A stretch of DNA of 64,000 bases from Gammaproteobacteria bacterium (lineage in GTDB: Bacteria > Pseudomonadota > Gammaproteobacteria > Steroidobacterales > GCA-2729495), in the NCBI GenBank assembly GCA_016874095.1, contig VGVH01000005.1, positions 62,001 through 126,000 of the forward strand, read 5' to 3'. Positions 1 through 64,000 of the stretch are shown piece after piece; positions within the stretch are counted from its first letter, which is position 1, and each line of letters begins with the position of its first letter. The notes under the pieces were generated by a model that was not told the DNA's origin, made no database searches, and saw nothing but the letters and a program-made list of their open reading frames with translations. The position numbers were made by a program, and so were the translations under genes.

Positions 1-635
1 TCGGTCATCGCTTTCCCGGCACCATCCGTGTCGCCGAGATTCTGGTACGAACTGCGCACGATGTTGAGCCAATTCTCGTCCGGCGTGCCTCCGGCCTTCC
101 GGACGGAGTCGATGGCATCGCCCAGCAAATCGATGGACTTCCGGTAGTTCTTCTGCGCGTAGTAGGCTTGGCCGAGCAACGCGCGAGTCTGCGCCTTGCT
201 GCCGCCGACCTTGAGCCAGCGCTCGCCAACCGGAACAACTTTCGCATAGTTGCGCAGCTGCATGTGGATCAGCAGCAGCTGTTCAAGGCGACCGACCATA
301 TCGGAGGCTGCGATGAATCCCGAGTCCATGTTCCGCTCCAGCAACGGCGCGGCTTCGGCGTACTGGCGTTTCTGCACCAGGACAGTCGCCTTGTACTCGT
401 TGATGGCAAACTGCTCGTACGGCGACTTCTTCTCGGCGCGATCCGCTTCATCGAGCTTGGTCAACGCGACATCCCACTGCTTCTTGCCATAGGCCTCGAT
501 GGCAGCCTGTAGCGGCTTGCCCACCTTCGGGTTGTTGATCTTCGGGGCTGTCTCCTGTGCCTGTGCGGTCAACGCCAGCAGTAGGCAGGCGACGATCATG
601 AGCGGGCTGCGAATGCGATTGTGTGACAGGTTCAT
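1..635 (-). CDS. TPR-repeat protein of the TonB cluster (3' end outside window)
   Basis: The reading frame starts at ATG 635 and runs off the left edge, so only the first 211 or so residues are visible. The N-terminus is a Sec-type signal peptide (basic start, then a hydrophobic stretch ending in LTAQAQ), so the protein is probably exported. The rest is helical and repetitive, with TPR-like units such as YGKKQWDVALTKLDEA, YAEAAPLLERNM and YAQKNYRKSIDLLGDA. It is the last gene visible in the tonB-exbB-exbD-exbD cluster on the same strand, 70 bases after an exbD stop, with a terminator-like hairpin in between. TPR proteins often accompany TonB-ExbBD systems of this type. I infer a periplasmic accessory role; no enzymatic function is visible. 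Confidence 0.8.
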   Translation of the reverse strand, partial: MNLSHNRIRSPLMIVACLLLALTAQAQETAPKINNPKVGKPLQAAIEAYGKKQWDVALTKLDEADRAEKKSPYEQFAINEYKATVLVQKRQYAEAAPLLERNMDSGFIAASDMVGRLEQLLLIHMQLRNYAKVVPVGERWLKVGGSKAQTRALLGQAYYAQKNYRKSIDLLGDAIDSVRKAGGTPDENWLNIVRSSYQNLGDTDGAGKAMT

Positions 636-646
636 TGCTGAGCCTC

Positions 647-682
647 TAAAAAAAGAAAAGCCCGGAGTCTTGGACCGCGGGC
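647..682 (-). terminator. Rho-independent terminator-like hairpin between exbD and the TPR gene
   Basis: Read on the minus strand, GCCCG pairs with CGGGC across a 13-base loop. It is followed by a T-rich run (TTTTCTTTTTTT). It sits between the second exbD stop and the start of the TPR gene, so it would reduce transcription of the TPR gene relative to exbD. The stem is only about 5 bp, so termination is likely partial. Confidence 0.5.
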
Positions 683-705
683 GTACCTGAAAGTGCCGGG
701 CAGCG

Positions 706-1131
706 CTACTGGGCGTACTGCTCCATGCCCTTGAATCCGATCTTGACCAGACCCTGGCGCTGGGCGAGCGCAAGGGCCTTGGCAACGCTGTCGTAGCGGG
801 TGCGCTTGTTGGCGAGGATGTGCAGTTCGGGCTGCACTGGCTTCGTCGATTCCTGCCGGAAGTAGCGCTCGAGCGTGGCAAAGCTCTTCACTTCGGTGCC
901 GTTCCAGAGAATCGTGCCGTCGTAGTCGATCTCGAGCTCGATGATCTCCGGAGGTACCGGCGGCTCGATCTGATCCTCGCTCGGGCGCGGCATGTCCAGC
1001 TTCACCGCGTGGGTCATCACCGGGATGGTGATGATGAACATGATCAACAGCACGAGCATGACGTCGATCAACGGCGTCGTGTTGATCTCCATCATCGGCT
1101 CGTCAGGGTTCCCGCCTGCGCTCATTCCCAT
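706..1131 (-). CDS. exbD: ExbD/TolR family proton-channel subunit (second paralogue)
   Basis: This 141-residue protein is an ExbD-type subunit of the inner-membrane proton channel that energises TonB. One transmembrane helix (about residues 20-39, PLIDVMLVLLIMFIITIPV) carries the essential membrane aspartate at Asp23. A periplasmic domain of about 95 residues follows. The length fits the family (about 140). The start at ATG 1131 has AAGGA upstream; a second ATG two codons later (1125) is possible. It lies 30 bases downstream of another exbD with the same MGMS N-terminal pattern, so the two look like paralogues from an old duplication. Two ExbD proteins behind one TonB-ExbB is the arrangement known in Xanthomonas. 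Confidence 0.9.
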   Translation of the reverse strand: MGMSAGGNPDEPMMEINTTPLIDVMLVLLIMFIITIPVMTHAVKLDMPRPSEDQIEPPVPPEIIELEIDYDGTILWNGTEVKSFATLERYFRQESTKPVQPELHILANKRTRYDSVAKALALAQRQGLVKIGFKGMEQYAQ

Positions 1132-1161
1132 GGCTGTACGTCCTTACTCAGGGTGCAGATG

Positions 1162-1587
1162 TCAGCGGATGCCGCGATCCGGCTCGGTGATGAAGGCGAC
1201 CTTGACGATGCCGCCGCGCTGGATCATGAACATGGTGCGGCCGATGCCGCCGAACTTGGTGTCGGAGTCCCCGCGGATGTGGATTTCCGGCTGGGGATCC
1301 TGCACCGCGACCTTCTTGACCAGATCGAGCAGCTGCGCGTCGTCGGCGACCTGCGCCTGATTCCAGAAGATGTTTCCGTTACTGTCGACGGCGACGGTGA
1401 TGTTTTCCGGCTTGGTCTTCGTCGGCTGGTTCGCGACTTTGGGCAGGTCCACCTTGATCGTCTGGGTGATCACGGGGATGGTGATCAGGAAGATGATCAG
1501 CAGCACCAGCATCACGTCCACGAGAGGCGTGGTGTTGATGGCAGAGATGACCTCCTCTTCGCCGCCGCCTCCGACCGACATGCCCAC
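1162..1587 (-). CDS. exbD: ExbD/TolR family proton-channel subunit (first paralogue)
   Basis: This is a 141-residue ExbD homologue. Its single transmembrane helix (about residues 21-40) contains PLVDVMLVLLIIF with the conserved aspartate at Asp24. A periplasmic C-terminal domain follows. The frame opens with GTG at 1587, one base after the exbB stop. An in-frame ATG at 1581 sits at a better distance from the weak AGG upstream and may be the true start. The downstream exbD shares the same N-terminal pattern. In Xanthomonas the second ExbD is needed only for some substrates; whether that holds here is not visible. Confidence 0.9.
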   Translation of the reverse strand: MGMSVGGGGEEEVISAINTTPLVDVMLVLLIIFLITIPVITQTIKVDLPKVANQPTKTKPENITVAVDSNGNIFWNQAQVADDAQLLDLVKKVAVQDPQPEIHIRGDSDTKFGGIGRTMFMIQRGGIVKVAFITEPDRGIR

Positions 1588-1588
1588 G

Positions 1589-2506
1589 TTACCTGCTCCG
1601 TAGCGCGGCAGCGACCTGGCCGCTCTCTAAACGCGAGCCGCTGATCAGGTAGGCGCGCACATCGCTGGCGAAGTATTGGACGCTCTCGAGCAGCGCCTTG
1701 TTGCGACGGAGCAGCCAGTTGTAGCCGAGCACGGCGGGCACGGCCACCGCGAGGCCGATGGCGGTCATGATGAGCGCCTCGCCGACCGGTCCGGCCACCT
1801 TGTCGATGCTCGCCTGGCCGGCCACGCCGATCGCGATGAGGGCGTGGTAGATGCCCCACACCGTGCCGAACAGTCCGACGAATGGCGCCGTCGAGCCCGT
1901 GGTCGCAAGGAACGACAGGCCGCCCTGCAGGTCGTTGTTGATCTTGTCGACCGAGCGCTGCAGCGACTGGGTGATCCACTCATGCAGCGGAATCTGGTCG
2001 GTCAGCCGGCCCTCGTGGTGCTTGGCCGCTTTCAATCCATCATCGGCAATGGCGCGGAACGCGTTGTCCTGGCTGGTGAGGCTGTTCAGGCCTTCCGGCA
2101 GGGACCGGGCCGACCAGAAGCCGCTCTCGGTCTCCATATAGTGCTTGCGCAGGCGGCTCTGGTCCCAGAGTTTCGTGAGCATGATGTACCAGGAGGCCAG
2201 CGACATGATTACCAGGATGATCAGTGTGCTCTTGGAGACGATGTCGCCCTGGCTCCACAGTGCACCGAGGCCATAGGGGTTCTCACCTTCCTGCAAGCCG
2301 GTGGAATCCTCGGGGCTGCCGGCAAGGTCGCTCTCGGCGGGCGTCGAGGCGTCAACAGGCGGTGCGTCGATTACGGGAACAGCAAGCGGATCCATGGTGG
2401 TCTGCGCTCCCGGATCGACGGCGAGCGGATCTGCAACGGCCGGACCCGTGGCCGGCTGCTGTGCTGCGAGCGCGACACTCAATGCAAGAGCTGCTAATTC
2501 AACCAT
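1589..2506 (-). CDS. exbB: ExbB/MotA/TolQ family proton-channel protein
   Basis: This 305-residue protein is the ExbB-type scaffold of the TonB energising complex in the inner membrane. It begins with a hydrophobic, signal-like stretch (residues 1-16) and a Pro/Ala/Asp-rich linker of about 75 residues. Three membrane segments follow: STLIILVIMSLASWYIM (about 94-110) and two helices near TAPFVGLFGTVWGIYHALIAIG and EALIMTAIGLAVAVPAVLGY. The last two are the conserved TolQ/ExbB core that forms the proton path with ExbD. The N-terminal extension makes it longer than E. coli ExbB (244), as in other two-ExbD clusters. A GAGGGGA ribosome-binding site precedes ATG 2506. The gene lies between tonB and exbD on the same strand. 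Confidence 0.92.
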   Translation of the reverse strand: MVELAALALSVALAAQQPATGPAVADPLAVDPGAQTTMDPLAVPVIDAPPVDASTPAESDLAGSPEDSTGLQEGENPYGLGALWSQGDIVSKSTLIILVIMSLASWYIMLTKLWDQSRLRKHYMETESGFWSARSLPEGLNSLTSQDNAFRAIADDGLKAAKHHEGRLTDQIPLHEWITQSLQRSVDKINNDLQGGLSFLATTGSTAPFVGLFGTVWGIYHALIAIGVAGQASIDKVAGPVGEALIMTAIGLAVAVPAVLGYNWLLRRNKALLESVQYFASDVRAYLISGSRLESGQVAAALRSR

Positions 2507-2590
2507 GGCGAGTCATCCCCTCAGAATAGTGACCGTTACGACGGTCTTGAAGATATTGCCTATCCAAACGAACCCGCGACAGCCGCGGGG

Positions 2591-3226
2591 TCAACCTTTT
2601 TCGACCTTGATCTGCCACTTGACCCTGAGATCCAGGTCCATGGCGGCAGGCTTTCCATTTTCGGTGCCAGGCAGGAAGCGCCAGGACCGGAGCGCCTGTT
2701 TCACCGCGGCCTCGTCGAGGCGCGGGAACCCGCTGCTGACCAGCACCTCGCACTTGCCGACCCTGCCATCCGGCAGGATCAGCATACGCAACGTGGTGGT
2801 TCCCTCTTCGCCCAGCCGCTTGGACTGGGGCGGGTAGTCAGGGTAGATGATCGGGCGGCGCGGATTCTGGCGCGGGGCGACTCTCGCGACCGGCGCCGGC
2901 GGTGGCGGCTTCACCACGGGCTTCTTGGTGGTTGCCGTGATGGCCGTGGTCGTCGTGGTTTCGACCGGCAGGTCGATGGCGATGTCCGGCGGCGGCACGA
3001 ACGGCGGCGGTGCAACCTCGATCTTGGGCGGCGGCGGCGGCGGGGCTTCTTCGTCGTCGACTACCTCCTCGATCATCTCGGTCTTGATCGGCCCGAAGGC
3101 CTGCTCGACCGCCTTGATCGCGAGACCGGAATTGAGGACAAGCACGAAGCCGACGTGCAGGGCCACGATCGCCGCAAACACCAGCGCCCGTCGGGGCAGC
3201 GTGGGTGTACTGATCGCTAGGGCCAT
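2591..3226 (-). CDS. tonB: TonB energy-transducing protein
   Basis: This 211-residue TonB spans the periplasm and passes energy from ExbBD to outer-membrane TonB-dependent transporters. It has a short cytoplasmic start, one membrane anchor (about residues 13-34), an acidic then proline-rich region (EEAPPPPPPKIEVAPPPF and on, about 50-80), a Thr-rich linker, and a C-terminal TonB domain from about residue 125. Typical TonB-domain motifs are YPDYPPQSKRLGEEG, LPDGRVGKCEVLVSSGFPRLD and ALRSWRFLPG. It heads the operon. The upstream region holds a plausible sigma-70 promoter. No TonB-dependent receptor gene is in the window, so the transported substrate is unknown. Confidence 0.93.
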   Translation of the reverse strand: MALAISTPTLPRRALVFAAIVALHVGFVLVLNSGLAIKAVEQAFGPIKTEMIEEVVDDEEAPPPPPPKIEVAPPPFVPPPDIAIDLPVETTTTTAITATTKKPVVKPPPPAPVARVAPRQNPRRPIIYPDYPPQSKRLGEEGTTTLRMLILPDGRVGKCEVLVSSGFPRLDEAAVKQALRSWRFLPGTENGKPAAMDLDLRVKWQIKVEKG

Positions 3227-3251
3227 ATGAACCTGTGCAGCGAGACTTTAA

Positions 3252-3281
3252 ATTATGCGGGCTGGCTCTGCCCGAGGCCAA
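3252..3281 (-). promoter_or_regulatory. Candidate sigma-70 promoter of tonB operon
   Basis: On the minus strand TTGGCC (3281-3276) and CATAAT (3257-3252) are separated by 18 bases. They match the sigma-70 consensus at 4 and 5 of 6 positions. Transcription would start about 20 bases before the tonB ATG at 3226. The region lies between divergently transcribed tonB and the leu leader. Assignment rests on sequence similarity only. Confidence 0.4.
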
Positions 3282-3432
3282 TATGGTGCCACAAGGTCCC
3301 GCCCTTACTCCATATGTCGCGTCTACCGGTTCACCTAATCTTCCTGCATCGATCGGCATGCGCCCCGGAACCTGGCCGCAAGGTTCGGCGGCTCGAGTTG
3401 ACTTCCCCGGCGCCTTCGCAGAACATCCGGGC

Positions 3433-3552
3433 ATGGCATCTGTCAAGGTCAATCACGGAGTTCCGTCAGCTTCCGGGGCTGCTCGTCCCGGGCTGCTATC
3501 CGTACTGCTGCTCGGCCTCGGGCCCCGGTGGTGCGGGCGATTGACCGGCTAA
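3433..3552 (+). CDS. leuL: Leucine-rich leader peptide of the leu operon attenuator
   Basis: This 39-codon frame runs from ATG 3433 to TAA 3550-3552. Its distinctive part is LLSVLLLGL, encoded at 3493-3519, where six of nine codons are leucine. The stop lies 21 bases before a strong intrinsic terminator and about 150 bases before leuA. Leader peptides rich in the regulated amino acid directly before a terminator are the hallmark of ribosome-mediated attenuation, as in the enterobacterial leuL. The start is the weakest point: no good ribosome-binding site precedes ATG 3433, so a different start in the same frame is possible. The leucine run itself does not depend on that choice. Confidence 0.65.
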   Translation: MASVKVNHGVPSASGAARPGLLSVLLLGLGPRWCGRLTG

Positions 3553-3590
3553 GGATTCCGCCAGTCAGCAAGACCCCGCACACCACCCGG
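3523..3590 (+). promoter_or_regulatory. Antiterminator pairing of the leu attenuator
   Basis: The segment at 3525-3537 (CCGGTGGTGCGGG, just after the leucine codons) can pair with 3575-3590, giving about 13 base pairs with two small bulges. The second arm is also the 5' half of the terminator stem, so the two structures exclude each other. A ribosome stalled on the leucine codons would leave 3525-3537 free, favour antitermination and allow leuA transcription. This is the classical attenuation geometry; function is inferred. Confidence 0.6.
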
Positions 3591-3605
3591 TGGCGGGGTT
3601 TTTTT
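3574..3605 (+). terminator. Intrinsic terminator (attenuator) upstream of leuA
   Basis: CCCCGC at 3574-3579 pairs with GCGGGG at 3593-3598. Inside it CACC (3581-3584) pairs with GGTG (3589-3592) around a four-base loop, with one bulged A. Seven T residues follow (3599-3605). This is a strong rho-independent terminator placed after the leucine leader peptide and before leuA, so it must act as an attenuator and not as an operon end. Confidence 0.85.
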
Positions 3606-3702
3606 ATGCCGGTACGGACCGCAGTCAGGGTTCCCGCCGGAGACGGCGCCGGCCCGTGGCCGGCAGGACGATGAAACAGCGGGCAACACGTGGAGGCACG
3701 CC

Positions 3703-5277
3703 ATGAACGAGGCAGCCAGCAATCGCGTGATGATCTTCGACACGACGCTCCGGGACGGCGAGCAGGCGCCGGGGTGCAGCATGACCCAGCGGGAAAAGCT
3801 GCGGGTCGCCGCCGCGCTGCGTGACCTCAAGGTCGATGTGATCGAAGCCGGTTTCGCGGCGGCATCGCCGGGTGACTTCGACTCCGTGCAGGCCATCGCT
3901 GCGGAGATCGAGGGTCCGGTCGTCTGCAGCCTCGCCCGCTGCCATCCCGGTGATATAGAGCGTGCCTGGAGCGCGGTGCAGGGAGCCCGGCGACCGCGCA
4001 TACACGTGTTCATCGCCACCAGCGAGATCCACCGTACCTACAAGCTGCAGATGGCAAAGGAAGAAATCATCCGGCGCGCGGTGGAGTCTGTGAAGCTCGC
4101 GCGCAGTCTCTGCGCAGATGTCGAGTTCTCGGCCGAAGACGCTTCCCGCACGGAACCGGGATACCTGGCCGACGTCGTGGCTGCGGTCATCGAAGCCGGC
4201 GCCAGCACCATCAACGTGCCGGATACGCTCGGCTATACCGTGCCCGATGAGTATTTCAGCCTGTTTCGTCACCTGAAGGAACACGTCGCCGGTATCGACC
4301 GGGTGACGCTGAGCGTGCATTGCCACAACGATCTCGGCATGGCCGTCGCGAACAGCCTCGCCGCAGTCTCGGCCGGAGCGCGGCAGGTGGAATGCACCAT
4401 CAACGGCATCGGTGAGCGGGCCGGCAACTGTTCGCTCGAGGAGATCGTGATGGCGCTGAAGACCCGGTCCGGTCATTTCCAGGTCGAGACCGGCATCGAC
4501 ACGCGGCGCCTCTATCCGACCAGCCGGCTGGTCTCGAGCATCACCGGCATGCATGTGCCACGGAACAAGGCCGTAGTGGGCGAGAACGCGTTCGCCCACG
4601 AGTCCGGCATCCACCAGGACGGCATGCTCAAGCATGCGTCGACCTACGAGATCATGCGACCGGAGGATGTCGGCATCAGCCGCTCGAACCTGGTGCTCGG
4701 CAAACACAGTGGCCGGCACGCCTTTCGCGAGCGGGTCCAGCAGCTCGGCTTCAACCTGGGGGAAGAAGAGCTGAACCGGGCGTTCGCCGAATTCAAGAAA
4801 CTCGCCGATCGCAAGAAGGAAATGTTCGATGCCGACATCGAGGCGATCATCATGTCGGGCGACAGCGACGGCACGGGTCCCTGGCAGCTCGAGGAGCTAC
4901 ATATCACGGCAGGCACCGGCACCATCGCAGCCGGCGCGGTGCGGATGAAGCACGCGGACGGCCGTATCGTGAATGAAGCTGCTGTCGGAGACGGCCCCGT
5001 CGAGGCCGCCTTCAAGGCGCTCGAGCGCGCGACCGGCGTGGTTCTCGAGCTGCAGAATTTCGAACTGCGCAGCGTAACGACGGGCGAGGATGCCCAGGGC
5101 GAGGTCACGGTAACGGTCGACCACGGCGGCCGGAGCTACCGCGGACTCGGCGTCAGCACGGATATCGTGCAGGCTGGCGCCCTCGCCTACCTCGACGTGA
5201 TCAACCGTGTGTGCCGCCGTGCCGGTGCGCCCGAGCGCGACGCTGCCCGGCCGGCCGGCCGCATTGCCAGCGTCTGA
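3703..5277 (+). CDS. leuA: 2-isopropylmalate synthase
   Basis: LeuA condenses acetyl-CoA with 2-oxoisovalerate to give 2-isopropylmalate, the committed step of leucine synthesis. The 524-residue length matches the E. coli enzyme (523). The N-terminal catalytic TIM barrel has [12 protein letters not shown] (residues 13-24, metal and substrate binding) and HCHND at 206-210 (metal-binding histidines). The C-terminal part (from about 390) is the regulatory domain used for leucine feedback inhibition. ATG 3703 has GGAGG about 10 bases upstream. It is the first enzyme gene of leuA-ilvE-leuC-leuD-leuB and lies behind the leucine attenuator. Confidence 0.97.
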
Positions 5278-5312
5278 CGCCGCGGCGACCCAATCTTTGC
5301 GAGGAAACAGTC

Positions 5313-6272
5313 ATGCCCATCAAGACAAGTGAGTGGATCTGGCACAACGGCAAGCTGGTGCCGTGGGCCGATGCCCGCGTCCACGTGCTGACCCATGCCC
5401 TGCATTACGGCTCGTCGGTTTTCGAGGGAATACGTGTGTATGACACACACCGCGGCGGCGCCGTCTTCCGCCTGCAGGCGCACACGCGTCGCCTGCTCGA
5501 GTCCGCGAAGATCCATCGCATCGAAGTGCCCTGGAGTGCTGCTCAGATAGACGCTGCCTGCAAGGATGTGGTCGTCCGCAACGGCCTGACCCGGGGCGCG
5601 TACATCCGCCCGATCATCTATCGCGGTTATGGCGAGGTCGGCCTGGCCCCGCCGCCGGGCCATCCGGTCGAGATGGCTGTTGCCGCGTGGGACTGGGGCG
5701 CCTATCTCGGCGCCGAGGCGCTGGAGAAAGGTGTCGATGTCTGCATTTCCTCCTGGCAGCGGGTGGCTCCGAACACCATTCCGGCGCTCGCAAAGGCGGG
5801 CGGCAATTACCTGTCGAGCACGCTGGTGAGCCTCGAGGCCAAGCAGCGGGGCTTCGCGGAAGGCATTGCGCTGTCCACCGATGGCATGGTCAGCGAAGGT
5901 GCCGGCGAGAATATTTTCGTCGTGAGGGATGGTGTCGTGTATACGCCCCCCTCGGCCGCGTCCATCCTGACGGGCATCACGCGCGACAGCGTGATGACGC
6001 TTGCCCGCGATGCGGGCCTCGAGGTCATCGAGCGGGCAATCCCCCGCGAGATGCTCTACATCGCCGATGAAATCTTCCTGACCGGCACGGCCGCTGAAAT
6101 CACCCCGGTGCGTTCGGTCGATCGCATCGCAGTCGGCTCCGGCCAGCGAGGGCCGCTGACACATCGTGTGCAGGACGCGTTCTTCGGGCTGTTTTCTGGC
6201 AAGACGGCGGACAAATGGGGCTGGCTGGAGCCGGTCGAAGCGGCTGGCGCCGCTCGCACCGCGGCCAAATAG
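5313..6272 (+). CDS. ilvE: Branched-chain amino acid aminotransferase
   Basis: IlvE carries out the last transamination of leucine, isoleucine and valine synthesis using PLP. The 319-residue protein is a fold-type IV aminotransferase. HALHYGSSVFEGIR lies near the N-terminus, and the PLP lysine is Lys161 in PALAKAGGNYLSS. GMVSEGAGENIFVV and LTGTAAEITPV form the cofactor pocket. ATG 5313 was chosen because GAGGAAA lies just upstream and the preceding in-frame codons do not resemble the family. It is inserted between leuA and leuC, so leucine synthesis from 2-oxoisovalerate is complete in this operon. The C-terminus is about 10 residues longer than in E. coli. Confidence 0.95.
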   Translation: MPIKTSEWIWHNGKLVPWADARVHVLTHALHYGSSVFEGIRVYDTHRGGAVFRLQAHTRRLLESAKIHRIEVPWSAAQIDAACKDVVVRNGLTRGAYIRPIIYRGYGEVGLAPPPGHPVEMAVAAWDWGAYLGAEALEKGVDVCISSWQRVAPNTIPALAKAGGNYLSSTLVSLEAKQRGFAEGIALSTDGMVSEGAGENIFVVRDGVVYTPPSAASILTGITRDSVMTLARDAGLEVIERAIPREMLYIADEIFLTGTAAEITPVRSVDRIAVGSGQRGPLTHRVQDAFFGLFSGKTADKWGWLEPVEAAGAARTAAK

Positions 6273-6293
6273 ACATACACGGAGCCATACCGC

Positions 6294-7700
6294 ATGGGCG
6301 CGCAGTCCCTTTTTGAAAAAGTCTGGAACGACCACATTGTCGCCGCGGAGACCAGCGAGACGCCTGCTGTCCTCTACATTGACCTGCACCTGACCCACGA
6401 GGTCACCTCTCCCGAGGCGTTCAACGTGCTGGCGGCGCGCGGACTGGCGGTACGGCGACCTGATCTGACTCTGGCCACGCTCGACCACTCCACGCCCACT
6501 GTGCCGGTGAAGACATTGAAGGAGCTCGACCTGCTGGTCGAGTCGTCGGCTGCCACACAGATCCGCGTCATGATCGAGAACTGCGCGAAACTCGGCATCC
6601 GGCTGCTGGGTTTCGATTCCGACCAGCGCGGCATCGTCCACGTCATCGGGCCCGAGCTGGGCATCACGCAGCCGGGCAAGACGATCGTTTGCGGGGACAG
6701 CCACACCAGCACGCACGGTGCATTCGGCGCGCTGGCCTTCGGCATCGGCACCACGGAAGTTGCACATGTACTGGCCAGCCAGTGCCTGTTGCAGCGCAAG
6801 CCTAAAACGCTGGCCGTCAATGTGCAGGGCCGACTGCAGCCTGGCGTGACGGCGAAAGACGTCATCCTGGCGATCATCGGCCGCATCGGTGTCGGTGGCG
6901 GTACGGGACATGTCATCGAGTACCGCGGCAGTGCGATCTCCGCACTCTCGATGGACGAGCGCATGACCGTCTGCAACATGAGCATCGAGGCCGGCGCGCG
7001 TGCCGGCATGATCGCGCCCGACGATACCACCATCCAGTACCTCTCGGGCCGGCCGCTGGCGCCCCAGGGCCGGGACTGGGAGTCCGCCGTAAGGCGGTGG
7101 CGCGCATTGCCCTGCGATGCTGGTGCGCGTTTCGACCGCGAGGTCGACGTGGATGCCTCCGTCCTGGCTCCCATGGTCACCTTCGGTACCAACCCCGGCA
7201 TGGTTGTGCCCATCGACCAGCCGGTGCCGGCCGGGGAAACTGCCAGCTTTGCGAAGTCGCTCGCCTACATGGGAGTCGAGGCCGGCAAGCCCATGCTGGG
7301 CCGGCCCGTCGATGTGGTCTTCATCGGCAGCTGTACCAACTCCCGCCTTTCGGACCTGCGCGACGCCGCGCAGGTTTTCCGCGGCCGCAAGGTCTCCGCC
7401 GGGGTGCGGGCGCTGGTGGTGCCAGGCTCGCAGGCGATCAAGAAACAGGCGGAAGCCGAGGGCCTCGATCAGGTATTCATGGCGGCCGGTGCTGAATGGC
7501 GCGAGTCCGGTTGCTCGATGTGCCTGGGCATGAATGGCGACACCGTCGGGCGTGGGCAGCTCTGCGTCAGCACGAGCAACCGCAACTTCGAGGGCCGTCA
7601 GGGCGTAGGCGCCCGTACGGTACTCGCCAGTCCACTGACGGCCGCTGCCTCGGCTGTCGCCGGCCGTGTCGCCGATCCGCGCCAGTACCTGCGCGGCTGA
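6294..7700 (+). CDS. leuC: 3-isopropylmalate dehydratase large subunit
   Basis: LeuC is the iron-sulfur subunit of isopropylmalate isomerase, which converts 2- to 3-isopropylmalate with LeuD. The 468 residues match the family. The [4Fe-4S] ligands are Cys347 (GSCTNSR), Cys407 and Cys410 (GCSMCLGMN). [20 protein letters not shown], split over about residues 133-152, is the aconitase-family signature. The gene follows ilvE by 21 bases and precedes leuD by 20 bases. The fixed pairing with leuD rules out aconitase or homoaconitase in practice. Confidence 0.97.
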
Positions 7701-7720
7701 CCGCGAAACAGGATCATTTC

Positions 7721-8305
7721 ATGGAAAAGATCACTGCAATAACCTCCCGCACGGTCGTGCTGCCGTCCACCGACACGGACACGGACCAGATCGTTCCCGC
7801 GCGATTTCTCACAACGACGACCCGCAAGGGCCTCGGCAAGGCATTGTTCGCCGACTGGCGTTTCGACAGGAGTGGCGCGCCGGTGGCGGACTTCCCGCTC
7901 AACCGGCCATCGGCCCAGGGTTGCTCGGTTCTCGTGGCCGGCAGCAACTTCGGTTGCGGATCCTCCCGGGAGCACGCGCCGTGGGCTTTGCTGGACTTCG
8001 GGATACGCGCCGTGGTGAGCACCGAGATCGCCGATATATTCCGCGGCAACTCACTGAAGAACGGCCTGGTGCCCGTCATCGTGGACAAGGCCACCCATGG
8101 CTGGCTACTCGAGAATCCGGGGGTTGAAGTCACGGTAGACGTGTCCGCCCGGCAACTCCGACTCCCGGATGGCCGCGCGGTCGAGTTTCCACTCGACTCC
8201 TTCTCCCGCTACTGCCTGTTGAACGGTGTCGATCAGCTGGGTTACCTGCTCAGCCGATCAGACGCTATTGCGGATTTCGAGAGGAATCGTGCATGGCAGC
8301 CGTGA
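7721..8305 (+). CDS. leuD: 3-isopropylmalate dehydratase small subunit
   Basis: LeuD is the small (swivelling) subunit of isopropylmalate isomerase and partners LeuC. The 194-residue protein begins [29 protein letters not shown], a typical LeuD start, and contains the substrate-site segment [20 protein letters not shown] 7721 is used because this is where family similarity begins; the open frame extends upstream without it. The last 13 bases overlap the start of leuB, suggesting translational coupling. Confidence 0.96.
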
Positions 8306-9360
8306 TCGGCGTACTGCCGGGTGATGGCATCGGCACCGAGGTCGTCGCCGAGGCCCTGCGCGTGCTGGAGGCTGTGGCTGCACGCTACGGCCATCGCTTC
8401 GAGTTCCGGCGCGGCCTGATCGGCGGCGCGGCAATCGACGCCACCGGTGCTGCCTTCCCGGAGGAAACCCGACGTCTCGTCCGCGACGCCCGGGCGGTTC
8501 TGCTCGGCGCCGTCGGCGGACCGAAGTGGAGCGACCCGGCGGCGAAGCAGCGGCCCGAGCAGGGGCTGCTCGACCTGCGCGCCGCCATGGGCGTCTATGC
8601 CAATGTGCGGCCGGTCCGGACTCACGAGAGCCTGTACGCCGCCTCGCCCTTGCGGCCGGAACGACTGAAAGGGGTCGATATAGTCGTGTTGCGCGAGCTG
8701 ACCGGAGGCATCTACTTCGGCGCAAAGTCGCGCACGGCGGACAGCGCCTCGGACAGCTGCAGCTACACCCGTGCCGAAATCGAGAGGCTGTTGCGCATGG
8801 GTGCCCGGATAGCACGGCAGCGCCGCCGCAAGGTCACGTCCGTCGACAAGGCGAACGTGCTGGAAACCTCACGTCTCTGGCGCAGCGTTGCGATCGAACT
8901 GTTCGCGCGGGAGTTTCCGGACCTCGCCGTGGAACACCTCCTGGTGGATGCAGCCGCCATGCACCTGCTCTCCAGACCCGGCGACTTCGACGTGATCGTG
9001 ACGGAGAATATGTTCGGTGACATCCTGACCGACGAGGCATCGATGCTCGTCGGCTCGATGGGCATGCTCCCTTCCGCATCGCTCAACGACAGCAATGGCG
9101 GCCTCTACGAGCCGATTCACGGTTCGGCCCCGGATATCGCCGGCCGAGGCATCGCCAACCCCTGCGGCACTATCCTGAGCGCGGCGATGATGCTGCGCCA
9201 TTCGCTCGGTCTGGAGCGGGAGGCCGCCCTGGTCGAGGATGCGGTATTCGCAGTCGTTGATGCCGGTCTGCGGACCCGTGACATTGCCGCGCCGGGCACG
9301 CGCGACTGCACCACGGCCGGTATGGGAGACGCGATCGTCGCGCGCTTGAACGCCGGCTGA
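8293..9360 (+). CDS. leuB: 3-isopropylmalate dehydrogenase
   Basis: LeuB oxidises and decarboxylates 3-isopropylmalate to 2-oxoisocaproate with NAD+. The 355-residue length fits. Visible motifs are GDGIGTEV near the N-terminus, [10 protein letters not shown], the substrate and metal segment [20 protein letters not shown], and [17 protein letters not shown] near the NAD site. It overlaps leuD by 13 bases and ends the leu operon. It is followed within 5 bases by the convergent metB stop, so no room remains for a separate terminator between them. Confidence 0.97.
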
Positions 9361-9364
9361 ACGA

Positions 9365-10525
9365 TCAGCCGCGCGCGGCGGCCAGGGCACGGACCACGTC
9401 TGCAACGAGATCGTCCGTCGACTCGATGCCGGCTGACAGCCTGACCAGGCTGTCGCCGATGCCTGCGGCGCGACGGCCCTCCGGCCCGAGCGGCACATGA
9501 GTCATCGTCGCCGGATGACAGGCAAGGCTTTCGACCCCGCCGAGCGACTCCGCAAGCGAGAACAGCTCCAGCGCTTCGAGAAAGCGCCGGGCTGCCGGCT
9601 CTCCCCCTGCCAGCTCGAAGCTCAGCATGCCTCCGAATCCGGACTGCTGGCGGCGGGCGATCTCATGACCTGGATGCCGCGCCAGCCCCGGGTAGTGGAC
9701 CCTGGTCACTTCGGCGCAGGAGGTCAGCGTGTCGACGATCGCCCGGGCATTGGCTTCGTGCTGGCGCATGCGCACGAAAAGAGTCCGCAAGCCGCGCATG
9801 GTGAGGAAGCTGTCGAACGGGGAGCCGGTGAGGCCGAGCGCGTTCGCCCATGCCGCCAGTTCCGCGTGCAGACCGGCCTCCCGCGCGACGACGGCACCTG
9901 CAACCACGTCACTGTGGCCATTGATGTATTTCGTGGTCGAGTGAACGACCAGGTCGGCGCCGTGCGCGATCGGCCGCTGCAGGGCGGGAGACAGGAAGGT
10001 GTTGTCGACGACCAGCAACGCCCCGACGCTGTCGGCAAGCGAGCGCATTGCCTGCAGGTCAATGATGCGCAGTAGCGGGTTCGTCGGCGTCTCCACCCAG
10101 AGGAGCCGCGCCTTCTCGGAGCGAGCGGCTTTGATGGCGGCCCGATCCGCCTGATCGATGAAACGGACCCGGAACAGGCCACGAGCCGACAACCGTGACA
10201 GCAGCCGGAACGTGCCGCCGTAGCAATCCGCCGGGGCGATCACCAGGTCGCCCGGGTTGAGGCACTGGCACACCAGGGTGATTGCCGCCATGCCGGAGGC
10301 TGTCACCGTTGCGCCCGCCCCGCCCTCCATACTTGCCAGTGCTGCGGCGAGGATGTCACGGGTGGGATTGGCAGTGCGGGTGTAGTCGTATTGGCGTGGT
10401 TCCCCAACGCCAGCGAACGTGTAGTTGGTGCTGAGGACCAGCGGGGGCATGACGGCCCCGTACTGCTCGTCGCTGTGCACGCCAGCACGAACGCCAGCGG
10501 TTTCCTCGGTGTTCTTCCGTGCCAT
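9365..10525 (-). CDS. metB: Cystathionine gamma-synthase (Cys/Met metabolism PLP enzyme)
   Basis: This 386-residue protein belongs to the Cys/Met-metabolism PLP family. The predicted reaction joins O-succinyl- or O-acetylhomoserine with cysteine to form cystathionine. The PLP lysine is Lys199 in HSTTKYINGHSDVVAG. YDYTRTANPTR and VTASGMAAI near the N-terminus are typical. ATG 10525 gives exactly the E. coli MetB length; 27 further in-frame codons upstream do not look conserved. Cystathionine beta-lyase or a sulfhydrylase cannot be excluded from motifs alone. It is a single gene, convergent with leuB and divergent from the his cluster. Confidence 0.85.
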   Translation of the reverse strand: MARKNTEETAGVRAGVHSDEQYGAVMPPLVLSTNYTFAGVGEPRQYDYTRTANPTRDILAAALASMEGGAGATVTASGMAAITLVCQCLNPGDLVIAPADCYGGTFRLLSRLSARGLFRVRFIDQADRAAIKAARSEKARLLWVETPTNPLLRIIDLQAMRSLADSVGALLVVDNTFLSPALQRPIAHGADLVVHSTTKYINGHSDVVAGAVVAREAGLHAELAAWANALGLTGSPFDSFLTMRGLRTLFVRMRQHEANARAIVDTLTSCAEVTRVHYPGLARHPGHEIARRQQSGFGGMLSFELAGGEPAARRFLEALELFSLAESLGGVESLACHPATMTHVPLGPEGRRAAGIGDSLVRLSAGIESTDDLVADVVRALAAARG

Positions 10526-10631
10526 GGCTGCGTCCTGGACCGGTTCCGCCCGGCGGGGTCGCGAAGTGTAGGGAATGAGCCGGAACCCGGTCAAGAAAGC
10601 GGCCAAAAGGGGGTCTTGTGCCAGGCCGCAG

Positions 10632-10657
10632 TAACGTGCTAACGTAATAGCACGTTA
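10632..10657. promoter_or_regulatory. Perfect palindromic operator before the TrpR-like gene
   Basis: TAACGTGCTA (10632-10641) and TAGCACGTTA (10648-10657) are perfect inverted repeats separated by ACGTAA. The inner 18 bases keep the GTnCTA...TAGnAC pattern and half-site spacing of the E. coli trp operator (GTACTAGTTAACTAGTAC), matching 11 of 18 positions. The site lies 18 bases before the TrpR-like ATG, where a repressor would overlap the promoter. Binding by the adjacent protein (autoregulation plus his operon control) is an inference. Confidence 0.6.
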
Positions 10658-10675
10658 ATACATCATTGCAGCCAC

Positions 10676-10999
10676 ATGAAAGACCACAGAGTGTTGACTC
10701 CGCGCGAAGAGCTCGCGGCGGAAGACCGGTTGTTCCGGGCGGTGCTCTGCATGCGCTCCGTCGATGAGTGCCGGGCCTTCTTTCACGACCTCTGCACACC
10801 GGCGGAATTGCAGGCGCTCAAGGATCGCTGGGCCGTTGCCGAGCTTCTTGCTGAAGGCAGGCTCAGCTACAGACAGATCCACGACGAGACCGGTGTCAGC
10901 GTTACCACGATTGGTCGTGTGGCGAGATTCCTGACGGCCGGCGAAGGTGGTTACACCAGAGTCCTGCAGAGATTCCGCGATCGTGAGAAAAGGTCATGA
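10676..10999 (+). CDS. TrpR-like (YerC/YecD family) transcriptional regulator heading the his operon
   Basis: This 107-residue protein resembles the Trp repressor superfamily (YerC/YecD group). RSVDECRAFFHDLCTPAELQALKDRW is the family core, and LSYRQIHDETGVSVTTIGRVARFL is the helix-turn-helix. Its last four bases overlap hisG, so it is the first gene of the his operon. TrpR-like genes in this position are known in Xanthomonas and Xylella, and YerC proteins lie near his genes elsewhere. A perfect palindrome resembling the trp operator lies directly upstream. I infer an autoregulatory repressor of histidine synthesis; the ligand is unknown. The ATG lacks an obvious ribosome-binding site, and GTG 10691 is an alternative start. 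Confidence 0.82.
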   Translation: MKDHRVLTPREELAAEDRLFRAVLCMRSVDECRAFFHDLCTPAELQALKDRWAVAELLAEGRLSYRQIHDETGVSVTTIGRVARFLTAGEGGYTRVLQRFRDREKRS

Positions 11000-11898
11000 C
11001 CCAGCAGACATCGAGGATAAAAATCGCCATCCAGAAGTCCGGCCGGCTGACCGACCGGTCTCTCGAGCTTTTGCAACGCTGCGGCCTGAAATACACCCTC
11101 GGGCGCGACCAGCTCATGGCCGTCGGAGAGAACATGCCTGTGGACGTGCTGCTCGTCCGCGACGATGACATTCCCGGACTGGTCAGGGACGACGTCTGCG
11201 ATCTCGGTATCGTCGGCCGCAACGTGCTGGAGGAGAAGCGGCTGGAGTTCGCCAGGGAGGGGGCTGCGGATCCGTTCAGGATTCTTCGTCCCATGGACTA
11301 CGGCAGCTGCCGCCTCGCACTCGCGTTTCCGGAGGACAGCGGGTTGCGATCGGCTGCGGATCTGGCGGGCCGCCGTGTAGCTACCAGTTACCCCAATATC
11401 GTCACGGACTGGCTCCGGCGCCAGGGTATCGACGCGCGGGTCATCGAATTCTCCGGAGCCGTCGAAATCGCACCGAAGCTCGGTCGGGCCGATGCCATCT
11501 GCGACCTGGTCTCTACCGGCGCGACGCTGCTTGCCAATCACCTGCGCGAAGGCGAGACCGTATTGAGCAGCCAGGCGATGTTGATCCAGACGCCGCAGTC
11601 GGTCCCGCCGGTAAAGACCGACTGGATCGGGCGTCTTCTCCAGCGCATAGACGGCGTGATGCAGGTCAGGGAGAGCAAGTACGTGATGATGAACGCGCCG
11701 ATCGACGCGATTCCGGAAATCACACGCCTGCTGCCGGGCGCTGACGCACCGACAGTCATTCCGCTGCAGGGCCGTAGCGACAAGGTGGCCGTGCACGTGG
11801 TCTGCCGTGAGAACGTTTTCTGGGAGACGCTGGAAAGCCTGCAAAAGGCAGGTGCGAGCTCGCTGCTGGTACTGCCCGTGGAAAAGATGCTGCCATGA
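10996..11898 (+). CDS. hisG: ATP phosphoribosyltransferase, long form
   Basis: HisG starts histidine synthesis by joining ATP and PRPP. At 300 residues this is the long form, which carries its own C-terminal histidine-binding regulatory domain and does not need HisZ. RIKIAIQKSGRLTDRSLELL opens the catalytic domain. DLVSTGATLLANHL is the phosphate-binding segment. The C-terminus from about residue 225 (KYVMMNAPIDAIPEITRLLPG) is the ACT-like domain. The ATG overlaps the stop of the TrpR-like gene and the end overlaps hisD by four bases, so the genes are probably translationally coupled. Confidence 0.97.
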   Translation: MTQQTSRIKIAIQKSGRLTDRSLELLQRCGLKYTLGRDQLMAVGENMPVDVLLVRDDDIPGLVRDDVCDLGIVGRNVLEEKRLEFAREGAADPFRILRPMDYGSCRLALAFPEDSGLRSAADLAGRRVATSYPNIVTDWLRRQGIDARVIEFSGAVEIAPKLGRADAICDLVSTGATLLANHLREGETVLSSQAMLIQTPQSVPPVKTDWIGRLLQRIDGVMQVRESKYVMMNAPIDAIPEITRLLPGADAPTVIPLQGRSDKVAVHVVCRENVFWETLESLQKAGASSLLVLPVEKMLP

Positions 11899-13205
11899 CG
11901 GGACTCCTGCGACAGGCCGACTGGGCCAGCCTTGGTGAGGATGGACGCCGCTCCCTGCTCGAGCGCCCGGCTCAGCGTGCTGCACCCGGCGTCGAGGCAG
12001 GCGTCGCGGATATCGTCGCGGCCGTGCGTCGCGACGGCGACCTAGCGCTGCGCGCGCTGACCGAACGCCTGGATGGCGTGCGCCTCGATACGTTCGAAGT
12101 CGGAGACGACGAAGCCGCACTGGCCAGTCGTGAGCTGTCGGCCGCAGCCATCGAAGCGATTTCCGCCGCAGCAGCGAACATACGCCGATTCCACGACGCT
12201 CAGCGCCAGCACCCGCTGCGGGTAGAAACCAGTCCTGGCGTGGTATGTGAACGCGTGACCCGGCCAATACGAGCCGTCGGCCTCTATGTGCCGGCAGGCA
12301 GTGCACCCCTGCCCTCCACCGCCATGATGCTGGCGATTCCCGCTGCGCTGGCCGGCTGCCCGGTCCGCGTCATGTGCACGCCCCCGCGACGGGATGGTCG
12401 TGCCGACCCGGCGGTCGTCTTTGCCGCAAAGTCCTGCGGCGTTGGCAGGATTTTCAAGCTGGGCGGTGCGCAGGCGATTGCTGCGCTGGCCTACGGAACG
12501 GCCACGGTGCCAAAGGTCGAAAAGATCTTCGGGCCGGGCAATGCCTGGGTCACGGCGGCGAAACTTGCCGTTGCCAGGGACCCCGCGGGCGCCGCGCTCG
12601 ACCTGCCCGCAGGTCCGTCGGAAGTCATGGTGATAGCGGACGATGCGGCCGATCCACGTTTCGTGGCACTGGATCTGCTGTCGCAGGCCGAGCACGGACC
12701 GGACTCCCAGGTCATTCTGGTTACCACGAGTGCAGGGCTACTGCCACGCGTCCAGGCGGAGATCACGGCGGCACTGGAGCGCCTGCCGCGACGGGCAATC
12801 ATCCGTGAGGCGCTCGCCCATGCAGCCGGCATCATCGTGCCGGGGCTCGCTGAAGCCGTCGATGTCGCCAACCGCTACGCGCCAGAGCACCTGATACTCC
12901 AGGTGTCGGAACCACGGCGGCTGGCCGAGCAGATAATCTCGGCCGGCTCGGTCTTCCTTGGTCGCTGGACGCCCGAGTCCGTAGGCGATTATTGCAGTGG
13001 CACGAATCACGTCCTGCCGACCTATGGGCATGCCCGCGCTTTCAGCGGCCTGTCGGTAAGCGACTTCGAGCGCCGGATGACGCTGCAGGAACTGAGCCGC
13101 GACGGCCTTCAGTCGCTCGCCGGCACGGTCACGACGCTGGCCGCGCTGGAGGGACTCGACGCGCACGCGGCGGCCGTGCGGGTTCGCCTCGGAGAGCGAC
13201 CATGA
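11895..13205 (+). CDS. hisD: Histidinol dehydrogenase
   Basis: HisD performs the last two oxidations, L-histidinol to L-histidine, with NAD+ and zinc. The 436-residue length fits the family (about 434). Conserved segments include GLYVPAGSAPLPSTAMM, KIFGPGNAWVTAAK, DLPAGPSEVMVIAD and DLLSQAEHGPDSQ (zinc and active-site region). GRWTPESVGDYCSGTNHVLPT and HARAFSGLSV lie further on. It overlaps hisG and hisC by four bases each. Confidence 0.97.
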   Translation: MTGLLRQADWASLGEDGRRSLLERPAQRAAPGVEAGVADIVAAVRRDGDLALRALTERLDGVRLDTFEVGDDEAALASRELSAAAIEAISAAAANIRRFHDAQRQHPLRVETSPGVVCERVTRPIRAVGLYVPAGSAPLPSTAMMLAIPAALAGCPVRVMCTPPRRDGRADPAVVFAAKSCGVGRIFKLGGAQAIAALAYGTATVPKVEKIFGPGNAWVTAAKLAVARDPAGAALDLPAGPSEVMVIADDAADPRFVALDLLSQAEHGPDSQVILVTTSAGLLPRVQAEITAALERLPRRAIIREALAHAAGIIVPGLAEAVDVANRYAPEHLILQVSEPRRLAEQIISAGSVFLGRWTPESVGDYCSGTNHVLPTYGHARAFSGLSVSDFERRMTLQELSRDGLQSLAGTVTTLAALEGLDAHAAAVRVRLGERP

Positions 13206-14266
13206 TGGAGCTGGCACAGTTCGTGCGCCCGGAAATTCGCACGATGCGGCCATACCGCAGCGCGCAGTTCGAGGCCGGACTCGTCCGCCTCAACGCGAAC
13301 GAGAACCCGTGGCGCCCGCCGGGCGATACCACCGCGGCCGGGCTCAACTGGTATCCCGAACCCAGACCGGCACGCCTGACGGCAGCGCTGGCACGCCACT
13401 ACGGCATCGCTGTCGATGAACTGCTCGTGACTCGCGGTTCGAGCGAGGCAATCGACGTGCTGATCCGCGCCTGTTGCCCGTCGGGAACCAGTGAGATCGT
13501 GATCTGCCCGCCCACCTTCGGCATGTACGAGACCTACGCGCAGATCCAGGGCGCCGCCATACGCCGCATCCCGCTGCAGCGCGAGAACGGCTATGCCCTG
13601 GATGTCGATGCGATTCTGGCCGGGTGGCAGCCCGCATCGCGGCTGCTCTTCGTCTGCACGCCGAACAATCCGACTGGTAACGCCTATCCTGAAGCAGAGA
13701 TTCGTCGCCTGGCAGCCGGACTCGCCGGTCGCGGGCTTGTCGTCCTCGACGCGGCTTACGCGGAATTCGCCGAGGGCGGTTGTACACCCGACATCATCCG
13801 GGACTTTCCCAACGTTGTCGTCCTGCGCACGCTTTCCAAGGCCATGTCTCTCGCTGGCGTGCGCTGCGGTTCGCTCATCGCCCGGGCAGAGCTGACCGCA
13901 CTGCTGGGCCGCGTCCTGCCGCCATACACCTTCTCCACCCTGTGTGCAGAAGCGGTCGAACGCGGCCTCGAACCCGCCAATGCGCGTGCATGGCAGCAAC
14001 GTGTACAGGTCCTGCGCGCCGAGCGCTCACGCCTGGCTGCCGGCCTCGTTCGTGCAGCGGGTGTGAAGCGTGTCTGGCCAAGCGAAGCGAACTTCCTGAT
14101 GGTCGAAGCGGCGGACGCTCGTGCCTTGGTGGCAACGGCCCGCAAGGGCGGGGTCGGGCTCCGCGACTTCAGCTGGGACACTTATCTTCCAGGCTGCGTA
14201 CGCATCACCATCGGCACGCCTGACCAGAACGACCAACTGCTCACTGCGCTCGGAGTCCGCACATGA
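13202..14266 (+). CDS. hisC: Histidinol-phosphate aminotransferase
   Basis: HisC transaminates imidazole acetol phosphate to histidinol phosphate using PLP. It is a 354-residue class I/II aminotransferase with the PLP lysine at Lys213 in LRTLSKAMSLAGVRCG. LNANENPWRPP at the N-terminus and FVCTPNNPTGN are also present. The ATG at 13202 lies in the ATGA shared with the hisD stop; a second ATG follows immediately. The frame stays open far upstream, but that part does not resemble the family. It overlaps hisB by four bases. Confidence 0.96.
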   Translation: MMELAQFVRPEIRTMRPYRSAQFEAGLVRLNANENPWRPPGDTTAAGLNWYPEPRPARLTAALARHYGIAVDELLVTRGSSEAIDVLIRACCPSGTSEIVICPPTFGMYETYAQIQGAAIRRIPLQRENGYALDVDAILAGWQPASRLLFVCTPNNPTGNAYPEAEIRRLAAGLAGRGLVVLDAAYAEFAEGGCTPDIIRDFPNVVVLRTLSKAMSLAGVRCGSLIARAELTALLGRVLPPYTFSTLCAEAVERGLEPANARAWQQRVQVLRAERSRLAAGLVRAAGVKRVWPSEANFLMVEAADARALVATARKGGVGLRDFSWDTYLPGCVRITIGTPDQNDQLLTALGVRT

Positions 14267-15333
14267 CGCCTGCCCGGATTGCGTTTCTGGACCGGGACGG
14301 AACGCTAATCGTCGAGCCGCCCGACCAGCAGATCGACGACCTGAGAAAACTGGAACTCGTCACCGGCGTGATCCCCGCGCTCCTGCGGTTGCGGGATGCG
14401 GGATACGAATTCGTCATGGTGACCAACCAGGACGGCCTGGGGACAGCCAGCTTTCCGGAACCGGACTTCCGCGGACCGCAGGAATTCCTGCTGCGGCTTC
14501 TGGCATCGCAGGGCATCTGCTTCAGGGCCGTGTTCGTGTGCCCGCACCGCGTCGAGGACGGCTGCGCCTGCCGCAAGCCGCGCACCGGGCTTCTGACCCA
14601 GTTCCTGACCGCGACGCCACTGGATCGCGCTGCCAGTGTAGTCGTCGGCGACCGGGATACCGACCTGCAACTCGCAGTCAATCTCGGCTTGCGAGGCATG
14701 AAGATCGATCCGCGTGACCCGGCCGCCTGGGCAGGCATCGCCCATTCACTGGTCGACCAGCCGCGCACGGCAGAAGTAAGACGTGAGACCCGCGAGACGA
14801 GCATCGGTTGCGTCGTGGACCTCGACGCGGAAGGGCCAATCAGCATCCGCACCGGGATCGGATTCTTCGACCACATGCTCGAGCAACTTGCCAAGCATGG
14901 CGGCTTTTCCCTGAAGCTCGAGTGCAAGGGTGACCTCGAAGTGGACGAACACCACACCATCGAGGACTGTGCGCTTGCGCTCGGTGAAGCCCTGCGGCGC
15001 GCGCTCGCCACGAAGCGCGGCATCGGGCGATACGGTTTCGTCCTGCCGATGGACGAGGCCCAATCGCGCGTGGCGGTCGACTTGTCCGGGCGTGCCTATT
15101 TCGTCTTCGAGGGGGGCTTCACGCGCAGCGAGGTCGGCGGTCTGCCGACCGAACTGGTGCCGCATTTCTTCCGCTCGCTGGCGGACAGCCTGGGCGCTGC
15201 GATCCAGATCAGCGTGAAGGGCGAGAACAGCCACCACATGGTGGAGGCCTGCTTCAAGGGTGTGGGACGCGCTCTGCGCCAGGCGTTCGCTCGCCAGGGC
15301 ACCGAGTTGCCGACCACCAAGGGCGTGCTGTGA
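14263..15333 (+). CDS. hisB: Bifunctional histidinol-phosphatase / imidazoleglycerol-phosphate dehydratase
   Basis: This 356-residue fusion covers two steps of the pathway. The N-terminal HAD phosphatase has the nucleophile motif FLDRDGTL (Asp10, Asp12) and a cysteine-rich zinc segment (CPHRVEDGCACRKPRTG). It dephosphorylates histidinol phosphate. From about residue 170 the imidazoleglycerol-phosphate dehydratase domain has GIGFFDHMLEQLAKHGGF, DEHHTIEDCALALGEAL and, near the end, NSHHMVEACFKGVGRAL. These are the manganese-binding histidine and glutamate clusters. Such fusions are typical of gammaproteobacteria. It overlaps hisC and hisH. Confidence 0.97.
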   Translation: MTPARIAFLDRDGTLIVEPPDQQIDDLRKLELVTGVIPALLRLRDAGYEFVMVTNQDGLGTASFPEPDFRGPQEFLLRLLASQGICFRAVFVCPHRVEDGCACRKPRTGLLTQFLTATPLDRAASVVVGDRDTDLQLAVNLGLRGMKIDPRDPAAWAGIAHSLVDQPRTAEVRRETRETSIGCVVDLDAEGPISIRTGIGFFDHMLEQLAKHGGFSLKLECKGDLEVDEHHTIEDCALALGEALRRALATKRGIGRYGFVLPMDEAQSRVAVDLSGRAYFVFEGGFTRSEVGGLPTELVPHFFRSLADSLGAAIQISVKGENSHHMVEACFKGVGRALRQAFARQGTELPTTKGVL

Positions 15334-15932
15334 GCGCAGGTAGCGTTGCGATCGTGGACGGTGGCGGAGCCAACATCGCCTCGCTGCGATTCGCGCTGCA
15401 ACGGCTTGGTCACGACGGCGAACTGACCCAGGATCATGACCGCATACGTGCCGCCCGGCACGTGATCCTCCCCGGGGTGGGCGCGGCAAGGGCAGCCATG
15501 AACAAGCTGCGGGCCGCGGGTCTCGATCAGTTGCTGCCCACGCTGCGGCAGCCGGTGCTCGGCATCTGCCTGGGCATGCAACTGCTGTGCACCACCTCGG
15601 ACGAGGACAATGTCGCCTGTCTCGGCATCGTTCCCGGCACGGCCGCCCGTTTCGAGCCGAGCAGCGACCGCCCCGTTCCGCACATGGGCTGGAATCGCCT
15701 GGCGCTCGCGCGCCGGGAGCCGTTGCTGGAAGGCATCGAAGACGGCGCCTGGTGCTACTTCGTGCACAGCTATGCCGTGCCCTGCGGTGCAGCGACGGCA
15801 GCCAGCAGCGAGTACGGGCGCCTGTTTACGGCAGTTCTGGTACAGGGGAACTTCATGGGTGCGCAGTTCCACCCTGAGCGCTCCGGCACGCTCGGCGCCC
15901 GGTTGCTCGAGAACTTCCTGACGCGCTACTGA
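15330..15932 (+). CDS. hisH: Imidazole glycerol phosphate synthase glutaminase subunit
   Basis: HisH releases ammonia from glutamine and channels it to HisF. The 200-residue class I glutaminase has its catalytic triad at Cys80 (GICLGMQLLC), His181 and Glu183 (GAQFHPERSG). The start is GTG at 15330, inside the GTGA overlap with the hisB stop; no ATG nearby fits. The stop is one base before the hisA start. Confidence 0.97.
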   Translation: MSAGSVAIVDGGGANIASLRFALQRLGHDGELTQDHDRIRAARHVILPGVGAARAAMNKLRAAGLDQLLPTLRQPVLGICLGMQLLCTTSDEDNVACLGIVPGTAARFEPSSDRPVPHMGWNRLALARREPLLEGIEDGAWCYFVHSYAVPCGAATAASSEYGRLFTAVLVQGNFMGAQFHPERSGTLGARLLENFLTRY

Positions 15933-15933
15933 C

Positions 15934-16674
15934 GTGCAGATCATTCCCGCCATCGATGTGCTTGGAGGACACTGCGTGCGCCTGTACCAGGGCGATTTCG
16001 ACCAGGTGACCCGATACGACAGCGACCCGGTCGAGCTCGCGCAGCGCTATGCAGCCAGCGGCGCCTCCCGGCTGCATCTTGTGGACCTCGACGGGGCGCG
16101 CAGCGGCACACCCGGCAATCTCGGGATAGTGAAACGGATCGCTGCCCTGCCTGGCGTTGCTGTGCAGGTCGGTGGCGGCATTCGCGGCATCGAGGCCGCC
16201 GAGTCGCTGCTGACCGCCGGTGCTGCGCGGGTCGTCATCGGATCGATAGCAATAGCGGATCCCGATACCGTGCTCGGCTGGATCTCGAGACTGGGCCCGA
16301 CCCGCGTCGTCCTCGCCTTCGATGTCCGGTTTACGCCGCACGGCGAGCCGGAGGCCGTCACGCATGGCTGGCGCCAGGCCAGCGGCCGGACGTTATGGAC
16401 GCTGCTCGAGCGCTACGCGGTGTGCGGAGTGAGCGAATTCCTCTGCACGGACGTCGGGCGCGACGGAACGCTCACGGGGCCGAATCTCGCGTTGTACCGG
16501 GAGTGTGTGCAACGATTCCCGGCCGCGCGGTTCACTGCATCCGGTGGCCTCAGTGGCTCAGCCGATCTGGAGCCCTTGCGCAGCACGGGCGTGGCGGCAG
16601 TCGTCACCGGCAAGGCACTGCTCGACGGCAGGCTCACACTCGAGGAGATACGACGATTCTCGCGCGACGCATAA
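15934..16674 (+). CDS. hisA: Phosphoribosylformimino-AICAR-phosphate isomerase
   Basis: HisA is the TIM-barrel isomerase that opens the ribose of ProFAR. The 246-residue protein starts at GTG 15934 and reads (M)[21 protein letters not shown], with the catalytic Asp8. The second catalytic aspartate is in [20 protein letters not shown] and ASGGLSG bind the phosphates. The end overlaps the hisF reading frame by 19 bases. Its 3' end supplies the ribosome-binding site of hisF. Confidence 0.97.
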
Positions 16675-17423
16675 TTCCCTGCCTCGATGTGCGGGACGGA
16701 CTGGTCGTCAAGGGTGTCCAGTTTCGTGATCACCGCGTCGTCGGCGATATCCTCGATCTGGCCCGCCGTTATCGCGACGAAGGCGCGGACGAACTGGTGT
16801 TCTATGACATCACGGCAAGCCCGGAGAGCCGCTCGGTTGACCGCAACTGGATCAACCGGGTGGCCGGCGTGCTCGACATCCCCTTCTGCGTTGCGGGCGG
16901 CATTCGCAGCGTTGCCGACGCCGAGCAGGTGCTGAATTTCGGGGCCGACAAGATCTCGATCAATACACCGGCGCTGGATCGTCCGGAACTGATCACCGAA
17001 CTCGCCCGACGCTTCGGGTCACAGTGCGTGGTCGTCGGCGTCGACAGCCGCACGGAATCGGACGGTTACCGCGTCTACCAGAATACCGGTGATCCGGCGA
17101 AGACGCGGCACGCCGGCTGGAGCACGGTCGAGTGGGTGCGACAGGTTCAGGAACGGGGTGCAGGCGAGATCGTGCTGAACTGCATGAACCAGGACGGTGT
17201 CCGTCGCGGTTACGACACCGATCAACTTGCGCTCATGCGGGAGAACTGCGGCGTGCCTCTAATAGCGTCAGGGGGTGCCGGTGCGATCGAGCACTTCGCG
17301 GACGTCTTCCAGCGAGCGCGGGTCGACGGGGCGCTGGCCGCGAGCGTTTTTCACTCCGCAACCATTCACATCGGGAATCTGAAAGACACCCTGCGAGCGC
17401 AGGGGATAGAGGTCAGGACATGA
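16656..17423 (+). CDS. hisF: Imidazole glycerol phosphate synthase cyclase subunit (ATT start)
   Basis: HisF uses ammonia from HisH to make imidazole glycerol phosphate and AICAR. Family similarity begins at [22 protein letters not shown], with the catalytic aspartate at position 11 if the codon ATT at 16656 starts translation. No ATG, GTG or TTG lies at this place. GAGGAG at 16642-16647 stands 8 bases before the ATT, ideal spacing. A GTG at 16688 would remove the catalytic aspartate, and the upstream ATG (16395) would add 87 unrelated residues. The resulting 255 residues match the family (258 in E. coli). [23 protein letters not shown] and ASGGAG are conserved barrel motifs. Confidence 0.93.
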
Positions 17424-17725
17424 GCACGACCGGACTGCAATACCTTCTGGACCTCGAGAGCGTTCTCGAGCAACGCAAGGGCGCCAGCACCGAGCAGAGC
17501 TACACCGCGAAGCTCTATCGCGCCGGGCCCTCGCGCATCGCGCAGAAAGTCGGCGAGGAGGCCGTTGAACTGGCGCTCGCGTCCATTGCCGGCGATCGCG
17601 GGCGCATCCTGGCCGAGTCGGCCGACCTGATGTACCACCTGCTCGTGCTGCTGCGCTCGCACGACATTCGCCTGGCCGAAGTCGCGCAGGAGCTGTCGCA
17701 GCGCCAGCGTGAAGTCCCGGTCTAG
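17420..17725 (+). CDS. hisE: Phosphoribosyl-ATP pyrophosphatase
   Basis: HisE hydrolyses phosphoribosyl-ATP to phosphoribosyl-AMP, the second step. The 101-residue all-helical protein has the MazG-like signature [12 protein letters not shown] and [11 protein letters not shown]. It overlaps hisF by four bases. In many gammaproteobacteria HisE is fused behind the cyclohydrolase HisI; here only the HisE domain exists and no hisI is in the window. The stop codon lies in a CTAG that also contains the stop of the opposite lysC-lysA gene. Confidence 0.95.
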
Positions 17726-20352
17726 ATCGCGAACTCGGCGGCCGGCTCCCGCAGGTTGTAACGCGAGCTCATCACGAAGCCGTAGGCGCCGGCGTTGCCG
17801 ATAGCCAGCACGTCGCCTGGCTGACAGACCGGCAGCAGCCGGTCGGTTCCCAGCTTGTCCCCGGACTCGCAGTTCGGACCGACGATGTTCACGACCTCGG
17901 TTGCCGGCTCGCCCCAGCGCGACAGGTTCGCGATCTCATGGTATGCGCCGTACAGAGCCGGCCGGATCAGCGAGTTCATGCCGGTGCTGACACCGACATA
18001 CTGGATGTCGCCTTTGCCTTTGAGCTGGGTGACCGACGTCACCAATACGCCGGCTTCGGCGATGACGTAGCGACCCGGCTCCAGCCACAGCTCGTAAGCG
18101 GGAAAAGCGGCGCGGATTTCATCGAGGCCCGCGCTCAGCGCCTCGAGATCCAGTGCCCTGCCGCCGCGCTTCTCCGGGACACCGAGTCCACCGCCCAGGT
18201 CAAGGTAACGGAGCTGCGGGAACCCGCCGGCGATCTCGCCCAGGATCGCCGCGACGCTGCGCCAGTTGTCAGGCTGCAGGATACCGCTGCCCGTGTGCGC
18301 ATGCAGTCCGACGATGCGTACACCGTGCTGCTCCGCCAGCGCGCACGCCTCGGCCAGTTCGAACAGGGGTATGCCGAATTTCGAGTGGGCACCGGCTGTG
18401 CGCACGTGCTCGTGATGACCATGGCCGTGCCCGGTATCGATACGCAGGAAGATTTCGCGCCCCGTAAACAGGCTGCCCCACTCCCGCAGGACGAAGACGT
18501 TGTCCAGCGTGAGCCAGACGCCCTTGTCCAGTCCATGCTCATAGTCGGCCCGCGGGGCGAAGTTGGGTGTGTAGAGGATCTGGCGCGGATCGAGATCGGG
18601 GAACAAACCGAGTACGCGGTCGATTTCTCCCGGTGAGACGCATTCGAAGCCAAGCCCGGCCTCGTGCACTGCGCGCAGTACCTCAGGGTTGCTGTTCGCT
18701 TTCATTGCATACAGGGCACGGCTGACGCCGCGTATGGCCCTTACCCTGGCGGCTGCCGCACGCACCGAAGCGAGGTCGTACACGTAGGCCGAGCCGTGTG
18801 TGGTTGCCAGTCCGATGAGTTCGTTCCGCCGCCGCGCCCACCACGGCTCCGCCAGGGGCGCTGCCTTGGGCAGCGTCTGCCGCAATTCTTCCCATGTCGG
18901 CCCGAACAGACTGTCCCGGCTGCCCGGCTGGATGAGCAGTTCATGCATGGCCTGGATCGTGCGGCGCGACTGGCCCTCCCCCACCACGAGGCTCAGATTG
19001 AGATCGCTTGCAGCCTGGCTCACCAGATGCACCGGCAACTCATCGAAGAGGTCGAATACCGGCCCGATTTCGTGCAGCACGGAACGTATCCGTTGGCCTA
19101 CGAGGCTCACGACTTCGACGTTTTCGATGATCTCGACCCGGCACAGTGGCGCCAGCGCGCGGCGCAACGCTTCGAGCACGACGGCATCGATCGCATTAGC
19201 GCCTGGATCAAGGGTCACAGTGACGTTGGTCTCGGAGGTCGAGACGAGGTCGATCGAGAGCCCCGCATCGCTGAAGCAGCGAAACGCGTCCGCCAGGAAT
19301 CCCACCTGCTGCCACATGCCTGGCGTCTCCATCGACACCAGCGTGACGCCCGTTCGCCCCGATATCGCCTTGACACGTGGCGCGTCGCCGCCGCCATCGC
19401 GTGTCACCAGTGTTCCCGCGAGCGTCGGCTGCGTCGTATCCTTGATCCGCAGGGGAATGCCGTGACGGCGCACCGGCGCTATGCAGCGGGGATGCAGTAC
19501 CGAGCCGCCGGTCGAGGCGATCTCCTGGGCTTCTGCGTAACTCAACGTCCGCAGCAGACGGGCACCCTGGACCGAGCGTGGATTCGCCGAGAACATGCCC
19601 GGCACGTCCGTCCAGATTTCGAGACCGCGGGCCTGCAGCTTCCCCGCGAAATAGGCGCCAGAGGTGTCCGAGCCTCCGCGGCCAAGTATCACTGTATCCC
19701 GGGCGGCGTTGCTGGCAATGAAACCCTGCGTCAGCACGACGCCCTGTAGTCGGCGGCAACGGTCCTGCAGGGCGGGGTCCGCGTCGAACTCACAACTGGC
19801 GTTGATGTAGCGCATGCGCTCGCTGGTGTTCGGCAGATCTATGCTGGTGAGGATCTCTCGCGCGTCCAGCAGCGTGGTCGTGACCCCCTGGTCGCGCAGC
19901 CATGCTGCGCCCATGGCGGTCGCCATGAGTTCCCCCATGGCCATGCCGCGAGCGTGGGCTCGGGGGGTGACTTCGCCCAGCAGCTGGATACCCGCAAGCA
20001 ACTGCTCCAGTTCACCCAGACGTGGACCGACGAGTGCTGGCCCATCGATGGCAAGTGCCGCGGCAAGGCTCATGTGCGCCTCGACGACCGCCTCGTACGG
20101 TCGGCGGTAATTGCCGCCCGGCGCCGCGATGATCGCCTCCAGTATGCGGTTCGACACGCCGGCGAGCGCGGAATGGACAACGAATGGCCGGTAACCGGCT
20201 GCGATGCGCTCGCTGATCAAGTCGCGTATCACGGCCCAGTTGCGGGCGCTCGATACGCTCGTTCCGCCGAACTTCATGACCAGCCATGGCGCCGATTCGA
20301 CCGTGCCGCGTCGACTCTGATTCGGAAAACTGTCTGGGTCGAGTGTCTGCAT
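17722..20352 (-). CDS. lysAC: Bifunctional aspartate kinase / diaminopimelate decarboxylase
   Basis: This 876-residue fusion joins the first and last enzymes of lysine synthesis. The N-terminal aspartokinase begins at about residue 25 with VMKFGGTSVSSARNW and includes GRGGSDTSGAYFAGKLQA. ACT-type regulatory repeats follow (about 320-480: ISGRTGVTLVSMETPGMW, VSLVGQRIR). The C-terminal PLP decarboxylase carries its lysine at Lys551 in LYAMKANSNPEVL, with LHAHTGSGI, LDLGGGLG and CESGDKLG further on. The same fusion is known from Xanthomonas and Xylella. The single polypeptide should bring ACT-based feedback and both activities under one promoter. It is downstream of ilvD and behind an attenuator-like structure. 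Confidence 0.95.
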   Translation of the reverse strand: MQTLDPDSFPNQSRRGTVESAPWLVMKFGGTSVSSARNWAVIRDLISERIAAGYRPFVVHSALAGVSNRILEAIIAAPGGNYRRPYEAVVEAHMSLAAALAIDGPALVGPRLGELEQLLAGIQLLGEVTPRAHARGMAMGELMATAMGAAWLRDQGVTTTLLDAREILTSIDLPNTSERMRYINASCEFDADPALQDRCRRLQGVVLTQGFIASNAARDTVILGRGGSDTSGAYFAGKLQARGLEIWTDVPGMFSANPRSVQGARLLRTLSYAEAQEIASTGGSVLHPRCIAPVRRHGIPLRIKDTTQPTLAGTLVTRDGGGDAPRVKAISGRTGVTLVSMETPGMWQQVGFLADAFRCFSDAGLSIDLVSTSETNVTVTLDPGANAIDAVVLEALRRALAPLCRVEIIENVEVVSLVGQRIRSVLHEIGPVFDLFDELPVHLVSQAASDLNLSLVVGEGQSRRTIQAMHELLIQPGSRDSLFGPTWEELRQTLPKAAPLAEPWWARRRNELIGLATTHGSAYVYDLASVRAAAARVRAIRGVSRALYAMKANSNPEVLRAVHEAGLGFECVSPGEIDRVLGLFPDLDPRQILYTPNFAPRADYEHGLDKGVWLTLDNVFVLREWGSLFTGREIFLRIDTGHGHGHHEHVRTAGAHSKFGIPLFELAEACALAEQHGVRIVGLHAHTGSGILQPDNWRSVAAILGEIAGGFPQLRYLDLGGGLGVPEKRGGRALDLEALSAGLDEIRAAFPAYELWLEPGRYVIAEAGVLVTSVTQLKGKGDIQYVGVSTGMNSLIRPALYGAYHEIANLSRWGEPATEVVNIVGPNCESGDKLGTDRLLPVCQPGDVLAIGNAGAYGFVMSSRYNLREPAAEFAI

Positions 20353-20408
20353 GGGACAAGTCCTGCGCTGCTTCAGCGCGCGTTGTGTCGTGGTCCGGAA
20401 CCGGCAAT

Positions 20409-20440
20409 AAAAAGCCCGCGCCGGTCGTGCCGTTGCGGGC
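20409..20440 (-). terminator. Intrinsic terminator between ilvD and lysC-lysA
   Basis: On the minus strand GCCCGC (20440-20435) pairs with GCGGGC (20419-20414), followed by five T residues. It is 56 bases before the lysC-lysA ATG and about 150 bases after the ilvD stop. Its ascending arm is perfectly complementary over 11 bases to an upstream segment (20501-20491), which suggests an attenuator and not just an operon end. Confidence 0.75.
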
Positions 20441-20501
20441 CTTGGTGCTGGTGACTGTTGTCGCCCGGGGCCGCTGCCTGGTCAGACGCTCCCGCAACGG
20501 C
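20435..20501 (-). promoter_or_regulatory. Antiterminator pairing upstream of lysC-lysA
   Basis: GCCGTTGCGGG (20501-20491, minus strand) is an exact reverse complement of CCCGCAACGGC, which begins at 20439 and forms the ascending arm of the terminator. The resulting 11-bp antiterminator excludes the terminator stem. The first arm lies inside a short open frame with two lysine codons about 20 bases upstream. Regulation by lysine (or threonine) supply is inferred. Confidence 0.55.
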
Positions 20502-20559
20502 GAGCATCGGCCCCGCTGGACTTTCGCTTGAGCGCAGATTGGCTGGTGACCACGTTCAT
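20482..20559 (-). CDS. Candidate leader peptide of the lysC-lysA attenuator
   Basis: A 25-codon frame runs from ATG 20559 to TGA 20484-20482. It contains SALKRKSS, with lysine codons at 20529-20527 and 20523-20521. A ribosome paused there would leave the antiterminator arm (20501-20491) free, while one reaching the stop would cover it, so the geometry suits ribosome-mediated attenuation. Against this, no clear ribosome-binding site precedes the ATG and two lysine codons is few. An overlapping frame from TTG 20497 is threonine-rich (TTVTSTKARNGTTGAG) but has no stop before the terminator. Confidence 0.35.
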   Translation of the reverse strand: MNVVTSQSALKRKSSGADARRCGSV

Positions 20560-20593
20560 GGGGCCGGCAGTTAAGCGGAAGGCTCTGCCGGGG

Positions 20594-22285
20594 TCAAGTG
20601 CCGGTCGTGACGGCACCCTCGGATGCCGAACTGACCAGGCGGGCGTATTTCGTCAGCACGCCGCTCAGGGTGTCTTTCGCCGGAGGCTGCCAGGCGCGGC
20701 GGCGGTTACTCATCGCTTCCTCGCTCACGTCGATATCGATCGTTCGCGCCTGTGCATCGATCGTGATCGTGTCGCCTTCCTCGACCAGCGCCAGCGGGCC
20801 GCCCACCGCCGCTTCGGGCGTCACGTGACCCACGACGAAGCCATGGCTGCCGCCGGAGAAGCGCCCATCGGTGATGAGCGCCACTTTGTCGCCGAGCCCT
20901 CGGCCCATGATCGCCGAAGTGGGACTCAGCATTTCGCGCATGCCCGGCCCGCCCTTCGGCCCTTCGTAGCGGATGACCACGACGTCGCCTGCCGTGACCT
21001 TGCCCGCAAGAATCGCGGCCTGGGCATCCTCTTCCGACCCGAAGACGCGGGCGGAGCCACGGAAGCGAAGCCCCTCCTTGCCCGTGATCTTGGCGACGGC
21101 GCCTTCCGGCGCCAGGTTGCCATAAAGCACGATTAGGTGACTGTCCTTCTTGAGCGGCTGGTCGATGCTGCGCACGATGTCCTGCTTGGCCGGATACGGT
21201 TCGACTGCAGCCAGGTTGTCGGCCAGTGTCCGACCGGTAACCGTGAGGCAGGCACCGTGCAACAGGCCTGCATGAAGCAGCGTCTTCATCAGTGGCTGGA
21301 TGCCGCCGATGGCAATCAGCTCCGACATCGCATAGCGGCCGCTCGGCCGCAGGTCGGCCAGCACGGGCACGCGCGCGCCAATGCGGGTGAAGTCGTCGAG
21401 CGTCAGCGCCACGCGCGCCTCCCGCGCGGCTGCCAGCAGATGCAACACTGCGTTGGTCGAGCCACCCAGCGCAATGACCACGGTGATCGCGTTCTCGAAG
21501 GCCTCGCGACTCAGTATGTCCGATGGCCGGATCCCGCTGCGAACGAGATCGACGACCGCAGCGCCGGCGCGCCTGCAGTCCTCGATCTTGCTGGCCGATA
21601 TGGCGTCCTGTGCGGAACTGTTCGGCAACGACAGCCCCAGCGCCTCGATTGCCGACGCCATGGTATTTGCCGTGTACATCCCGCCGCAGGAGCCCGGCCC
21701 GGGAATGGCAGTCCGCTCGACCTCGAGCAGGCCGGCTTCGCTGAGCTTGCCGGCCGCAACGGCACCGACGGCCTCGAACACCGACACGATATCCCGTCGC
21801 TCCTTGCCCGGCTGGATAGTCCCGCCGTAGACGAACACCGAGGGGCGATTCAGCCGTGCCATGGCCATGACACAGGCGGGCATATTCTTGTCGCAACCGC
21901 CGATGGCGACGAATCCGTCGAAGCCCTCGCCGGCGACGACCGTCTCTATGGAGTCTGCGATCACCTCGCGGGACACGAGCGAATAGCGCATGCCCGGCGT
22001 ACCCATCGATATCCCGTCGGACACCGTGATCGTATTGAACAGGACCGCCTTGCCACCGGCCGCATCCGCACCGGCGGCAGCTTCGCGGGCGAGTCGGTCG
22101 ATGTGCATGTTGCAGGGTGTAACCATGCTCCAGGTCGACGCGATGCCGATCTGGCTCTTGGTGAAATCGGCTTCGGTGAACCCGACGGCGCGCAGCATGG
22201 CCCGGCTTGGCGCCTGGCTGACGCCATCCACCACGACCGACGAATGGGCGCGGGGGTCGGCGGGTCTGCGGCGATCACTGCTCAT
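20594..22285 (-). CDS. ilvD: Dihydroxy-acid dehydratase
   Basis: IlvD dehydrates dihydroxy acids to 2-oxoisovalerate and 2-oxo-3-methylvalerate, precursors of Val, Leu and Ile. The 563-residue protein has iron-sulfur ligands at Cys58 (TPCNMH), Cys131 ([10 protein letters not shown]) and Cys200 ([14 protein letters not shown]). [15 protein letters not shown] near the C-terminus is a family signature. ATG 22285 is preferred because the family alignment starts at about SSVVVDG; an in-frame ATG at 22321 is possible. It supplies the LeuA substrate, linking it to the leu operon elsewhere in the window. It follows the FAD-dehydrogenase gene on the same strand by 40 bases. Confidence 0.96.
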
Positions 22286-22325
22286 CGAACGGCCCCGAAA
22301 AAAGAGGCGCAAGTCTAACATCCGG

Positions 22326-23768
22326 TTACCGGTCCCAGTTGCCGACGACCTTGCCCGGATTCATGAGGTTGGCCGGATCCAGCGCTCTCTTGATTCGCCT
22401 CATCAGGTCGAGTTCGACGCCACCCCGATAGCGCTCGAGCTCGGCGGTTTTCAGGAGCCCGATGCCGTGCTCAGCGCTGAAAGTCCCGCCCAGCGCGGCA
22501 ACGACATCGTTCACGGCAGCGGTCACGGGCTGCCACAGCTGGAGAAACGCCGCAGCGTCCATGTCCGCCGGCTGGCTGACGTTGAAGTGGATGTTGCCGT
22601 CCCCGACGTGACCGAAGGCGACGATCCTCGCTGCAGGCACGATCTCGAGGACCCGCGCCGAAGCATCGCGGATCAGTGACGGGACGCTGGCGACAGGTAC
22701 GGCAACGTCGTTCTTGATGCTGGCACCGATCCGCTTCTGGGCATCAGACACGTGATGGCGCAGGTTCCAGAAAGCCTGGCGCTGCGCTTCGCTGCTGGCA
22801 GTGGAGCCGTCCTCGACAATGCCACGCTCCATCTGGGTCGCCAGGAACTCGGTGAGGCGCCGCTCGATCTCGGCTGCAGAATCCGGACCGCTGGCCTCGA
22901 CGAGCAGGTACCAGGGATGCGCGCGGTCCAGCGGATCGCGACTGCCCGGCAAGGTCTGCAGCGCCAGGTCGAGAGCAAACCGACTCAGCAGCTCGAAGGC
23001 TGACAGCCGATCGCCGATCGCCTCGCGAGCAGCCGCGAGCAAAGCAAGAGCCGAGTCGGGATCCGGCACCGCCACGAAGGCTGTTGCGCTACCGCGCGGC
23101 CGCGGGAACAGCCGGCAGGTTGCCGCGGTAATGAAGCCCAGGGTGCCCTCGGCCCCCAGGAACAATTCACGCAACGAATAACCTGCGTTGTCCTTGCGCA
23201 GACCACGAAGGCCATCGAAAACACGCCCGTCCGGCAACACGACTTCGAGACCGAGGACGAGATCACGCGCACTGCCATAGCGGAGCACCGCGGTGCCGCC
23301 CGCATTGGTCGAGAGGTTGCCACCGAGCTGGCAACTGCCCTCGGCCGCCAGGCTCAGTGGGAACAGCCGGTCGGACTGCTCCGCTGCGGCCTGCAGTTGC
23401 GCCAGTACGCAGCCGGCCTCGGCGGTGATGGTGTCCCCGGCAGTGTCTACATGCCTGATGCGGTTCAGTCGCTGTGCCGACAGCACGACTTCCGGTCGCG
23501 ACGCGGAGCTTTGCGCCACGGCTCCGCCGACCAACCCGGTGTTGCCACCCTGCGGGACCATCGATATGCCTTCACGGGCGCAGAGCGATACGGCTGCCGA
23601 AGCCGCTGCGGTCGTGGCCGGCAAGAGGATCAACTCGGCTGCGCCGCGGTACAGCCCGCGCGACTCGGAAAGGTAGGTACCCATGCGGTCCGGATCGGCG
23701 ATGACGCCACCGGGCCCGAGCAATCGCTCGATTTCGCGAAACAATCCGGCTGTCAGGCGCGAGGACAT
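22326..23768 (-). CDS. FAD-binding 2-hydroxyacid dehydrogenase (GlcD/D2HGDH type)
   Basis: This 480-residue flavoprotein has an N-terminal FAD-binding_4 domain ([15 protein letters not shown], about residues 76-90; [23 protein letters not shown]). A C-terminal oxidase domain carries [12 protein letters not shown] and the terminal motif EHGIGLLK. The family includes D-lactate, glycolate and D-2-hydroxyglutarate dehydrogenases, and the exact substrate cannot be told from sequence alone. Oxidation of D-2-hydroxyglutarate, a SerA by-product, is an attractive option because serA is in the same window, but this is inference. ATG 23768 has AAGGGA upstream. It is divergent from the cyclase-like gene. 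Confidence 0.88.
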
Positions 23769-23879
23769 AATCCCTTGGGAGTCGCCGCGGCGCCTTGCGG
23801 CCTGACGCAGCGATGCAGTACGGTGGCACCGGTGCGCGATGGTAGCAGGCAGACCAGCCGGTCGCCGATACGGGTTGTC

Positions 23880-25127
23880 ATGGATCACGCGAGTCGCAGC
23901 GAGCCCACCACGCCGTCGGTCGCGTGGAGCGACCCATTGGCCGAAGTCTCGGCGAGCCTCGATATTCGGACGCGAGGCAATCTTCTCGACCTCGATCGCC
24001 AGTTGCACCGCCACTGGGCGCTTGGCCGGAACCTCATCCTCGCCTGGTGCCCTTCGCCCGAAGGCCTGACCGTACTGGTTGTCCCCCATTACGCCCTGGC
24101 GGGCTACAGCGCGTCGCTGTCTGGCGATGGTGACAGGGACCGGGAGACATTCGTTTCAGCCCTGCTGGCGGGATCCAGGCAGTTCTCGCCTCACCAGTTG
24201 CTCACTGCCGCAAGATTGCTGGGCACGGAGCCTGTCATTCTTGCCTTGCGGCAGCCTGCAGCGGGCAACGATGCGGAAGGGAAACTCATCGACCGGCTCG
24301 TCCGCCGCTACGGCGTCAGTTATGTGCCAAGCCGCGCCGTTGCGCTGTTCGATATCGTCGGCTTTGGGTTGCTGCGTCCGTTCGAGCAGATGACCCAGCT
24401 GAACAGCCTCGCGCATTCGCTCAATTCGGCGCACAGCAAGATGCTCGGCAGCCAGCTGAAGGTGAATTTCTCGCGTTCGACGACCGGCGACGGCTTCTAT
24501 ATCTGGAACCGCGATCTCGGCATCGAGGCCAACACCAGTCTGTACCACCTGATGCACCTGGTTTTGGCTGACAATGCGATCGCGCGAGCGAAGGGACGCG
24601 CCCGAACTGTGCCCATGCTGCGGGCCTGCTTTCATGTTGGCGCCTGTTACGAGTTTCACCACGCCGAAGGCCTGAACCCGACGCTCTACAGCCAGATAGT
24701 CGGCGACGTAACCATCGAACTGGCCCGCATGATCGAGCGGGCGCTTCCCGGGCAGATTTTAGTCGGCGATTTCGAGACCGATGAGTCTGCCGTGGCGGAG
24801 GCGCGCGGCAGGATCGATACCGTCCAGTTCATCGACCGTGCCAGGCTGAAGCTCGCGCAGCTGAGCGGTCTCGAGTTGTCGGGCGAAGCGATCGAATCCA
24901 TCAAGTGCTACCTTACCGGCAGGCCCTGCGCCGACGGCAGTTTCACGATCCGCAAACTTTCGATCAGCGACAAGCACGGGCTGACACACAGCGTGTTCAA
25001 TGCCAAGGTCAACATTTACCGCCGGTCGGCGGACCCTATCCTCCTCGGGATCGAGGATCGCGGCCTGCGCGCCGACGAAGCACCGCTGGTGACGACCAGT
25101 CATATCGTCCGCCCGGGCGGACACTGA
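23880..25127 (+). CDS. Orphan protein with degenerate class III nucleotide cyclase-like domain
   Basis: This 415-residue protein has no clear overall family. Residues 1-145 form an unrecognised N-terminal domain. From about 152, ALFDIVGFGLLRPFEQM resembles the first metal-binding motif of class III adenylate/guanylate cyclases (Asp158), and TTGDGFYIW (Asp204) resembles the second. The usual base-recognising lysine before that GD is serine here. In the segment GDVTIELARM (275-284) the transition-state asparagine is replaced, although the arginine is kept. It may therefore be a non-canonical cyclase or a cyclase-like sensor. No signal peptide or membrane helix is visible. It is a single gene between two divergent or convergent neighbours. 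Confidence 0.7.
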   Translation: MDHASRSEPTTPSVAWSDPLAEVSASLDIRTRGNLLDLDRQLHRHWALGRNLILAWCPSPEGLTVLVVPHYALAGYSASLSGDGDRDRETFVSALLAGSRQFSPHQLLTAARLLGTEPVILALRQPAAGNDAEGKLIDRLVRRYGVSYVPSRAVALFDIVGFGLLRPFEQMTQLNSLAHSLNSAHSKMLGSQLKVNFSRSTTGDGFYIWNRDLGIEANTSLYHLMHLVLADNAIARAKGRARTVPMLRACFHVGACYEFHHAEGLNPTLYSQIVGDVTIELARMIERALPGQILVGDFETDESAVAEARGRIDTVQFIDRARLKLAQLSGLELSGEAIESIKCYLTGRPCADGSFTIRKLSISDKHGLTHSVFNAKVNIYRRSADPILLGIEDRGLRADEAPLVTTSHIVRPGGH

Positions 25128-25161
25128 TCCACCGCGCAGCCGTGCCGGGCTGATCTGAGCG

Positions 25162-25188
25162 TCAGCGACGGCGTTTTTTCTTAGCCAT
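25162..25188 (-). CDS. Possible 8-residue basic microprotein downstream of tRNA-Pro
   Basis: A tiny frame encodes MAKKKRRR and stops at TGA. It has a strong ribosome-binding site (GGGGAG, six bases before the ATG) and lies 24 bases after the tRNA-Pro gene on the same strand. Such a short frame can occur by chance. The good ribosome-binding site and extreme base composition are the only support. Confidence 0.25.
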   Translation of the reverse strand: MAKKKRRR

Positions 25189-25212
25189 CGCGTGCTCCCC
25201 GGGATGAGCAAG

Positions 25213-25289
25213 TGGTCGGGGCGACAGGATTTGAACCTGCGACCCCCTGCACCCCATGCAGGTGCGCTACCAGGCTGCGCCACGCCCCG
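25213..25289 (-). tRNA. tRNA-Pro (anticodon GGG)
   Basis: The minus-strand sequence folds into a complete cloverleaf. Acceptor CGGGGCG pairs with CGCCCCG, the D stem is GCGC/GCGC, and the anticodon stem CCTGC/GCAGG encloses loop ATGGGGT (anticodon GGG). The T loop is TTCAAAT and the terminal CCA is encoded. It reads CCC and CCT proline codons. It follows the pheST-ihfA-merR genes, a placement common in gammaproteobacteria. Confidence 0.97.
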
Positions 25290-25417
25290 ATCGTTCGGTC
25301 TTGCAAGCGGGAAACCAGGATCGACGGCTGACGGGTCGCACAGCGCTGTGCTGCCCGCGATGCCGGGGGTTCGACCCGTGAGTGGAAATCATAGCGCAGT
25401 CGGGCTGCGCCCGGGGA

Positions 25418-25774
25418 TCAGCGCCGGAGGATTTTCAGGATCTCCTCGAGTTCCATGCGCAGTTGCCGGACGATCTGCTGGCTCTGGGAGATGTCGGTCT
25501 TGGCTTCCTCGCCCGTGAGTCGATGACGGGCCCCGCCGATCGTGAAACCCTCGCCGTAGAGAAGGCTGCGGATCTGCCGGATGACGATGACATCCTGGCG
25601 CTGGTAGTAACGACGATTGCCACGTCGCTTGACGGGTTTCAGCTGGGGGAACTCCTGCTCCCAGTAACGAAGTACATGCGGCTTGACCGCACAGAGCTCA
25701 CTCACTTCCCCGATCGTGAAATAGCGTTTCCCGGGAATTGGCGGAAGTTCGTCGTTATTTCCCGGTTCCAGCAT
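25418..25774 (-). CDS. MerR-family transcriptional regulator
   Basis: This 118-residue MerR-type regulator carries a helix-turn-helix at the N-terminus (about residues 18-60: [28 protein letters not shown]). [26 protein letters not shown] is the wing and linker, followed by a C-terminal helix. It lacks the cysteine pattern of metal-sensing MerR proteins. Its start overlaps the end of ihfA by 20 bases, so it is probably co-translated with it. This small MerR protein behind ihfA is widespread in gammaproteobacteria; its target is generally unknown. Confidence 0.88.
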
Positions 25775-26054
25775 AGGCCTCCACTCGGGCTTTCAGTTTT
25801 TGTCCGGGACGAAAAGTCACCACACGGCGAGCCGTAATGGGAATCTCTTCGCCGGTTTTTGGATTGCGGCCTGGTCGGGTGCTTTTGTCGCGGAGATCGA
25901 AGTTGCCGAATCCGGACAGCTTCACCTGCTCCCCGCTGGACAGCGACGAGCGCAGGTCTTCGAAGAAGATGTCGACGAGTTCGCGAGCCTCTCGCTTGTT
26001 CAGCCCCAGTTCGTTGAACAGGGACTCCGCCATTTCTGCTTTGGTAAGCGCCAT
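25755..26054 (-). CDS. ihfA: Integration host factor alpha subunit
   Basis: IhfA pairs with IhfB (39186-39488 in this window) to bend DNA at specific sites. The 99-residue DNABII-family protein begins [23 protein letters not shown]. It has the DNA-wrapping arm [26 protein letters not shown], including the Arg-Pro-Gly-Arg-Asn-Pro intercalating tip. It lies 31 bases downstream of pheT, the classical pheS-pheT-ihfA order. Confidence 0.96.
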
Positions 26055-26085
26055 GATCGAAATTCTCGCGCGAGTGTCCCCTGGC

Positions 26086-28470
26086 CTATTCTCGAATTCT
26101 GGCCTTCAGATCGCGACGCAGGGCGCCGATGACCTTCCCCAGGATATCGTCCGCATCCTCGACCGTTAGCGTGCGGGATGTATCCTGCAAAATCAAGCCT
26201 ATAGCGACGCTTTTTTCGGAGGCTGCCATCTGTCGGCCGGTGTATATGTCAAAAATACGGGCGCTTTGCACGATCGATGTAGCGACCTGCCGAACACACT
26301 GCAGGATCGCCGCTGCCGGAACTTCCCGCGGCACCACGACGGCGATGTCGCGATGGATCGCAGGAAATCGCGACACGGGCACGTAGGCCGGCCGATGCCG
26401 GCGACAAAGGAAGTCCAGCGAACACTCGAACAGCAGCACCCCGGGCAGTTCCAGGGCCAGGGCGTGCACAGGGTGCAGCTCGCCCAGCAAGCCCTGTGTG
26501 TTGCCGCTCTTATCGACCAAGGCTGCGGTACGGCCCGGGTGCAGCGCCGGGTGCTCCGCCGGCAGGAACTGGACCCGTTCTGCGGCGCCAGACAGTTGCA
26601 GCAGCGCTTCGACAACTGCCTTGGCGTCGTAAAAGTCGCCGGACTCGGATGGCGTCCCCCACTGCGTCGGGTAGCGTGAGCCTGCGATGGCGAAGGCCAG
26701 CGACTGGTCCTCGAGATACCCGCCCGACTCCTCGGCAACGAAGCGCGTGCCGATCTCGAACAGCCGCACCCGGTCCTGCTGGCGTGCGAGGTTGCCTCCC
26801 AGGGCCTTGAGCAAACCTGGCCATAACGACTGCCTCATGACGGCCAGGTCGGCGGAAATGGGGTTGCTCAGGACGAGCTCCGGCACTGGCCGGGCGCCCA
26901 GTCGGGAGGCGAGACCCGGTTCCACGAAGCTGTAGGTGATCGCCTCCTGGTAGCCGCGTGCGATAAGGGCCGCGACCAGTGAGTCCCGCGCAGCTGGAAT
27001 TTCGTCCGCTGCCGCCGGATGCACCGGGCTGCGACCCGGTGTGGACGGAATGCTGTCGTAGCCGACCACGCGGGCGACCTCCTCGATGAGGTCTTCCTCG
27101 CGCTCGATGTCGAACCGGGCCGCAGGCGGTGTCGCGAGCCAGCCACCGGCCTCGGTCGCGACAGTCATACCGAGGCTGCGCAGTACGTCGCCGACTTTCT
27201 CGCTGTCGATCGCGAGCCCGAGCACCTGGTGGAGGCGCGTGCGGCGCAAGCGGACCGGCTCGCGCAGAACAGGATGCGCCGGGTCCTGCCGGTCGCAAAT
27301 CGGGCCGGCCTCACCACCAGCTATCGCTACCAGCAGCTCAGTCGCCCGTTCTATGGCAGTGGCCTGCAGCGTCGGGTCTACGCCGCGCTCGAACCGGATG
27401 GACGCTTCGGTCACGAGCCCATGTCGGCGAGCCCGCCCGGCGATCGCTTCACGGGCGAACCAGGCCGCCTCGAAACAGATGTCGCGGGTCTCCGTCTCTA
27501 CGGCGGTCCGCTGCCCCCCCATGATGCCCGCCATGCCAAGCGGCCCGGCGTCGTCCGCGATGACCAACGTGTCGCCATCGAGCCCGACGGTGCGTCCGTC
27601 GAGCAACTGGATCGATTCCCCGTTGCGAGCGCGCCGCGCTTGAAGCGCTCCCTGCAGCCGTCCGAGATCGTACGCGTGCATCGGCTGGCCGAGTTCCATG
27701 CAGACGTAGTTCGTGACATCGACGACCGGATTGATGGTGCGCATACCGGCCCGCCGCAGGCGTTCCCGCAACCACGCAGGCGTCGGCGCGTCATTGCGGA
27801 TTCCTCGCACGATCCGGGCGGCGAACCGGCTGCAACCTGCCGCGGCATCCACCCGGACATCGACCCTGCTGTGGTTGGCGGTACGCGTCGGTGGGGAAGC
27901 ACGCTGCCTGAGGGCCTTGCCGGTTGCAGCGGCCACCTCCCGGGCAATCCCGGCAACGCTGAGGCAGTCGGCTCGGTTGGGAGTCACATTGATCTCGAGG
28001 ATCGAATCTCCCAGCGCAAGCACCTCGTTCACGCTGGCACCGGGTGCACACCCGGAGTCCAGTTCCAGCAGGCCATCGGGCTGATCGGCCAATCCCAATT
28101 CGCTGCCTGAACACAGCATGCCGGCCGACGGCTGGCCGCGCAGTGTCGTTGCGCGGATCTCGACGCCAACCGGCAATCTGGCACCGGGCAGGGCCGTCGG
28201 GTAGTGGCCGCCGGTGCGCACGTTCGGCGCGCCGCAGACGATGTCGACAGGAACCTCTCCACCCACGTCCACGCGGCAGAGCGTGAGCCGGTCGGCATCC
28301 GGATGCCGACGGGTCTCGAGCACCTTGCCGACTACCACACTACCGGTCGAAGCAGCGATCGTGTCTATGCCATCGACTTCCAGTCCAAGCAACGTGAGGC
28401 GCTGCGCCAGGGCATCCGCCTCCAGCCCGTGCTCGATCCACTCGGAAAGCCAGCTGATCGGCAGCTTCAT
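26086..28470 (-). CDS. pheT: Phenylalanyl-tRNA synthetase beta subunit
   Basis: PheT is the large subunit of the (alpha-beta)2 phenylalanyl-tRNA synthetase and carries the editing and tRNA-binding domains. The 794-residue protein starts at ATG 28470 ([16 protein letters not shown]). It has a tRNA-binding OB fold ([26 protein letters not shown], about 40-65), B3/B4 editing and B5 domains. A ferredoxin-like anticodon-binding domain lies at the end ([21 protein letters not shown]). It lies 10 bases after pheS. The family length is about 795. Confidence 0.96.
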
Positions 28471-28480
28471 CGCGCGGCCC

Positions 28481-29898
<1,418 letters not shown>

Positions 29899-29919
29899 GA
29901 ATAGGAACTCCTGCTGGTG

Positions 29920-30117
29920 TTAGGCGTAAGGCAGTAACTTGCGGACGCCAGGGACATCGCACTCTTCGACCTGGTGCATAGGCCCGAGCTGGCGCTTACG
30001 CTTGGAGCTCTTCTTGGTGAGGATGTGATTGAGGTGGGACTGGGCGTGCTTGAAGCCGCCATTGCCCTTAGCGCGGAAACGCTTCGCAGCGCCGCGATTC
30101 GTCTTCATTTTAGGCAT
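29920..30117 (-). CDS. rpmI: 50S ribosomal protein bL35
   Basis: This 65-residue basic protein starts [24 protein letters not shown] and has the usual [13 protein letters not shown] segment. It belongs to the infC-rpmI-rplT cluster. It lies 100 bases downstream of infC and 21 bases upstream of rplT. Confidence 0.96.
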
Positions 30118-30217
30118 TGTCTTCTCCAGTAAAGCCTGTTCCGAACCCTGCGGGCCATTCCAGGCGGACCTCGATCTCCGGTAACGCGGTTCTTCCGCGC
30201 GGGCCGGACATCGACAT

Positions 30218-30736
30218 TCACTTTCTCTTCGGCGACACCACCATCACGAGCTGGCGGCCTTCGAGCTTTGGCATCTGCTCAACGGTTCCGTGCTCGATCA
30301 GGTCCTGCTGAACTCGCTGCAACAGCTTGAAACCGAGTTCCTGATGCACCAGTTCCCTGCCGCGGTAACGCAGCGTGATCTTCGCCTTGTCACCTTCGGT
30401 GAGAAACCGGATGAGGTTGCGCAGCTTGATCTGGTAGTCGCCTTCCTCGGTTCCCGGCCGGAACTTGATCTCCTTGACTTGGATCTGCTTCTGCTTGCGC
30501 TTGGCAGCGTGGGCCTTCTTGTTCTGCTCGAACAGGAATTTCCCGAAGTCGAGAATCCGGCATACCGGCGGTTCGACATTAGGAGACACTTCCACCAGGT
30601 CGAGGCCTTGTGCACGCGCTGATTCCAGCGCCTGCTCGCGGCTCACGACGCCGATCATCTCGCCATCCGGCCCGATGACCCGCAACTGGCGGGAGTCGAT
30701 CTCTTCGTTCCGCCTTACCCGTTTGTTACCGACGAT
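30218..30736 (-). CDS. infC: Translation initiation factor IF-3 (ATC start)
   Basis: IF-3 binds the 30S subunit and rejects incorrect start codons. The conserved N-terminus ([19 protein letters not shown]) extends upstream of the first standard start codon (TTG 30685). It leads to ATC at 30736, 8 bases after a GGAGG and 3 bases after the thrS stop. IF-3 genes characteristically use a rare start (ATT in E. coli), because IF-3 itself disfavours it, giving autoregulation. The 172-residue product fits the family. The C-terminal domain has [21 protein letters not shown]. Confidence 0.95.
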
Positions 30737-30739
30737 ACT

Positions 30740-32668
30740 TCAACCCTCCATAACGACGCGGCCGCGGCTCGCGACTTCAGACGCAAGGCCCGAGGACAGC
30801 ACATCGAGCGAGAGACTGCCCAGGTCCTTGCCGTTGCGCGTGCGCACGGCCACGGTGTTGTTCTCGGCTTCCCTGTCGCCTACCACGAGGAGATAGGGAA
30901 CCCGCTGCAGCGTGTGTTCGCGGATTTTAAAGCCGACTTTCTCGTTTCTCAAGTCAAGCTCGGCTCGAAATCCCTGATTTTGCAAGGTTTCCGCAACCGA
31001 CCGGGCGTAGCCGGCCTGCCGGTCGGTGATATTCAGGACAACCAGCTGTACCGGAGCCAGCCAGAGCGGCAGCCGGCCGGCATGGTGCTCGAGCAGGATC
31101 CCGCAGAACCGCTCGAGTGAGCCGAACATCGCCCGATGCAGCATCACGGGCGTATGGCGCTGGCTGTCCTCGGCCACGAAGCTCGCGCCCAGGCGTCCGG
31201 GCAGGTTGAAGTCGACCTGGAGCGTGCCGCACTGCCAGTCCCGGCCAATCGCATCGCGGAGGACGAATTCGAGCTTCGGTCCGTAGAAGGCACCCTCGCC
31301 CGGGTTATGGGTCGTCTCCAGGCCGGCGGCACGGGATGCCTCCTGGAGGGCGGCTTCCGCGCGGTCCCAGATGCCGTCGCTGCCTACGCGCTTGGCAGGC
31401 CTGTCGGAAAACTTGATGCGGATGTCATCGAAGCCGAAGTCCCGATAGATGCCCAGGATCAGCTGGGTGACAGCGACCGACTCCGCGGTGATCTGGTCTT
31501 CAGTGCAGAAAATGTGCGCGTCGTCCTGGGTGAAGGCCCGGACCCGCATCAGGCCATGCAGCGCGCCGGAAGGCTCGTACCGATGGACCTTGCCGAACTC
31601 GCAGAGCCGCAGCGGCAGTTCGCGGTAGCTCTTCAGTCCCTGGTTGAAGACCTGCACGTGGCCGGGGCAGTTCATCGGCTTGATGGCGTAGACGCGCTCG
31701 TCAGGCGTCTGCGTCATGAACATGTTCTCGCCGAACTTCTCGATGTGACCGGACTGCACCCAGAGGGACCGGTCCATGATCTCGGGCGTATTGACCTCGA
31801 AGTATCCCGCGTCGCGCTGCCGGTCGCGCATGTAGGAAATGAGCTGCTGAAACAGCGACCAGCCCTTCGGGTGCCAGAACACGGCCCCGGGCGCCTCTTC
31901 CTGGAAGTGGAACAGGTCGAGCTCCCTGCCGATGCGCCGGTGGTCCCGCTTCTCCGCTTCCTCGATGCGATGCAGATATTCCTTGAGCGCCTTCTCGTCG
32001 GCCCATGCCGTGCCGTAGATGCGCTGGAGCATCTCGTTGCGCGAGTCGCCCCGCCAGTAAGCGCCGGCAACCTTGGTCAGCTTGAAAGCCTTGAGCTTGC
32101 CGGTCGAGGGCACATGCGGGCCCCGGCAGAGGTCGAACCAGTCACCCTGCCCGTAGATGCCGATCTCGTCCGCAGCGGGAATTCCCTCGATGATCTCGGC
32201 CTTGTATTTCTCGCCGATCGACCGGAAGAGCTGCACTGCCTCGTCCCGCGCCAGCGCGCGTCGTGCTACAGGGTGGTCCGCCTGGGCAAGTTCCCGCATC
32301 CGGGCTTCGATCGCGGCGATATCCTCCGGTGTAAACGGCCGCTCAAAGGCGAAGTCGTAATAGAAACCGTCCTCGATCACCGGGCCGATGGTCACCTGCG
32401 CCGTCGGAAACAGCGACTTGACCGCGTGCGCCAGCAGGTGGGCGGTCGAATGACGGATGACCTCGAGGCCCGCCGGGTCGCGATCCGTCACGATCGCCAG
32501 GTTCACATCGGTCGACAGCCTGAACGACGTGTCGACCAGCCGCCCGTCAACGCGCCCGGCGAGCGCCGCCTTCGCCAGCCCCGGACCGATTGCTGCCGCG
32601 ACCTCGGCCACGGTCAGTGGTGCGGCGAATTCACGGCGACTGCCATCCGGCAAGGTGACGACGGGCAT
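30740..32668 (-). CDS. thrS: Threonyl-tRNA synthetase
   Basis: ThrS charges tRNA-Thr and edits Ser-tRNA-Thr. ATG 32668 yields 642 residues, exactly the E. coli length. An N-terminal TGS domain (about 1-62) precedes the editing domain ([12 protein letters not shown] at 73-84). The class II core has the zinc ligand Cys334 in MNCPGH and [30 protein letters not shown]. The C-terminal anticodon domain has [14 protein letters not shown]. It leads thrS-infC-rpmI-rplT-pheST-ihfA, the standard gammaproteobacterial order. Confidence 0.97.
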
Positions 32669-32709
32669 TTGACATCTCGCGAGCAGGTGGCCAGATTCGT
32701 GAGCCGGCG

Positions 32710-32785
32710 TGGTAGGCGCGAGTGGAATCGAACCACCGACCCCTTCCATGTCAAGGAAGTGCTCTAGCCGCTGAGCTACGCGCCT
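32710..32785 (-). tRNA. tRNA-Val (anticodon GAC)
   Basis: The minus strand folds into a full cloverleaf. Acceptor AGGCGCG pairs with CGCGCCT, the D arm has GCTC/GAGC, and anticodon stem CTTCC/GGAAG encloses TTGACAT (anticodon GAC). The T loop is TTCGATT and CCA is encoded. It lies 41 bases upstream of thrS on the same strand. Confidence 0.97.
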
Positions 32786-32878
32786 GTTGCCGGCCCCGGA
32801 GCCACGACCGGACGGCCCCGGCTCCGGGAGGCGCAACGATACAGAATGGGGAGCGCGGGCCGCAAGGCGCCCGGGTCC

Positions 32879-34885
32879 TCAGGGCGCCGGCAGTTCGAGC
32901 AACCTCTCGCGCAGCTGCCGGACCTCGTCGCGCAGCTTCGCAGCCTCTTCGAACTCCAGGTCGCGGGCATGGCGCTGCATGCGCTTCTCGAGCTGGCGCA
33001 GCTGTCCGGCCAGCTGCTCCGGGGCGGCTTCCCGGTATTTTTCCACCGGCTCGGCCGCGCGCCGCGACAGGCGGGATCGCGGTTCGTAACGCGCCCCGTC
33101 CATTATGTCGCGGACTTCCTTGCGGATCGAACGCGGTTCGATGCCATGCACGGCGTTGAAGCGTTCCTGACGCTCCCTGCGCCGGAGCGTTTCTGCTATC
33201 GCACGCTCCATCGATCCGGTGGCCCGGTCCGCATACAGGATCGCTGTACCGCGGATATGGCGCGCTGCCCGTCCGATCGTCTGGATCAGCGAGCCTTCCG
33301 AGCGCAGGAAGCCCTCCTTGTCGGCGTCGAGGATAGCAACCAGCGAAACCTCCGGGAGATCGAGGCCTTCGCGCAGGAGATTGATGCCCACCAGCACGTC
33401 AAAGACGCCCAGCCGCAGATCGCGAATGATCTCGGTGCGCTCTACGGTTTCGACGTCGGCATGCAGGTAACGCACGCGAATGCCGTGTTCAGCCAAGTAG
33501 TCCGTCAGATCCTCAGCCATGCGCTTGGTGAGCGTGGTGATAAGGATACGGTCGCCCTCGCCCACCCGCGCATTGATTTCCGACAGGACATCATCGACCT
33601 GCGTGCCCGCCGGGCGGACGATGACCTCGGGATCGAGCAACCCGGTCGGGCGGACCACCTGCTCGACGACGGCGCCGGAGTGCTTGCGCTCGTGGGGGCC
33701 GGGGGTGGCCGACACGTAGATCGTCTGCGGCGACACGGCCTCGAATTCGTCGAACCGCAGTGGCCGGTTGTCCAGCGCAGAGGGCAGCCTGAAACCGTAC
33801 TCGACCAGTGTTTCCTTGCGCGAGCGGTCGCCGCGGTACATGCCGCCCAGCTGCGGGATGGTGACGTGGCTCTCGTCGACGATCAGCAGGGCGTTTCCAG
33901 GCAGGTAGTCGAACAGGCAGGGCGGGGGCTCGCCCGCCTTGCGTCCGGAAAGATACCGGCTGTAGTTCTCGATGCCGGCGCAGTAACCCACCTCCATGAT
34001 CATCTCGAGGTCGAACCGAGTCCGCTGCTCGAGCCGCTGGGCCTCGACGAGCTTGTTTGCTGCGCGCAGCACCGCCAGACGGTCCTTGAGCTCGAGGCGG
34101 ATCTGCTCCACCGCCCGGACCATGACATCGCGTGGCGTGACATAGTGGGTCTTGGGAAAAATCGTCAGCCTGGGAACTGCCTCTCCCTGCTCGCCCGTCA
34201 AAGGATCGAACCACTCGAGCGACTCGATTTCATCGTCGAACAGCGTTACCCGGACTGCCTGACGCTCGGAATCTGCCGGAAAGATGTCGATCACGTCACC
34301 GCGCACCCGATAGGTTCCCTGAGACAACTCGATGTCGTTGCGCTGGTACTGAAGCTCCGCCAGCCGTCGCAGCAGGTCGCGCTGGTCCTGCCGGTGCCCC
34401 CTGGAAAGGTGCAGGACCATGCTGAAGTAGGCCTCCGGATCGCCGAGTCCGTAGATCGCCGATACGGTTGCAACCGTTATCGAGTCGCCTCGCTCGAGCA
34501 GCGATTTCGTCGCCGACAGCCGCATCTGCTCGATATGGGCATTGATGGAAGCATCCTTCTCGATATACGTATCGGTGCTGGGCACGTAGGCTTCGGGCTG
34601 GTAGTAGTCGTAGTAGGAAACGAAGTATTCGACGCGATTGCGTGGAAAGAACTCGCGCATCTCGGCGTACAACTGCGCTGCCAGCGTCTTGTTGTGCGCC
34701 AGGACCAGAGCCGGCCGCTGCACCTCCGCGATGACATTGGCTATCGTGAATGTCTTGCCGGATCCCGTGACTCCCAGCAGGGTCTGGCGGGCCAGCCCGG
34801 CCCCGAGCCCGTCGACGAGCGCAGCAATCGCCTCGGGTTGGTCGCCAGCTGGCCTGAAGGTCGTCCTGAGCTCGAATCTTTCCAT
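32879..34885 (-). CDS. uvrB: Excinuclease ABC subunit B
   Basis: UvrB is the central helicase-like damage-verification subunit of nucleotide excision repair. The 668-residue protein starts at ATG 34885 ([20 protein letters not shown]). It has Walker A GVTGSGKT at 38-45, the beta-hairpin region [21 protein letters not shown], helicase motifs ([42 protein letters not shown]) and a C-terminal UVR coiled coil ([31 protein letters not shown] region). Upstream in-frame codons are not conserved. It is divergent from the aminotransferase. No LexA box was recognised. Confidence 0.97.
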
Positions 34886-34951
34886 GGACTGTTTCGTCAG
34901 CGGGAGGCGATCCCTTAGTATGGCGCGCGCCGGCCGCCCGAGGAATTCCGC

Positions 34952-36133
34952 TTGAGCATTCGTCTTTCGCAGCGCGCCCAGCGCATACAGCCCTCGGCGA
35001 CCATGGCGGTCGCAGCGCTGGCAGCAGGGCTCAAGGCTCAGGGCCGGTTGATCATCGACCTGGGCGCGGGGGAGCCGGACTTCGACACGCCGGCGCATAT
35101 TCGCGCTGCCGCCGTCGCGGCCATGGAAAACGGCGAAACCCGCTACACGGTTCTCGAGGGTACGCGCGCACTGCGCCTGGCCATCGCGGGAAAGCTCGAA
35201 CGGGAAAACGGGCTCGGCTTCCCGCCGGAACAGATTCTCGTTTCATCCGGTGCTAAGCAGAGCTGTTTCAACGCGGCGCTCGCGGTACTCGATCCGGGCG
35301 ACGAAGCGATCGTACCGTCGCCGTATTGGGTCTCCTACCCGGAGATCGTGAGGCTGGCCGGGGCGGAGCCGGTTTTTGTGCCGACGCGGCAGGACGATGG
35401 CTTCCGGATGCAGCCTGAAGCGCTGGCCGCCGCGCTCACGCAGCGCACGCGCTTCATTTTCCTCAACAGCCCCGCCAATCCGACGGGTGCCGTGTACTCG
35501 CGATCCGAGCTCGCGGCCCTTGGAGCCGTCCTGCGTGACTATCCGCAGGTTGTCATTGCATCCGACGAGATATACGAGCGGATCTTCTGGGGCAAGGAGC
35601 CCTACTGCAGCTTTGCAGCTGCATGCCCCGATCTCGCCGACCGGACCATCACGATCAACGGTGTATCCAAGGGCTACGCCATGACGGGCTGGCGTATCGG
35701 TTATGCAGCGGGTCCGCCGGCACTCATCGGCGCAATGAAGAAACTGCAGGGCCAGTCGACTTCCAATGCCTGCTCGATATCACAGGCAGCCAGCGCTGCG
35801 GCCCTGACTGGCGACCAGTCGGTGGTGCAGGAAATGCGCGACGCCTTTCGCGACCGGCAGGATTACTTCGTTACCGCCCTGAACCGGCTGCCAGGCGTCA
35901 GCTGCGCGCGCGCGGACGGTGCCTTCTACGCGTTCCCGGATGTAACCGGGGCAATGCGCGCAACCTCCGTCGCGACAGACACAGCCTTCGCGGAACTCCT
36001 GCTGCGCGAGACGGAGGTAGCAGTCGTACCCGGGACTCCCTTTGGCGCACCAGGCCACGTCCGTCTGTCCTACGCCTGCGGCATCGATTCGCTGCGCGAA
36101 GCCGTGCACCGGCTTGGCCGGTTGCTCAGCTGA
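34952..36133 (+). CDS. Aspartate aminotransferase-like class I aminotransferase (TTG start)
   Basis: This 393-residue PLP enzyme belongs to the class I gamma-type aspartate aminotransferases. [11 protein letters not shown] at the N-terminus, [11 protein letters not shown] and the PLP lysine Lys240 in [16 protein letters not shown] are visible. The C-terminal arginine lies in RLSYACG. The start codon is TTG at 34952, seven bases after GAGGA. It probably interconverts aspartate and oxaloacetate, although aromatic or prephenate aminotransferase activity is also found in this subgroup. That would fit pheA and aroA elsewhere in the window. It is divergent from uvrB. Confidence 0.88.
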
Positions 36134-36161
36134 GTATTTGCCGGAAATCCCAGTCAATACC

Positions 36162-36190
36162 TTGACTTGGGAATGCCCTTAAAACAGAAT
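36162..36190 (+). promoter_or_regulatory. Candidate sigma-70 promoter for tRNA-Asn
   Basis: TTGACT (36162-36167) and CAGAAT (36185-36190) are 17 bases apart. They match the consensus at 5 and 4 of 6 positions. A GC-rich discriminator (CGCCGCGCC) follows, typical of stringently controlled tRNA promoters. The predicted start is about 30 bases before the tRNA. Confidence 0.55.
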
Positions 36191-36229
36191 CGCCGCGCCT
36201 CTGCAGGCGCCTTGCCCGTTCCTGGCCGC

Positions 36230-36304
36230 TCCCCGGTAGCTCAGTGGTAGAGCGATCGGCTGTTAACCGATTGGTCGCTGGTTCGAGTCCGGCCCGGGGA
36301 GCCA
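36230..36304 (+). tRNA. tRNA-Asn (anticodon GTT)
   Basis: TCCCCGG pairs with CCGGGGA as acceptor, with anticodon stem ATCGG/CCGAT and loop CTGTTAA (anticodon GTT). The T loop is TTCGAGT. GCCA ends the gene, so CCA is encoded. It stands alone and converges with galU. Confidence 0.97.
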
Positions 36305-36325
36305 TTCGACGGCTGGCGATCTGCC

Positions 36326-37189
36326 TCAGCACTTCCCGGCTATGTGCTGCGTGAGCGGTGCGCGGATCGCCGGATCATCCAGTGCGAAATCGATGATGGC
36401 CTGTATGTAGCCGAGCTTGCTACCGCAGTCATAGCGCCGGCCAGCGAAGCGGAAGGCGTAGATCGCTTCACGTGCCATCAAGGCTGCGATGCCGTCGGTC
36501 AACTGAATCTCGCCACCGGCACCGCGACCAGTGGACTGCAACGTATCGAAGACCGCCGGCGTCAGGAGATAGCGCCCGACGACTGCCAGCGTCGATGGAG
36601 CGCGCTCCGGGGCCGGTTTCTCCACGATTTTCCGGAGACGTGAATCGCCATCCGTGTCCACGATGCCGTAACTGCCCGTGCGCTCGCGCGGCACATCCTC
36701 GACCGCAAGCACACTCGCGCCATGGCGCAGGTAAGCGTCCCTCATCTGGGCAAGGCAGCCCTTGTCGGCGCGTATCAGGTCATCTGGCAGGTGCACGAAG
36801 AACGGTTCGTCGCCGACCGCTGGCCGCGCGCAGAGCACAGCGTGACCGAGCCCCAGTGGCTCGCCCTGGCGGATGTATACGCAGGAGACTGCAGCCGGGA
36901 GGATCCCCTTCACGATTGCCAGAAGCTCCTGCTTGCCGGCGGAATCCAGCGCGCGCTCGAGCTCGGGATCGCGATCGAAGTGATCTTCGATCGATCGCTT
37001 GGTGCTGCCGGTGATGAATACGAGGCGCGTCACGCCCGCCTCGATCGCCTCCTCCACCGCGTACTGGATCAGCGGCTTGTCGACGATAGGCAGCATTTCC
37101 TTGGGCATCGCCTTCGTGGCCGGCAGGAAGCGAGTACCACGCCCGGCGACGGGAAAGACGGCAGTCCTGACAGGCTTCGGTGTTGGCAT
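36326..37189 (-). CDS. galU: UTP-glucose-1-phosphate uridylyltransferase
   Basis: GalU makes UDP-glucose for polysaccharide and lipopolysaccharide synthesis. The 287-residue nucleotidyltransferase has the signature [25 protein letters not shown] (about 10-34), [27 protein letters not shown], and VHLPDDLI for metal and UTP binding. Its length is slightly shorter than E. coli GalU (302). It is a single gene whose stop faces the tRNA-Asn gene. Confidence 0.95.
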
Positions 37190-37239
37190 GGCGCGCCATG
37201 GTAGCGAAAATCCGCCATGTATGGCCTCGCCGGTTCGAC

Positions 37240-37280
37240 AAAATCAGGCGGGCGCGGAACGCCGTCGGACCGCGCCCGCC
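37240..37280 (-). terminator. Terminator-like hairpin between comEA-like gene and galU
   Basis: GGCGGGCGCGG (37247-37257) and CCGCGCCCGCC (37270-37280) form a perfect 11-bp GC-rich stem with a 12-base loop. On the minus strand it is followed by TGATTTT. It lies 18 bases after the ComEA-like stop and 51 bases before the galU start, so it probably ends the upstream transcript. The T run is short. Confidence 0.6.
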
Positions 37281-37298
37281 CAGGCAGTGCCCTGCCGA

Positions 37299-37562
37299 CT
37301 ACTTGGAAGCGTCGCGCAGCTTCAGGTTGGCGCGGTTCTTTTCCAGAACCTGCGGCCCGATGCCCTTGACGTTCAGCACCTCGTCGATGGAACTGAATTT
37401 CCCGTTTCGCTGGCGGTACTCGACGATGGCCTGCGCGCGCGCCAGGCCGATACCGTCGAGCTCCCGTGCAAGTGTCGATGCATCGGCCGTATTGATGTCG
37501 ACCGGACCGGCGAGGGCAAGGGCGGGGCCGAGCAGGCCCGCGAGGATCATCAGTTTTCGCAT
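37299..37562 (-). CDS. ComEA-like helix-hairpin-helix protein, exported
   Basis: This 87-residue protein has a signal peptide (MRKLMILAGLLGPALALAG). A ComEA-type tandem helix-hairpin-helix domain follows: VDINTADASTLARELDGIGLARAQAIVEYRQ and SSIDEVLNVKGIGPQVLEKNR. Such domains bind double-stranded DNA. ComEA homologues pull DNA into the periplasm in transformation, but many short forms have no tested role. AGGAG precedes ATG 37562. No other competence genes are in the window. Confidence 0.88.
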   Translation of the reverse strand: MRKLMILAGLLGPALALAGPVDINTADASTLARELDGIGLARAQAIVEYRQRNGKFSSIDEVLNVKGIGPQVLEKNRANLKLRDASK

Positions 37563-37596
37563 AGCTGTCTCCTGCAAATTGACTGTCATGGCTGGA

Positions 37597-37620
37597 TGCC
37601 TGCCCCACCGGGGGCAGGCA
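37597..37620. repeat. Perfect 10-bp hairpin between lapB and comEA-like gene
   Basis: TGCCTGCCCC (37597-37606) and GGGGCAGGCA (37611-37620) are perfect inverted repeats around the four-base loop ACCG. It lies in the 126-base gap after lapB. No T run follows in either direction. It may protect the lapB mRNA end or help a rho-dependent stop. Confidence 0.55.
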
Positions 37621-37688
37621 CGCACATGCTCCATTCGAGCGAGACGGAAAGACAGCCGCGAATGCGACGTAAAGAACCGGAAATGCGC

Positions 37689-38873
37689 TCAGCGGTCGCC
37701 GGAAGCGAACGCCAGGCGTATGCGGGGCCGGACGGTATCCCATGCCGCGCAACCCGGGCACTGCCACTGCAGCAGCATGCTGCTGTAGCCGCACTCCAGA
37801 CAGCGGTAGTTGCGCCCTGCCGTTGCCATCGCCCGAAGCGCGCCGCGCACCCGCTCCAATGCCTGGGCCCGCTCAGGCGTCGACGCCGCCTGGAAACGGC
37901 CATGATCGACCAGCAGTTGCAGCGTCTGATCGCCCGCCACGAAGTCCCACAATGCCTGCAGCGCCAGGGGATCTGTGATTCGCGCGTCGAGCATCGCCGC
38001 GAACGCAATAGCCCGCGCGCTGGCCGGGTCCCTGGCGAGACAAGACCGCAGGTAGTCGCTGAAGTCACCCGGGCGAGCAGCTGCCAGTGCAGCGCCGTGC
38101 AGCCTCGGCAGCACCTCCACGAGCAAGGACGGCTCGCGGTCTCCGAGCCTGGCGAAACTGCGCAATGCGCGGTCGTGGTCACCTTGGTCGCTCGCTATCA
38201 GGCCGCGGGTCATCAGCACACGTGCCGTATCCGCCTGGCTGGACTCGGCACGGTCGATCCAGCCTGCCGCTCGCTGGAGGTCCTTCGCGGCGCGGGCCTG
38301 GTCGGCAAGCTCGCAGAAGTAGTGTGCAACCTCGCCATGCGAAGAGCCGGCACCGGTGGCACGCTCCAATTCCCGACGCAGCTCAATGGACCGCTCCCAC
38401 TCGCGGGCAAGTTCGCTGAGGCGAATGAGTTTCCGCAGCGCCTCGACTTCGTGGCGAGGTGAAGCGCGTAATTCGCCGAGCAGGTTCTCGGCACGGTCGA
38501 ACAGTCCTGCACCCAGGTAGTCATCCGCCAGCTCGAATTGCGCCTGTTCCCTCTGCTCCCGGGCAAGCTTTGGCCGGGCCAGCAGATCTCGATGCACCCG
38601 GATCGCGCGCTCCAACTCGCCGCGGCGGCGAAACAGCTGGCCCAGCGCGAAATGGGTTTCTACAGTGTCCTCATCGAGTTCGCCCGGGCCGGTGAGCGCA
38701 TCGAGCGCCCTGTCGGGTTGCTCCTTCAGGATGAATTTGAGTCCACGCACGTAGTCGAGGCCGCTCTTGCCGAGGTCCTCGTCGTCGATCTGGCCGAGGC
38801 GGGCAAAGACGTAACCAAGCGCGGCCGCGATGAACAGCAGTCCGGCGAAAAAAAACGCGGCCTCAGTCGGCAT
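37689..38873 (-). CDS. lapB: Lipopolysaccharide assembly protein B (YciM)
   Basis: LapB is an inner-membrane TPR protein that controls LpxC degradation by FtsH and so lipopolysaccharide synthesis. The 394 residues match the family (389 in E. coli). An N-terminal membrane anchor (about 7-23, FFFAGLLFIAAALGYVF) precedes about nine TPR-like helical pairs. A rubredoxin-like metal site lies at the end (CLECGYSS ... CPGCAAWDTV). ATG 38873 was chosen because the anchor follows directly; it overlaps lapA by 11 bases. lapA-lapB as an adjacent pair is typical. Confidence 0.95.
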   Translation of the reverse strand: MPTEAAFFFAGLLFIAAALGYVFARLGQIDDEDLGKSGLDYVRGLKFILKEQPDRALDALTGPGELDEDTVETHFALGQLFRRRGELERAIRVHRDLLARPKLAREQREQAQFELADDYLGAGLFDRAENLLGELRASPRHEVEALRKLIRLSELAREWERSIELRRELERATGAGSSHGEVAHYFCELADQARAAKDLQRAAGWIDRAESSQADTARVLMTRGLIASDQGDHDRALRSFARLGDREPSLLVEVLPRLHGAALAAARPGDFSDYLRSCLARDPASARAIAFAAMLDARITDPLALQALWDFVAGDQTLQLLVDHGRFQAASTPERAQALERVRGALRAMATAGRNYRCLECGYSSMLLQWQCPGCAAWDTVRPRIRLAFASGDR

Positions 38874-39162
38874 GGGTCGGAGGCAGGCTGCGCAAGGTAT
38901 GTATTTCAGACTCCGCCAATCGCAAGGCGTGACGGAGGCGCCGCGGTTCCAGCGCGATTCGCAGAACGAACGCGGCCAGACAAGCCAGCCCGAACAGCCA
39001 CCCCGCACCAAAAGCCAGCGTGAGCGCCAGTGATTTCTGCATTCGTGTCTCGAAGAAGCCGAGGTCGAGTGTCACGGCACCCGGATTGAGGGCGGCGAAA
39101 ACGACGGCCAGCAAGAGGGCCGAAACGAGGGCGATGGAAAGGACGATCCGGCGCAGGAGCAT
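38863..39162 (-). CDS. lapA: Lipopolysaccharide assembly protein A domain protein (YciS)
   Basis: This 99-residue membrane protein has two helices (about 5-27 and 45-68) flanking ALNPGAVTLDLGFFE, the LapA/DUF1049 signature. A short coiled C-terminus follows. LapA works with LapB in lipopolysaccharide assembly. It overlaps lapB by 11 bases and lies 23 bases after ihfB. Confidence 0.93.
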   Translation of the reverse strand: MLLRRIVLSIALVSALLLAVVFAALNPGAVTLDLGFFETRMQKSLALTLAFGAGWLFGLACLAAFVLRIALEPRRLRHALRLAESEIHTLRSLPPTHAD

Positions 39163-39185
39163 CGCGGTTCGTCCCCGGGAATCCG

Positions 39186-39488
39186 TCAGTCCTTGATCGG
39201 CAGCAGCTTGTTGTCGTTGACCCGGTTGCGGAGGTCCTTGCCTGGCTTGAAGTGCGGCACATACTTGCCGGCCAGTGCCACGGCTTCACCGGTCTTCGGA
39301 TTCCGGCCGAGACGTGGCGGCCGGAAATGCAGGGAAAAACTGCCGAAACCACGTATCTCGATGCGTTCGCCGGATGCCAGCGCGTTGCTCATGAGTTCGA
39401 GCAGGTGTTTTACCGCCAGCTCGACATCCTTCGCAGGCAAAAGCTTCTGCTTGCGCGCCAGCAGCTCTATCAGCTCAGACTTAGTCAT
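39186..39488 (-). CDS. ihfB: Integration host factor beta subunit
   Basis: IhfB pairs with IhfA. The 100-residue DNABII protein begins [23 protein letters not shown]. It carries the DNA arm [26 protein letters not shown], ending with [16 protein letters not shown]. The start at 39488 fits the family; an upstream in-frame ATG adds 11 unrelated residues. It follows rpsA by 73 bases, the common rpsA-ihfB order. Confidence 0.96.
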
Positions 39489-39561
39489 AGCCAAGGCAGT
39501 ACCCCCCGATTCTCCCCGCAACAGGCGGCGAACCGTCCGTTCCTTAAGATCAGCTACTCAA

Positions 39562-41238
39562 TCAGCCCTCGTCACCCGCGATCCGCTGTTTCAGCAGATC
39601 GCCGAGCGTCGTGCCGCCTGTCGATTCCGACGAGCGATAGTTTTCCATCGCTTCGGCTTCCTCGTGCGCTTCCTTCGCCTTGATCGACAGCGAGATCACG
39701 CGGCTCTTGCGGTCCATGCCGATGAATCTCGCCTCGACCACGTCCCCCACGCTGAGCACTGTCCGGGCGTCCTCGACACGGTCGCGCGACAGTTCGCTCG
39801 CGCGAAGCTGGCCCTGGATGCCGCCCTCGATGTCCACGATTGCGCCGCGTGCATCAACCTCGGTGACGGTGCCCTTGACGATGCTGCCCTTCGGGAACTG
39901 CGACAGGAAGCCGGTTAGCGGATCGCTGTCGAGCTGCTTGACGCCGAGCGAAATGCGCTCCCGCTCCGGATCGATCGTGAGCACGACGGCTTCGATGTCT
40001 TCGCCCTTCTTGTACTTGCGCACAGCTTCTTCGCCCGGCGTGTCCCAGGAAATATCCGAAACGTGCACGAGGCCGTCGATGCCGCCAGGCAACCCGATGA
40101 AAACGCCGAAATCGGTGATTGACTTGATCTTGCCGCTGACGCGATCGCCTTTGTTGAAGCTGGCCGCGAACTCGGCCCAGGGATTGGGCTTGCACTGCTT
40201 GAGGCCGAGCGAAATGCGGCGCCTGTCCTCGTCGACGTCGAGTACCATGACCTCGACCTCGTCGCCGATCTGCACGACCTTCGACGGATTGACGTTCTTG
40301 TTCGTCCAGTCCATCTCCGAAACGTGGACGAGTCCTTCGACGCCCTCCTCGATCTCCGCGAAGCAACCGTAGTCGGCGATATTCGTCACCTTGCCGAACA
40401 GACGTGTATTGGGCGGATAACGCCGCGAAATGGCTTCCCAGGGGTCGGAGCCAAGCTGCTTCACGCCGAGCGAAACGCGATTCTTCTCGCGGTCGAAGCG
40501 CAGGATCTTCACGCTGATTTCCTCGCCGACATTCACCACTTCGGATGGATGCTTGACGCGCTTCCATGCCATGTCGGTGATATGCAGCAGGCCGTCGATG
40601 CCGCCAAGATCCACGAACGCGCCGTATTCGGTGAGATTCTTGACGATGCCCTTGACGACCGTTCCCTCCTGCAGCTGCGCGAGCATGGCCTCCCGTTCGG
40701 AGCTGTATTCCTGCTCCACGACCGCGCGGCGGGACACCACCACGTTGTTGCGGCGACGGTCTAGCTTGATCACCTTGAATTCGAGGACCTTGCCCTCGAG
40801 GTAGGAGGGATCGCGCACCGGGCGCACGTCGACCAGCGAGCCGGGGAGGAAGGCCCGGACGTAGTCGACGTCCACGGTAAAGCCACCCTTGACGCGACCG
40901 CTGATGAGGCCGGTAACGATTTTGCTGTTTTCGAACGCGTCCTCGAGCTGTTCCCAGGTCCTTGCCCGCTTGGCGCGTTCGCGCGACAGCCGGGTTTCGC
41001 CCTGACCGTCCTCGACGGAGTCGAGTGCCACCTCGACCTGGTCCCCGATCTGCACTTCGATTTCGCCGCGTTCGTTGCGGAACTGGCTGGTCGGGATCAC
41101 GGCCTCCGACTTGAGGCCCGCACTCACCACGACCATGTCCTGGGAAATATCGACAACCCGGCCGGTCAGGATCGTTCCCGGGCGGATGCGGTTGCTGGCA
41201 AGGCTCTGCTCGAACAATTCGGAGAAGGATTCAGTCAT
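39562..41238 (-). CDS. rpsA: 30S ribosomal protein S1
   Basis: S1 melts mRNA at the ribosome-binding site. The 558-residue protein carries six S1-type OB folds, visible as repeats of [34 protein letters not shown] blocks (for example at about residues 190-260 and 275-345). The length equals the E. coli protein (557). Only a weak A-rich ribosome-binding site precedes the ATG, as known for rpsA genes. It lies 71 bases after cmk. Confidence 0.97.
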
Positions 41239-41309
41239 TTCTTCTTACCGGTTTCCTGCGGAGAAACAGGCTCGGTTGACGCAATGCGCCGTTGCGGCGC
41301 CTGCGGTTG
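41239..41309 (-). promoter_or_regulatory. Structured rpsA 5' leader
   Basis: The 71 bases between cmk and rpsA contain two hairpins: GCGCCG/CGGCGC (41286-41300, loop of three) and GTTTC/GAAAC (41251-41267). The start is preceded by a weak AAGAAG and not a full Shine-Dalgarno. In E. coli a structured leader without a good ribosome-binding site gives S1 autogenous control. Here that is inferred by analogy. Confidence 0.35.
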
Positions 41310-42044
41310 CTATTCCGTCAGCCCGCTCGCGGCGCCGCCGGTCCTTGGGTTGCTCACTGCATCAGGCCAGGTCTCGGCGACCCAGCCCATGACGGCCTTG
41401 ACGACAGACTCGACCGGCATGCCGGTGGAATCGAGAACTCTGGCGTCAGCCGCTGGCCGCAGTGGAGCGACCGATCTTTCCGAGTCACGGCGGTCACGCT
41501 CGGCCATGTCCCTGGAAAGGGCGGCAAGGCTAACATCAATACCCTTCTGCTTCAACTGGTTATGACGTCGGCGGGCGCGCTCTTCGACGCTGGCGGTCAG
41601 GAACACCTTCAGCCCCGCGTCCGGGAATATGAAGGTCCCCATGTCGCGGCCATCGGCAACGAGCCCCGGCGGGCGGCGAAACGCCCGTTGCCTGGCAATC
41701 AGGGCCTCGCGCACCGCGGGCAGCGCCGCCACCCTGGAGGCCGCGGCGCCAGCCGCCTCCGTCCGGATCGCGCCCGAGACGTTCACCCCGGACAGAAGGA
41801 TGCGCGTGTCGCCGCCCTTGCCGCTGAGAAAACTGACGTCGAGGTCCGCGGCCACCGCGGCGACGGCAACGGCATCGTCCAGCGCCACGCCGCGGCCACC
41901 GGCTGCCAGTCCGACCAGCCGATAAAGAGCTCCACTGTCCAGCAGGTGCCAGCCCAGCTGCCCGGCCACCTGCTCCGCCACCGTTCCCTTGCCGCTGCCG
42001 CCCGGGCCGTCGATCGCGATGACTGGCGCGGGCGCAGCACTCAC
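41310..42044 (-). CDS. cmk: Cytidylate kinase (GTG start)
   Basis: Cmk phosphorylates CMP and dCMP. The 244-residue P-loop kinase has [19 protein letters not shown] near the N-terminus, [33 protein letters not shown], and the lid arginine region [18 protein letters not shown]. The GTG at 42044 lies in the GTGA overlap with the aroA stop. The next in-frame upstream start adds unrelated residues. aroA-cmk-rpsA is a conserved gene order. Confidence 0.95.
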
Positions 42045-43357
42045 CGCGGGCTCCCGTTGGACTCCGCCACGTCCATGCCGATGTCGCAAGCGAGCCGGAC
42101 GAAACCGGGAAACGAGGTCGCCACGTTGTCCGTATCCAGTATTCGGATCGGACCGGAGGCACGCATGGCCGCCACCGCGAATGCCATTGCGACACGGTGG
42201 TCGCCATGGCTGTCGATGGTTCCCCCGGTCATCGTGCCTCCACGGATCCGGGCGCCATCTGCGGTCTCCTCGACATCGATGCCGAGCGCCCTCAAGCCAT
42301 CCGCCATGACGCGAATGCGATCGCTTTCCTTGTGCCGCAATTCTTCGGCACCACTGACCACCGTCTCGCCTGCGGCCATGGCAGCGGCAATGAAGACAGC
42401 CGGAAACTCGTCGATGGCCAGCGGCACGAGCGCCGGCGGAACTTGGATGCCCTGCAGGGCGGAGGCACGGATCCGCAGTCGACCCACCGGTTCCATCCCG
42501 GAGCCCGTGTCGAGCGGCTCGATGTCGATGTTCGCGCCCATCAGGCGGAAGATCTCCAGCACGCCGGTGCGACTCGGATTGAGTCCGACATTGTCGATGC
42601 TGACGTCGGCATTCCCAGCGATCAGCGCGGCAAGAACGGGAAAAGCCGCCGACGAGAGGTCGCCGGGAACATTGACAAGGGTTGCCTGCAGACCGCCGGT
42701 CGGCGTCAGTGAAACTGAATTCGCCGACCGCCGCACCGGCTGGGCGAAAGCCGCAAGCATGCGCTCGGTGTGGTCCCGAGATACGGCGGGCTCGATCACC
42801 TCGGTATCACCTTCGGCGAAAAGCCCCGCCAGAAGAATCGCCGATTTGATCTGTGCACTTGCCACCGGCAGCCGATAGGCTATTCCTCTCAGCCGGCGCC
42901 CACCCGTGACCGAGACGGGCGGCAGCCCATTGCGGGTGGTGATATCCGCGCCCATCTGACGCAACGGCGCGGCGACACGCTCCATCGGCCGGCGGCTCAG
43001 CGATTCGTCGCCGATGAGACGCGTATCGAACGACTGGCCTGCGAGCAGGCCGGCGAACAGACGCATGGCCGTGCCGGAGTTGCCCATGTCGAGATCGCCA
43101 GCGGGTCGCTTGAGGCCGCGCAGACCGCCACCTCGCAGGATCAGCGAGTCGGCCGCCGGGCGTTGCACCTCTATGCCCATCGACCGCATGGCTGCCAGCG
43201 TCGCCAGACAGTCCTCGCCCGGCAGGAACCCGTGTACGCGCGTCTCGCCACTGGCGAGCGATCCCAGCATTACCGAGCGGTGGGAAATCGACTTGTCGCC
43301 AGGAACCCGCACGGTACCTGCCACTCGCGCGACGGGCGACGACACGATCTGCTTCAC
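42041..43357 (-). CDS. aroA: 3-phosphoshikimate 1-carboxyvinyltransferase (EPSP synthase)
   Basis: AroA transfers enolpyruvyl from PEP to shikimate-3-phosphate, the sixth shikimate step and the target of glyphosate. The 438-residue protein has [59 protein letters not shown] and [19 protein letters not shown] and RDHTE match motifs used to define class II EPSP synthases, while NPSRTG deviates from NxTR. The glycine of GNSGTAM, replaced by alanine in the tolerant CP4 enzyme, is retained. It lies between pheA and cmk. Confidence 0.96.
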
Positions 43358-43368
43358 CGCGTCCGCCG

Positions 43369-44490
43369 CTACAGCACGGCCTTGGGGTAGGAGCCAAGGA
43401 CGCGGAACAGGTCCGCGTGACGCTGCAGTTCTTTCAGCGCCTTCGCCACCGCAACATCATCGGCGTGGCCGTCGATGTCGACGAAAAACACGTAGTGCCA
43501 CTTGCGCCGGCGTGATGGCCGTGACTCTATGCGACTCATGCTTACCTTGTGCCGCGCGAACGGCGCCAGCAGGCGGTGCAGCACGCCGGCATCGCCCGCT
43601 TTCGTGCTCGACAGCAGCAGCGTCGTGCGATCGGCCCCGCTGGACGGGAACAGACGTCGCCCGATGACGAGGAAACGGGTCGTATTGTCCGGGCGGTCCT
43701 CGATGTCCGTCACCAGCTTGCGCAGGCTGTAGACCTCGGCAGCAGCATCGCCGGCGATCGCCGCGGTGCCAGCTTCGTCACGGGCGCGCCGCGCACCTTC
43801 GGCATTGCTGGTGGCCTCTACGAGCGCAATGCCCGGCAGGTATTCCTTCAGCCAGGCGCGACACTGCGCCAGCGACTGCGGGTGCGCGGCCACCCTGCGG
43901 ATCTGGTCGAGCGAGTCCATCGTCCCGAGCAGGTGCTGGCGGATACGCAGCTCGACCTCGCCGCAGATCTTCAGCGGGGAGCCGAGAAACATGTCCAGGG
44001 TGTGATTGACGGAGCCCTCCGTCGAGTTCTCGATCGGCACGACACCGAAATCGGCCGCGCCCCCCTCCACCTCGTGGAAGACCTCGTCGATCGTGGCAAG
44101 CGGCAGGGTGCGGACGGAATGGCCGAAATGCTTGTAGACAGCCGACTGGCTGAAAGTCCCTTCCGGTCCGAGGTACCCGACCTTGAGTGGCTCTTCCTGT
44201 GCGAGGCAGGCGGACATGATCTCGCGAAACAGCCGCACCATCTCCTCGTTGGTCAGCGGGCCTTTGTTGCGCGCGACGACTGCGCGCAGGACCTGCGCCT
44301 CGCGCTCAGGGCGATAGAACTCGACGGTTCCGCCTGCGCTGCCCTTGGATACGGCCACCTGCTGGGCCACGCGCGCGCGATCGCTGATCAGCTCGCCGAT
44401 GCGGGTATCGAGTTCGTCGATGCGGCGGCGGAATTCCGCCAGCGGCTCCGGCTTGAGAGCTTTCCGTTTCGGCTTCTTCCGGCTGGCCAT
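43369..44490 (-). CDS. pheA: Bifunctional chorismate mutase / prephenate dehydratase (P-protein)
   Basis: PheA converts chorismate to prephenate and then to phenylpyruvate. The 373-residue protein has an N-terminal AroQ chorismate mutase (about 15-95: EFRRRIDELDTRIGELISDRARVAQQVA), and a prephenate dehydratase domain (KVGYLGPEGTFSQSAVYKHFG; PIENSTEGSVNHTLDMF; DNTTRFLVIG). A C-terminal ACT domain has the phenylalanine-binding motif SRIESRPSRRRKWHYVFFVD. The ESRP element predicts feedback inhibition by phenylalanine. It lies 12 bases after serA and 11 bases before aroA. Confidence 0.97.
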   Translation of the reverse strand: MASRKKPKRKALKPEPLAEFRRRIDELDTRIGELISDRARVAQQVAVSKGSAGGTVEFYRPEREAQVLRAVVARNKGPLTNEEMVRLFREIMSACLAQEEPLKVGYLGPEGTFSQSAVYKHFGHSVRTLPLATIDEVFHEVEGGAADFGVVPIENSTEGSVNHTLDMFLGSPLKICGEVELRIRQHLLGTMDSLDQIRRVAAHPQSLAQCRAWLKEYLPGIALVEATSNAEGARRARDEAGTAAIAGDAAAEVYSLRKLVTDIEDRPDNTTRFLVIGRRLFPSSGADRTTLLLSSTKAGDAGVLHRLLAPFARHKVSMSRIESRPSRRRKWHYVFFVDIDGHADDVAVAKALKELQRHADLFRVLGSYPKAVL

Positions 44491-44502
44491 GGCTGACTCC
44501 CG

Positions 44503-45684
44503 TCAGGCGGACTGGGCGCGACCCAAATCGCGCACGCAGAGCACGCCCGATATCCTGCGAATCGAATCGAGCACCGTCGCAGAAGGCGTACCATCGAGGT
44601 CGACGATGGTATAGGCAAGATTGCCGCGCGACTTGTTGAGCAGATCGGCGATGTTGAGCCCCGCGTCACCCAGGTAGGTCGATATCTGACCGACCATGTT
44701 CGGGACGTTCGCGTTCGCAATCGTGATGCGATGTGCAGCGTTGTGCGGCACATCGGCATCCGGAAAGTTCACGGAATGACGGATGGTGCCGTGCTCCAGG
44801 TAGGCACGCAGCGTGTCGATCACCATGATGGCGCAATTCACTTCGGCCTCCTCGGTCGACGCCCCGAGATGCGGCAAAGCAATGACGCGCTCATTGCCGA
44901 GCAGGCGGCGGCTCGGGAAATCAGTGACGTACGAGCGCAGCTTTCCCGAAGCCAGTGCGGCGAGTAGCGCGGCATCGTCGACGATTTCGCCGCGGGCGAA
45001 ATTGAGGATCACGCCATCCTTCGGCATCAGCCGCAGCCTGGCCTTGTTGACCAGGCCGCGGGTCGCGTCGAACAACGGCACGTGCAGGCTGATCGTGTCC
45101 GCGCGACTGAACAGATCCTCCAGGCTGCGCGCCTTCTCGACACCTGAAGACAGTTCCCAGGCGCGATCTACCGTGATCTGCGGGTCGAAGCCGATAACCC
45201 GCATGCCCAGCGTCAGCGCGGCATTCGCCACCTGCACGCCGATGGCGCCGAGACCAATGACACCGAGCGTCCTGCTCGGCAATTCGGATCCGACGAAGCG
45301 CTTCTTTCCCTCCTCTACCGCCTTGTCCAGTGCAGCACCCTCGCCCGACAGCTGCTGGGTGTAGTGCCAGGCCTGGCAGAGGTTGCGCGCCGCCAGAAGC
45401 ATGCCGGCGAGCACCAGTTCCTTCACCGCGTTGGCGTTGGCACCGGGTGCGTTGAAGACCGGGATCCCGCGCTCGGACATGCGGTCGACCGGTATGTTGT
45501 TGGTTCCCGCACCTGCGCGACCGATTGCCAGCACCGAGGAAGGCAATTCCATGTCGTGCATCTTTGCCGAACGGACCAATACGCCATGCGGCTGCCCGAT
45601 GTCGGAAGCGACCTCGTAGCGCTCGCGCGGCAAGCGCGCGAGACCCTGCACCGAGATGTTGTTGAGCGTCAGAACTTTGTACAT
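44503..45684 (-). CDS. serA: D-3-phosphoglycerate dehydrogenase
   Basis: SerA oxidises 3-phosphoglycerate to 3-phosphohydroxypyruvate, the first step of serine synthesis. The 393-residue protein has AIGRAGAGTNNIPVDRMSERGIPVFNAPGANANAV, the NAD-binding GVIGLGAIGVQVANAAL, NFARGEIVDD and the catalytic-histidine segment VIALPHLGASTEEAE. It ends in an ACT domain (about 325-393) that may mediate serine feedback. This is the shorter class without the extra intervening domain. serC is immediately upstream, 31 bases away. Confidence 0.95.
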   Translation of the reverse strand: MYKVLTLNNISVQGLARLPRERYEVASDIGQPHGVLVRSAKMHDMELPSSVLAIGRAGAGTNNIPVDRMSERGIPVFNAPGANANAVKELVLAGMLLAARNLCQAWHYTQQLSGEGAALDKAVEEGKKRFVGSELPSRTLGVIGLGAIGVQVANAALTLGMRVIGFDPQITVDRAWELSSGVEKARSLEDLFSRADTISLHVPLFDATRGLVNKARLRLMPKDGVILNFARGEIVDDAALLAALASGKLRSYVTDFPSRRLLGNERVIALPHLGASTEEAEVNCAIMVIDTLRAYLEHGTIRHSVNFPDADVPHNAAHRITIANANVPNMVGQISTYLGDAGLNIADLLNKSRGNLAYTIVDLDGTPSATVLDSIRRISGVLCVRDLGRAQSA

Positions 45685-45715
45685 CCGAAGCTTTCCTGCG
45701 TTTCGCTGTCAGCGC

Positions 45716-46798
45716 TCAGCCGTGACGCTTCGCGAAATCAGCCATGAACCCGATGAGTGCATCCACGCCGGCTTCCGGCATGGCGTTGTAGATGCTCGCG
45801 CGCATGCCGCCGACCGACCTGTGACCCTTGAGCTCGGTGAGCCCCGCCTTTTCCGCCCCGGACAGGAAAGGCGCATCGAGTTCTTCCCGTGGCAATGTGA
45901 ATGGAACGTTCATCCACGAACGATAGGCGACCGCGACCGGGTTGCGGTAGAACCCCGAGCCGTCGATTGCGCGATACAGTTTATCCGCCTTGCGGCGGTT
46001 GATCTCGGCCATGCGGTCCAGCCCGCCCTGCTTCCTGAGCCAGGCGAACACGAGCCCGGCGAAGTACCACGAAAACGTCGGCGGTGTGTTGAGCATCGAG
46101 CCCTCTTTCGCCTGGGCCGAGTAGCGCAGGATGTTCGGCACGGTGTCGGGCACGCGGTCGATGAGATCGCGCCGCACGATCATGACGACGAGCCCGGCAG
46201 GACCGATGTTCTTCTGGGCGCCAGCATAGATCATCCCGAAGCGCGAGACATCGACCGGTCGCGACAGGATGGTCGACGACATGTCCGCGACGAGCGGCGC
46301 GCCACCGGCATCCGGCACGGCGTGGAACTCGAGACCGCCGATGGTCTCGTTCGGGCAGTAATGCAGGTATGCCGCGCCGGGAGTCAGTTTCCACTGTGAG
46401 CGATCCGGCGCGTCGGTGTAGTTGCCGGCGGCGCCATCGGCCACGACATTCACCTTGCGCACCAGCTTCGCCTCACTGGCCGCTTTCTTGGACCACTGTC
46501 CCGTCACGAGGTAATCCACCGTGTCGCCTGCCGCCGCAAGGTTCATGGGGATCTGGGCGAATTGCTGGGTCGCGCCGCCCTGCAGGAACAGCACGGCATA
46601 GTCGGCCGGTATCGCGAGGAGTTCGCGCAGATCGGCCTCGGCCTGCTCCGCCACCTTGATAAAGGCCTTGCTGCGATGGCTGACCTCCATGACGGAAACG
46701 CCACGCCCCTGCCAGTCGAGCATTTCGGACCTGGCCTGCTCTAGCACTTCGACCGGCAAGGTGGCCGGCCCGGCGCTGAAATTGAAGATCCGTCCCAT
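45716..46798 (-). CDS. serC: Phosphoserine aminotransferase
   Basis: SerC transaminates 3-phosphohydroxypyruvate to phosphoserine and also acts in pyridoxal phosphate synthesis. The 360-residue PLP enzyme has FSAGPATLPVEVLEQAR at the N-terminus and its PLP lysine at Lys196 in YAGAQKNIGPAGL. FAWLRKQGGLDRMAEINRRKADKLY and GGMRASIYNAM lie near the end. It lies between gyrA and serA on the same strand. Confidence 0.97.
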   Translation of the reverse strand: MGRIFNFSAGPATLPVEVLEQARSEMLDWQGRGVSVMEVSHRSKAFIKVAEQAEADLRELLAIPADYAVLFLQGGATQQFAQIPMNLAAAGDTVDYLVTGQWSKKAASEAKLVRKVNVVADGAAGNYTDAPDRSQWKLTPGAAYLHYCPNETIGGLEFHAVPDAGGAPLVADMSSTILSRPVDVSRFGMIYAGAQKNIGPAGLVVMIVRRDLIDRVPDTVPNILRYSAQAKEGSMLNTPPTFSWYFAGLVFAWLRKQGGLDRMAEINRRKADKLYRAIDGSGFYRNPVAVAYRSWMNVPFTLPREELDAPFLSGAEKAGLTELKGHRSVGGMRASIYNAMPEAGVDALIGFMADFAKRHG

Positions 46799-46872
46799 CT
46801 ACTGACCCATTGCCTCCATGAAATTGCTGCAGGCCGCGACCAGCGGGCCGCGGCACCGCGCCGTTGAATACC

Positions 46873-49422
46873 TCAGCCCTGGTCCTCGCCGTCGCCCATC
46901 GCGATGATGCGATCCAGGCCGACGAGCCGCTCCCCCTCATCGAGCCGGATCAGGCGCACACCCTGCGTGTTGCGCCCCTGCTCCGAGATCTCGTCGACCG
47001 ATGTGCGCACCAGCGTGCCGACCGAACTGATGAGCACGACGTCATCGCCTGACTCGGCCTGGATGGCCCCGACCATGCGGCCATTGCGATCGGAAGTCTG
47101 GATGCCGATCACGCCCTGGCCGCCGCGCCCCTGTACCGGGAAGTCCTCGATCGGTGTCCGCTTGCCGAAGCCGTTTTCCGTGGCCGTGAGGATCTGTCCG
47201 CCACGCCCGATGAGAAGCGCGATCACTTCCTGCCCCTCAGCGAGGCGGATACCGCGCACCCCGGCCGCCGTGCGTCCCATCGGCCGCACGTCGTCCTCGC
47301 TGAAGCGGATCACCTTGCCTGAGCTCGCGCAGAGCAGGATGTCGCTCTTGCCGTCGGTGATCGCCACATCGACCAGCCGGTCGTTGTCATGGAGATCGAC
47401 CGCCCTGATGCCGGCGTTGCGCGGTCGCGAGAACGCCTCGAGGCTGGTCTTCTTCACGACGCCCTGGCTGGTCGCCATGAACACGTACTTCTCGGGCTTG
47501 AAGTCCTTGATCGGCAGGACCGCGTTGACCCGCTCACCCTCTTCGAGCGGCAGCAGGTTGACGATCGGGCGACCTCGCGCTTCGCGGCTGGCGCGCGGCA
47601 CCTGGTAGACCTTGAGCCAGAAGAGCCGCCCGCGGCTGGTGAAGCACAGGAGCGTGTCGTGGGTATTCGCGACGAAGAGCTTGTCGATGAAGTCTTCGTC
47701 CTTGACCCTTGCGGCCGTCCGCCCGCGACCGCCACGGCGCTGGACCTGGTAGTCGGTCAGGCTCTGCGCCTTCGCGTAACCGCCGTGCGACAGCGTGACG
47801 ACGACCTCCTCCTTCGGCACGAGGTCCTCGATCGACAGCTCTTCGTGGCTCTCGATGATCTCCGAGCGCCTGGGGTCGGCGAACCGCTCGCGGATGTCTG
47901 CGAGCTCCGCGCGTATCACCGCCATGAGGCGGTCCGGGCTCTGCAGGATGCCGATGAAATCGCGGATCGCATCGAGCAGTTCGCCGTACTCGGCAATGAT
48001 CTTGTCCTGCTCCAGCCCGGTGAGCCGGTGGAGCCGCAGATCCAGGATCGCCTGCGCCTGCACGGGAGACAGTCGGTAACCGCCCTCGCCCAGCCCGAAT
48101 TCGCCGCCGATGTCCGGCGGCCGTGTCGTGACCTCCGCCCCGGCCCGCTCGAGCATCTGCGTCACCGCGCCGGGTGACCAGGGGCGCGACACCAACGCCT
48201 CGCGCGCGTCGGCCGGCGAAGGCGACGCCTTGATCACAGCGATAACCTCGTCGATGTTGGCCAGAGCCACGGCCTGACCTTCGAGGACATGGGCACGTTC
48301 GCGGGTCTTGCGCAGATCGTAGATCGTGCGACGAGTGACGACTTCGCGACGATGGCGGAGGAATGCCTCGAGCATGTCGCGCAGCGTGAGCAACTGGGGC
48401 CTGCCATCGCGCAGGGCGACCATGTTGATGCCGAAGACCGTCTCCAGCGGCGTCTGGGCGAACAGGTTGTTCAGCACCACGTCGGCGAGTTGCCCGCGAC
48501 GCAGCTCGATCACGATGCGCATGCCGTCCTTGTCGGACTCGTCGCGCAGCTCGCTGATGCCCTCGATTCTCTTGTCGCGGACCAGTTCGGCAATCTTCTC
48601 GATCAACCGGGCCTTGTTCACCTGGTACGGCAATTCGGTGACGATGATCGCCTCGCGGCCCTTGTCGTCGATCGGCTCGATATGGGTGCGCGCCCGCACA
48701 TGGCAGCGCCCGCGACCGCGGGCATAGGCCTCGATCACGCCATGCGTACCGTTGATGATCCCGGCCGTCGGAAAATCCGGACCCGGCACCTTCTTGATCA
48801 GTTCGGCGAGCGGGATATCCGGGTCGTCCATCAGGGCGAATACGGCGTCGATGACCTCGCCCAGGTTGTGCGGGGGAATGTTGGTTGCCATGCCGACGGC
48901 AATGCCCGAGGAGCCGTTGACCAGCAGGTGCGGGATCCGCGTCGGGAGAACCGTGGGCTCGCGCTCAGACCCGTCGTAGTTCGGGACGAAGTCGGCCGTC
49001 TCCTTATCTATGTCCGCCAGGAGTTCGCCGGCGATCCTCGCCATGCGGACTTCGGTGTATCGCATTGCGGCAGGCGCATCGCCATCGACCGAACCGAAGT
49101 TGCCCTGCCCGTCGACCAGCAGGTAGCGCATCGAGAACGGCTGGGCCAGGCGGACGATCGTGTCGTACACGGCCACGTCGCCGTGTGGGTGGTACTTGCC
49201 GATGACGTCGCCGACGACGCGTGCGGATTTCTTGTAGGGTTTGGTGTGGTCGTTGCCGAGCTCGCGCATGGCGTACAGAACCCGCCGGTGCACGGGCTTC
49301 AACCCGTCACGGACGTCCGGCAGGGCACGGCCCACGATGACGCTCATCGCGTAGTCCAGGTAGGACTGGCGCATCTCGTCTTCGAGATTGACCGGCAGGA
49401 TTTCCAGAGCTACGTCGGCCAT
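46873..49422 (-). CDS. gyrA: DNA gyrase subunit A (Val at position 83)
   Basis: GyrA cuts and rejoins DNA in the gyrase A2B2 enzyme. The 849-residue protein has the winged-helix quinolone-resistance region ([20 protein letters not shown], 76-95) and the catalytic Tyr122 in [10 protein letters not shown]. The C-terminal beta-pinwheel carries the GyrA box QRRGGRG. The numbering matches E. coli exactly. The residue normally serine at 83 is valine (codon GTG, 49176-49174), while Asp87 is kept. Valine cannot make the water-metal bridge to quinolones. The ATG is 233 bases from the divergent mtaD gene; that interval must hold both promoters. Confidence 0.98.
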
Positions 49423-49655
49423 GACCGCAATACGTCCACGGCAGTCGATGCGCAGCGGTCAGTTGCCGCCCCGATCGACTGCCCGGTTCCGTCCAGACAC
49501 ATTCGCCACCCCGCGCTCCGGATCGGAACGACGGGCCAATAAAGTTGCGCAGTTTAGCATAGCCATGCAGCCGGCCCGCAAAGACTACCCCGCTTCGATC
49601 GTTGCTCTGGCGCGGTTTTATCGCCGTTCGCGATGAGGCAATATGCCGGTCGCCA

Positions 49656-50987
49656 ATGATTGATCCATCGCTGACGGCCGTCGACCTCGTCATCTGCGCT
49701 CGCTGGGTCGTGCCGGTCGAGCCGGCGGGTGTCGTTCTGGATCACCACGCCATCGCCATCGACGCCGGGCGCATCGTGGATCTACTGCCCGCTGCCGAGG
49801 CAGCCGGACGCTATCGCGCGGCCGAATGGCTGGACCGTCCGGGGCACGTCCTCATTCCCGGTCTCGTCAATGCCCACACTCACGCGGCGATGACGCTGCT
49901 GCGGGGATACGCCGACGACCTGCCGCTGGAGCGCTGGCTGGCGGATCACATCTGGCCGGCCGAAGGCCGTTGGCTCAGCCCGGACTTCGTCCACGCGGGC
50001 GCGGAGCTGGCCATGCTCGAGATGCTCGGTGGCGGCACGACCGCGTTCATGGACATGTACCTGTTCCCGGAAGCGATCGCGGGGCTGGCCGTCGAGCACG
50101 GCTACCGCGCTGCCGTCGGCATGGTCGTGCTGGACCAGCCCACGGCCTGGGCGAACGGGCCCGAGGACTGCCTGCAGAAAGGCCTGGCGCTGCACGATCA
50201 GTACCGTGGGCACCCGCTGGTGAACACGGTCTTCGCCCCGCACGCCCCCTATTCCGTTGCCGATGCCGGCCTGAAGCGCGTGCGCATGCTCGCTGACGAG
50301 CTCGACCGCCCCGTGCAGATGCATGTCCACGAAACCGCCGCCGAAGTCGCTGGATCGATTGCAGCGCTCGGTGTCCGGCCGCTCGAGCGGCTCGACCGGC
50401 TGGGACTGCTGTCGGAACGATTCATGGCGGTGCACGCAACGCAGCTCGACGATGCCGAGATCGCCCTGCTTGCCACGCGGCGCGTCAGCGTCGTCCATTG
50501 CCCGAACTCCAACCTCAAACTGGCCAGCGGGAGCTGCCCGACCGGCCGGCTGCTCGAGGCGGGTGTCAACGTGGCGCTTGGCACCGATGGCGCTGCCAGC
50601 AACAACCGGCTCGACATGTTCGCGGAGATGCGTGCGGCTGCACTGCAGGCCAAGCACAGCGACAACGATGCTGCGTCCGTCCCGGCCGCCACCGCACTGC
50701 GCATGGCCACGCTGAACGGCGCCCGCGCCCTCGGGCTCGGCGAGCGCATTGGCTCGCTCGAGCGGGGGAAGGAAGCTGACCTGGTCTGCGTCGACCTCGA
50801 CGACCCGGCCACCTGCCCGGTTCACAACGTGGTGTCGCAGCTCGTCTATGCAGCTTCCAGCCACCAGGTGTCCGACGTCTGGATCGCTGGGCGCCGGCTG
50901 CTGGACCAGCGCCGGCCGAGCGGCATGGACCGCGACGGCATACTCGCACGCGCCACCGGCTGGGGCGCCAGGATTCACGCGCGATGA
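49656..50987 (+). CDS. mtaD: TRZ/ATZ-family amidohydrolase, probable MTA/SAH deaminase
   Basis: This 443-residue metal-dependent amidohydrolase probably deaminates 5'-methylthioadenosine and/or S-adenosylhomocysteine. Metal ligands are visible in PGLVNAHTHAAMTLLRGYADD, MHVHETAAEV, HATQLDD and GTDGAASNNRLDMFAEMR. ATG 49656 was chosen because family similarity begins soon after. In pseudomonads the related gene sits before ubiG, next to mtnA and gyrA; here mtnA is missing from that place. It overlaps ubiG by four bases. Guanine or cytosine-type deaminases are more distant alternatives. Confidence 0.88.
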   Translation: MIDPSLTAVDLVICARWVVPVEPAGVVLDHHAIAIDAGRIVDLLPAAEAAGRYRAAEWLDRPGHVLIPGLVNAHTHAAMTLLRGYADDLPLERWLADHIWPAEGRWLSPDFVHAGAELAMLEMLGGGTTAFMDMYLFPEAIAGLAVEHGYRAAVGMVVLDQPTAWANGPEDCLQKGLALHDQYRGHPLVNTVFAPHAPYSVADAGLKRVRMLADELDRPVQMHVHETAAEVAGSIAALGVRPLERLDRLGLLSERFMAVHATQLDDAEIALLATRRVSVVHCPNSNLKLASGSCPTGRLLEAGVNVALGTDGAASNNRLDMFAEMRAAALQAKHSDNDAASVPAATALRMATLNGARALGLGERIGSLERGKEADLVCVDLDDPATCPVHNVVSQLVYAASSHQVSDVWIAGRRLLDQRRPSGMDRDGILARATGWGARIHAR

Positions 50988-51700
50988 GCGCGGGCAACAG
51001 CAATTCCGACTCTGTCGAGATAGGAGGTTTCAACCGCCTTGCCGATCGCTGGTGGGATCCAGCCGGCGAGATGCGCTACCTGCACCGCATGAACCCGGTC
51101 AGACTCGCCTTCATCGCCGGCCACGCGCGGCTGGGCGGTGCGCGCATCGTCGATGTCGGCTGTGGCGCCGGACTGCTGAGCGAGTCGCTTGCGCTGGCGG
51201 GCGCGGAAGTTCTCGGCATCGATCTCGCCGAGGACCTCCTTGCCGTCGCCCGGCTGCACCAGCAGGAAGGCGCGGTCGCGCACCTGCGCTACGAGCGCGA
51301 CACGGCAGAGGCGCTGGCTGAGCGGTCACCTGCGGCGTTCGACGCGGTGACCTGCCTCGAGATGCTCGAACATGTGCCGGATCCAGCTGCCGTCGTTGCC
51401 GCCTGCGCCCGGCTCCTGAGACCGCGGGGCACGGCGTTTTTTTCCACCATCAACCGCAACGCTGCTGCCTGGATGGTGACCGTCGCAGCGGCAGAATACC
51501 TGCTTGGTGTCCTCCCGCGCGGCACGCACGAGTACTCCCGCTTCATTCGGCCGTCGGAACTCGCCCGCATGGCGCGCGCAGCAGGACTGGAACTGCAGGA
51601 CATGAAGGGCCTGCTGCCGGACGAAGCCGGCGGCGACTTTCGCCTGGGGGAGGACCTGTCGGTGAATTACATCGCCAGCTTCCGGCGGAAATCCCCGTGA
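50984..51700 (+). CDS. ubiG: Ubiquinone biosynthesis O-methyltransferase
   Basis: UbiG performs both O-methylations of ubiquinone synthesis with SAM. The 238-residue protein has FNRLADRWWDPAGEMRYLHRMNPVRLAFI, SAM motif I IVDVGCGAGLLSESLA, and CLEMLEHVPDPAAVV. The ATG overlaps mtaD by four bases and the end overlaps mupP by four bases. Confidence 0.96.
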   Translation: MSAGNSNSDSVEIGGFNRLADRWWDPAGEMRYLHRMNPVRLAFIAGHARLGGARIVDVGCGAGLLSESLALAGAEVLGIDLAEDLLAVARLHQQEGAVAHLRYERDTAEALAERSPAAFDAVTCLEMLEHVPDPAAVVAACARLLRPRGTAFFSTINRNAAAWMVTVAAAEYLLGVLPRGTHEYSRFIRPSELARMARAAGLELQDMKGLLPDEAGGDFRLGEDLSVNYIASFRRKSP

Positions 51701-52386
51701 CGGTACTGCCACGGCCTGACGCGGTCCTGTTCGACCTCGACGGCACATTGCTCGATACCGCACCCGACATGGTGGCCGCACTGCAGGCACTGCTCGCCGA
51801 GGAGTCGCGGCCAGCGATCGCCTATGCAGCCGGCCGCGGCTGGGTGTCCAACGGCGTCAACGGCATGCTGAAGGTGGGTTTCGGCGAGCTGCCGGAGCCG
51901 GAACGCTTGCGGCTCAGCGAGCGCTTCCTCGCAATCTATTCCACATCGCTCACGGCGGGTACGCGGATATTTTCGGGGATGGAGGCGGTGCTCACCGAGC
52001 TCGATACGCAGGGAATTCCCTGGGGCGTAGTGACCAACAAGGCTGCGCGCATGACCGAACCGATACTGCAGAGTTTCGGCCTGCGCTCGCGCTGCGCTGC
52101 CGTCGTCTGCGGCGATACGCTGGCCGTCCGCAAGCCACGTCCCGAACCGCTGCAACACGCCCTTGGCCTGATCCCTGCCGTGGCGACGCATGCCTGGTAC
52201 ATCGGCGACGCCGATCGCGACATCATGGCGGGTCGCGCCGCCGGGATGCGCACGGTAGCCGCACTGTACGGCTACATACCGCCCGGGCAGGATCCTGACC
52301 GGTGGGGCGCCGACCACTCGATCGCAGCTCCTTCAGGGCTGCTGGACCTGCTCGACAGCGCCGATCGTCGTAAGCTACGCGGATGA
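51697..52386 (+). CDS. mupP: HAD-family phosphatase, probable MurNAc-6-phosphate phosphatase MupP
   Basis: This 229-residue HAD phosphatase has the nucleophile motif AVLFDLDGTLLDTAPDM (Asp13, Asp15), VTNKAARM (motif II) and YIGDADRDIMAGRAAGM (motif IV). The family was once annotated as phosphoglycolate phosphatase (Gph). In Pseudomonas the gene between ubiG and yciK encodes MupP, which dephosphorylates MurNAc-6-phosphate in peptidoglycan recycling, and the same neighbours here favour that assignment. The start is GTG 51697 in the GTGA overlap with ubiG. Confidence 0.82.
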   Translation: MTVLPRPDAVLFDLDGTLLDTAPDMVAALQALLAEESRPAIAYAAGRGWVSNGVNGMLKVGFGELPEPERLRLSERFLAIYSTSLTAGTRIFSGMEAVLTELDTQGIPWGVVTNKAARMTEPILQSFGLRSRCAAVVCGDTLAVRKPRPEPLQHALGLIPAVATHAWYIGDADRDIMAGRAAGMRTVAALYGYIPPGQDPDRWGADHSIAAPSGLLDLLDSADRRKLRG

Positions 52387-53696
52387 TCACCTTATCCTGG
52401 CCGTTGCTCCTGCTGCTGATCGCCGTGGCGGCTGCGATCGGCGCCCTGGCTGGCGCCGTTGTCGGCCAGCGACGCCAGTTCGAGCGCGAGCGCGAACTTA
52501 TCCAGTTGCGCGAACGTCTTGCCAGCGAGGCCGAGCGCGACACGGACCACCGCGCGCTGCTCGCGCAGGCCGAGCAGCGACTGGCTGCCACGTTCGGCGA
52601 TCTCGCTGCCCAGTCGCTCACTGCCAACAACGCGCAATTCCTCGCCCTGGCGGAGCAGAATCTCGCGCTGCGCCAGGAACAGGCGAAGAATGAGCTGGAG
52701 GCGCGCGAGAAAGCCGTGCAGGACCTGGTGGCACCGATCCGTGCTGCGCTCGAGAAGGCCGAGCAGCAGATCGGCACCATCGAGAAGGAGCGCAATACGG
52801 CATTCGCCAGCATCCGCCAGGAACTGCAGTCACTCACCAGCGGTCAGCAGCTCCTCAGCACCGAGACACGCAACCTCGTCAACGCGCTGCGACGGCCCGA
52901 AGTCCGCGGCCAATGGGGCGAGCTGACGCTGCGCCGGGTCGCCGAGCTGGCAGGCATGGTGGAACACTGCGATTTCGTCGAGCAGAAAACCGTGGATACC
53001 GCCGATGGGCCTGTCCGGCCCGACATGATCGTGCGACTGCCGGATCGCGGCGAACTCGTGGTCGACGTGAAAACCCCGCTCGACGGATACATCGAGGCGA
53101 TGGCGGCATCCAGCGACCAGGCTCGCGGCAACGCCCTGCAGCGCCACGCCCGTAACGTGGCTGATCGGGTCCGCGAACTGTCGTCGAAGGCCTACTGGGC
53201 CCAGTTTCCGCGCAGTCCGGAGTTCGTGATCCTGTTCATACCCGGCGACCAGTTCCTGAGTGCGGCGCTCAGCGAGAACCCGTCGTTGCTCGAAGAAGCT
53301 CTGCGCAACAAAGTCATCATCACGACACCGTCGAGCCTGGTTGCGCTGCTGCGCGCCATCGCCTACGGCTGGCGACAGCGCTCGCTGGAAGAGAATGCCG
53401 AGGAGATCAAGCGTCTCGGCCAGGAACTCTATGAACGGCTGACGCCGTTCACCAACCACCTTGCCCGGCTCGGCAGGAACCTGGAGAGTACGGTGCGCGC
53501 GTTCAATGAATCGGTGGGCTCCCTCGAACGCAAGGTGTTGCCGGGCGCGCGGCGCCTGAGCGAACTCGGAATTCGCGGACGCGACAAACTTGCGGATCTC
53601 GAGCCGGTGGAAGCGCTCCCGCGCGAGCTGCCGCCGGCGGCGGAGGCCGCCGCTGTCGAACCGGTGGCCAAGACCGACGAGGAGCGACCGCACTGA
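52383..53696 (+). CDS. rmuC: DNA recombination protein RmuC
   Basis: This 437-residue RmuC-family protein has an N-terminal membrane helix (about residues 5-27, WPLLLLLIAVAAAIGALAGA). A long coiled coil follows (about 30-150, rich in Glu, Arg and Gln). The conserved C-terminal domain has VRGQWGELTLRRVAELAGMVEHCDF, PDMIVRLPDRGELVVDVKTPLDGY and FVILFIPGDQFLSAAL. The Asp and Asp-x-Lys residues recall the PD-(D/E)XK nuclease fold. RmuC limits inversion at short repeats and acts against some phages. It overlaps both neighbours by one to four bases. Confidence 0.95.
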   Translation: MITLSWPLLLLLIAVAAAIGALAGAVVGQRRQFERERELIQLRERLASEAERDTDHRALLAQAEQRLAATFGDLAAQSLTANNAQFLALAEQNLALRQEQAKNELEAREKAVQDLVAPIRAALEKAEQQIGTIEKERNTAFASIRQELQSLTSGQQLLSTETRNLVNALRRPEVRGQWGELTLRRVAELAGMVEHCDFVEQKTVDTADGPVRPDMIVRLPDRGELVVDVKTPLDGYIEAMAASSDQARGNALQRHARNVADRVRELSSKAYWAQFPRSPEFVILFIPGDQFLSAALSENPSLLEEALRNKVIITTPSSLVALLRAIAYGWRQRSLEENAEEIKRLGQELYERLTPFTNHLARLGRNLESTVRAFNESVGSLERKVLPGARRLSELGIRGRDKLADLEPVEALPRELPPAAEAAAVEPVAKTDEERPH

Positions 53697-54454
53697 TGGC
53701 TGGTATCGAACCCCGGGACTACCAGCCGCGTCCTGATCTTCTGCACGAGCGTGTCATTCTCGTAACAGGTGCGAGCGATGGCATCGGCCGCGCTGCAGCG
53801 CTGAGCTTCGCCGCGCACGGAGCGACAGTCGTGCTCCTGGGGCGCAGCGCACGCAAGCTCGAGCGGGTACATGACGAGATCAGGACCGCCGGACATCCGC
53901 AACCCGCGATCGCGGTGCTGGACCTGGCGAAGGCCCAGGGTCCCGCCTATTTCGACCTCGCGGAGCAGGTCGCCGGCACCTGGGGCCGCCTCGACGGGCT
54001 GCTGCACAACGCCGCGCTGCTCGGCGAGCGCTCACCCATCGAGCAGCACGACGTCGGCACCTGGCAGCAGGTGCTGCACGTGAACCTCAGTGCGGCATTC
54101 ATCCTGACCCAGGTGCTGCTGCCCCAGCTGCGACGGTCGACCGACGCGTCGATCCTGTTCACATCGAGCGGTGTCGGCCGGCGCGGCAAGGCCTACTGGG
54201 GCGCCTACGCCGTGTCGAAGTTCGGCGTCGAAGGCCTGGCCCAGGTTCTTGCGGAAGAAACTCGCGACAACACCCGTATCCGGGTGAATTGCCTGAACCC
54301 GGGCGGCACGCGCACCGCCATGCGCCGCAAGGCCTATCCGGGCGAGAGCCCGGACGCGAGGCCCGAGCCATCGGCAATCATGCCTGCCTATCTCTACCTG
54401 ATGGGGCCTGACAGCCGCGGCGTCACCGGCGGGAGCTTCGACTGCCAGGCTTGA
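53696..54454 (+). CDS. yciK: YciK-type short-chain dehydrogenase
   Basis: This 252-residue short-chain dehydrogenase has the cofactor loop VILVTGASDGIGRAAAL (20-36), the segment HNAALLGERSPIEQ, and the catalytic YAVSK with an upstream serine (FTSSGVG). YciK is conserved next to ubiG and mupP in pseudomonads, but its substrate is not established. The ATG shares one base with the rmuC stop. Its last 32 bases overlap rluB on the other strand. Confidence 0.9.
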   Translation: MAGIEPRDYQPRPDLLHERVILVTGASDGIGRAAALSFAAHGATVVLLGRSARKLERVHDEIRTAGHPQPAIAVLDLAKAQGPAYFDLAEQVAGTWGRLDGLLHNAALLGERSPIEQHDVGTWQQVLHVNLSAAFILTQVLLPQLRRSTDASILFTSSGVGRRGKAYWGAYAVSKFGVEGLAQVLAEETRDNTRIRVNCLNPGGTRTAMRRKAYPGESPDARPEPSAIMPAYLYLMGPDSRGVTGGSFDCQA

Positions 54455-55262
54455 TCCTGGCTGTCTTGCGCTTTCGTGGCTCCGACGCGGGCGCCGCTCC
54501 ATCGCGGGGATCGTCGCCCGGCGGATCGAGCCCGACGGCACGATAGACCGCGGCCAGCTCCCGACCCCTGAGCTCACGTGTTTCCCCGCGCGGCAGGTGC
54601 CGTGGCAGCACCAACGGCCCGTACTGGATCCTGATGAGCCGGCTCACCTGGCAGTCGATGCTCTCCCACAGGCGGCGCACGATGCGATTGCGTCCCTCGG
54701 CCACCGTCACGTGGTACCAGCGATTGCTGCCCTCCCCGCCCGCAGCGGTCACCGAATCGAAGCGGCCCGGACCGTCCTCGAGCGCGACGCCGGCGAGCAG
54801 CCGCTCGATTTCCTGCGCGGAGGGATTGCCCCGGAGGCGGACTGCGTAAAGACGTGTCAGCCCGTAGGACGGGTGCATCAGGCGATGCGCCAGAGCGCCG
54901 TCGGTGGTGAATACCAGGAGGCCCGCCGTGTCCACGTCGAGCCGGCCCACGCCGATCCAGCGACCGGCGGTCACGGTCGGCAAACGCTCGAAAACCGTCG
55001 GCCGTCCTTCGGGGTCGGAGCGCGTGGCCACCTCACCGACCGGCTTGTGATAGATGAGTACCCGTGGCTGCGCCCGCCGTCGCGTTGCGAGCCCGCGCAG
55101 CAGTTCGCCGTCGAGAGTGATGCGTTCCCTGCCGCTCACGGTGCAGCCAGGCACGGCCAGCTTGCCGTTCACCTTGATGCGTCCGGCGGCGATCCACGTG
55201 TCGATCTGCCGACGCGAGCCGAGACCGGCACCGGCGAGCCATTTCTGCAGGCGCTCAGGCAC
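54423..55262 (-). CDS. rluB: 23S rRNA pseudouridine synthase (RluB family)
   Basis: RluB makes pseudouridine 2605 in 23S rRNA. The 279-residue protein has an N-terminal S4 RNA-binding domain (ERLQKWLAGAGLGSRRQIDTWI). The catalytic domain has VGRLDVDTAGLLVFTTDGALAHRLMHPS with the nucleophilic aspartate, and GRNRIVRRLWESIDCQVSRLIRIQYGP follows. A basic tail of about 40 residues ends the protein. It follows scpB by six bases, the usual scpA-scpB-rluB order. RluE/RluF-type activity is less likely. Confidence 0.93.
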   Translation of the reverse strand: MPERLQKWLAGAGLGSRRQIDTWIAAGRIKVNGKLAVPGCTVSGRERITLDGELLRGLATRRRAQPRVLIYHKPVGEVATRSDPEGRPTVFERLPTVTAGRWIGVGRLDVDTAGLLVFTTDGALAHRLMHPSYGLTRLYAVRLRGNPSAQEIERLLAGVALEDGPGRFDSVTAAGGEGSNRWYHVTVAEGRNRIVRRLWESIDCQVSRLIRIQYGPLVLPRHLPRGETRELRGRELAAVYRAVGLDPPGDDPRDGAAPASEPRKRKTARIKPGSRSSRR

Positions 55263-55268
55263 GCCGCT

Positions 55269-56033
55269 CTAGCGTGCCTTCAACGGAATGACATCTGCGA
55301 GCGGCGGCGGATCCTCCGCCGCTCCACTCTCGATCGCGACGGCAGCGATTCGCACCTCGGCGAGTGAAGTGACGGTCGCGGGTTGTTCCGGCAGGCCTGC
55401 AGCCAGAGCGCGCACCAGCGGTTCGCCGGGCACCGGGGGCCTGTCGAAGTCGGCGAATTCGCCATCGGGCAGCTCGAGCTGCGCCGTCATGCGATCCAGG
55501 TCGCGGATTTCGGCGAGCGGTGGCAGGTCATCGAGCTGCTTCAGACCGAAATAATCCAGGAACTCCTTCGTGGTGCCGTACATGGCGGGCTTGCCCGGCA
55601 CATCGCGGTAGCCCACCACCTTGATCCAGTTCCGCTCGAGCAGCGTCCGGATGATATTGGTCGTCACGGCAACACCGCGAATTTCCTCCACGTCGCCACG
55701 AGTCACGGGCTGGCGATAGGCCACGATGGCCAGGGTCTCCATCAGCGCGCGCGAGTAGCGCTGCGGCCGTTCTTCCCAGAGCCTGGCCAGCCATGGCGTC
55801 ATCGCTTCGCGCACCTGTATGCGAAATCCGCTCGCCACTTCGAGCAGTTCGATGGCCCGACCCTCGTAGCTGGCTGCCAGCGCCGTCAATGCGTCGCGGA
55901 TTTCGCCGCGCGCCGGCGCCTGCGTATCCTCGCCGAAAAGGCTGCGCAACTCGTCGAGGGCAACAGGCCGGCCGGCGGCCAGTAGCGCCGCTTCGAGCAC
56001 GTTCGTGATCTGCGTCTGTTCCATAGGCTTCAC
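55269..56033 (-). CDS. scpB: Segregation and condensation protein B
   Basis: ScpB is the winged-helix partner (kite) of the SMC-ScpAB condensin. The 254-residue protein has LEAALLAAGRPVALDELRSLF, RYSRALMETLAIVAYRQPVTRGDVEEIRGV and GYRDVPGKPAMYGTTKEFLDYFGL. A low-complexity tail of about 60 residues follows. GTG 56033 overlaps the scpA stop (GTGA); ATG 56024 is an alternative start. An SMC gene is not in the window. Confidence 0.94.
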   Translation of the reverse strand: MKPMEQTQITNVLEAALLAAGRPVALDELRSLFGEDTQAPARGEIRDALTALAASYEGRAIELLEVASGFRIQVREAMTPWLARLWEERPQRYSRALMETLAIVAYRQPVTRGDVEEIRGVAVTTNIIRTLLERNWIKVVGYRDVPGKPAMYGTTKEFLDYFGLKQLDDLPPLAEIRDLDRMTAQLELPDGEFADFDRPPVPGEPLVRALAAGLPEQPATVTSLAEVRIAAVAIESGAAEDPPPLADVIPLKAR

Positions 56034-56968
56034 TCTGCGACGATCGGGTCGGTGTCTACGAAGGCCATCCCGCGGGTGCCGGCGGTCGCGGCAGCCCGTA
56101 CGTGAATGGGCGCGTAAGGCTCTGCCTGGACGATTTCGATGAGCGACTCCCTGAGCAGCTCCAGCACGGCCAGGAAGGTGACCGTCACGCCCATACGCCC
56201 CTCGCGCGCATCGAAAAGCTGATGGAACTCCTGGAACCCGCCCTCGGCCAGCTTCTCGAGCACCTGCGACATCCGCTGCCGCACGGACAACGGTTCGCGC
56301 TGCACGTGATGCCGGGCGAACATCTCGGCGCGTCGCATCACCTCGCCGAACGCGACCAGCATTTCACGCAAGGTCATGTCCGGGAGCTTGACCGCCGCCG
56401 GCTTCTCGATCACCTCGACGCGGGTCGCCAGCACATCGCGTTCCATCCGGGTGAGCTGATCGACGTTCTCGGCCGCCCTCTTGAAGCGCTCGTATTCCTG
56501 CAGCCGGCGCACGAGCTCCGCGCGCGGGTCCGCCTCGTCCTCGCTGCCATCGACCGGCTTCGGCAGCAGCATGCGCGACTTGATCTCGGCCAGCATGGCA
56601 GCCATGAGCAGGTACTCTCCTGCCAGCTCCAGCTGCAGCTCCGTCATCACCTCGATGTAGTTGACATACTGGCGGGTGATCTCAGCGATGGGGATGTCGA
56701 GGATGTCCAGGTTCTGCTTGCGGATTAGGTAGAGCAGCAGGTCCAGCGGACCCTCGAAAGCCTCAAGGAACACCTCCAGCGCATGCGGCGGTATGTACAG
56801 GTCGCGCGGCAGCTCGGTGACCGGCTGTCCCTCGACCACGGCGAATGGCATCTCGCCCTGCGCCGGGTTGCCTGCAAGGACAGCTTCATCGAGAAATGCC
56901 TCGGGCGGACCGGTCGTGTTGTCCACGACCACGGCGAGAGTCTCTCCGCTGGCGCTGGCAGCTGTCAC
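56030..56968 (-). CDS. scpA: Segregation and condensation protein A (GTG start)
   Basis: ScpA is the kleisin that closes the SMC ring. The 312-residue protein has an unusual N-terminal extension of about 60 residues. The conserved core then starts LEVFLEAFEGPLDLLLYLIRKQNLDILDIPIAEITRQYVNYIE. LAGEYLLMAAMLAEIKSRMLLP is also conserved, and a C-terminal winged helix (VTFLAVLELLRESLIEIVQAEPYAPI) contacts SMC. GTG 56968 is the only plausible start; an ATG at 56973 is out of frame. It overlaps scpB. Confidence 0.94.
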   Translation of the reverse strand: MTAASASGETLAVVVDNTTGPPEAFLDEAVLAGNPAQGEMPFAVVEGQPVTELPRDLYIPPHALEVFLEAFEGPLDLLLYLIRKQNLDILDIPIAEITRQYVNYIEVMTELQLELAGEYLLMAAMLAEIKSRMLLPKPVDGSEDEADPRAELVRRLQEYERFKRAAENVDQLTRMERDVLATRVEVIEKPAAVKLPDMTLREMLVAFGEVMRRAEMFARHHVQREPLSVRQRMSQVLEKLAEGGFQEFHQLFDAREGRMGVTVTFLAVLELLRESLIEIVQAEPYAPIHVRAAATAGTRGMAFVDTDPIVAE

Positions 56969-56979
56969 GGCATGGCCTT

Positions 56980-57642
56980 TCAGGATGTCAGGCCTGCGAG
57001 CGACATGACGACATCCTGGACCGCTCGCACCAGCGGACCCAGAAACGACAGCGCATTCGCGGCCAACAACGCGACGAGGAGTATAAGCCCGTAGGGCTCG
57101 ATGGCATCCAGATGGCGACCGAGCGACTCCGGCAGCAGCCCGCGCAGCACGCGCCCGCCGTCCAGAGGCGGGACAGGCAACAGATTAAATATAGCCAATA
57201 AAACATTAAAAAATATACCGAAACTGCACATTCGGACCAGGTATTCCGACAGCACCGGAAACGTGCCGGCCAATGCGACTGCCAGGTGCAGCGACAGTGC
57301 CCAGCCAAACGCCATGAGGAAATTCGCGGCCGGGCCGGCCGCGGCAATCGCGATCATGGCCTGTCCTGGTTTTCGCAGATTGCGGGTCGTGATGGGCACC
57401 GGCTTCGCCCAGCCGAAGAGAAACCCGCCCAGGTACAACATGATGAGGGGCACCGCGATCGTTCCGATCGGATCGATGTGTCGGGCGGGATTCAGGCTGA
57501 GCCGTCCGAGCATCTCTGCGGTGCGATCGCCGTAGCGTCGCGCCATCCAGCCATGACCGACTTCGTGCAGCGTGATGCCGAACAGCACCGGAATCGCGGC
57601 GACAGAAGCCAGTCGCATGGTCTCTTCGAGGGATGCTGCCAT
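56980..57642 (-). CDS. Site-2 protease family (M50) membrane metalloprotease
   Basis: This 220-residue integral membrane protein has the zinc motif HEVGH (His26, Glu27, His30) within the first helix and a second conserved motif NLLPVPPLDGGRVLRGLLP in a later helix. About five or six membrane segments are visible. The protein belongs to the S2P/M50 group without a PDZ domain. Its substrate is unknown. It stands between yciO and scpA on the same strand, a common neighbourhood. Confidence 0.92.
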   Translation of the reverse strand: MAASLEETMRLASVAAIPVLFGITLHEVGHGWMARRYGDRTAEMLGRLSLNPARHIDPIGTIAVPLIMLYLGGFLFGWAKPVPITTRNLRKPGQAMIAIAAAGPAANFLMAFGWALSLHLAVALAGTFPVLSEYLVRMCSFGIFFNVLLAIFNLLPVPPLDGGRVLRGLLPESLGRHLDAIEPYGLILLVALLAANALSFLGPLVRAVQDVVMSLAGLTS

Positions 57643-57671
57643 CGCGCGATTATACGGAGGCGCACTGCGCC

Positions 57672-58292
57672 TCAGACGAAATACTTCACGCTGCCCCGCC
57701 CGGTGCGCAACACCTGCGGATGGTTGCTGGTGAGGTCGATAACGGACGTCGGTTCGACGCCGCAGTTGCCGCCATCGATGACAAGGTCCACGCGGCCACG
57801 CAGGCGATCGTAGATGTCCGCCGCGTCCGTGAGCGGCAACTCGTCGCCCGGCAGGAGCATAGTCGAGCTCATCAGGGGTGTGTCGAGCTGCGCGAGTATC
57901 GCGCGCGGGACAGGATGGTCCGGCACACGGATGCCGATCGTCCGCCGCTTCGGGTTCTGCAGGCGCCGCGGGACATCGCGGGTTGCAGGCAGGATGAACG
58001 TATAAGGGCCCGGCGTGTGGGCACGCAGCAGCCGGTAGACCCAGTTTTCCACCCGCGCATAGGTGGCGATCTCGGCGAGGTCGCGGCAGACCAGCGTGAA
58101 ATTGTGATTGCGGTCGGTTGCGCGAATGGCCTCGATGCGCTCGATCGCACTGCGCGCTGCAAGCTCGCAGCCGAACGCATAGCAGGAGTCCGTCGGGTAG
58201 ACGATCAATCCGCCACGACGGAGGAGGTCAACCGTCTGCTGGACGAGTCGTGGCTGGGGCGTCACCGGATGGACCGCGAATCTCTGCGTCAT
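57672..58292 (-). CDS. yciO: YciO/YrdC/Sua5-family protein
   Basis: This 206-residue protein has the same length as E. coli YciO and belongs to the YrdC fold that makes threonylcarbamoyl-AMP for tRNA t6A. GGLIVYPTDSCYAFGCELAARSAIERI and NHNFTLVCRDLAEIATYA are typical. GPYTFILPATRDVPRRLQNPKRRTIGIRVPDHP is also present. YciO paralogues appear not to replace the essential TsaC (YrdC) fully, so the true role is uncertain. ATG 58292 was chosen from the family start. It heads the yciO-M50-scpA-scpB-rluB gene group. Confidence 0.9.
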   Translation of the reverse strand: MTQRFAVHPVTPQPRLVQQTVDLLRRGGLIVYPTDSCYAFGCELAARSAIERIEAIRATDRNHNFTLVCRDLAEIATYARVENWVYRLLRAHTPGPYTFILPATRDVPRRLQNPKRRTIGIRVPDHPVPRAILAQLDTPLMSSTMLLPGDELPLTDAADIYDRLRGRVDLVIDGGNCGVEPTSVIDLTSNHPQVLRTGRGSVKYFV

Positions 58293-58379
58293 GCGGCGAA
58301 TTCTATGGGTTTCCGGCAGACAGCCGGTGGCACGCCCGTGCATACTGCCCGGATCCTGAATTCCTGGTCAGCGAAATCC

Positions 58380-59750
58380 ATGTCCGACTCCACCAGGGCC
58401 GCTTCGGCCCCCTCGCCCGGCTACAGGCTCGGCCCACTGCACTTCGCCGACGGCATCAGCCGCACGAACGCATGGACATTCCTCTATGTCGCGTTCGTGA
58501 TCATGCCGATCGTCAGCTTCATGAGCTTCTCCCAGCCCTATGTGCTGACGGAAATGGTGGGGATCCCGCCGGAGCGGCACGGGCAGGTCACCGGCATGCT
58601 CACGACGATCCACGAGATCATCGTGCTGCTGCTGGTCGGCTCGATCGGCGGCCTGTCGGATCGCTTCGGGCGGCGGCCGCTGTTCGCGCTGGGCACGTTG
58701 ATTACTGCCACCGGATTCGCTGCCTATGCCATGGCGGACGAGATAGGCGATCTCTACATCGGCCGCTTCCTGTACGCGATCGGCATGGGATTCGTCGGCG
58801 TCATGATCGCCGTGACTGCTGCCGACTATCCAGCCGAAGGTTCGCGCGGCAGGATCGCCGGGGTCACCGGGGTGCTGAACGGGCTTGGCGTCGGCGTCGC
58901 CGTTGCGCTGTTTTCGGCAATGCCAGCGATCCTGCAGGAGCGTGGCGTGCCCAGCGATGTCGCCGGCGGCACCATGCTCTGGACGATGGCCGGGCTCGCG
59001 ACACTGACCGCCATCGCCATGCAGATCGGCCTGAAGGGCGGAACCCCGTCCGGGCAGACCATCCGCATGAGCTTGCCGCGGATCGCCGCACTGGGCCTGC
59101 GCCAGGGCCGGGACAATCCCCGCCTCATGCTGTGCTACGCCGGCTCGTTCATTTCCCGCGCCGATCTCACGCTGGTCGTCACCTTCATCTCGCTGTGGCT
59201 GCAGCGGGTCGGTCGAAACGAGGGCCTGGACGGTCCCGCTGCCATCGCGCAGGCCGGGATAATGGTCGCGTTGATCCAGGGCTCATCGCTGCTGTGGGCA
59301 CCGGTCATGGGTATCCTCGTCGACCGCGTCCACCGCCTGGTCGCAGTATTGGGTTCGCTCGTCGTCGGCGGCATCGGCTACACCCTCCTCGGCCTGCAGG
59401 ACCACCCCTTCGCGCCGCTGGGCTACCTCGGCTGCGCGCTGGTCGGCATAGGGCAGATGAGCGTGATCCTGTCGGTCACCGGGCTGCTCGGGCAGGAGAC
59501 ACCCCTGGACGCGCGTGGGCCGGTCATCGGGCTGGCCGGATTCTGCGGCTCGCTGGGCATCCTGACGACGAGCCTGCTTGGCGGGTATCTCTTCGACCAC
59601 TGGCGCATTTCAGGACCGATCATCCTCGTCGGCCTGGCGAATTTCGCCGTGGCCCTGCTGGCGCTGCGCATCTGGCTCCACGACGGCCGGCCGCTGCGCT
59701 TCGATCCCGCCGAGGCACGCTCCGGATCGGTCATCCACGTCGGGCACTGA
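58380..59750 (+). CDS. Major facilitator superfamily transporter
   Basis: This 456-residue protein has about 12 predicted membrane helices. The MFS loop motif between helices 2 and 3 is visible as GSIGGLSDRFGRRPLFALG. A related GILVDRVHRLVAVLGS lies in the second half. The substrate cannot be predicted. ATG 58380 starts the conserved part. The gene is two bases upstream of yciB, but yciB usually travels without it. Confidence 0.88.
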   Translation: MSDSTRAASAPSPGYRLGPLHFADGISRTNAWTFLYVAFVIMPIVSFMSFSQPYVLTEMVGIPPERHGQVTGMLTTIHEIIVLLLVGSIGGLSDRFGRRPLFALGTLITATGFAAYAMADEIGDLYIGRFLYAIGMGFVGVMIAVTAADYPAEGSRGRIAGVTGVLNGLGVGVAVALFSAMPAILQERGVPSDVAGGTMLWTMAGLATLTAIAMQIGLKGGTPSGQTIRMSLPRIAALGLRQGRDNPRLMLCYAGSFISRADLTLVVTFISLWLQRVGRNEGLDGPAAIAQAGIMVALIQGSSLLWAPVMGILVDRVHRLVAVLGSLVVGGIGYTLLGLQDHPFAPLGYLGCALVGIGQMSVILSVTGLLGQETPLDARGPVIGLAGFCGSLGILTTSLLGGYLFDHWRISGPIILVGLANFAVALLALRIWLHDGRPLRFDPAEARSGSVIHVGH

Positions 59751-59752
59751 GC

Positions 59753-60319
59753 ATGCACGCGCTGATCGATCTCCTTCCCGTCGCTGCTTTCGTCGGTGCC
59801 TACTGGCTGTGGGATTTCCGTGTTGCGGTTGCGGTGATCATGGCGGCGATGCTGCTGCAGGTGGCAGTCACCTGGCTCATCAAGCGCAGCGTCAGCCGGA
59901 TGCTCCTCGTTTCGACCGCCCTCGTCGTCGTGCTCGGCGGCGTCGGGCTGGTGCTCGACAACGACTTCATCTTCAAGTGGAAGCCGACAGTGCTGAATTG
60001 GGCTTTCGCCCTGGTCTGCTATGGCAGCGAGTTCATCGGCGGGAAGCCCGTGATCCAGCGCCTGCTCGAATCGGTGTCGACCGAGCCCATACGGCTGTCG
60101 CCGCCCGACTGGCGAACCCTGAACCGGATGTGGGCCGCCTTCTTCCTGGTGAGCGGCGCGGCCAATCTCTTCGTGGCCTACAGTTTTCCGGAGAGCGTCT
60201 GGGTCAATTTCAAGTTGTTCGGACTGATGGGCATGACACTCGTGTTCGTGCTGCTGCAGGGCTGGTGGCTGTCGCGCCGGGTCGACGCCAGCGCGACGGG
60301 CAGCGGCGAGGGATCCTGA
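59753..60319 (+). CDS. yciB: Inner-membrane septation protein YciB (IspZ)
   Basis: YciB is a small polytopic membrane protein linked to cell envelope synthesis and division. The 188-residue protein has five or six hydrophobic helices and the family signatures LIDLLPVAAFVGAYW, LDNDFIFKWKPTVLNWAFAL and VSGAANLFVAYSFPESVWVNFKLFG. It shares one base with the start of yciI, and yciB-yciI-bolA is a common cluster. Confidence 0.95.
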   Translation: MHALIDLLPVAAFVGAYWLWDFRVAVAVIMAAMLLQVAVTWLIKRSVSRMLLVSTALVVVLGGVGLVLDNDFIFKWKPTVLNWAFALVCYGSEFIGGKPVIQRLLESVSTEPIRLSPPDWRTLNRMWAAFFLVSGAANLFVAYSFPESVWVNFKLFGLMGMTLVFVLLQGWWLSRRVDASATGSGEGS

Positions 60320-60618
60320 TGCTCTATGCCATCTTCGGCGAGGATGCGCCCGGCTCGCTGGCGCGCCGCAGCGAGTGCCGGCCGGCCCATCTCGCGCGTG
60401 TCGAGGCCCTGCGTGATGCCGGACGGCTGGTACTGGCAGGCCCGCATCCGGCCATCGACTCACCGGACCCGGGTCCCGCAGGTTTCACCGGCAGCCTGAT
60501 CGTGGCGGAGTTCGCGTCACTGGCCGAGGCCCTGGCCTGGGCGCAGTCCGATCCCTATGTGACGGGCGGCGTGTTCAAGACCGTTGCCGTGAAGCCCTTT
60601 CGACAGACGCTGCCGTGA
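60319..60618 (+). CDS. yciI: YciI family protein
   Basis: This 99-residue ferredoxin-like alpha/beta protein has the family pattern RPAHLARVEALRDAGRLVLAGPHP and AWAQSDPYVTGGVFKTVAVKPF. It includes the conserved His and Asp that are proposed active-site residues. The function is not established. It overlaps bolA by four bases. Confidence 0.9.
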   Translation: MLYAIFGEDAPGSLARRSECRPAHLARVEALRDAGRLVLAGPHPAIDSPDPGPAGFTGSLIVAEFASLAEALAWAQSDPYVTGGVFKTVAVKPFRQTLP

Positions 60619-60899
60619 CGACGGAACGGATCGAGGCGATACGGCAGCGCATCGTGGCGTCGCTGGCGCCATCGGAACTCGAGGTCACCGATGAAAGCCA
60701 CCTGCACCGTGGGCATGCGGGTGCGCGCGACGGGCGCGGCCACTTCCGCGTCCGCGTGGTTGCCGAGCGCTTCGCGGGTCTCGATCGCCTCGCGCGGCAC
60801 CGCCTGGTCTACGATGCGCTGGGCGTGCTGATGCAGACAGACATCCACGCACTGGCCATCAGCGCGACAACAGCCGCTGAAGGCGACGAGAGGAAATGA
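60615..60899 (+). CDS. bolA: BolA family protein (GTG start)
   Basis: BolA-type proteins work with monothiol glutaredoxins in iron-sulfur trafficking and can act as regulators. The 94-residue protein has SELEVTDESHLHRGH and GHFRVRVVAERFAGLDRLARHRLVYDAL. The last part is the conserved helix-turn-helix-like region. The GTG at 60615 overlaps the yciI stop. The following lipoprotein ATG comes directly after the stop. Confidence 0.92.
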   Translation: MTTERIEAIRQRIVASLAPSELEVTDESHLHRGHAGARDGRGHFRVRVVAERFAGLDRLARHRLVYDALGVLMQTDIHALAISATTAAEGDERK

Positions 60900-60900
60900 C

Positions 60901-61626
60901 ATGGCTCGCCAGATCAGGCAGGGCGCCGCGCTCGTCGCAGCCGGTGTCCTGCTCGCGTCCTGCGCCGGCACGCGCATGAACGATCCCTACGCCCTCACCG
61001 CGATCCCCGACGACGACCGTTACTGCCTCTCCGCGCAGCGCGTGGTGACACGAACGCTGGTCCCCGTGCAGATGCAGATCCATGGCGACTTCGATGCTTT
61101 CGTGAAGTCGAAGGCGACGATCGACGGCAGGACAGCCACGATCCACCAGTACAACTGGTTCACGGATGACGGGCGACTGACCGGCATTTCCTGCAAGCTC
61201 AAGAACACCGATCACCTGAACCTCGTCTATGGACCCGGCAGCGCCGGTCCGGACGGCTTGTGTCAGGACATGAATCGCGCGGTGTACGAACTGGTGCGAC
61301 GGGAAGTGCCTGCACCGCGCTACCCCCGGGTCGTGTTCGATCCGAACGAGACGGTGTTCAACGCCGCCTCGCCCGGCATGACCGGCCCGGACTGGCTGGC
61401 ACCCTTTACGCTGACCTCGGTGGATGCGGACGGCGCACTGCGGATCCACACCAAGGGCTTTATCGTCAACTTCCTCGACCCGGCCTATGCCCAGATGCCC
61501 GAGCGTTTCCGCGGCGTGCACTACTGCCACTTCATCGCGCCGGGACACCTCCGCGACCTGTTGACCGGCAGCGCCGAAGCGGGCGCGCGGATCGGGCGCC
61601 AGGTTGTGCCTGCGCCGCCGGGTTGA
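60901..61626 (+). CDS. Putative lipoprotein of unknown function
   Basis: This 241-residue protein begins with a lipoprotein signal peptide whose lipobox is LLASC (cysteine at residue 21), so it should be anchored in the envelope. The mature part shows no family I recognise. It has several cysteines (YCLSAQR, ISCKLK, GLCQDM, HYCHF) and the segment NWFTDDGRLTGISCKLK. It starts one base after bolA, where other gammaproteobacteria often carry a peptidyl-prolyl isomerase. It converges with the molybdoenzyme genes. A role in envelope or steroid uptake cannot be judged. Confidence 0.75.
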   Translation: MARQIRQGAALVAAGVLLASCAGTRMNDPYALTAIPDDDRYCLSAQRVVTRTLVPVQMQIHGDFDAFVKSKATIDGRTATIHQYNWFTDDGRLTGISCKLKNTDHLNLVYGPGSAGPDGLCQDMNRAVYELVRREVPAPRYPRVVFDPNETVFNAASPGMTGPDWLAPFTLTSVDADGALRIHTKGFIVNFLDPAYAQMPERFRGVHYCHFIAPGHLRDLLTGSAEAGARIGRQVVPAPPG

Positions 61627-61638
61627 GACTGGGCAACA

Positions 61639-61662
61639 GTCGCGGCTTGCGCCGCTCCTACG
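61639..61662. repeat. REP-like palindromic element overlapping the beta-subunit stop
   Basis: On the minus strand GTAGGAGCGGCGCAAGCCGC is a GTAG tetranucleotide followed by a short hairpin (GCGGC/GCCGC, loop GCAA). This is the form of REP elements moved by RAYT transposases in Pseudomonas-like genomes. The TAG inside GTAG is the stop codon of the molybdoenzyme beta gene. No T run follows, so it is not an intrinsic terminator. Only one copy is in the window. Confidence 0.5.
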
Positions 61663-62689
61663 TGAGGCCGGGGAAGGTTCCGTCCAGCGTCGAGGCCACC
61701 TGCACGTCGGGGATGTTGAACAGGCTCTTCCAGTCCTTGGCGATCAGCAGATCCATGAGTTCAGACGGCTTGCCCGCCTGCTTCTTCTCCAGCTCTTCGT
61801 GGATGGTGATCAGCGCTGAGTCGACCTGGGGGCCAAAGAGGTATCTGACGTACTCCATCGGCACCCGCGGCTCGCTCTCGTCGAACTTGCCCTCCGCGTC
61901 AAAACGCGGCGGCAGGATCGGCGGGATGTAATACACATTGGGCTCCGTGCCGTACTCCGGGTGCAGCGGCAGCGCCACCTTCCACTGGTTCACCAGCTTG
62001 TCGATCGGGCCGTCCTTGTCCTCCAGGAACCCGACGAACCGCAGCCGCCCCGGGCACTGCCGCGCACAGGCCGGCGCCACCCCCTGCTCGATCCGCGGGA
62101 AGCAGAAGATGCACTTCTCGGTCTTGCGCTTCACGTAGTTGAAATACACCTTGTCGTAGGGACAGGCCTGGTTGCAGAGCCGGAAACCCTGGCACTTGTC
62201 CTGGTCCACCAGCACGATGCCGTCCTGCTCGCGCTTGTAGATGGCCCGCACCGGGCAGGCTTCCAGACACGCCGGCTTGGTGCAGTGGTTGCACAGCCGC
62301 GGCAGGTAGAAGTGGTAGTTGTTCGGGTAGGTGCCGGAACTGGAGTCCTCGTGCCAGTTCGGGCCGTAGGCCATCTTCTCCTCGCGCTCGAGCCGCTCCT
62401 CGGTGCCTTTGAAATACACCGCTTCGTGGTTCAGCGGCGAGGGCTTGCCGTAGTCGCCGTCCTCATGCAGGCCGCCGTACTGCAGCGCCCCGTCCTTCCA
62501 GCCGCTCCGGGCGCCCCGCTCCTCCCAGGCTTTGGGGTAGCCCGGGCCGGGCTTGGTCTCCACGTTGTTCCACAGCATGTACTCCTGGCCGGGTTCGTCG
62601 GTCCACAGGGATTTGCATGCCGCCGTGCAGGCCTGGCAGCCGATGCACTTGTTCAGGTCGATCACCATCGCCACTTGTCTGGTCGTCAT
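61658..62689 (-). CDS. Iron-sulfur beta subunit of a type II DMSO-reductase-family molybdenum enzyme
   Basis: This 343-residue protein carries four cysteine clusters. They are CIGCQACTAACK (residues 15-26), CNHCTKPACLEACP, CQGFRLCNQACP, and CIFCFPRIEQGVAPACARQCPG. This is the NarH, DdhB and EbdB pattern (three [4Fe-4S] and one [3Fe-4S]). Nitrate reductase NarH has Trp in the third cluster (CRGWRMC); here it is Phe. The segment WNNVETKPGPGYPKAWEE resembles ethylbenzene dehydrogenase and steroid C25 dehydrogenase beta subunits. It passes electrons from the molybdenum site of the alpha subunit. It is downstream of the alpha gene, separated by a coupled minigene. No gamma or chaperone gene follows. 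Confidence 0.9.
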   Translation of the reverse strand: MTTRQVAMVIDLNKCIGCQACTAACKSLWTDEPGQEYMLWNNVETKPGPGYPKAWEERGARSGWKDGALQYGGLHEDGDYGKPSPLNHEAVYFKGTEERLEREEKMAYGPNWHEDSSSGTYPNNYHFYLPRLCNHCTKPACLEACPVRAIYKREQDGIVLVDQDKCQGFRLCNQACPYDKVYFNYVKRKTEKCIFCFPRIEQGVAPACARQCPGRLRFVGFLEDKDGPIDKLVNQWKVALPLHPEYGTEPNVYYIPPILPPRFDAEGKFDESEPRVPMEYVRYLFGPQVDSALITIHEELEKKQAGKPSELMDLLIAKDWKSLFNIPDVQVASTLDGTFPGLT

Positions 62690-62727
62690 ATGCCATTCCT
62701 GAAGTGGTCGATCACCATCGCCACTTG
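62656..62727. repeat. 22-bp direct repeat (two copies, 50 bases apart)
   Basis: An identical 22-base sequence occurs at 62656-62677 and 62706-62727. On the minus strand both copies encode CAAGTGGCGATGGTGATCGA, giving QVAMVID. One copy is the true start of the beta gene and the other lies in the upstream minigene. A tandem duplication of about 50 bases explains the arrangement. Confidence 0.9.
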
Positions 62728-62739
62728 ACGCTGAGTCAT
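62686..62739 (-). CDS. 17-codon minigene, partial duplicate of the beta-subunit start
   Basis: The frame encodes MTQRQVAMVIDHFRNGI. Its first 11 residues differ from the beta subunit start (MTTRQVAMVID) at only one position. Its ATG overlaps the alpha stop in ATGA (62739-62736), and its TGA overlaps the beta ATG in ATGA (62689-62686). The AGGAA that serves as beta ribosome-binding site lies in the minigene's 3' half. It may be a vestige of duplication or a translational-coupling device. No ribosome-binding site precedes the minigene itself. Confidence 0.6.
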   Translation of the reverse strand: MTQRQVAMVIDHFRNGI

Positions 62740-64000
62740 CGCTGCGAGTCCTTATTTTTCTCGTCGAACTTCTCGAAACTGACCGTCGTGTCGTGGAAGG
62801 TCAGGTTCGGGACGTAGTTCGGGGTGATGTAGTTGATGTGGCCGTAGCCGCCGACGAGGGATGTCGGCTTCAGCAGGCCCCCGGTCGAGATCACGGCGCT
62901 GAAGTTCTGCCGGTTGTGGAACATCATCGGATCCCAGCCGTGGAACATGAAGAGCTGATCCGGCTGCAGGCCCGCGCTGGTATGCGCCATCGCCACGAAC
63001 TCGCCGTGGTTGTTGTGCACGCGGATCATGTCGCCGTCGGCGATGCCCTTGTCCTTCGCCACCTGGTCGTTCACGTAGATGTCGGGCTCGCCGCGCTGCA
63101 GGTGCACGAGCAGGGGATCGTCGCGCCACATGCTGTGGATGCCGTGCCGCGCGTGACCCATCGTCAGGCGCGCGCTGTGGCCGGGGTTCGCGAGCGGGTC
63201 TTTGTGGACGGGCAGCTGCTCGCCCTCCTGCAGGAACCAGTCGTGGTCCATGTAGAACTGCTGGCGCCTCGTCAGGGTCGGATACGGGAGTTTCTCCCGC
63301 GTGCTTGCCAGCGTGTCGTAGTTGTACGGCGACTTCGGACCGAACTGGGTGTCCTGCGAGTCGTCGACGCGCACGAAGCCTTTATCGGCCAATTCTGCGT
63401 AGCTGATCTTCGGGATGCCGGCCGAGTTGTCGAGCAGCATCTGCACGATGTCGCGGTCGTCCCTGATCTTGCCGTCCAGGGTCATCAGCTCGTGCAGCCG
63501 CGCGTAGTCGTGCTGGATCGGCTGGCCGAACATCGTGTCGTTGATCGGCGCCAGATTCTGCTGCTTCGCCTGCCTGCTGATCGCCTCGGCGAGCTGACGC
63601 AGCGCTTCGTAGTCCGAGATCGACTGCCCGAGCGGCGGCACGGCCTGGTCGAGCACCTGGAGGTAGGGCGTGCGACCCTCCATGGTGATGTCGTGGCGCT
63701 CGTACATCTGCGCGATCGGCAGCACGTAGTCGGCGTACATCGCCGTCACGCTCATGTCGGGCGTCATGGCTACGATGGTGTCGAGTTCCTCGAACACGTT
63801 CTTCCGCCAGCGCTTGCCCGAGGCGCGCCAGTTGGCGGGGTTGTGGCCCACCATGAATGCCATCTTCCAAGGCGTCTTCGCGTAGTCGGGCAGCCAGCGG
63901 TTGCCAATCGCCTCGCGGTAGTGCTTGTCGAAGTGGTTGGCGAGCTCGGCGCCATAGGACGCTTCGTTCAGCGCCTTGCCGTCGCCGTGCGCGTAGTCCC
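62736..64000 (-). CDS. Molybdopterin alpha subunit, C-terminal part (5' end outside window)
   Basis: About 420 C-terminal residues of a large molybdopterin oxidoreductase are visible, entering from the right edge in frame. FMVGHNPANWRASGKRW, VTAMYADYVLPIAQMYERHDI, and the C-terminal molybdopterin-dinucleotide domain (INDQVAKDKG-like NDQVAKDKGIADGDMIRVHNNHGEF; FMFHGWDPMMF) are typical. They fit the type II DMSO-reductase family that includes ethylbenzene dehydrogenase and steroid C25 dehydrogenase. The molybdenum ligand and twin-arginine signal would be outside the window. It is translationally coupled (ATGA) to a minigene and then to the beta subunit. A hydroxylase for hydrocarbon or sterol side chains is plausible but not proven. 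Confidence 0.88.
   Translation of the reverse strand, partial: DYAHGDGKALNEASYGAELANHFDKHYREAIGNRWLPDYAKTPWKMAFMVGHNPANWRASGKRWRKNVFEELDTIVAMTPDMSVTAMYADYVLPIAQMYERHDITMEGRTPYLQVLDQAVPPLGQSISDYEALRQLAEAISRQAKQQNLAPINDTMFGQPIQHDYARLHELMTLDGKIRDDRDIVQMLLDNSAGIPKISYAELADKGFVRVDDSQDTQFGPKSPYNYDTLASTREKLPYPTLTRRQQFYMDHDWFLQEGEQLPVHKDPLANPGHSARLTMGHARHGIHSMWRDDPLLVHLQRGEPDIYVNDQVAKDKGIADGDMIRVHNNHGEFVAMAHTSAGLQPDQLFMFHGWDPMMFHNRQNFSAVISTGGLLKPTSLVGGYGHINYITPNYVPNLTFHDTTVSFEKFDEKNKDSQR

Follow-up and report, generated by a model that had tools for sequence, protein, structure and literature searches.

The E. coli thr, his, trp and leu attenuators place a short frame of control codons, an alternative antiterminator and a terminator before the first gene of the operon, and the element presented here is built likewise. 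It differs from them in that it is predicted to sense lysine and to control lysC-lysA, and that it appears leaderless, as well as in having just two control codons and a weaker contrast between the stalled and the terminating state. For lysine itself, Tsubouchi et al. reportedly described in 2005 the leader of the Thermus thermophilus lysine cluster, with leader-peptide attenuation by lysine; this mode of attenuation is where the likeness to the window lies, the phylum and the pathway (alpha-aminoadipate) being others. Lysine genes of Gammaproteobacteria are usually associated with the lysine riboswitch. Among the genes controlled by this riboswitch (L-box, RF00168) are lysA operons of Pseudoalteromonas and, in a Clostridium, lysC-lysA (PMC5584792). 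It acts on lysine genes too, but RF00168 finds no match in the window. Concerning small frames, SEP5 of Sinorhizobium meliloti lies ahead of an aspartate dehydrogenase gene, contains six Thr codons and three for Lys, and has been suggested to play a regulatory role (PMC10117765). Like the window leader, SEP5 places Thr and Lys codons in a frame of a proteobacterial 5'-UTR, but it precedes another gene, and the passages of that report considered here describe no antiterminator for it (PMC10117765). The same report presents the S. meliloti trpL attenuator as leaderless, with a frame starting at the first AUG (PMC10117765), a trait that the window leader appears to share, whereas trpL senses Trp. 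Searches of an open-licence library yielded no proteobacterial attenuator with Lys codons ahead of lysC or lysA. As a leader-peptide attenuator the element would belong to a known kind, and the newest part of the material would be a structured RNA from a sister family, f7, described below.

The window, i.e. the whole analysed stretch of 64,000 nucleotides, very probably holds a ribosome-mediated lysine attenuator before lysC-lysA. All its parts lie on the minus strand, where ilvD (20594-22321) is followed, after a gap of 241 bases, by the fused lysC-lysA gene (17722-20352). The latter, the regulated gene, translates into 876 aa that we take to be a fused aspartate kinase - diaminopimelate decarboxylase, with relatives found by protein search. 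The upstream neighbour, presumably ilvD as judged from its translated protein, stands outside the switch. The lysC-lysA promoter shows a -35 box TTGACC (20592-20597), overlapping the ilvD stop codon TGA (20596-20594), and 17 bp from it a -10 box TTAACT (20569-20574), which is 9 nt ahead of the leader start codon. Because of this short distance the leader mRNA is probably leaderless, or nearly so, with a predicted transcription start. The leader peptide frame (20482-20559), recognised from the sequence and from the Lys enrichment in relatives, reads MNVVTSQSALKRKSSGADARRCGSV and ends in TGA; it spans 25 codons from the ATG at 20559-20557 to the stop at 20484-20482. Its control codons AAG CGA AAG (Lys-Arg-Lys, 20521-20529) include the two Lys codons, at +30 (20529-20527) and +36 (20523-20521) of the frame.

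Downstream of the control codons follows a protector strand CGGGGCCG (20508-20515), which in minimum-energy folds pairs with CGGCCCCG (20466-20473). Region 2, GCCGTTGCGGG (20491-20501), is the antiterminator 5' strand, delimited by its complement and by the truncated fold; it lies 19 nt downstream of the second AAG and 6 nt upstream of the stop codon. Region 3, CCCGCAACGGC (20429-20439), is both the terminator rising arm and the antiterminator 3' strand. The folded intrinsic terminator (20409-20441) has the shape GGCCCGC...GCGGGC with an inner CGG/CCG stem and a T5 ending at 20409. The overall fold of the window leader region is not unusually stable (z -0.73 and -1.35), and a simple promoter and terminator scan of the window reported neither the leader terminator nor the leader promoter, presumably because its rules want a loop of 3-8 bases and an A at -10 position 2.

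In the switch that we infer, lysyl-tRNA would be the sensed signal and transcription attenuation the output. RNA polymerase would start at the promoter at the end of ilvD, approximately at the leader ATG, so that a ribosome could load at once. With plentiful lysine this ribosome would reach the UGA and cover region 2, the terminator would fold, and transcription would end before lysC-lysA. With charged tRNA-Lys in short supply it would stall on the second AAG and hide the protector 5' strand, and region 2, being released, would pair with region 3 as antiterminator and let the polymerase enter lysC-lysA.

For a comparison of the locus, searches with the lysC-lysA protein covered 60 relatives, 40 genomes from the family, 396 from the order and, in addition, contigs of named genomes (80 loci among the matches listed). 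A terminator of the form GCCCGC/ACCCGC...GCGGG at most 260 bases from the protein match was sought in 182 upstream stretches; L023, as well as L052, L070, L071, L075 and L094 (contig beginning at or inside the gene), had been excluded before counting. All families belong to one gammaproteobacterial order, f1 being that of the window. A terminator of this shape occurs in 66 of the 182 stretches, with 34/35 in f7, 16/36 in f1, 7/14 in f6, 1/2 in f4 and 1/1 in f15, a distribution to be read with the non-random choice of genomes, f7 and f6 having been picked after the element was first sighted. Named genomes, which in part overlap the unnamed ones, contribute 7 of 75 (among the matches listed), and the element is absent from f11 (0/12), f2 (0/4) and single genomes of f5, f12 and f13. 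In those element-less f1 genomes that were read, ilvD leads nearly straight into lysC. The promoter, TTGAC followed after about 17 bp by a TNTACT/TTAACT-like box, precedes the leader in f1 and f7 relatives; of the 16 f1 rows, 13 have 7-9 nt between -10 box and start codon, and the majority of f7 rows have 6 nt.

Removal of duplicates (L007, L053, L055, L058, L062, L066 and L113) left 59 distinct elements for the leader statistics. Upstream of lysC-lysA, 55 of them carry a short frame, which mostly begins close to the conserved promoter and hence is apparently leaderless; the other four (L169, L182, L185 and L189) have no start codon in place. Frames of the 15 f1 leaders were called automatically, and the ATG following the promoter region was assigned manually as start codon in L043, L048, L053, L064, L066, L137, L138, L140, L142, L144-L146, L184 and L190.

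Lys codons are under selection in these leaders. At least one is found in 53 of the 55 leaders and at least two in 46. Counted over frames 0/1/2, Lys (AAA/AAG) amounts to 33/10/3 in the 15 f1 leaders (z 7.0 versus shuffles) and to 46/13/7 in 18 non-f7 clusters, some with hand-set starts (z 9.0); these z-scores are inflated by sequence relatedness, and the contrast between frames is the stronger argument. Among the eight codon sets tested in f1 leaders Lys is the most enriched, Met follows more weakly (14/1/3, z 3.9), and Asn, Gln, Glu, Arg and Ile (z -0.2 for the last) show no enrichment. Thirteen of the 15 f1 leaders contain Lys codons, at positions from +12 to +54. These positions vary among relatives and are always in frame, which argues for codons and against an RNA motif. 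The comparison of relatives that the first-pass annotation had proposed as a check therefore supports its reading of an amino acid attenuator.

The Lys-less f1 leaders are two distinct ones, of G001 and G008 (G009 being identical to the latter). G008 and G009, counted as different species, have identical leader regions (L006 and L007), which lack Lys codons as well as the ATG in its usual position and may represent an attenuator that has decayed. Some f1 leaders, e.g. L010, L018, L029 and L044, show an internal Met near the Lys codons (KRM, MKR), for which Met co-sensing or re-initiation are possible roles.

Concerning the alternative pairing, region 2 (20501-20491) is perfectly complementary to 20439-20429 over 11 bases, with a match score of 31.0 against a mean of 17.6 in dinucleotide shuffles (p 0.007). 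This bears out the first-pass annotation in its claim of an 11-base complement to the rising arm, as does the position of that segment within a 25-codon frame with two Lys codons (20559-20482, minus strand). Every detail of that observation that was checked proved correct. With a ribosome on the second AAG and the falling arm not yet made, the minimum-energy fold of the window is exactly the 11-bp antiterminator. Once the ribosome has reached the stop, region 2 is covered, the 11-bp helix is impossible and the terminator forms. A ribosome on the first AAG, or the full-length RNA without ribosome, gives the 8-bp protector (20515-20508 with 20473-20466). In the fold it is the second AAG, and not the first, that frees region 2. 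Truncated window RNA without any ribosome likewise folds as antiterminator. Quantitatively, the rising arm of the window is paired upstream at 0.92 with the ribosome stalled on the second AAG versus 0.59, with other partners, at the stop; the modelled contrast is weak, and 13% of shuffles match the value of 0.92. Part of any such contrast arises just from less free upstream RNA at the stop.

When full-length leaders are folded at equilibrium, the terminator dominates in the majority of them whether or not a ribosome is stalled, with values below 0.9 in 5 of the 19 clusters; the decision must therefore be a kinetic one, made during transcription. The same calculation on the E. coli controls thrL, trpL, hisL and leuL gives a terminator of 0.96-1.0 at equilibrium. 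Since stalled and unstalled states cannot be told apart by full-length equilibrium folding, either in the majority of leaders or in these controls, the truncated fold was used. By this co-transcriptional test thrL, trpL and leuL reach 0.42-0.71 stalled versus 0.00-0.01 at the stop, apart from 0.06 at one late Leu codon of leuL, a contrast of the same sign as in the window; hisL is not discriminated (0.69 vs 0.68). All 19 clusters with Lys show more upstream pairing of the rising arm when the ribosome is at the best Lys codon than when it is at the stop, and in 10 of these at least one Lys position has a value that at most 5% of 60 shuffles reach.

Taken singly, the pairing of regions 2 and 3 reaches p<0.05 in no more than 9 of the 55 leaders and 6 of the 21 clusters; over the 21 clusters the combined p is 1.7e-5. 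In the Lys-bearing f1 leaders, the last Lys codon is 19-28 nt from region 2 in 8 of 13, and region 2 ends at most 16 nt ahead of the stop, or runs into it, in 13 of 13. In the five others (L018, L025, L031, L045 and L047) the last Lys is just 5-10 nt ahead of region 2; a ribosome stalled there would cover region 2, and an earlier Lys, which all five possess, would have to act. The f1 consensus fold, from 10 leaders, has a covariation term of about zero and shows little beyond the terminator. Covariation in relatives, on which the first-pass annotation had made its proposal depend, is small for the region 2:3 pairing within the family of the window.

At the window leader no Rfam family scores over threshold, the best being Trp_leader with 19.6 bits against a cut-off of 41; the leaders L031 and L044 also have sub-threshold Trp_leader, Phe_leader or Leu_leader matches. 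The RF00168 model matches 0 of 60 genomes and 4 of 14 control genomes (filters lose some weak matches). A lysine riboswitch at the window, which the first-pass annotation had not recognised either, was accordingly rejected, the aptamer core as modelled by Rfam being unmatched in the window and in the 60 genomes.

Family f7 harbors a covarying structured RNA at this locus. An alignment of its 34 elements needs few gaps within the frame, and the fold comprises a 10-bp P1, whose 3' strand is region 2, then P2 (GUGCC:GGCGC), P3 as a hairpin of variable sequence or size, an A-rich strand and the terminator, with the core CCCACGUA-nn-GUGCC-hairpin-A-rich-UAAAACnAAU-GGCGCGCCAGAGGUGCGUGGG. It covaries strongly, with 55 cells changed on both sides of a pair in the 34 sequences versus 12.9 in shuffles. 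With 58 sequences there are 102 double-changed cells versus 20.5, in an alignment that was fitted to the model and so is biased towards structure; slid controls were far lower. All 34 share the strand GGCGCGCCAGAGG without any change, even at third codon positions, and in the 58 it is almost invariant. The f7 antiterminator can form in 97.5% of cells and hardly varies, thus it gains no support from covariation. Lys codons over frames are 79/35/57 (z 4.7), a weaker in-frame excess that may reflect the A-rich strand.

When 392 genomes of the order were searched with a covariance model of this RNA (R1), 84 f7 genomes yielded a strong copy (E <=1.8e-21), one per genome, and G041 (f6), G311 and G327 gave weak matches. 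A separate draw of 61 f7 genomes contained 44 with a strong copy and 16 without any match. Among 274 genomes drawn from the class the only good match is in an f7 genome, G042; five others are short and score 24-31 bits, and the three that were aligned cover little beyond the terminator and its flank. A weak match inside a coding frame (L233, of G325) was left out of the element counts.

Translation of the f7 frame is supported in genus g15, where the start position is ATG, GTG or TTG in 34 of 40 copies and the stop position is nearly constant. The start codon is missing at that position in six g15 copies and in L220, yet apart from L185, with its one-base shift, these still have an open frame. 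In L159 the start is found further upstream. Ten of the 58 f7 copies combine the absence of a start codon with an in-frame stop ahead of the invariant strand. Eight belong to g54 and one each to g45 and g68 (L214-L218, L221, L224-L227; the leader region is at about 200-390 of those loci, read in gene direction). They keep 95 of 98 P1 pairs, 50 of 50 in P2, 50 of 53 in P3 and 80 of 80 in the terminator, and in two of the ten a C-G pair of P2 is exchanged for U-A. The next frame, by eye, is lysA-like alone in g54 and lysC-like in G120. As the core is retained without the frame, the f7 RNA itself is under selection independently of the peptide. A compact lysine riboswitch, or an A-rich strand that reads tRNA-Lys, would explain this conservation, and the frame-less RNA is, as far as such comparisons go, a candidate new riboswitch class.

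Leaders of f6 and f4, e.g. MNRTGLKQTTSKPIMRKRIVSGSLVPMR and MATTTRGMTTTMMATGKRAVSGLAVPMV, in most cases have a region 2 CAGCGGG(TT) opposite the terminator (AA)CCCGCTG. Over frames, the eight leaders of the set (L137, L138, L140, L142 and L144-L146 of f6, L048 of f4) show K 21/2/3, M 24/2/1, T 23/4/9 and I 17/3/3, with z of 7.7, 7.2, 3.8 and 2.6, respectively; these leaders are few and related, hence the z-scores are inflated and the enrichment is only a lead. Glu, Gln, Asn and Arg are not enriched in them. Lys, Met, Thr and Ile are the four amino acids made from aspartate. A Lys at +48 is common to all eight, just 7-8 nt ahead of region 2, and presents a difficulty, since a ribosome stalled on it would cover region 2.

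Taken over the families, one locus may have adopted two RNA logics: a Lys leader-peptide attenuator in f1, f4, f6 and f15, and in f7 a new and compact RNA acting as a lysine-responsive riboswitch or as a sensor of tRNA-Lys, in which a frame with Lys codons mostly overlaps the RNA and was discarded in 10 of 58 aligned copies, the f6/f4 peptide sensing all four aspartate-derived amino acids. We put this forward tentatively, as a possible rather than a probable scheme.

The lysine attenuator proposed for the window has to be weighed against simpler readings. The hairpin could be just the transcription terminator of ilvD, with an accidental frame and complement; its place directly after ilvD and the 20 of 36 f1 upstream stretches that lack the element would fit. 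However, a conserved promoter sits between ilvD and the terminator, the Lys codons are frame-specific, the f1 genomes that were read and have no element show ilvD leading nearly straight into lysC, and in L043, L048 and L066 the leader stays with lysC although the upstream frame, by eye, is not an ilvD tail. This fallback of the first-pass annotation was rejected on these three loci, and we regard it as very improbable. Hardly less improbable is that the window element (type A) is itself a ligand-binding RNA with an incidental frame. Such a role gains some credit from f7, where the core is conserved without frame in the ten copies mentioned, but the f7 model gives no match above 10 bits in the window and only weak ones, of at most 21.7 bits, in other f1 loci, and neither a consensus fold with little besides the terminator nor Lys codons kept in frame at varying positions is what it would lead one to expect.

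Which amino acid is sensed had been left between Lys and Thr, the latter on account of an overlapping Thr-rich frame in the window reminiscent of the thr leader. That frame exists, with 7 Thr codons, but it continues through the terminator and is not conserved. In the f1 leaders Thr is not enriched (23/18/18 over frames, z 0.7), and in 13 of the 15 the Thr-rich stretch holds at most 4 Thr codons in any frame, so that of the two amino acids only Lys stood. Despite the Thr-rich leaders of f6 and f4, a threonine (or Thr plus Ile) attenuator like thrL was rejected for the window, also in view of the Ile value given above, and is exceedingly unlikely. A broader reading, which would extend the Lys attenuator rather than replace it, has the leader sense several aspartate-family amino acids, Lys and Met in f1 and Lys, Met, Thr and Ile in f6/f4. 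It fits the shared aspartate kinase step, the in-frame Met excess in f1 and the selective enrichment in f6 and f4; the window leader, however, has no internal Met, a single Thr and no Ile, the f6/f4 scores carry the inflation noted, and an internal ATG could serve re-initiation. We consider this extension rather unlikely, without dismissing it, and retain the lysine attenuator for the window.

All 60 genomes tested lack the lysine riboswitch, and several families seem to rely on a Lys leader peptide in its place, apparently with leaderless mRNA. For genes of the same pathway, the order would thereby offer a natural series of peptide attenuator, structured RNA with a frame and structured RNA without one, which makes replacement between riboswitches and peptide attenuators directly testable.

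A final point concerns other sites in the genome of the window. A His-operon leader was sought in the window as an internal attenuation control, and none was seen by eye before the his operon. A small frame at 10676-10999 on the plus strand, presumably TrpR/YerC-like, directly abuts hisG (10996). A pattern search of the genome for leaderless leaders of this shape gave 4 sites versus 1 with a reversed control pattern; the pattern is narrow, hence the result is no proof of absence elsewhere in the genome. The four are the lysC-lysA leader, a leaderless-looking mRNA (L191), one chance-like site and L193. In L191, near position 1501 (G000:C3:94306), a gene that we take to be DUF177/YceD-like starts just behind a TTGACA / TTAAACT promoter-like sequence, and its mRNA is apparently leaderless.
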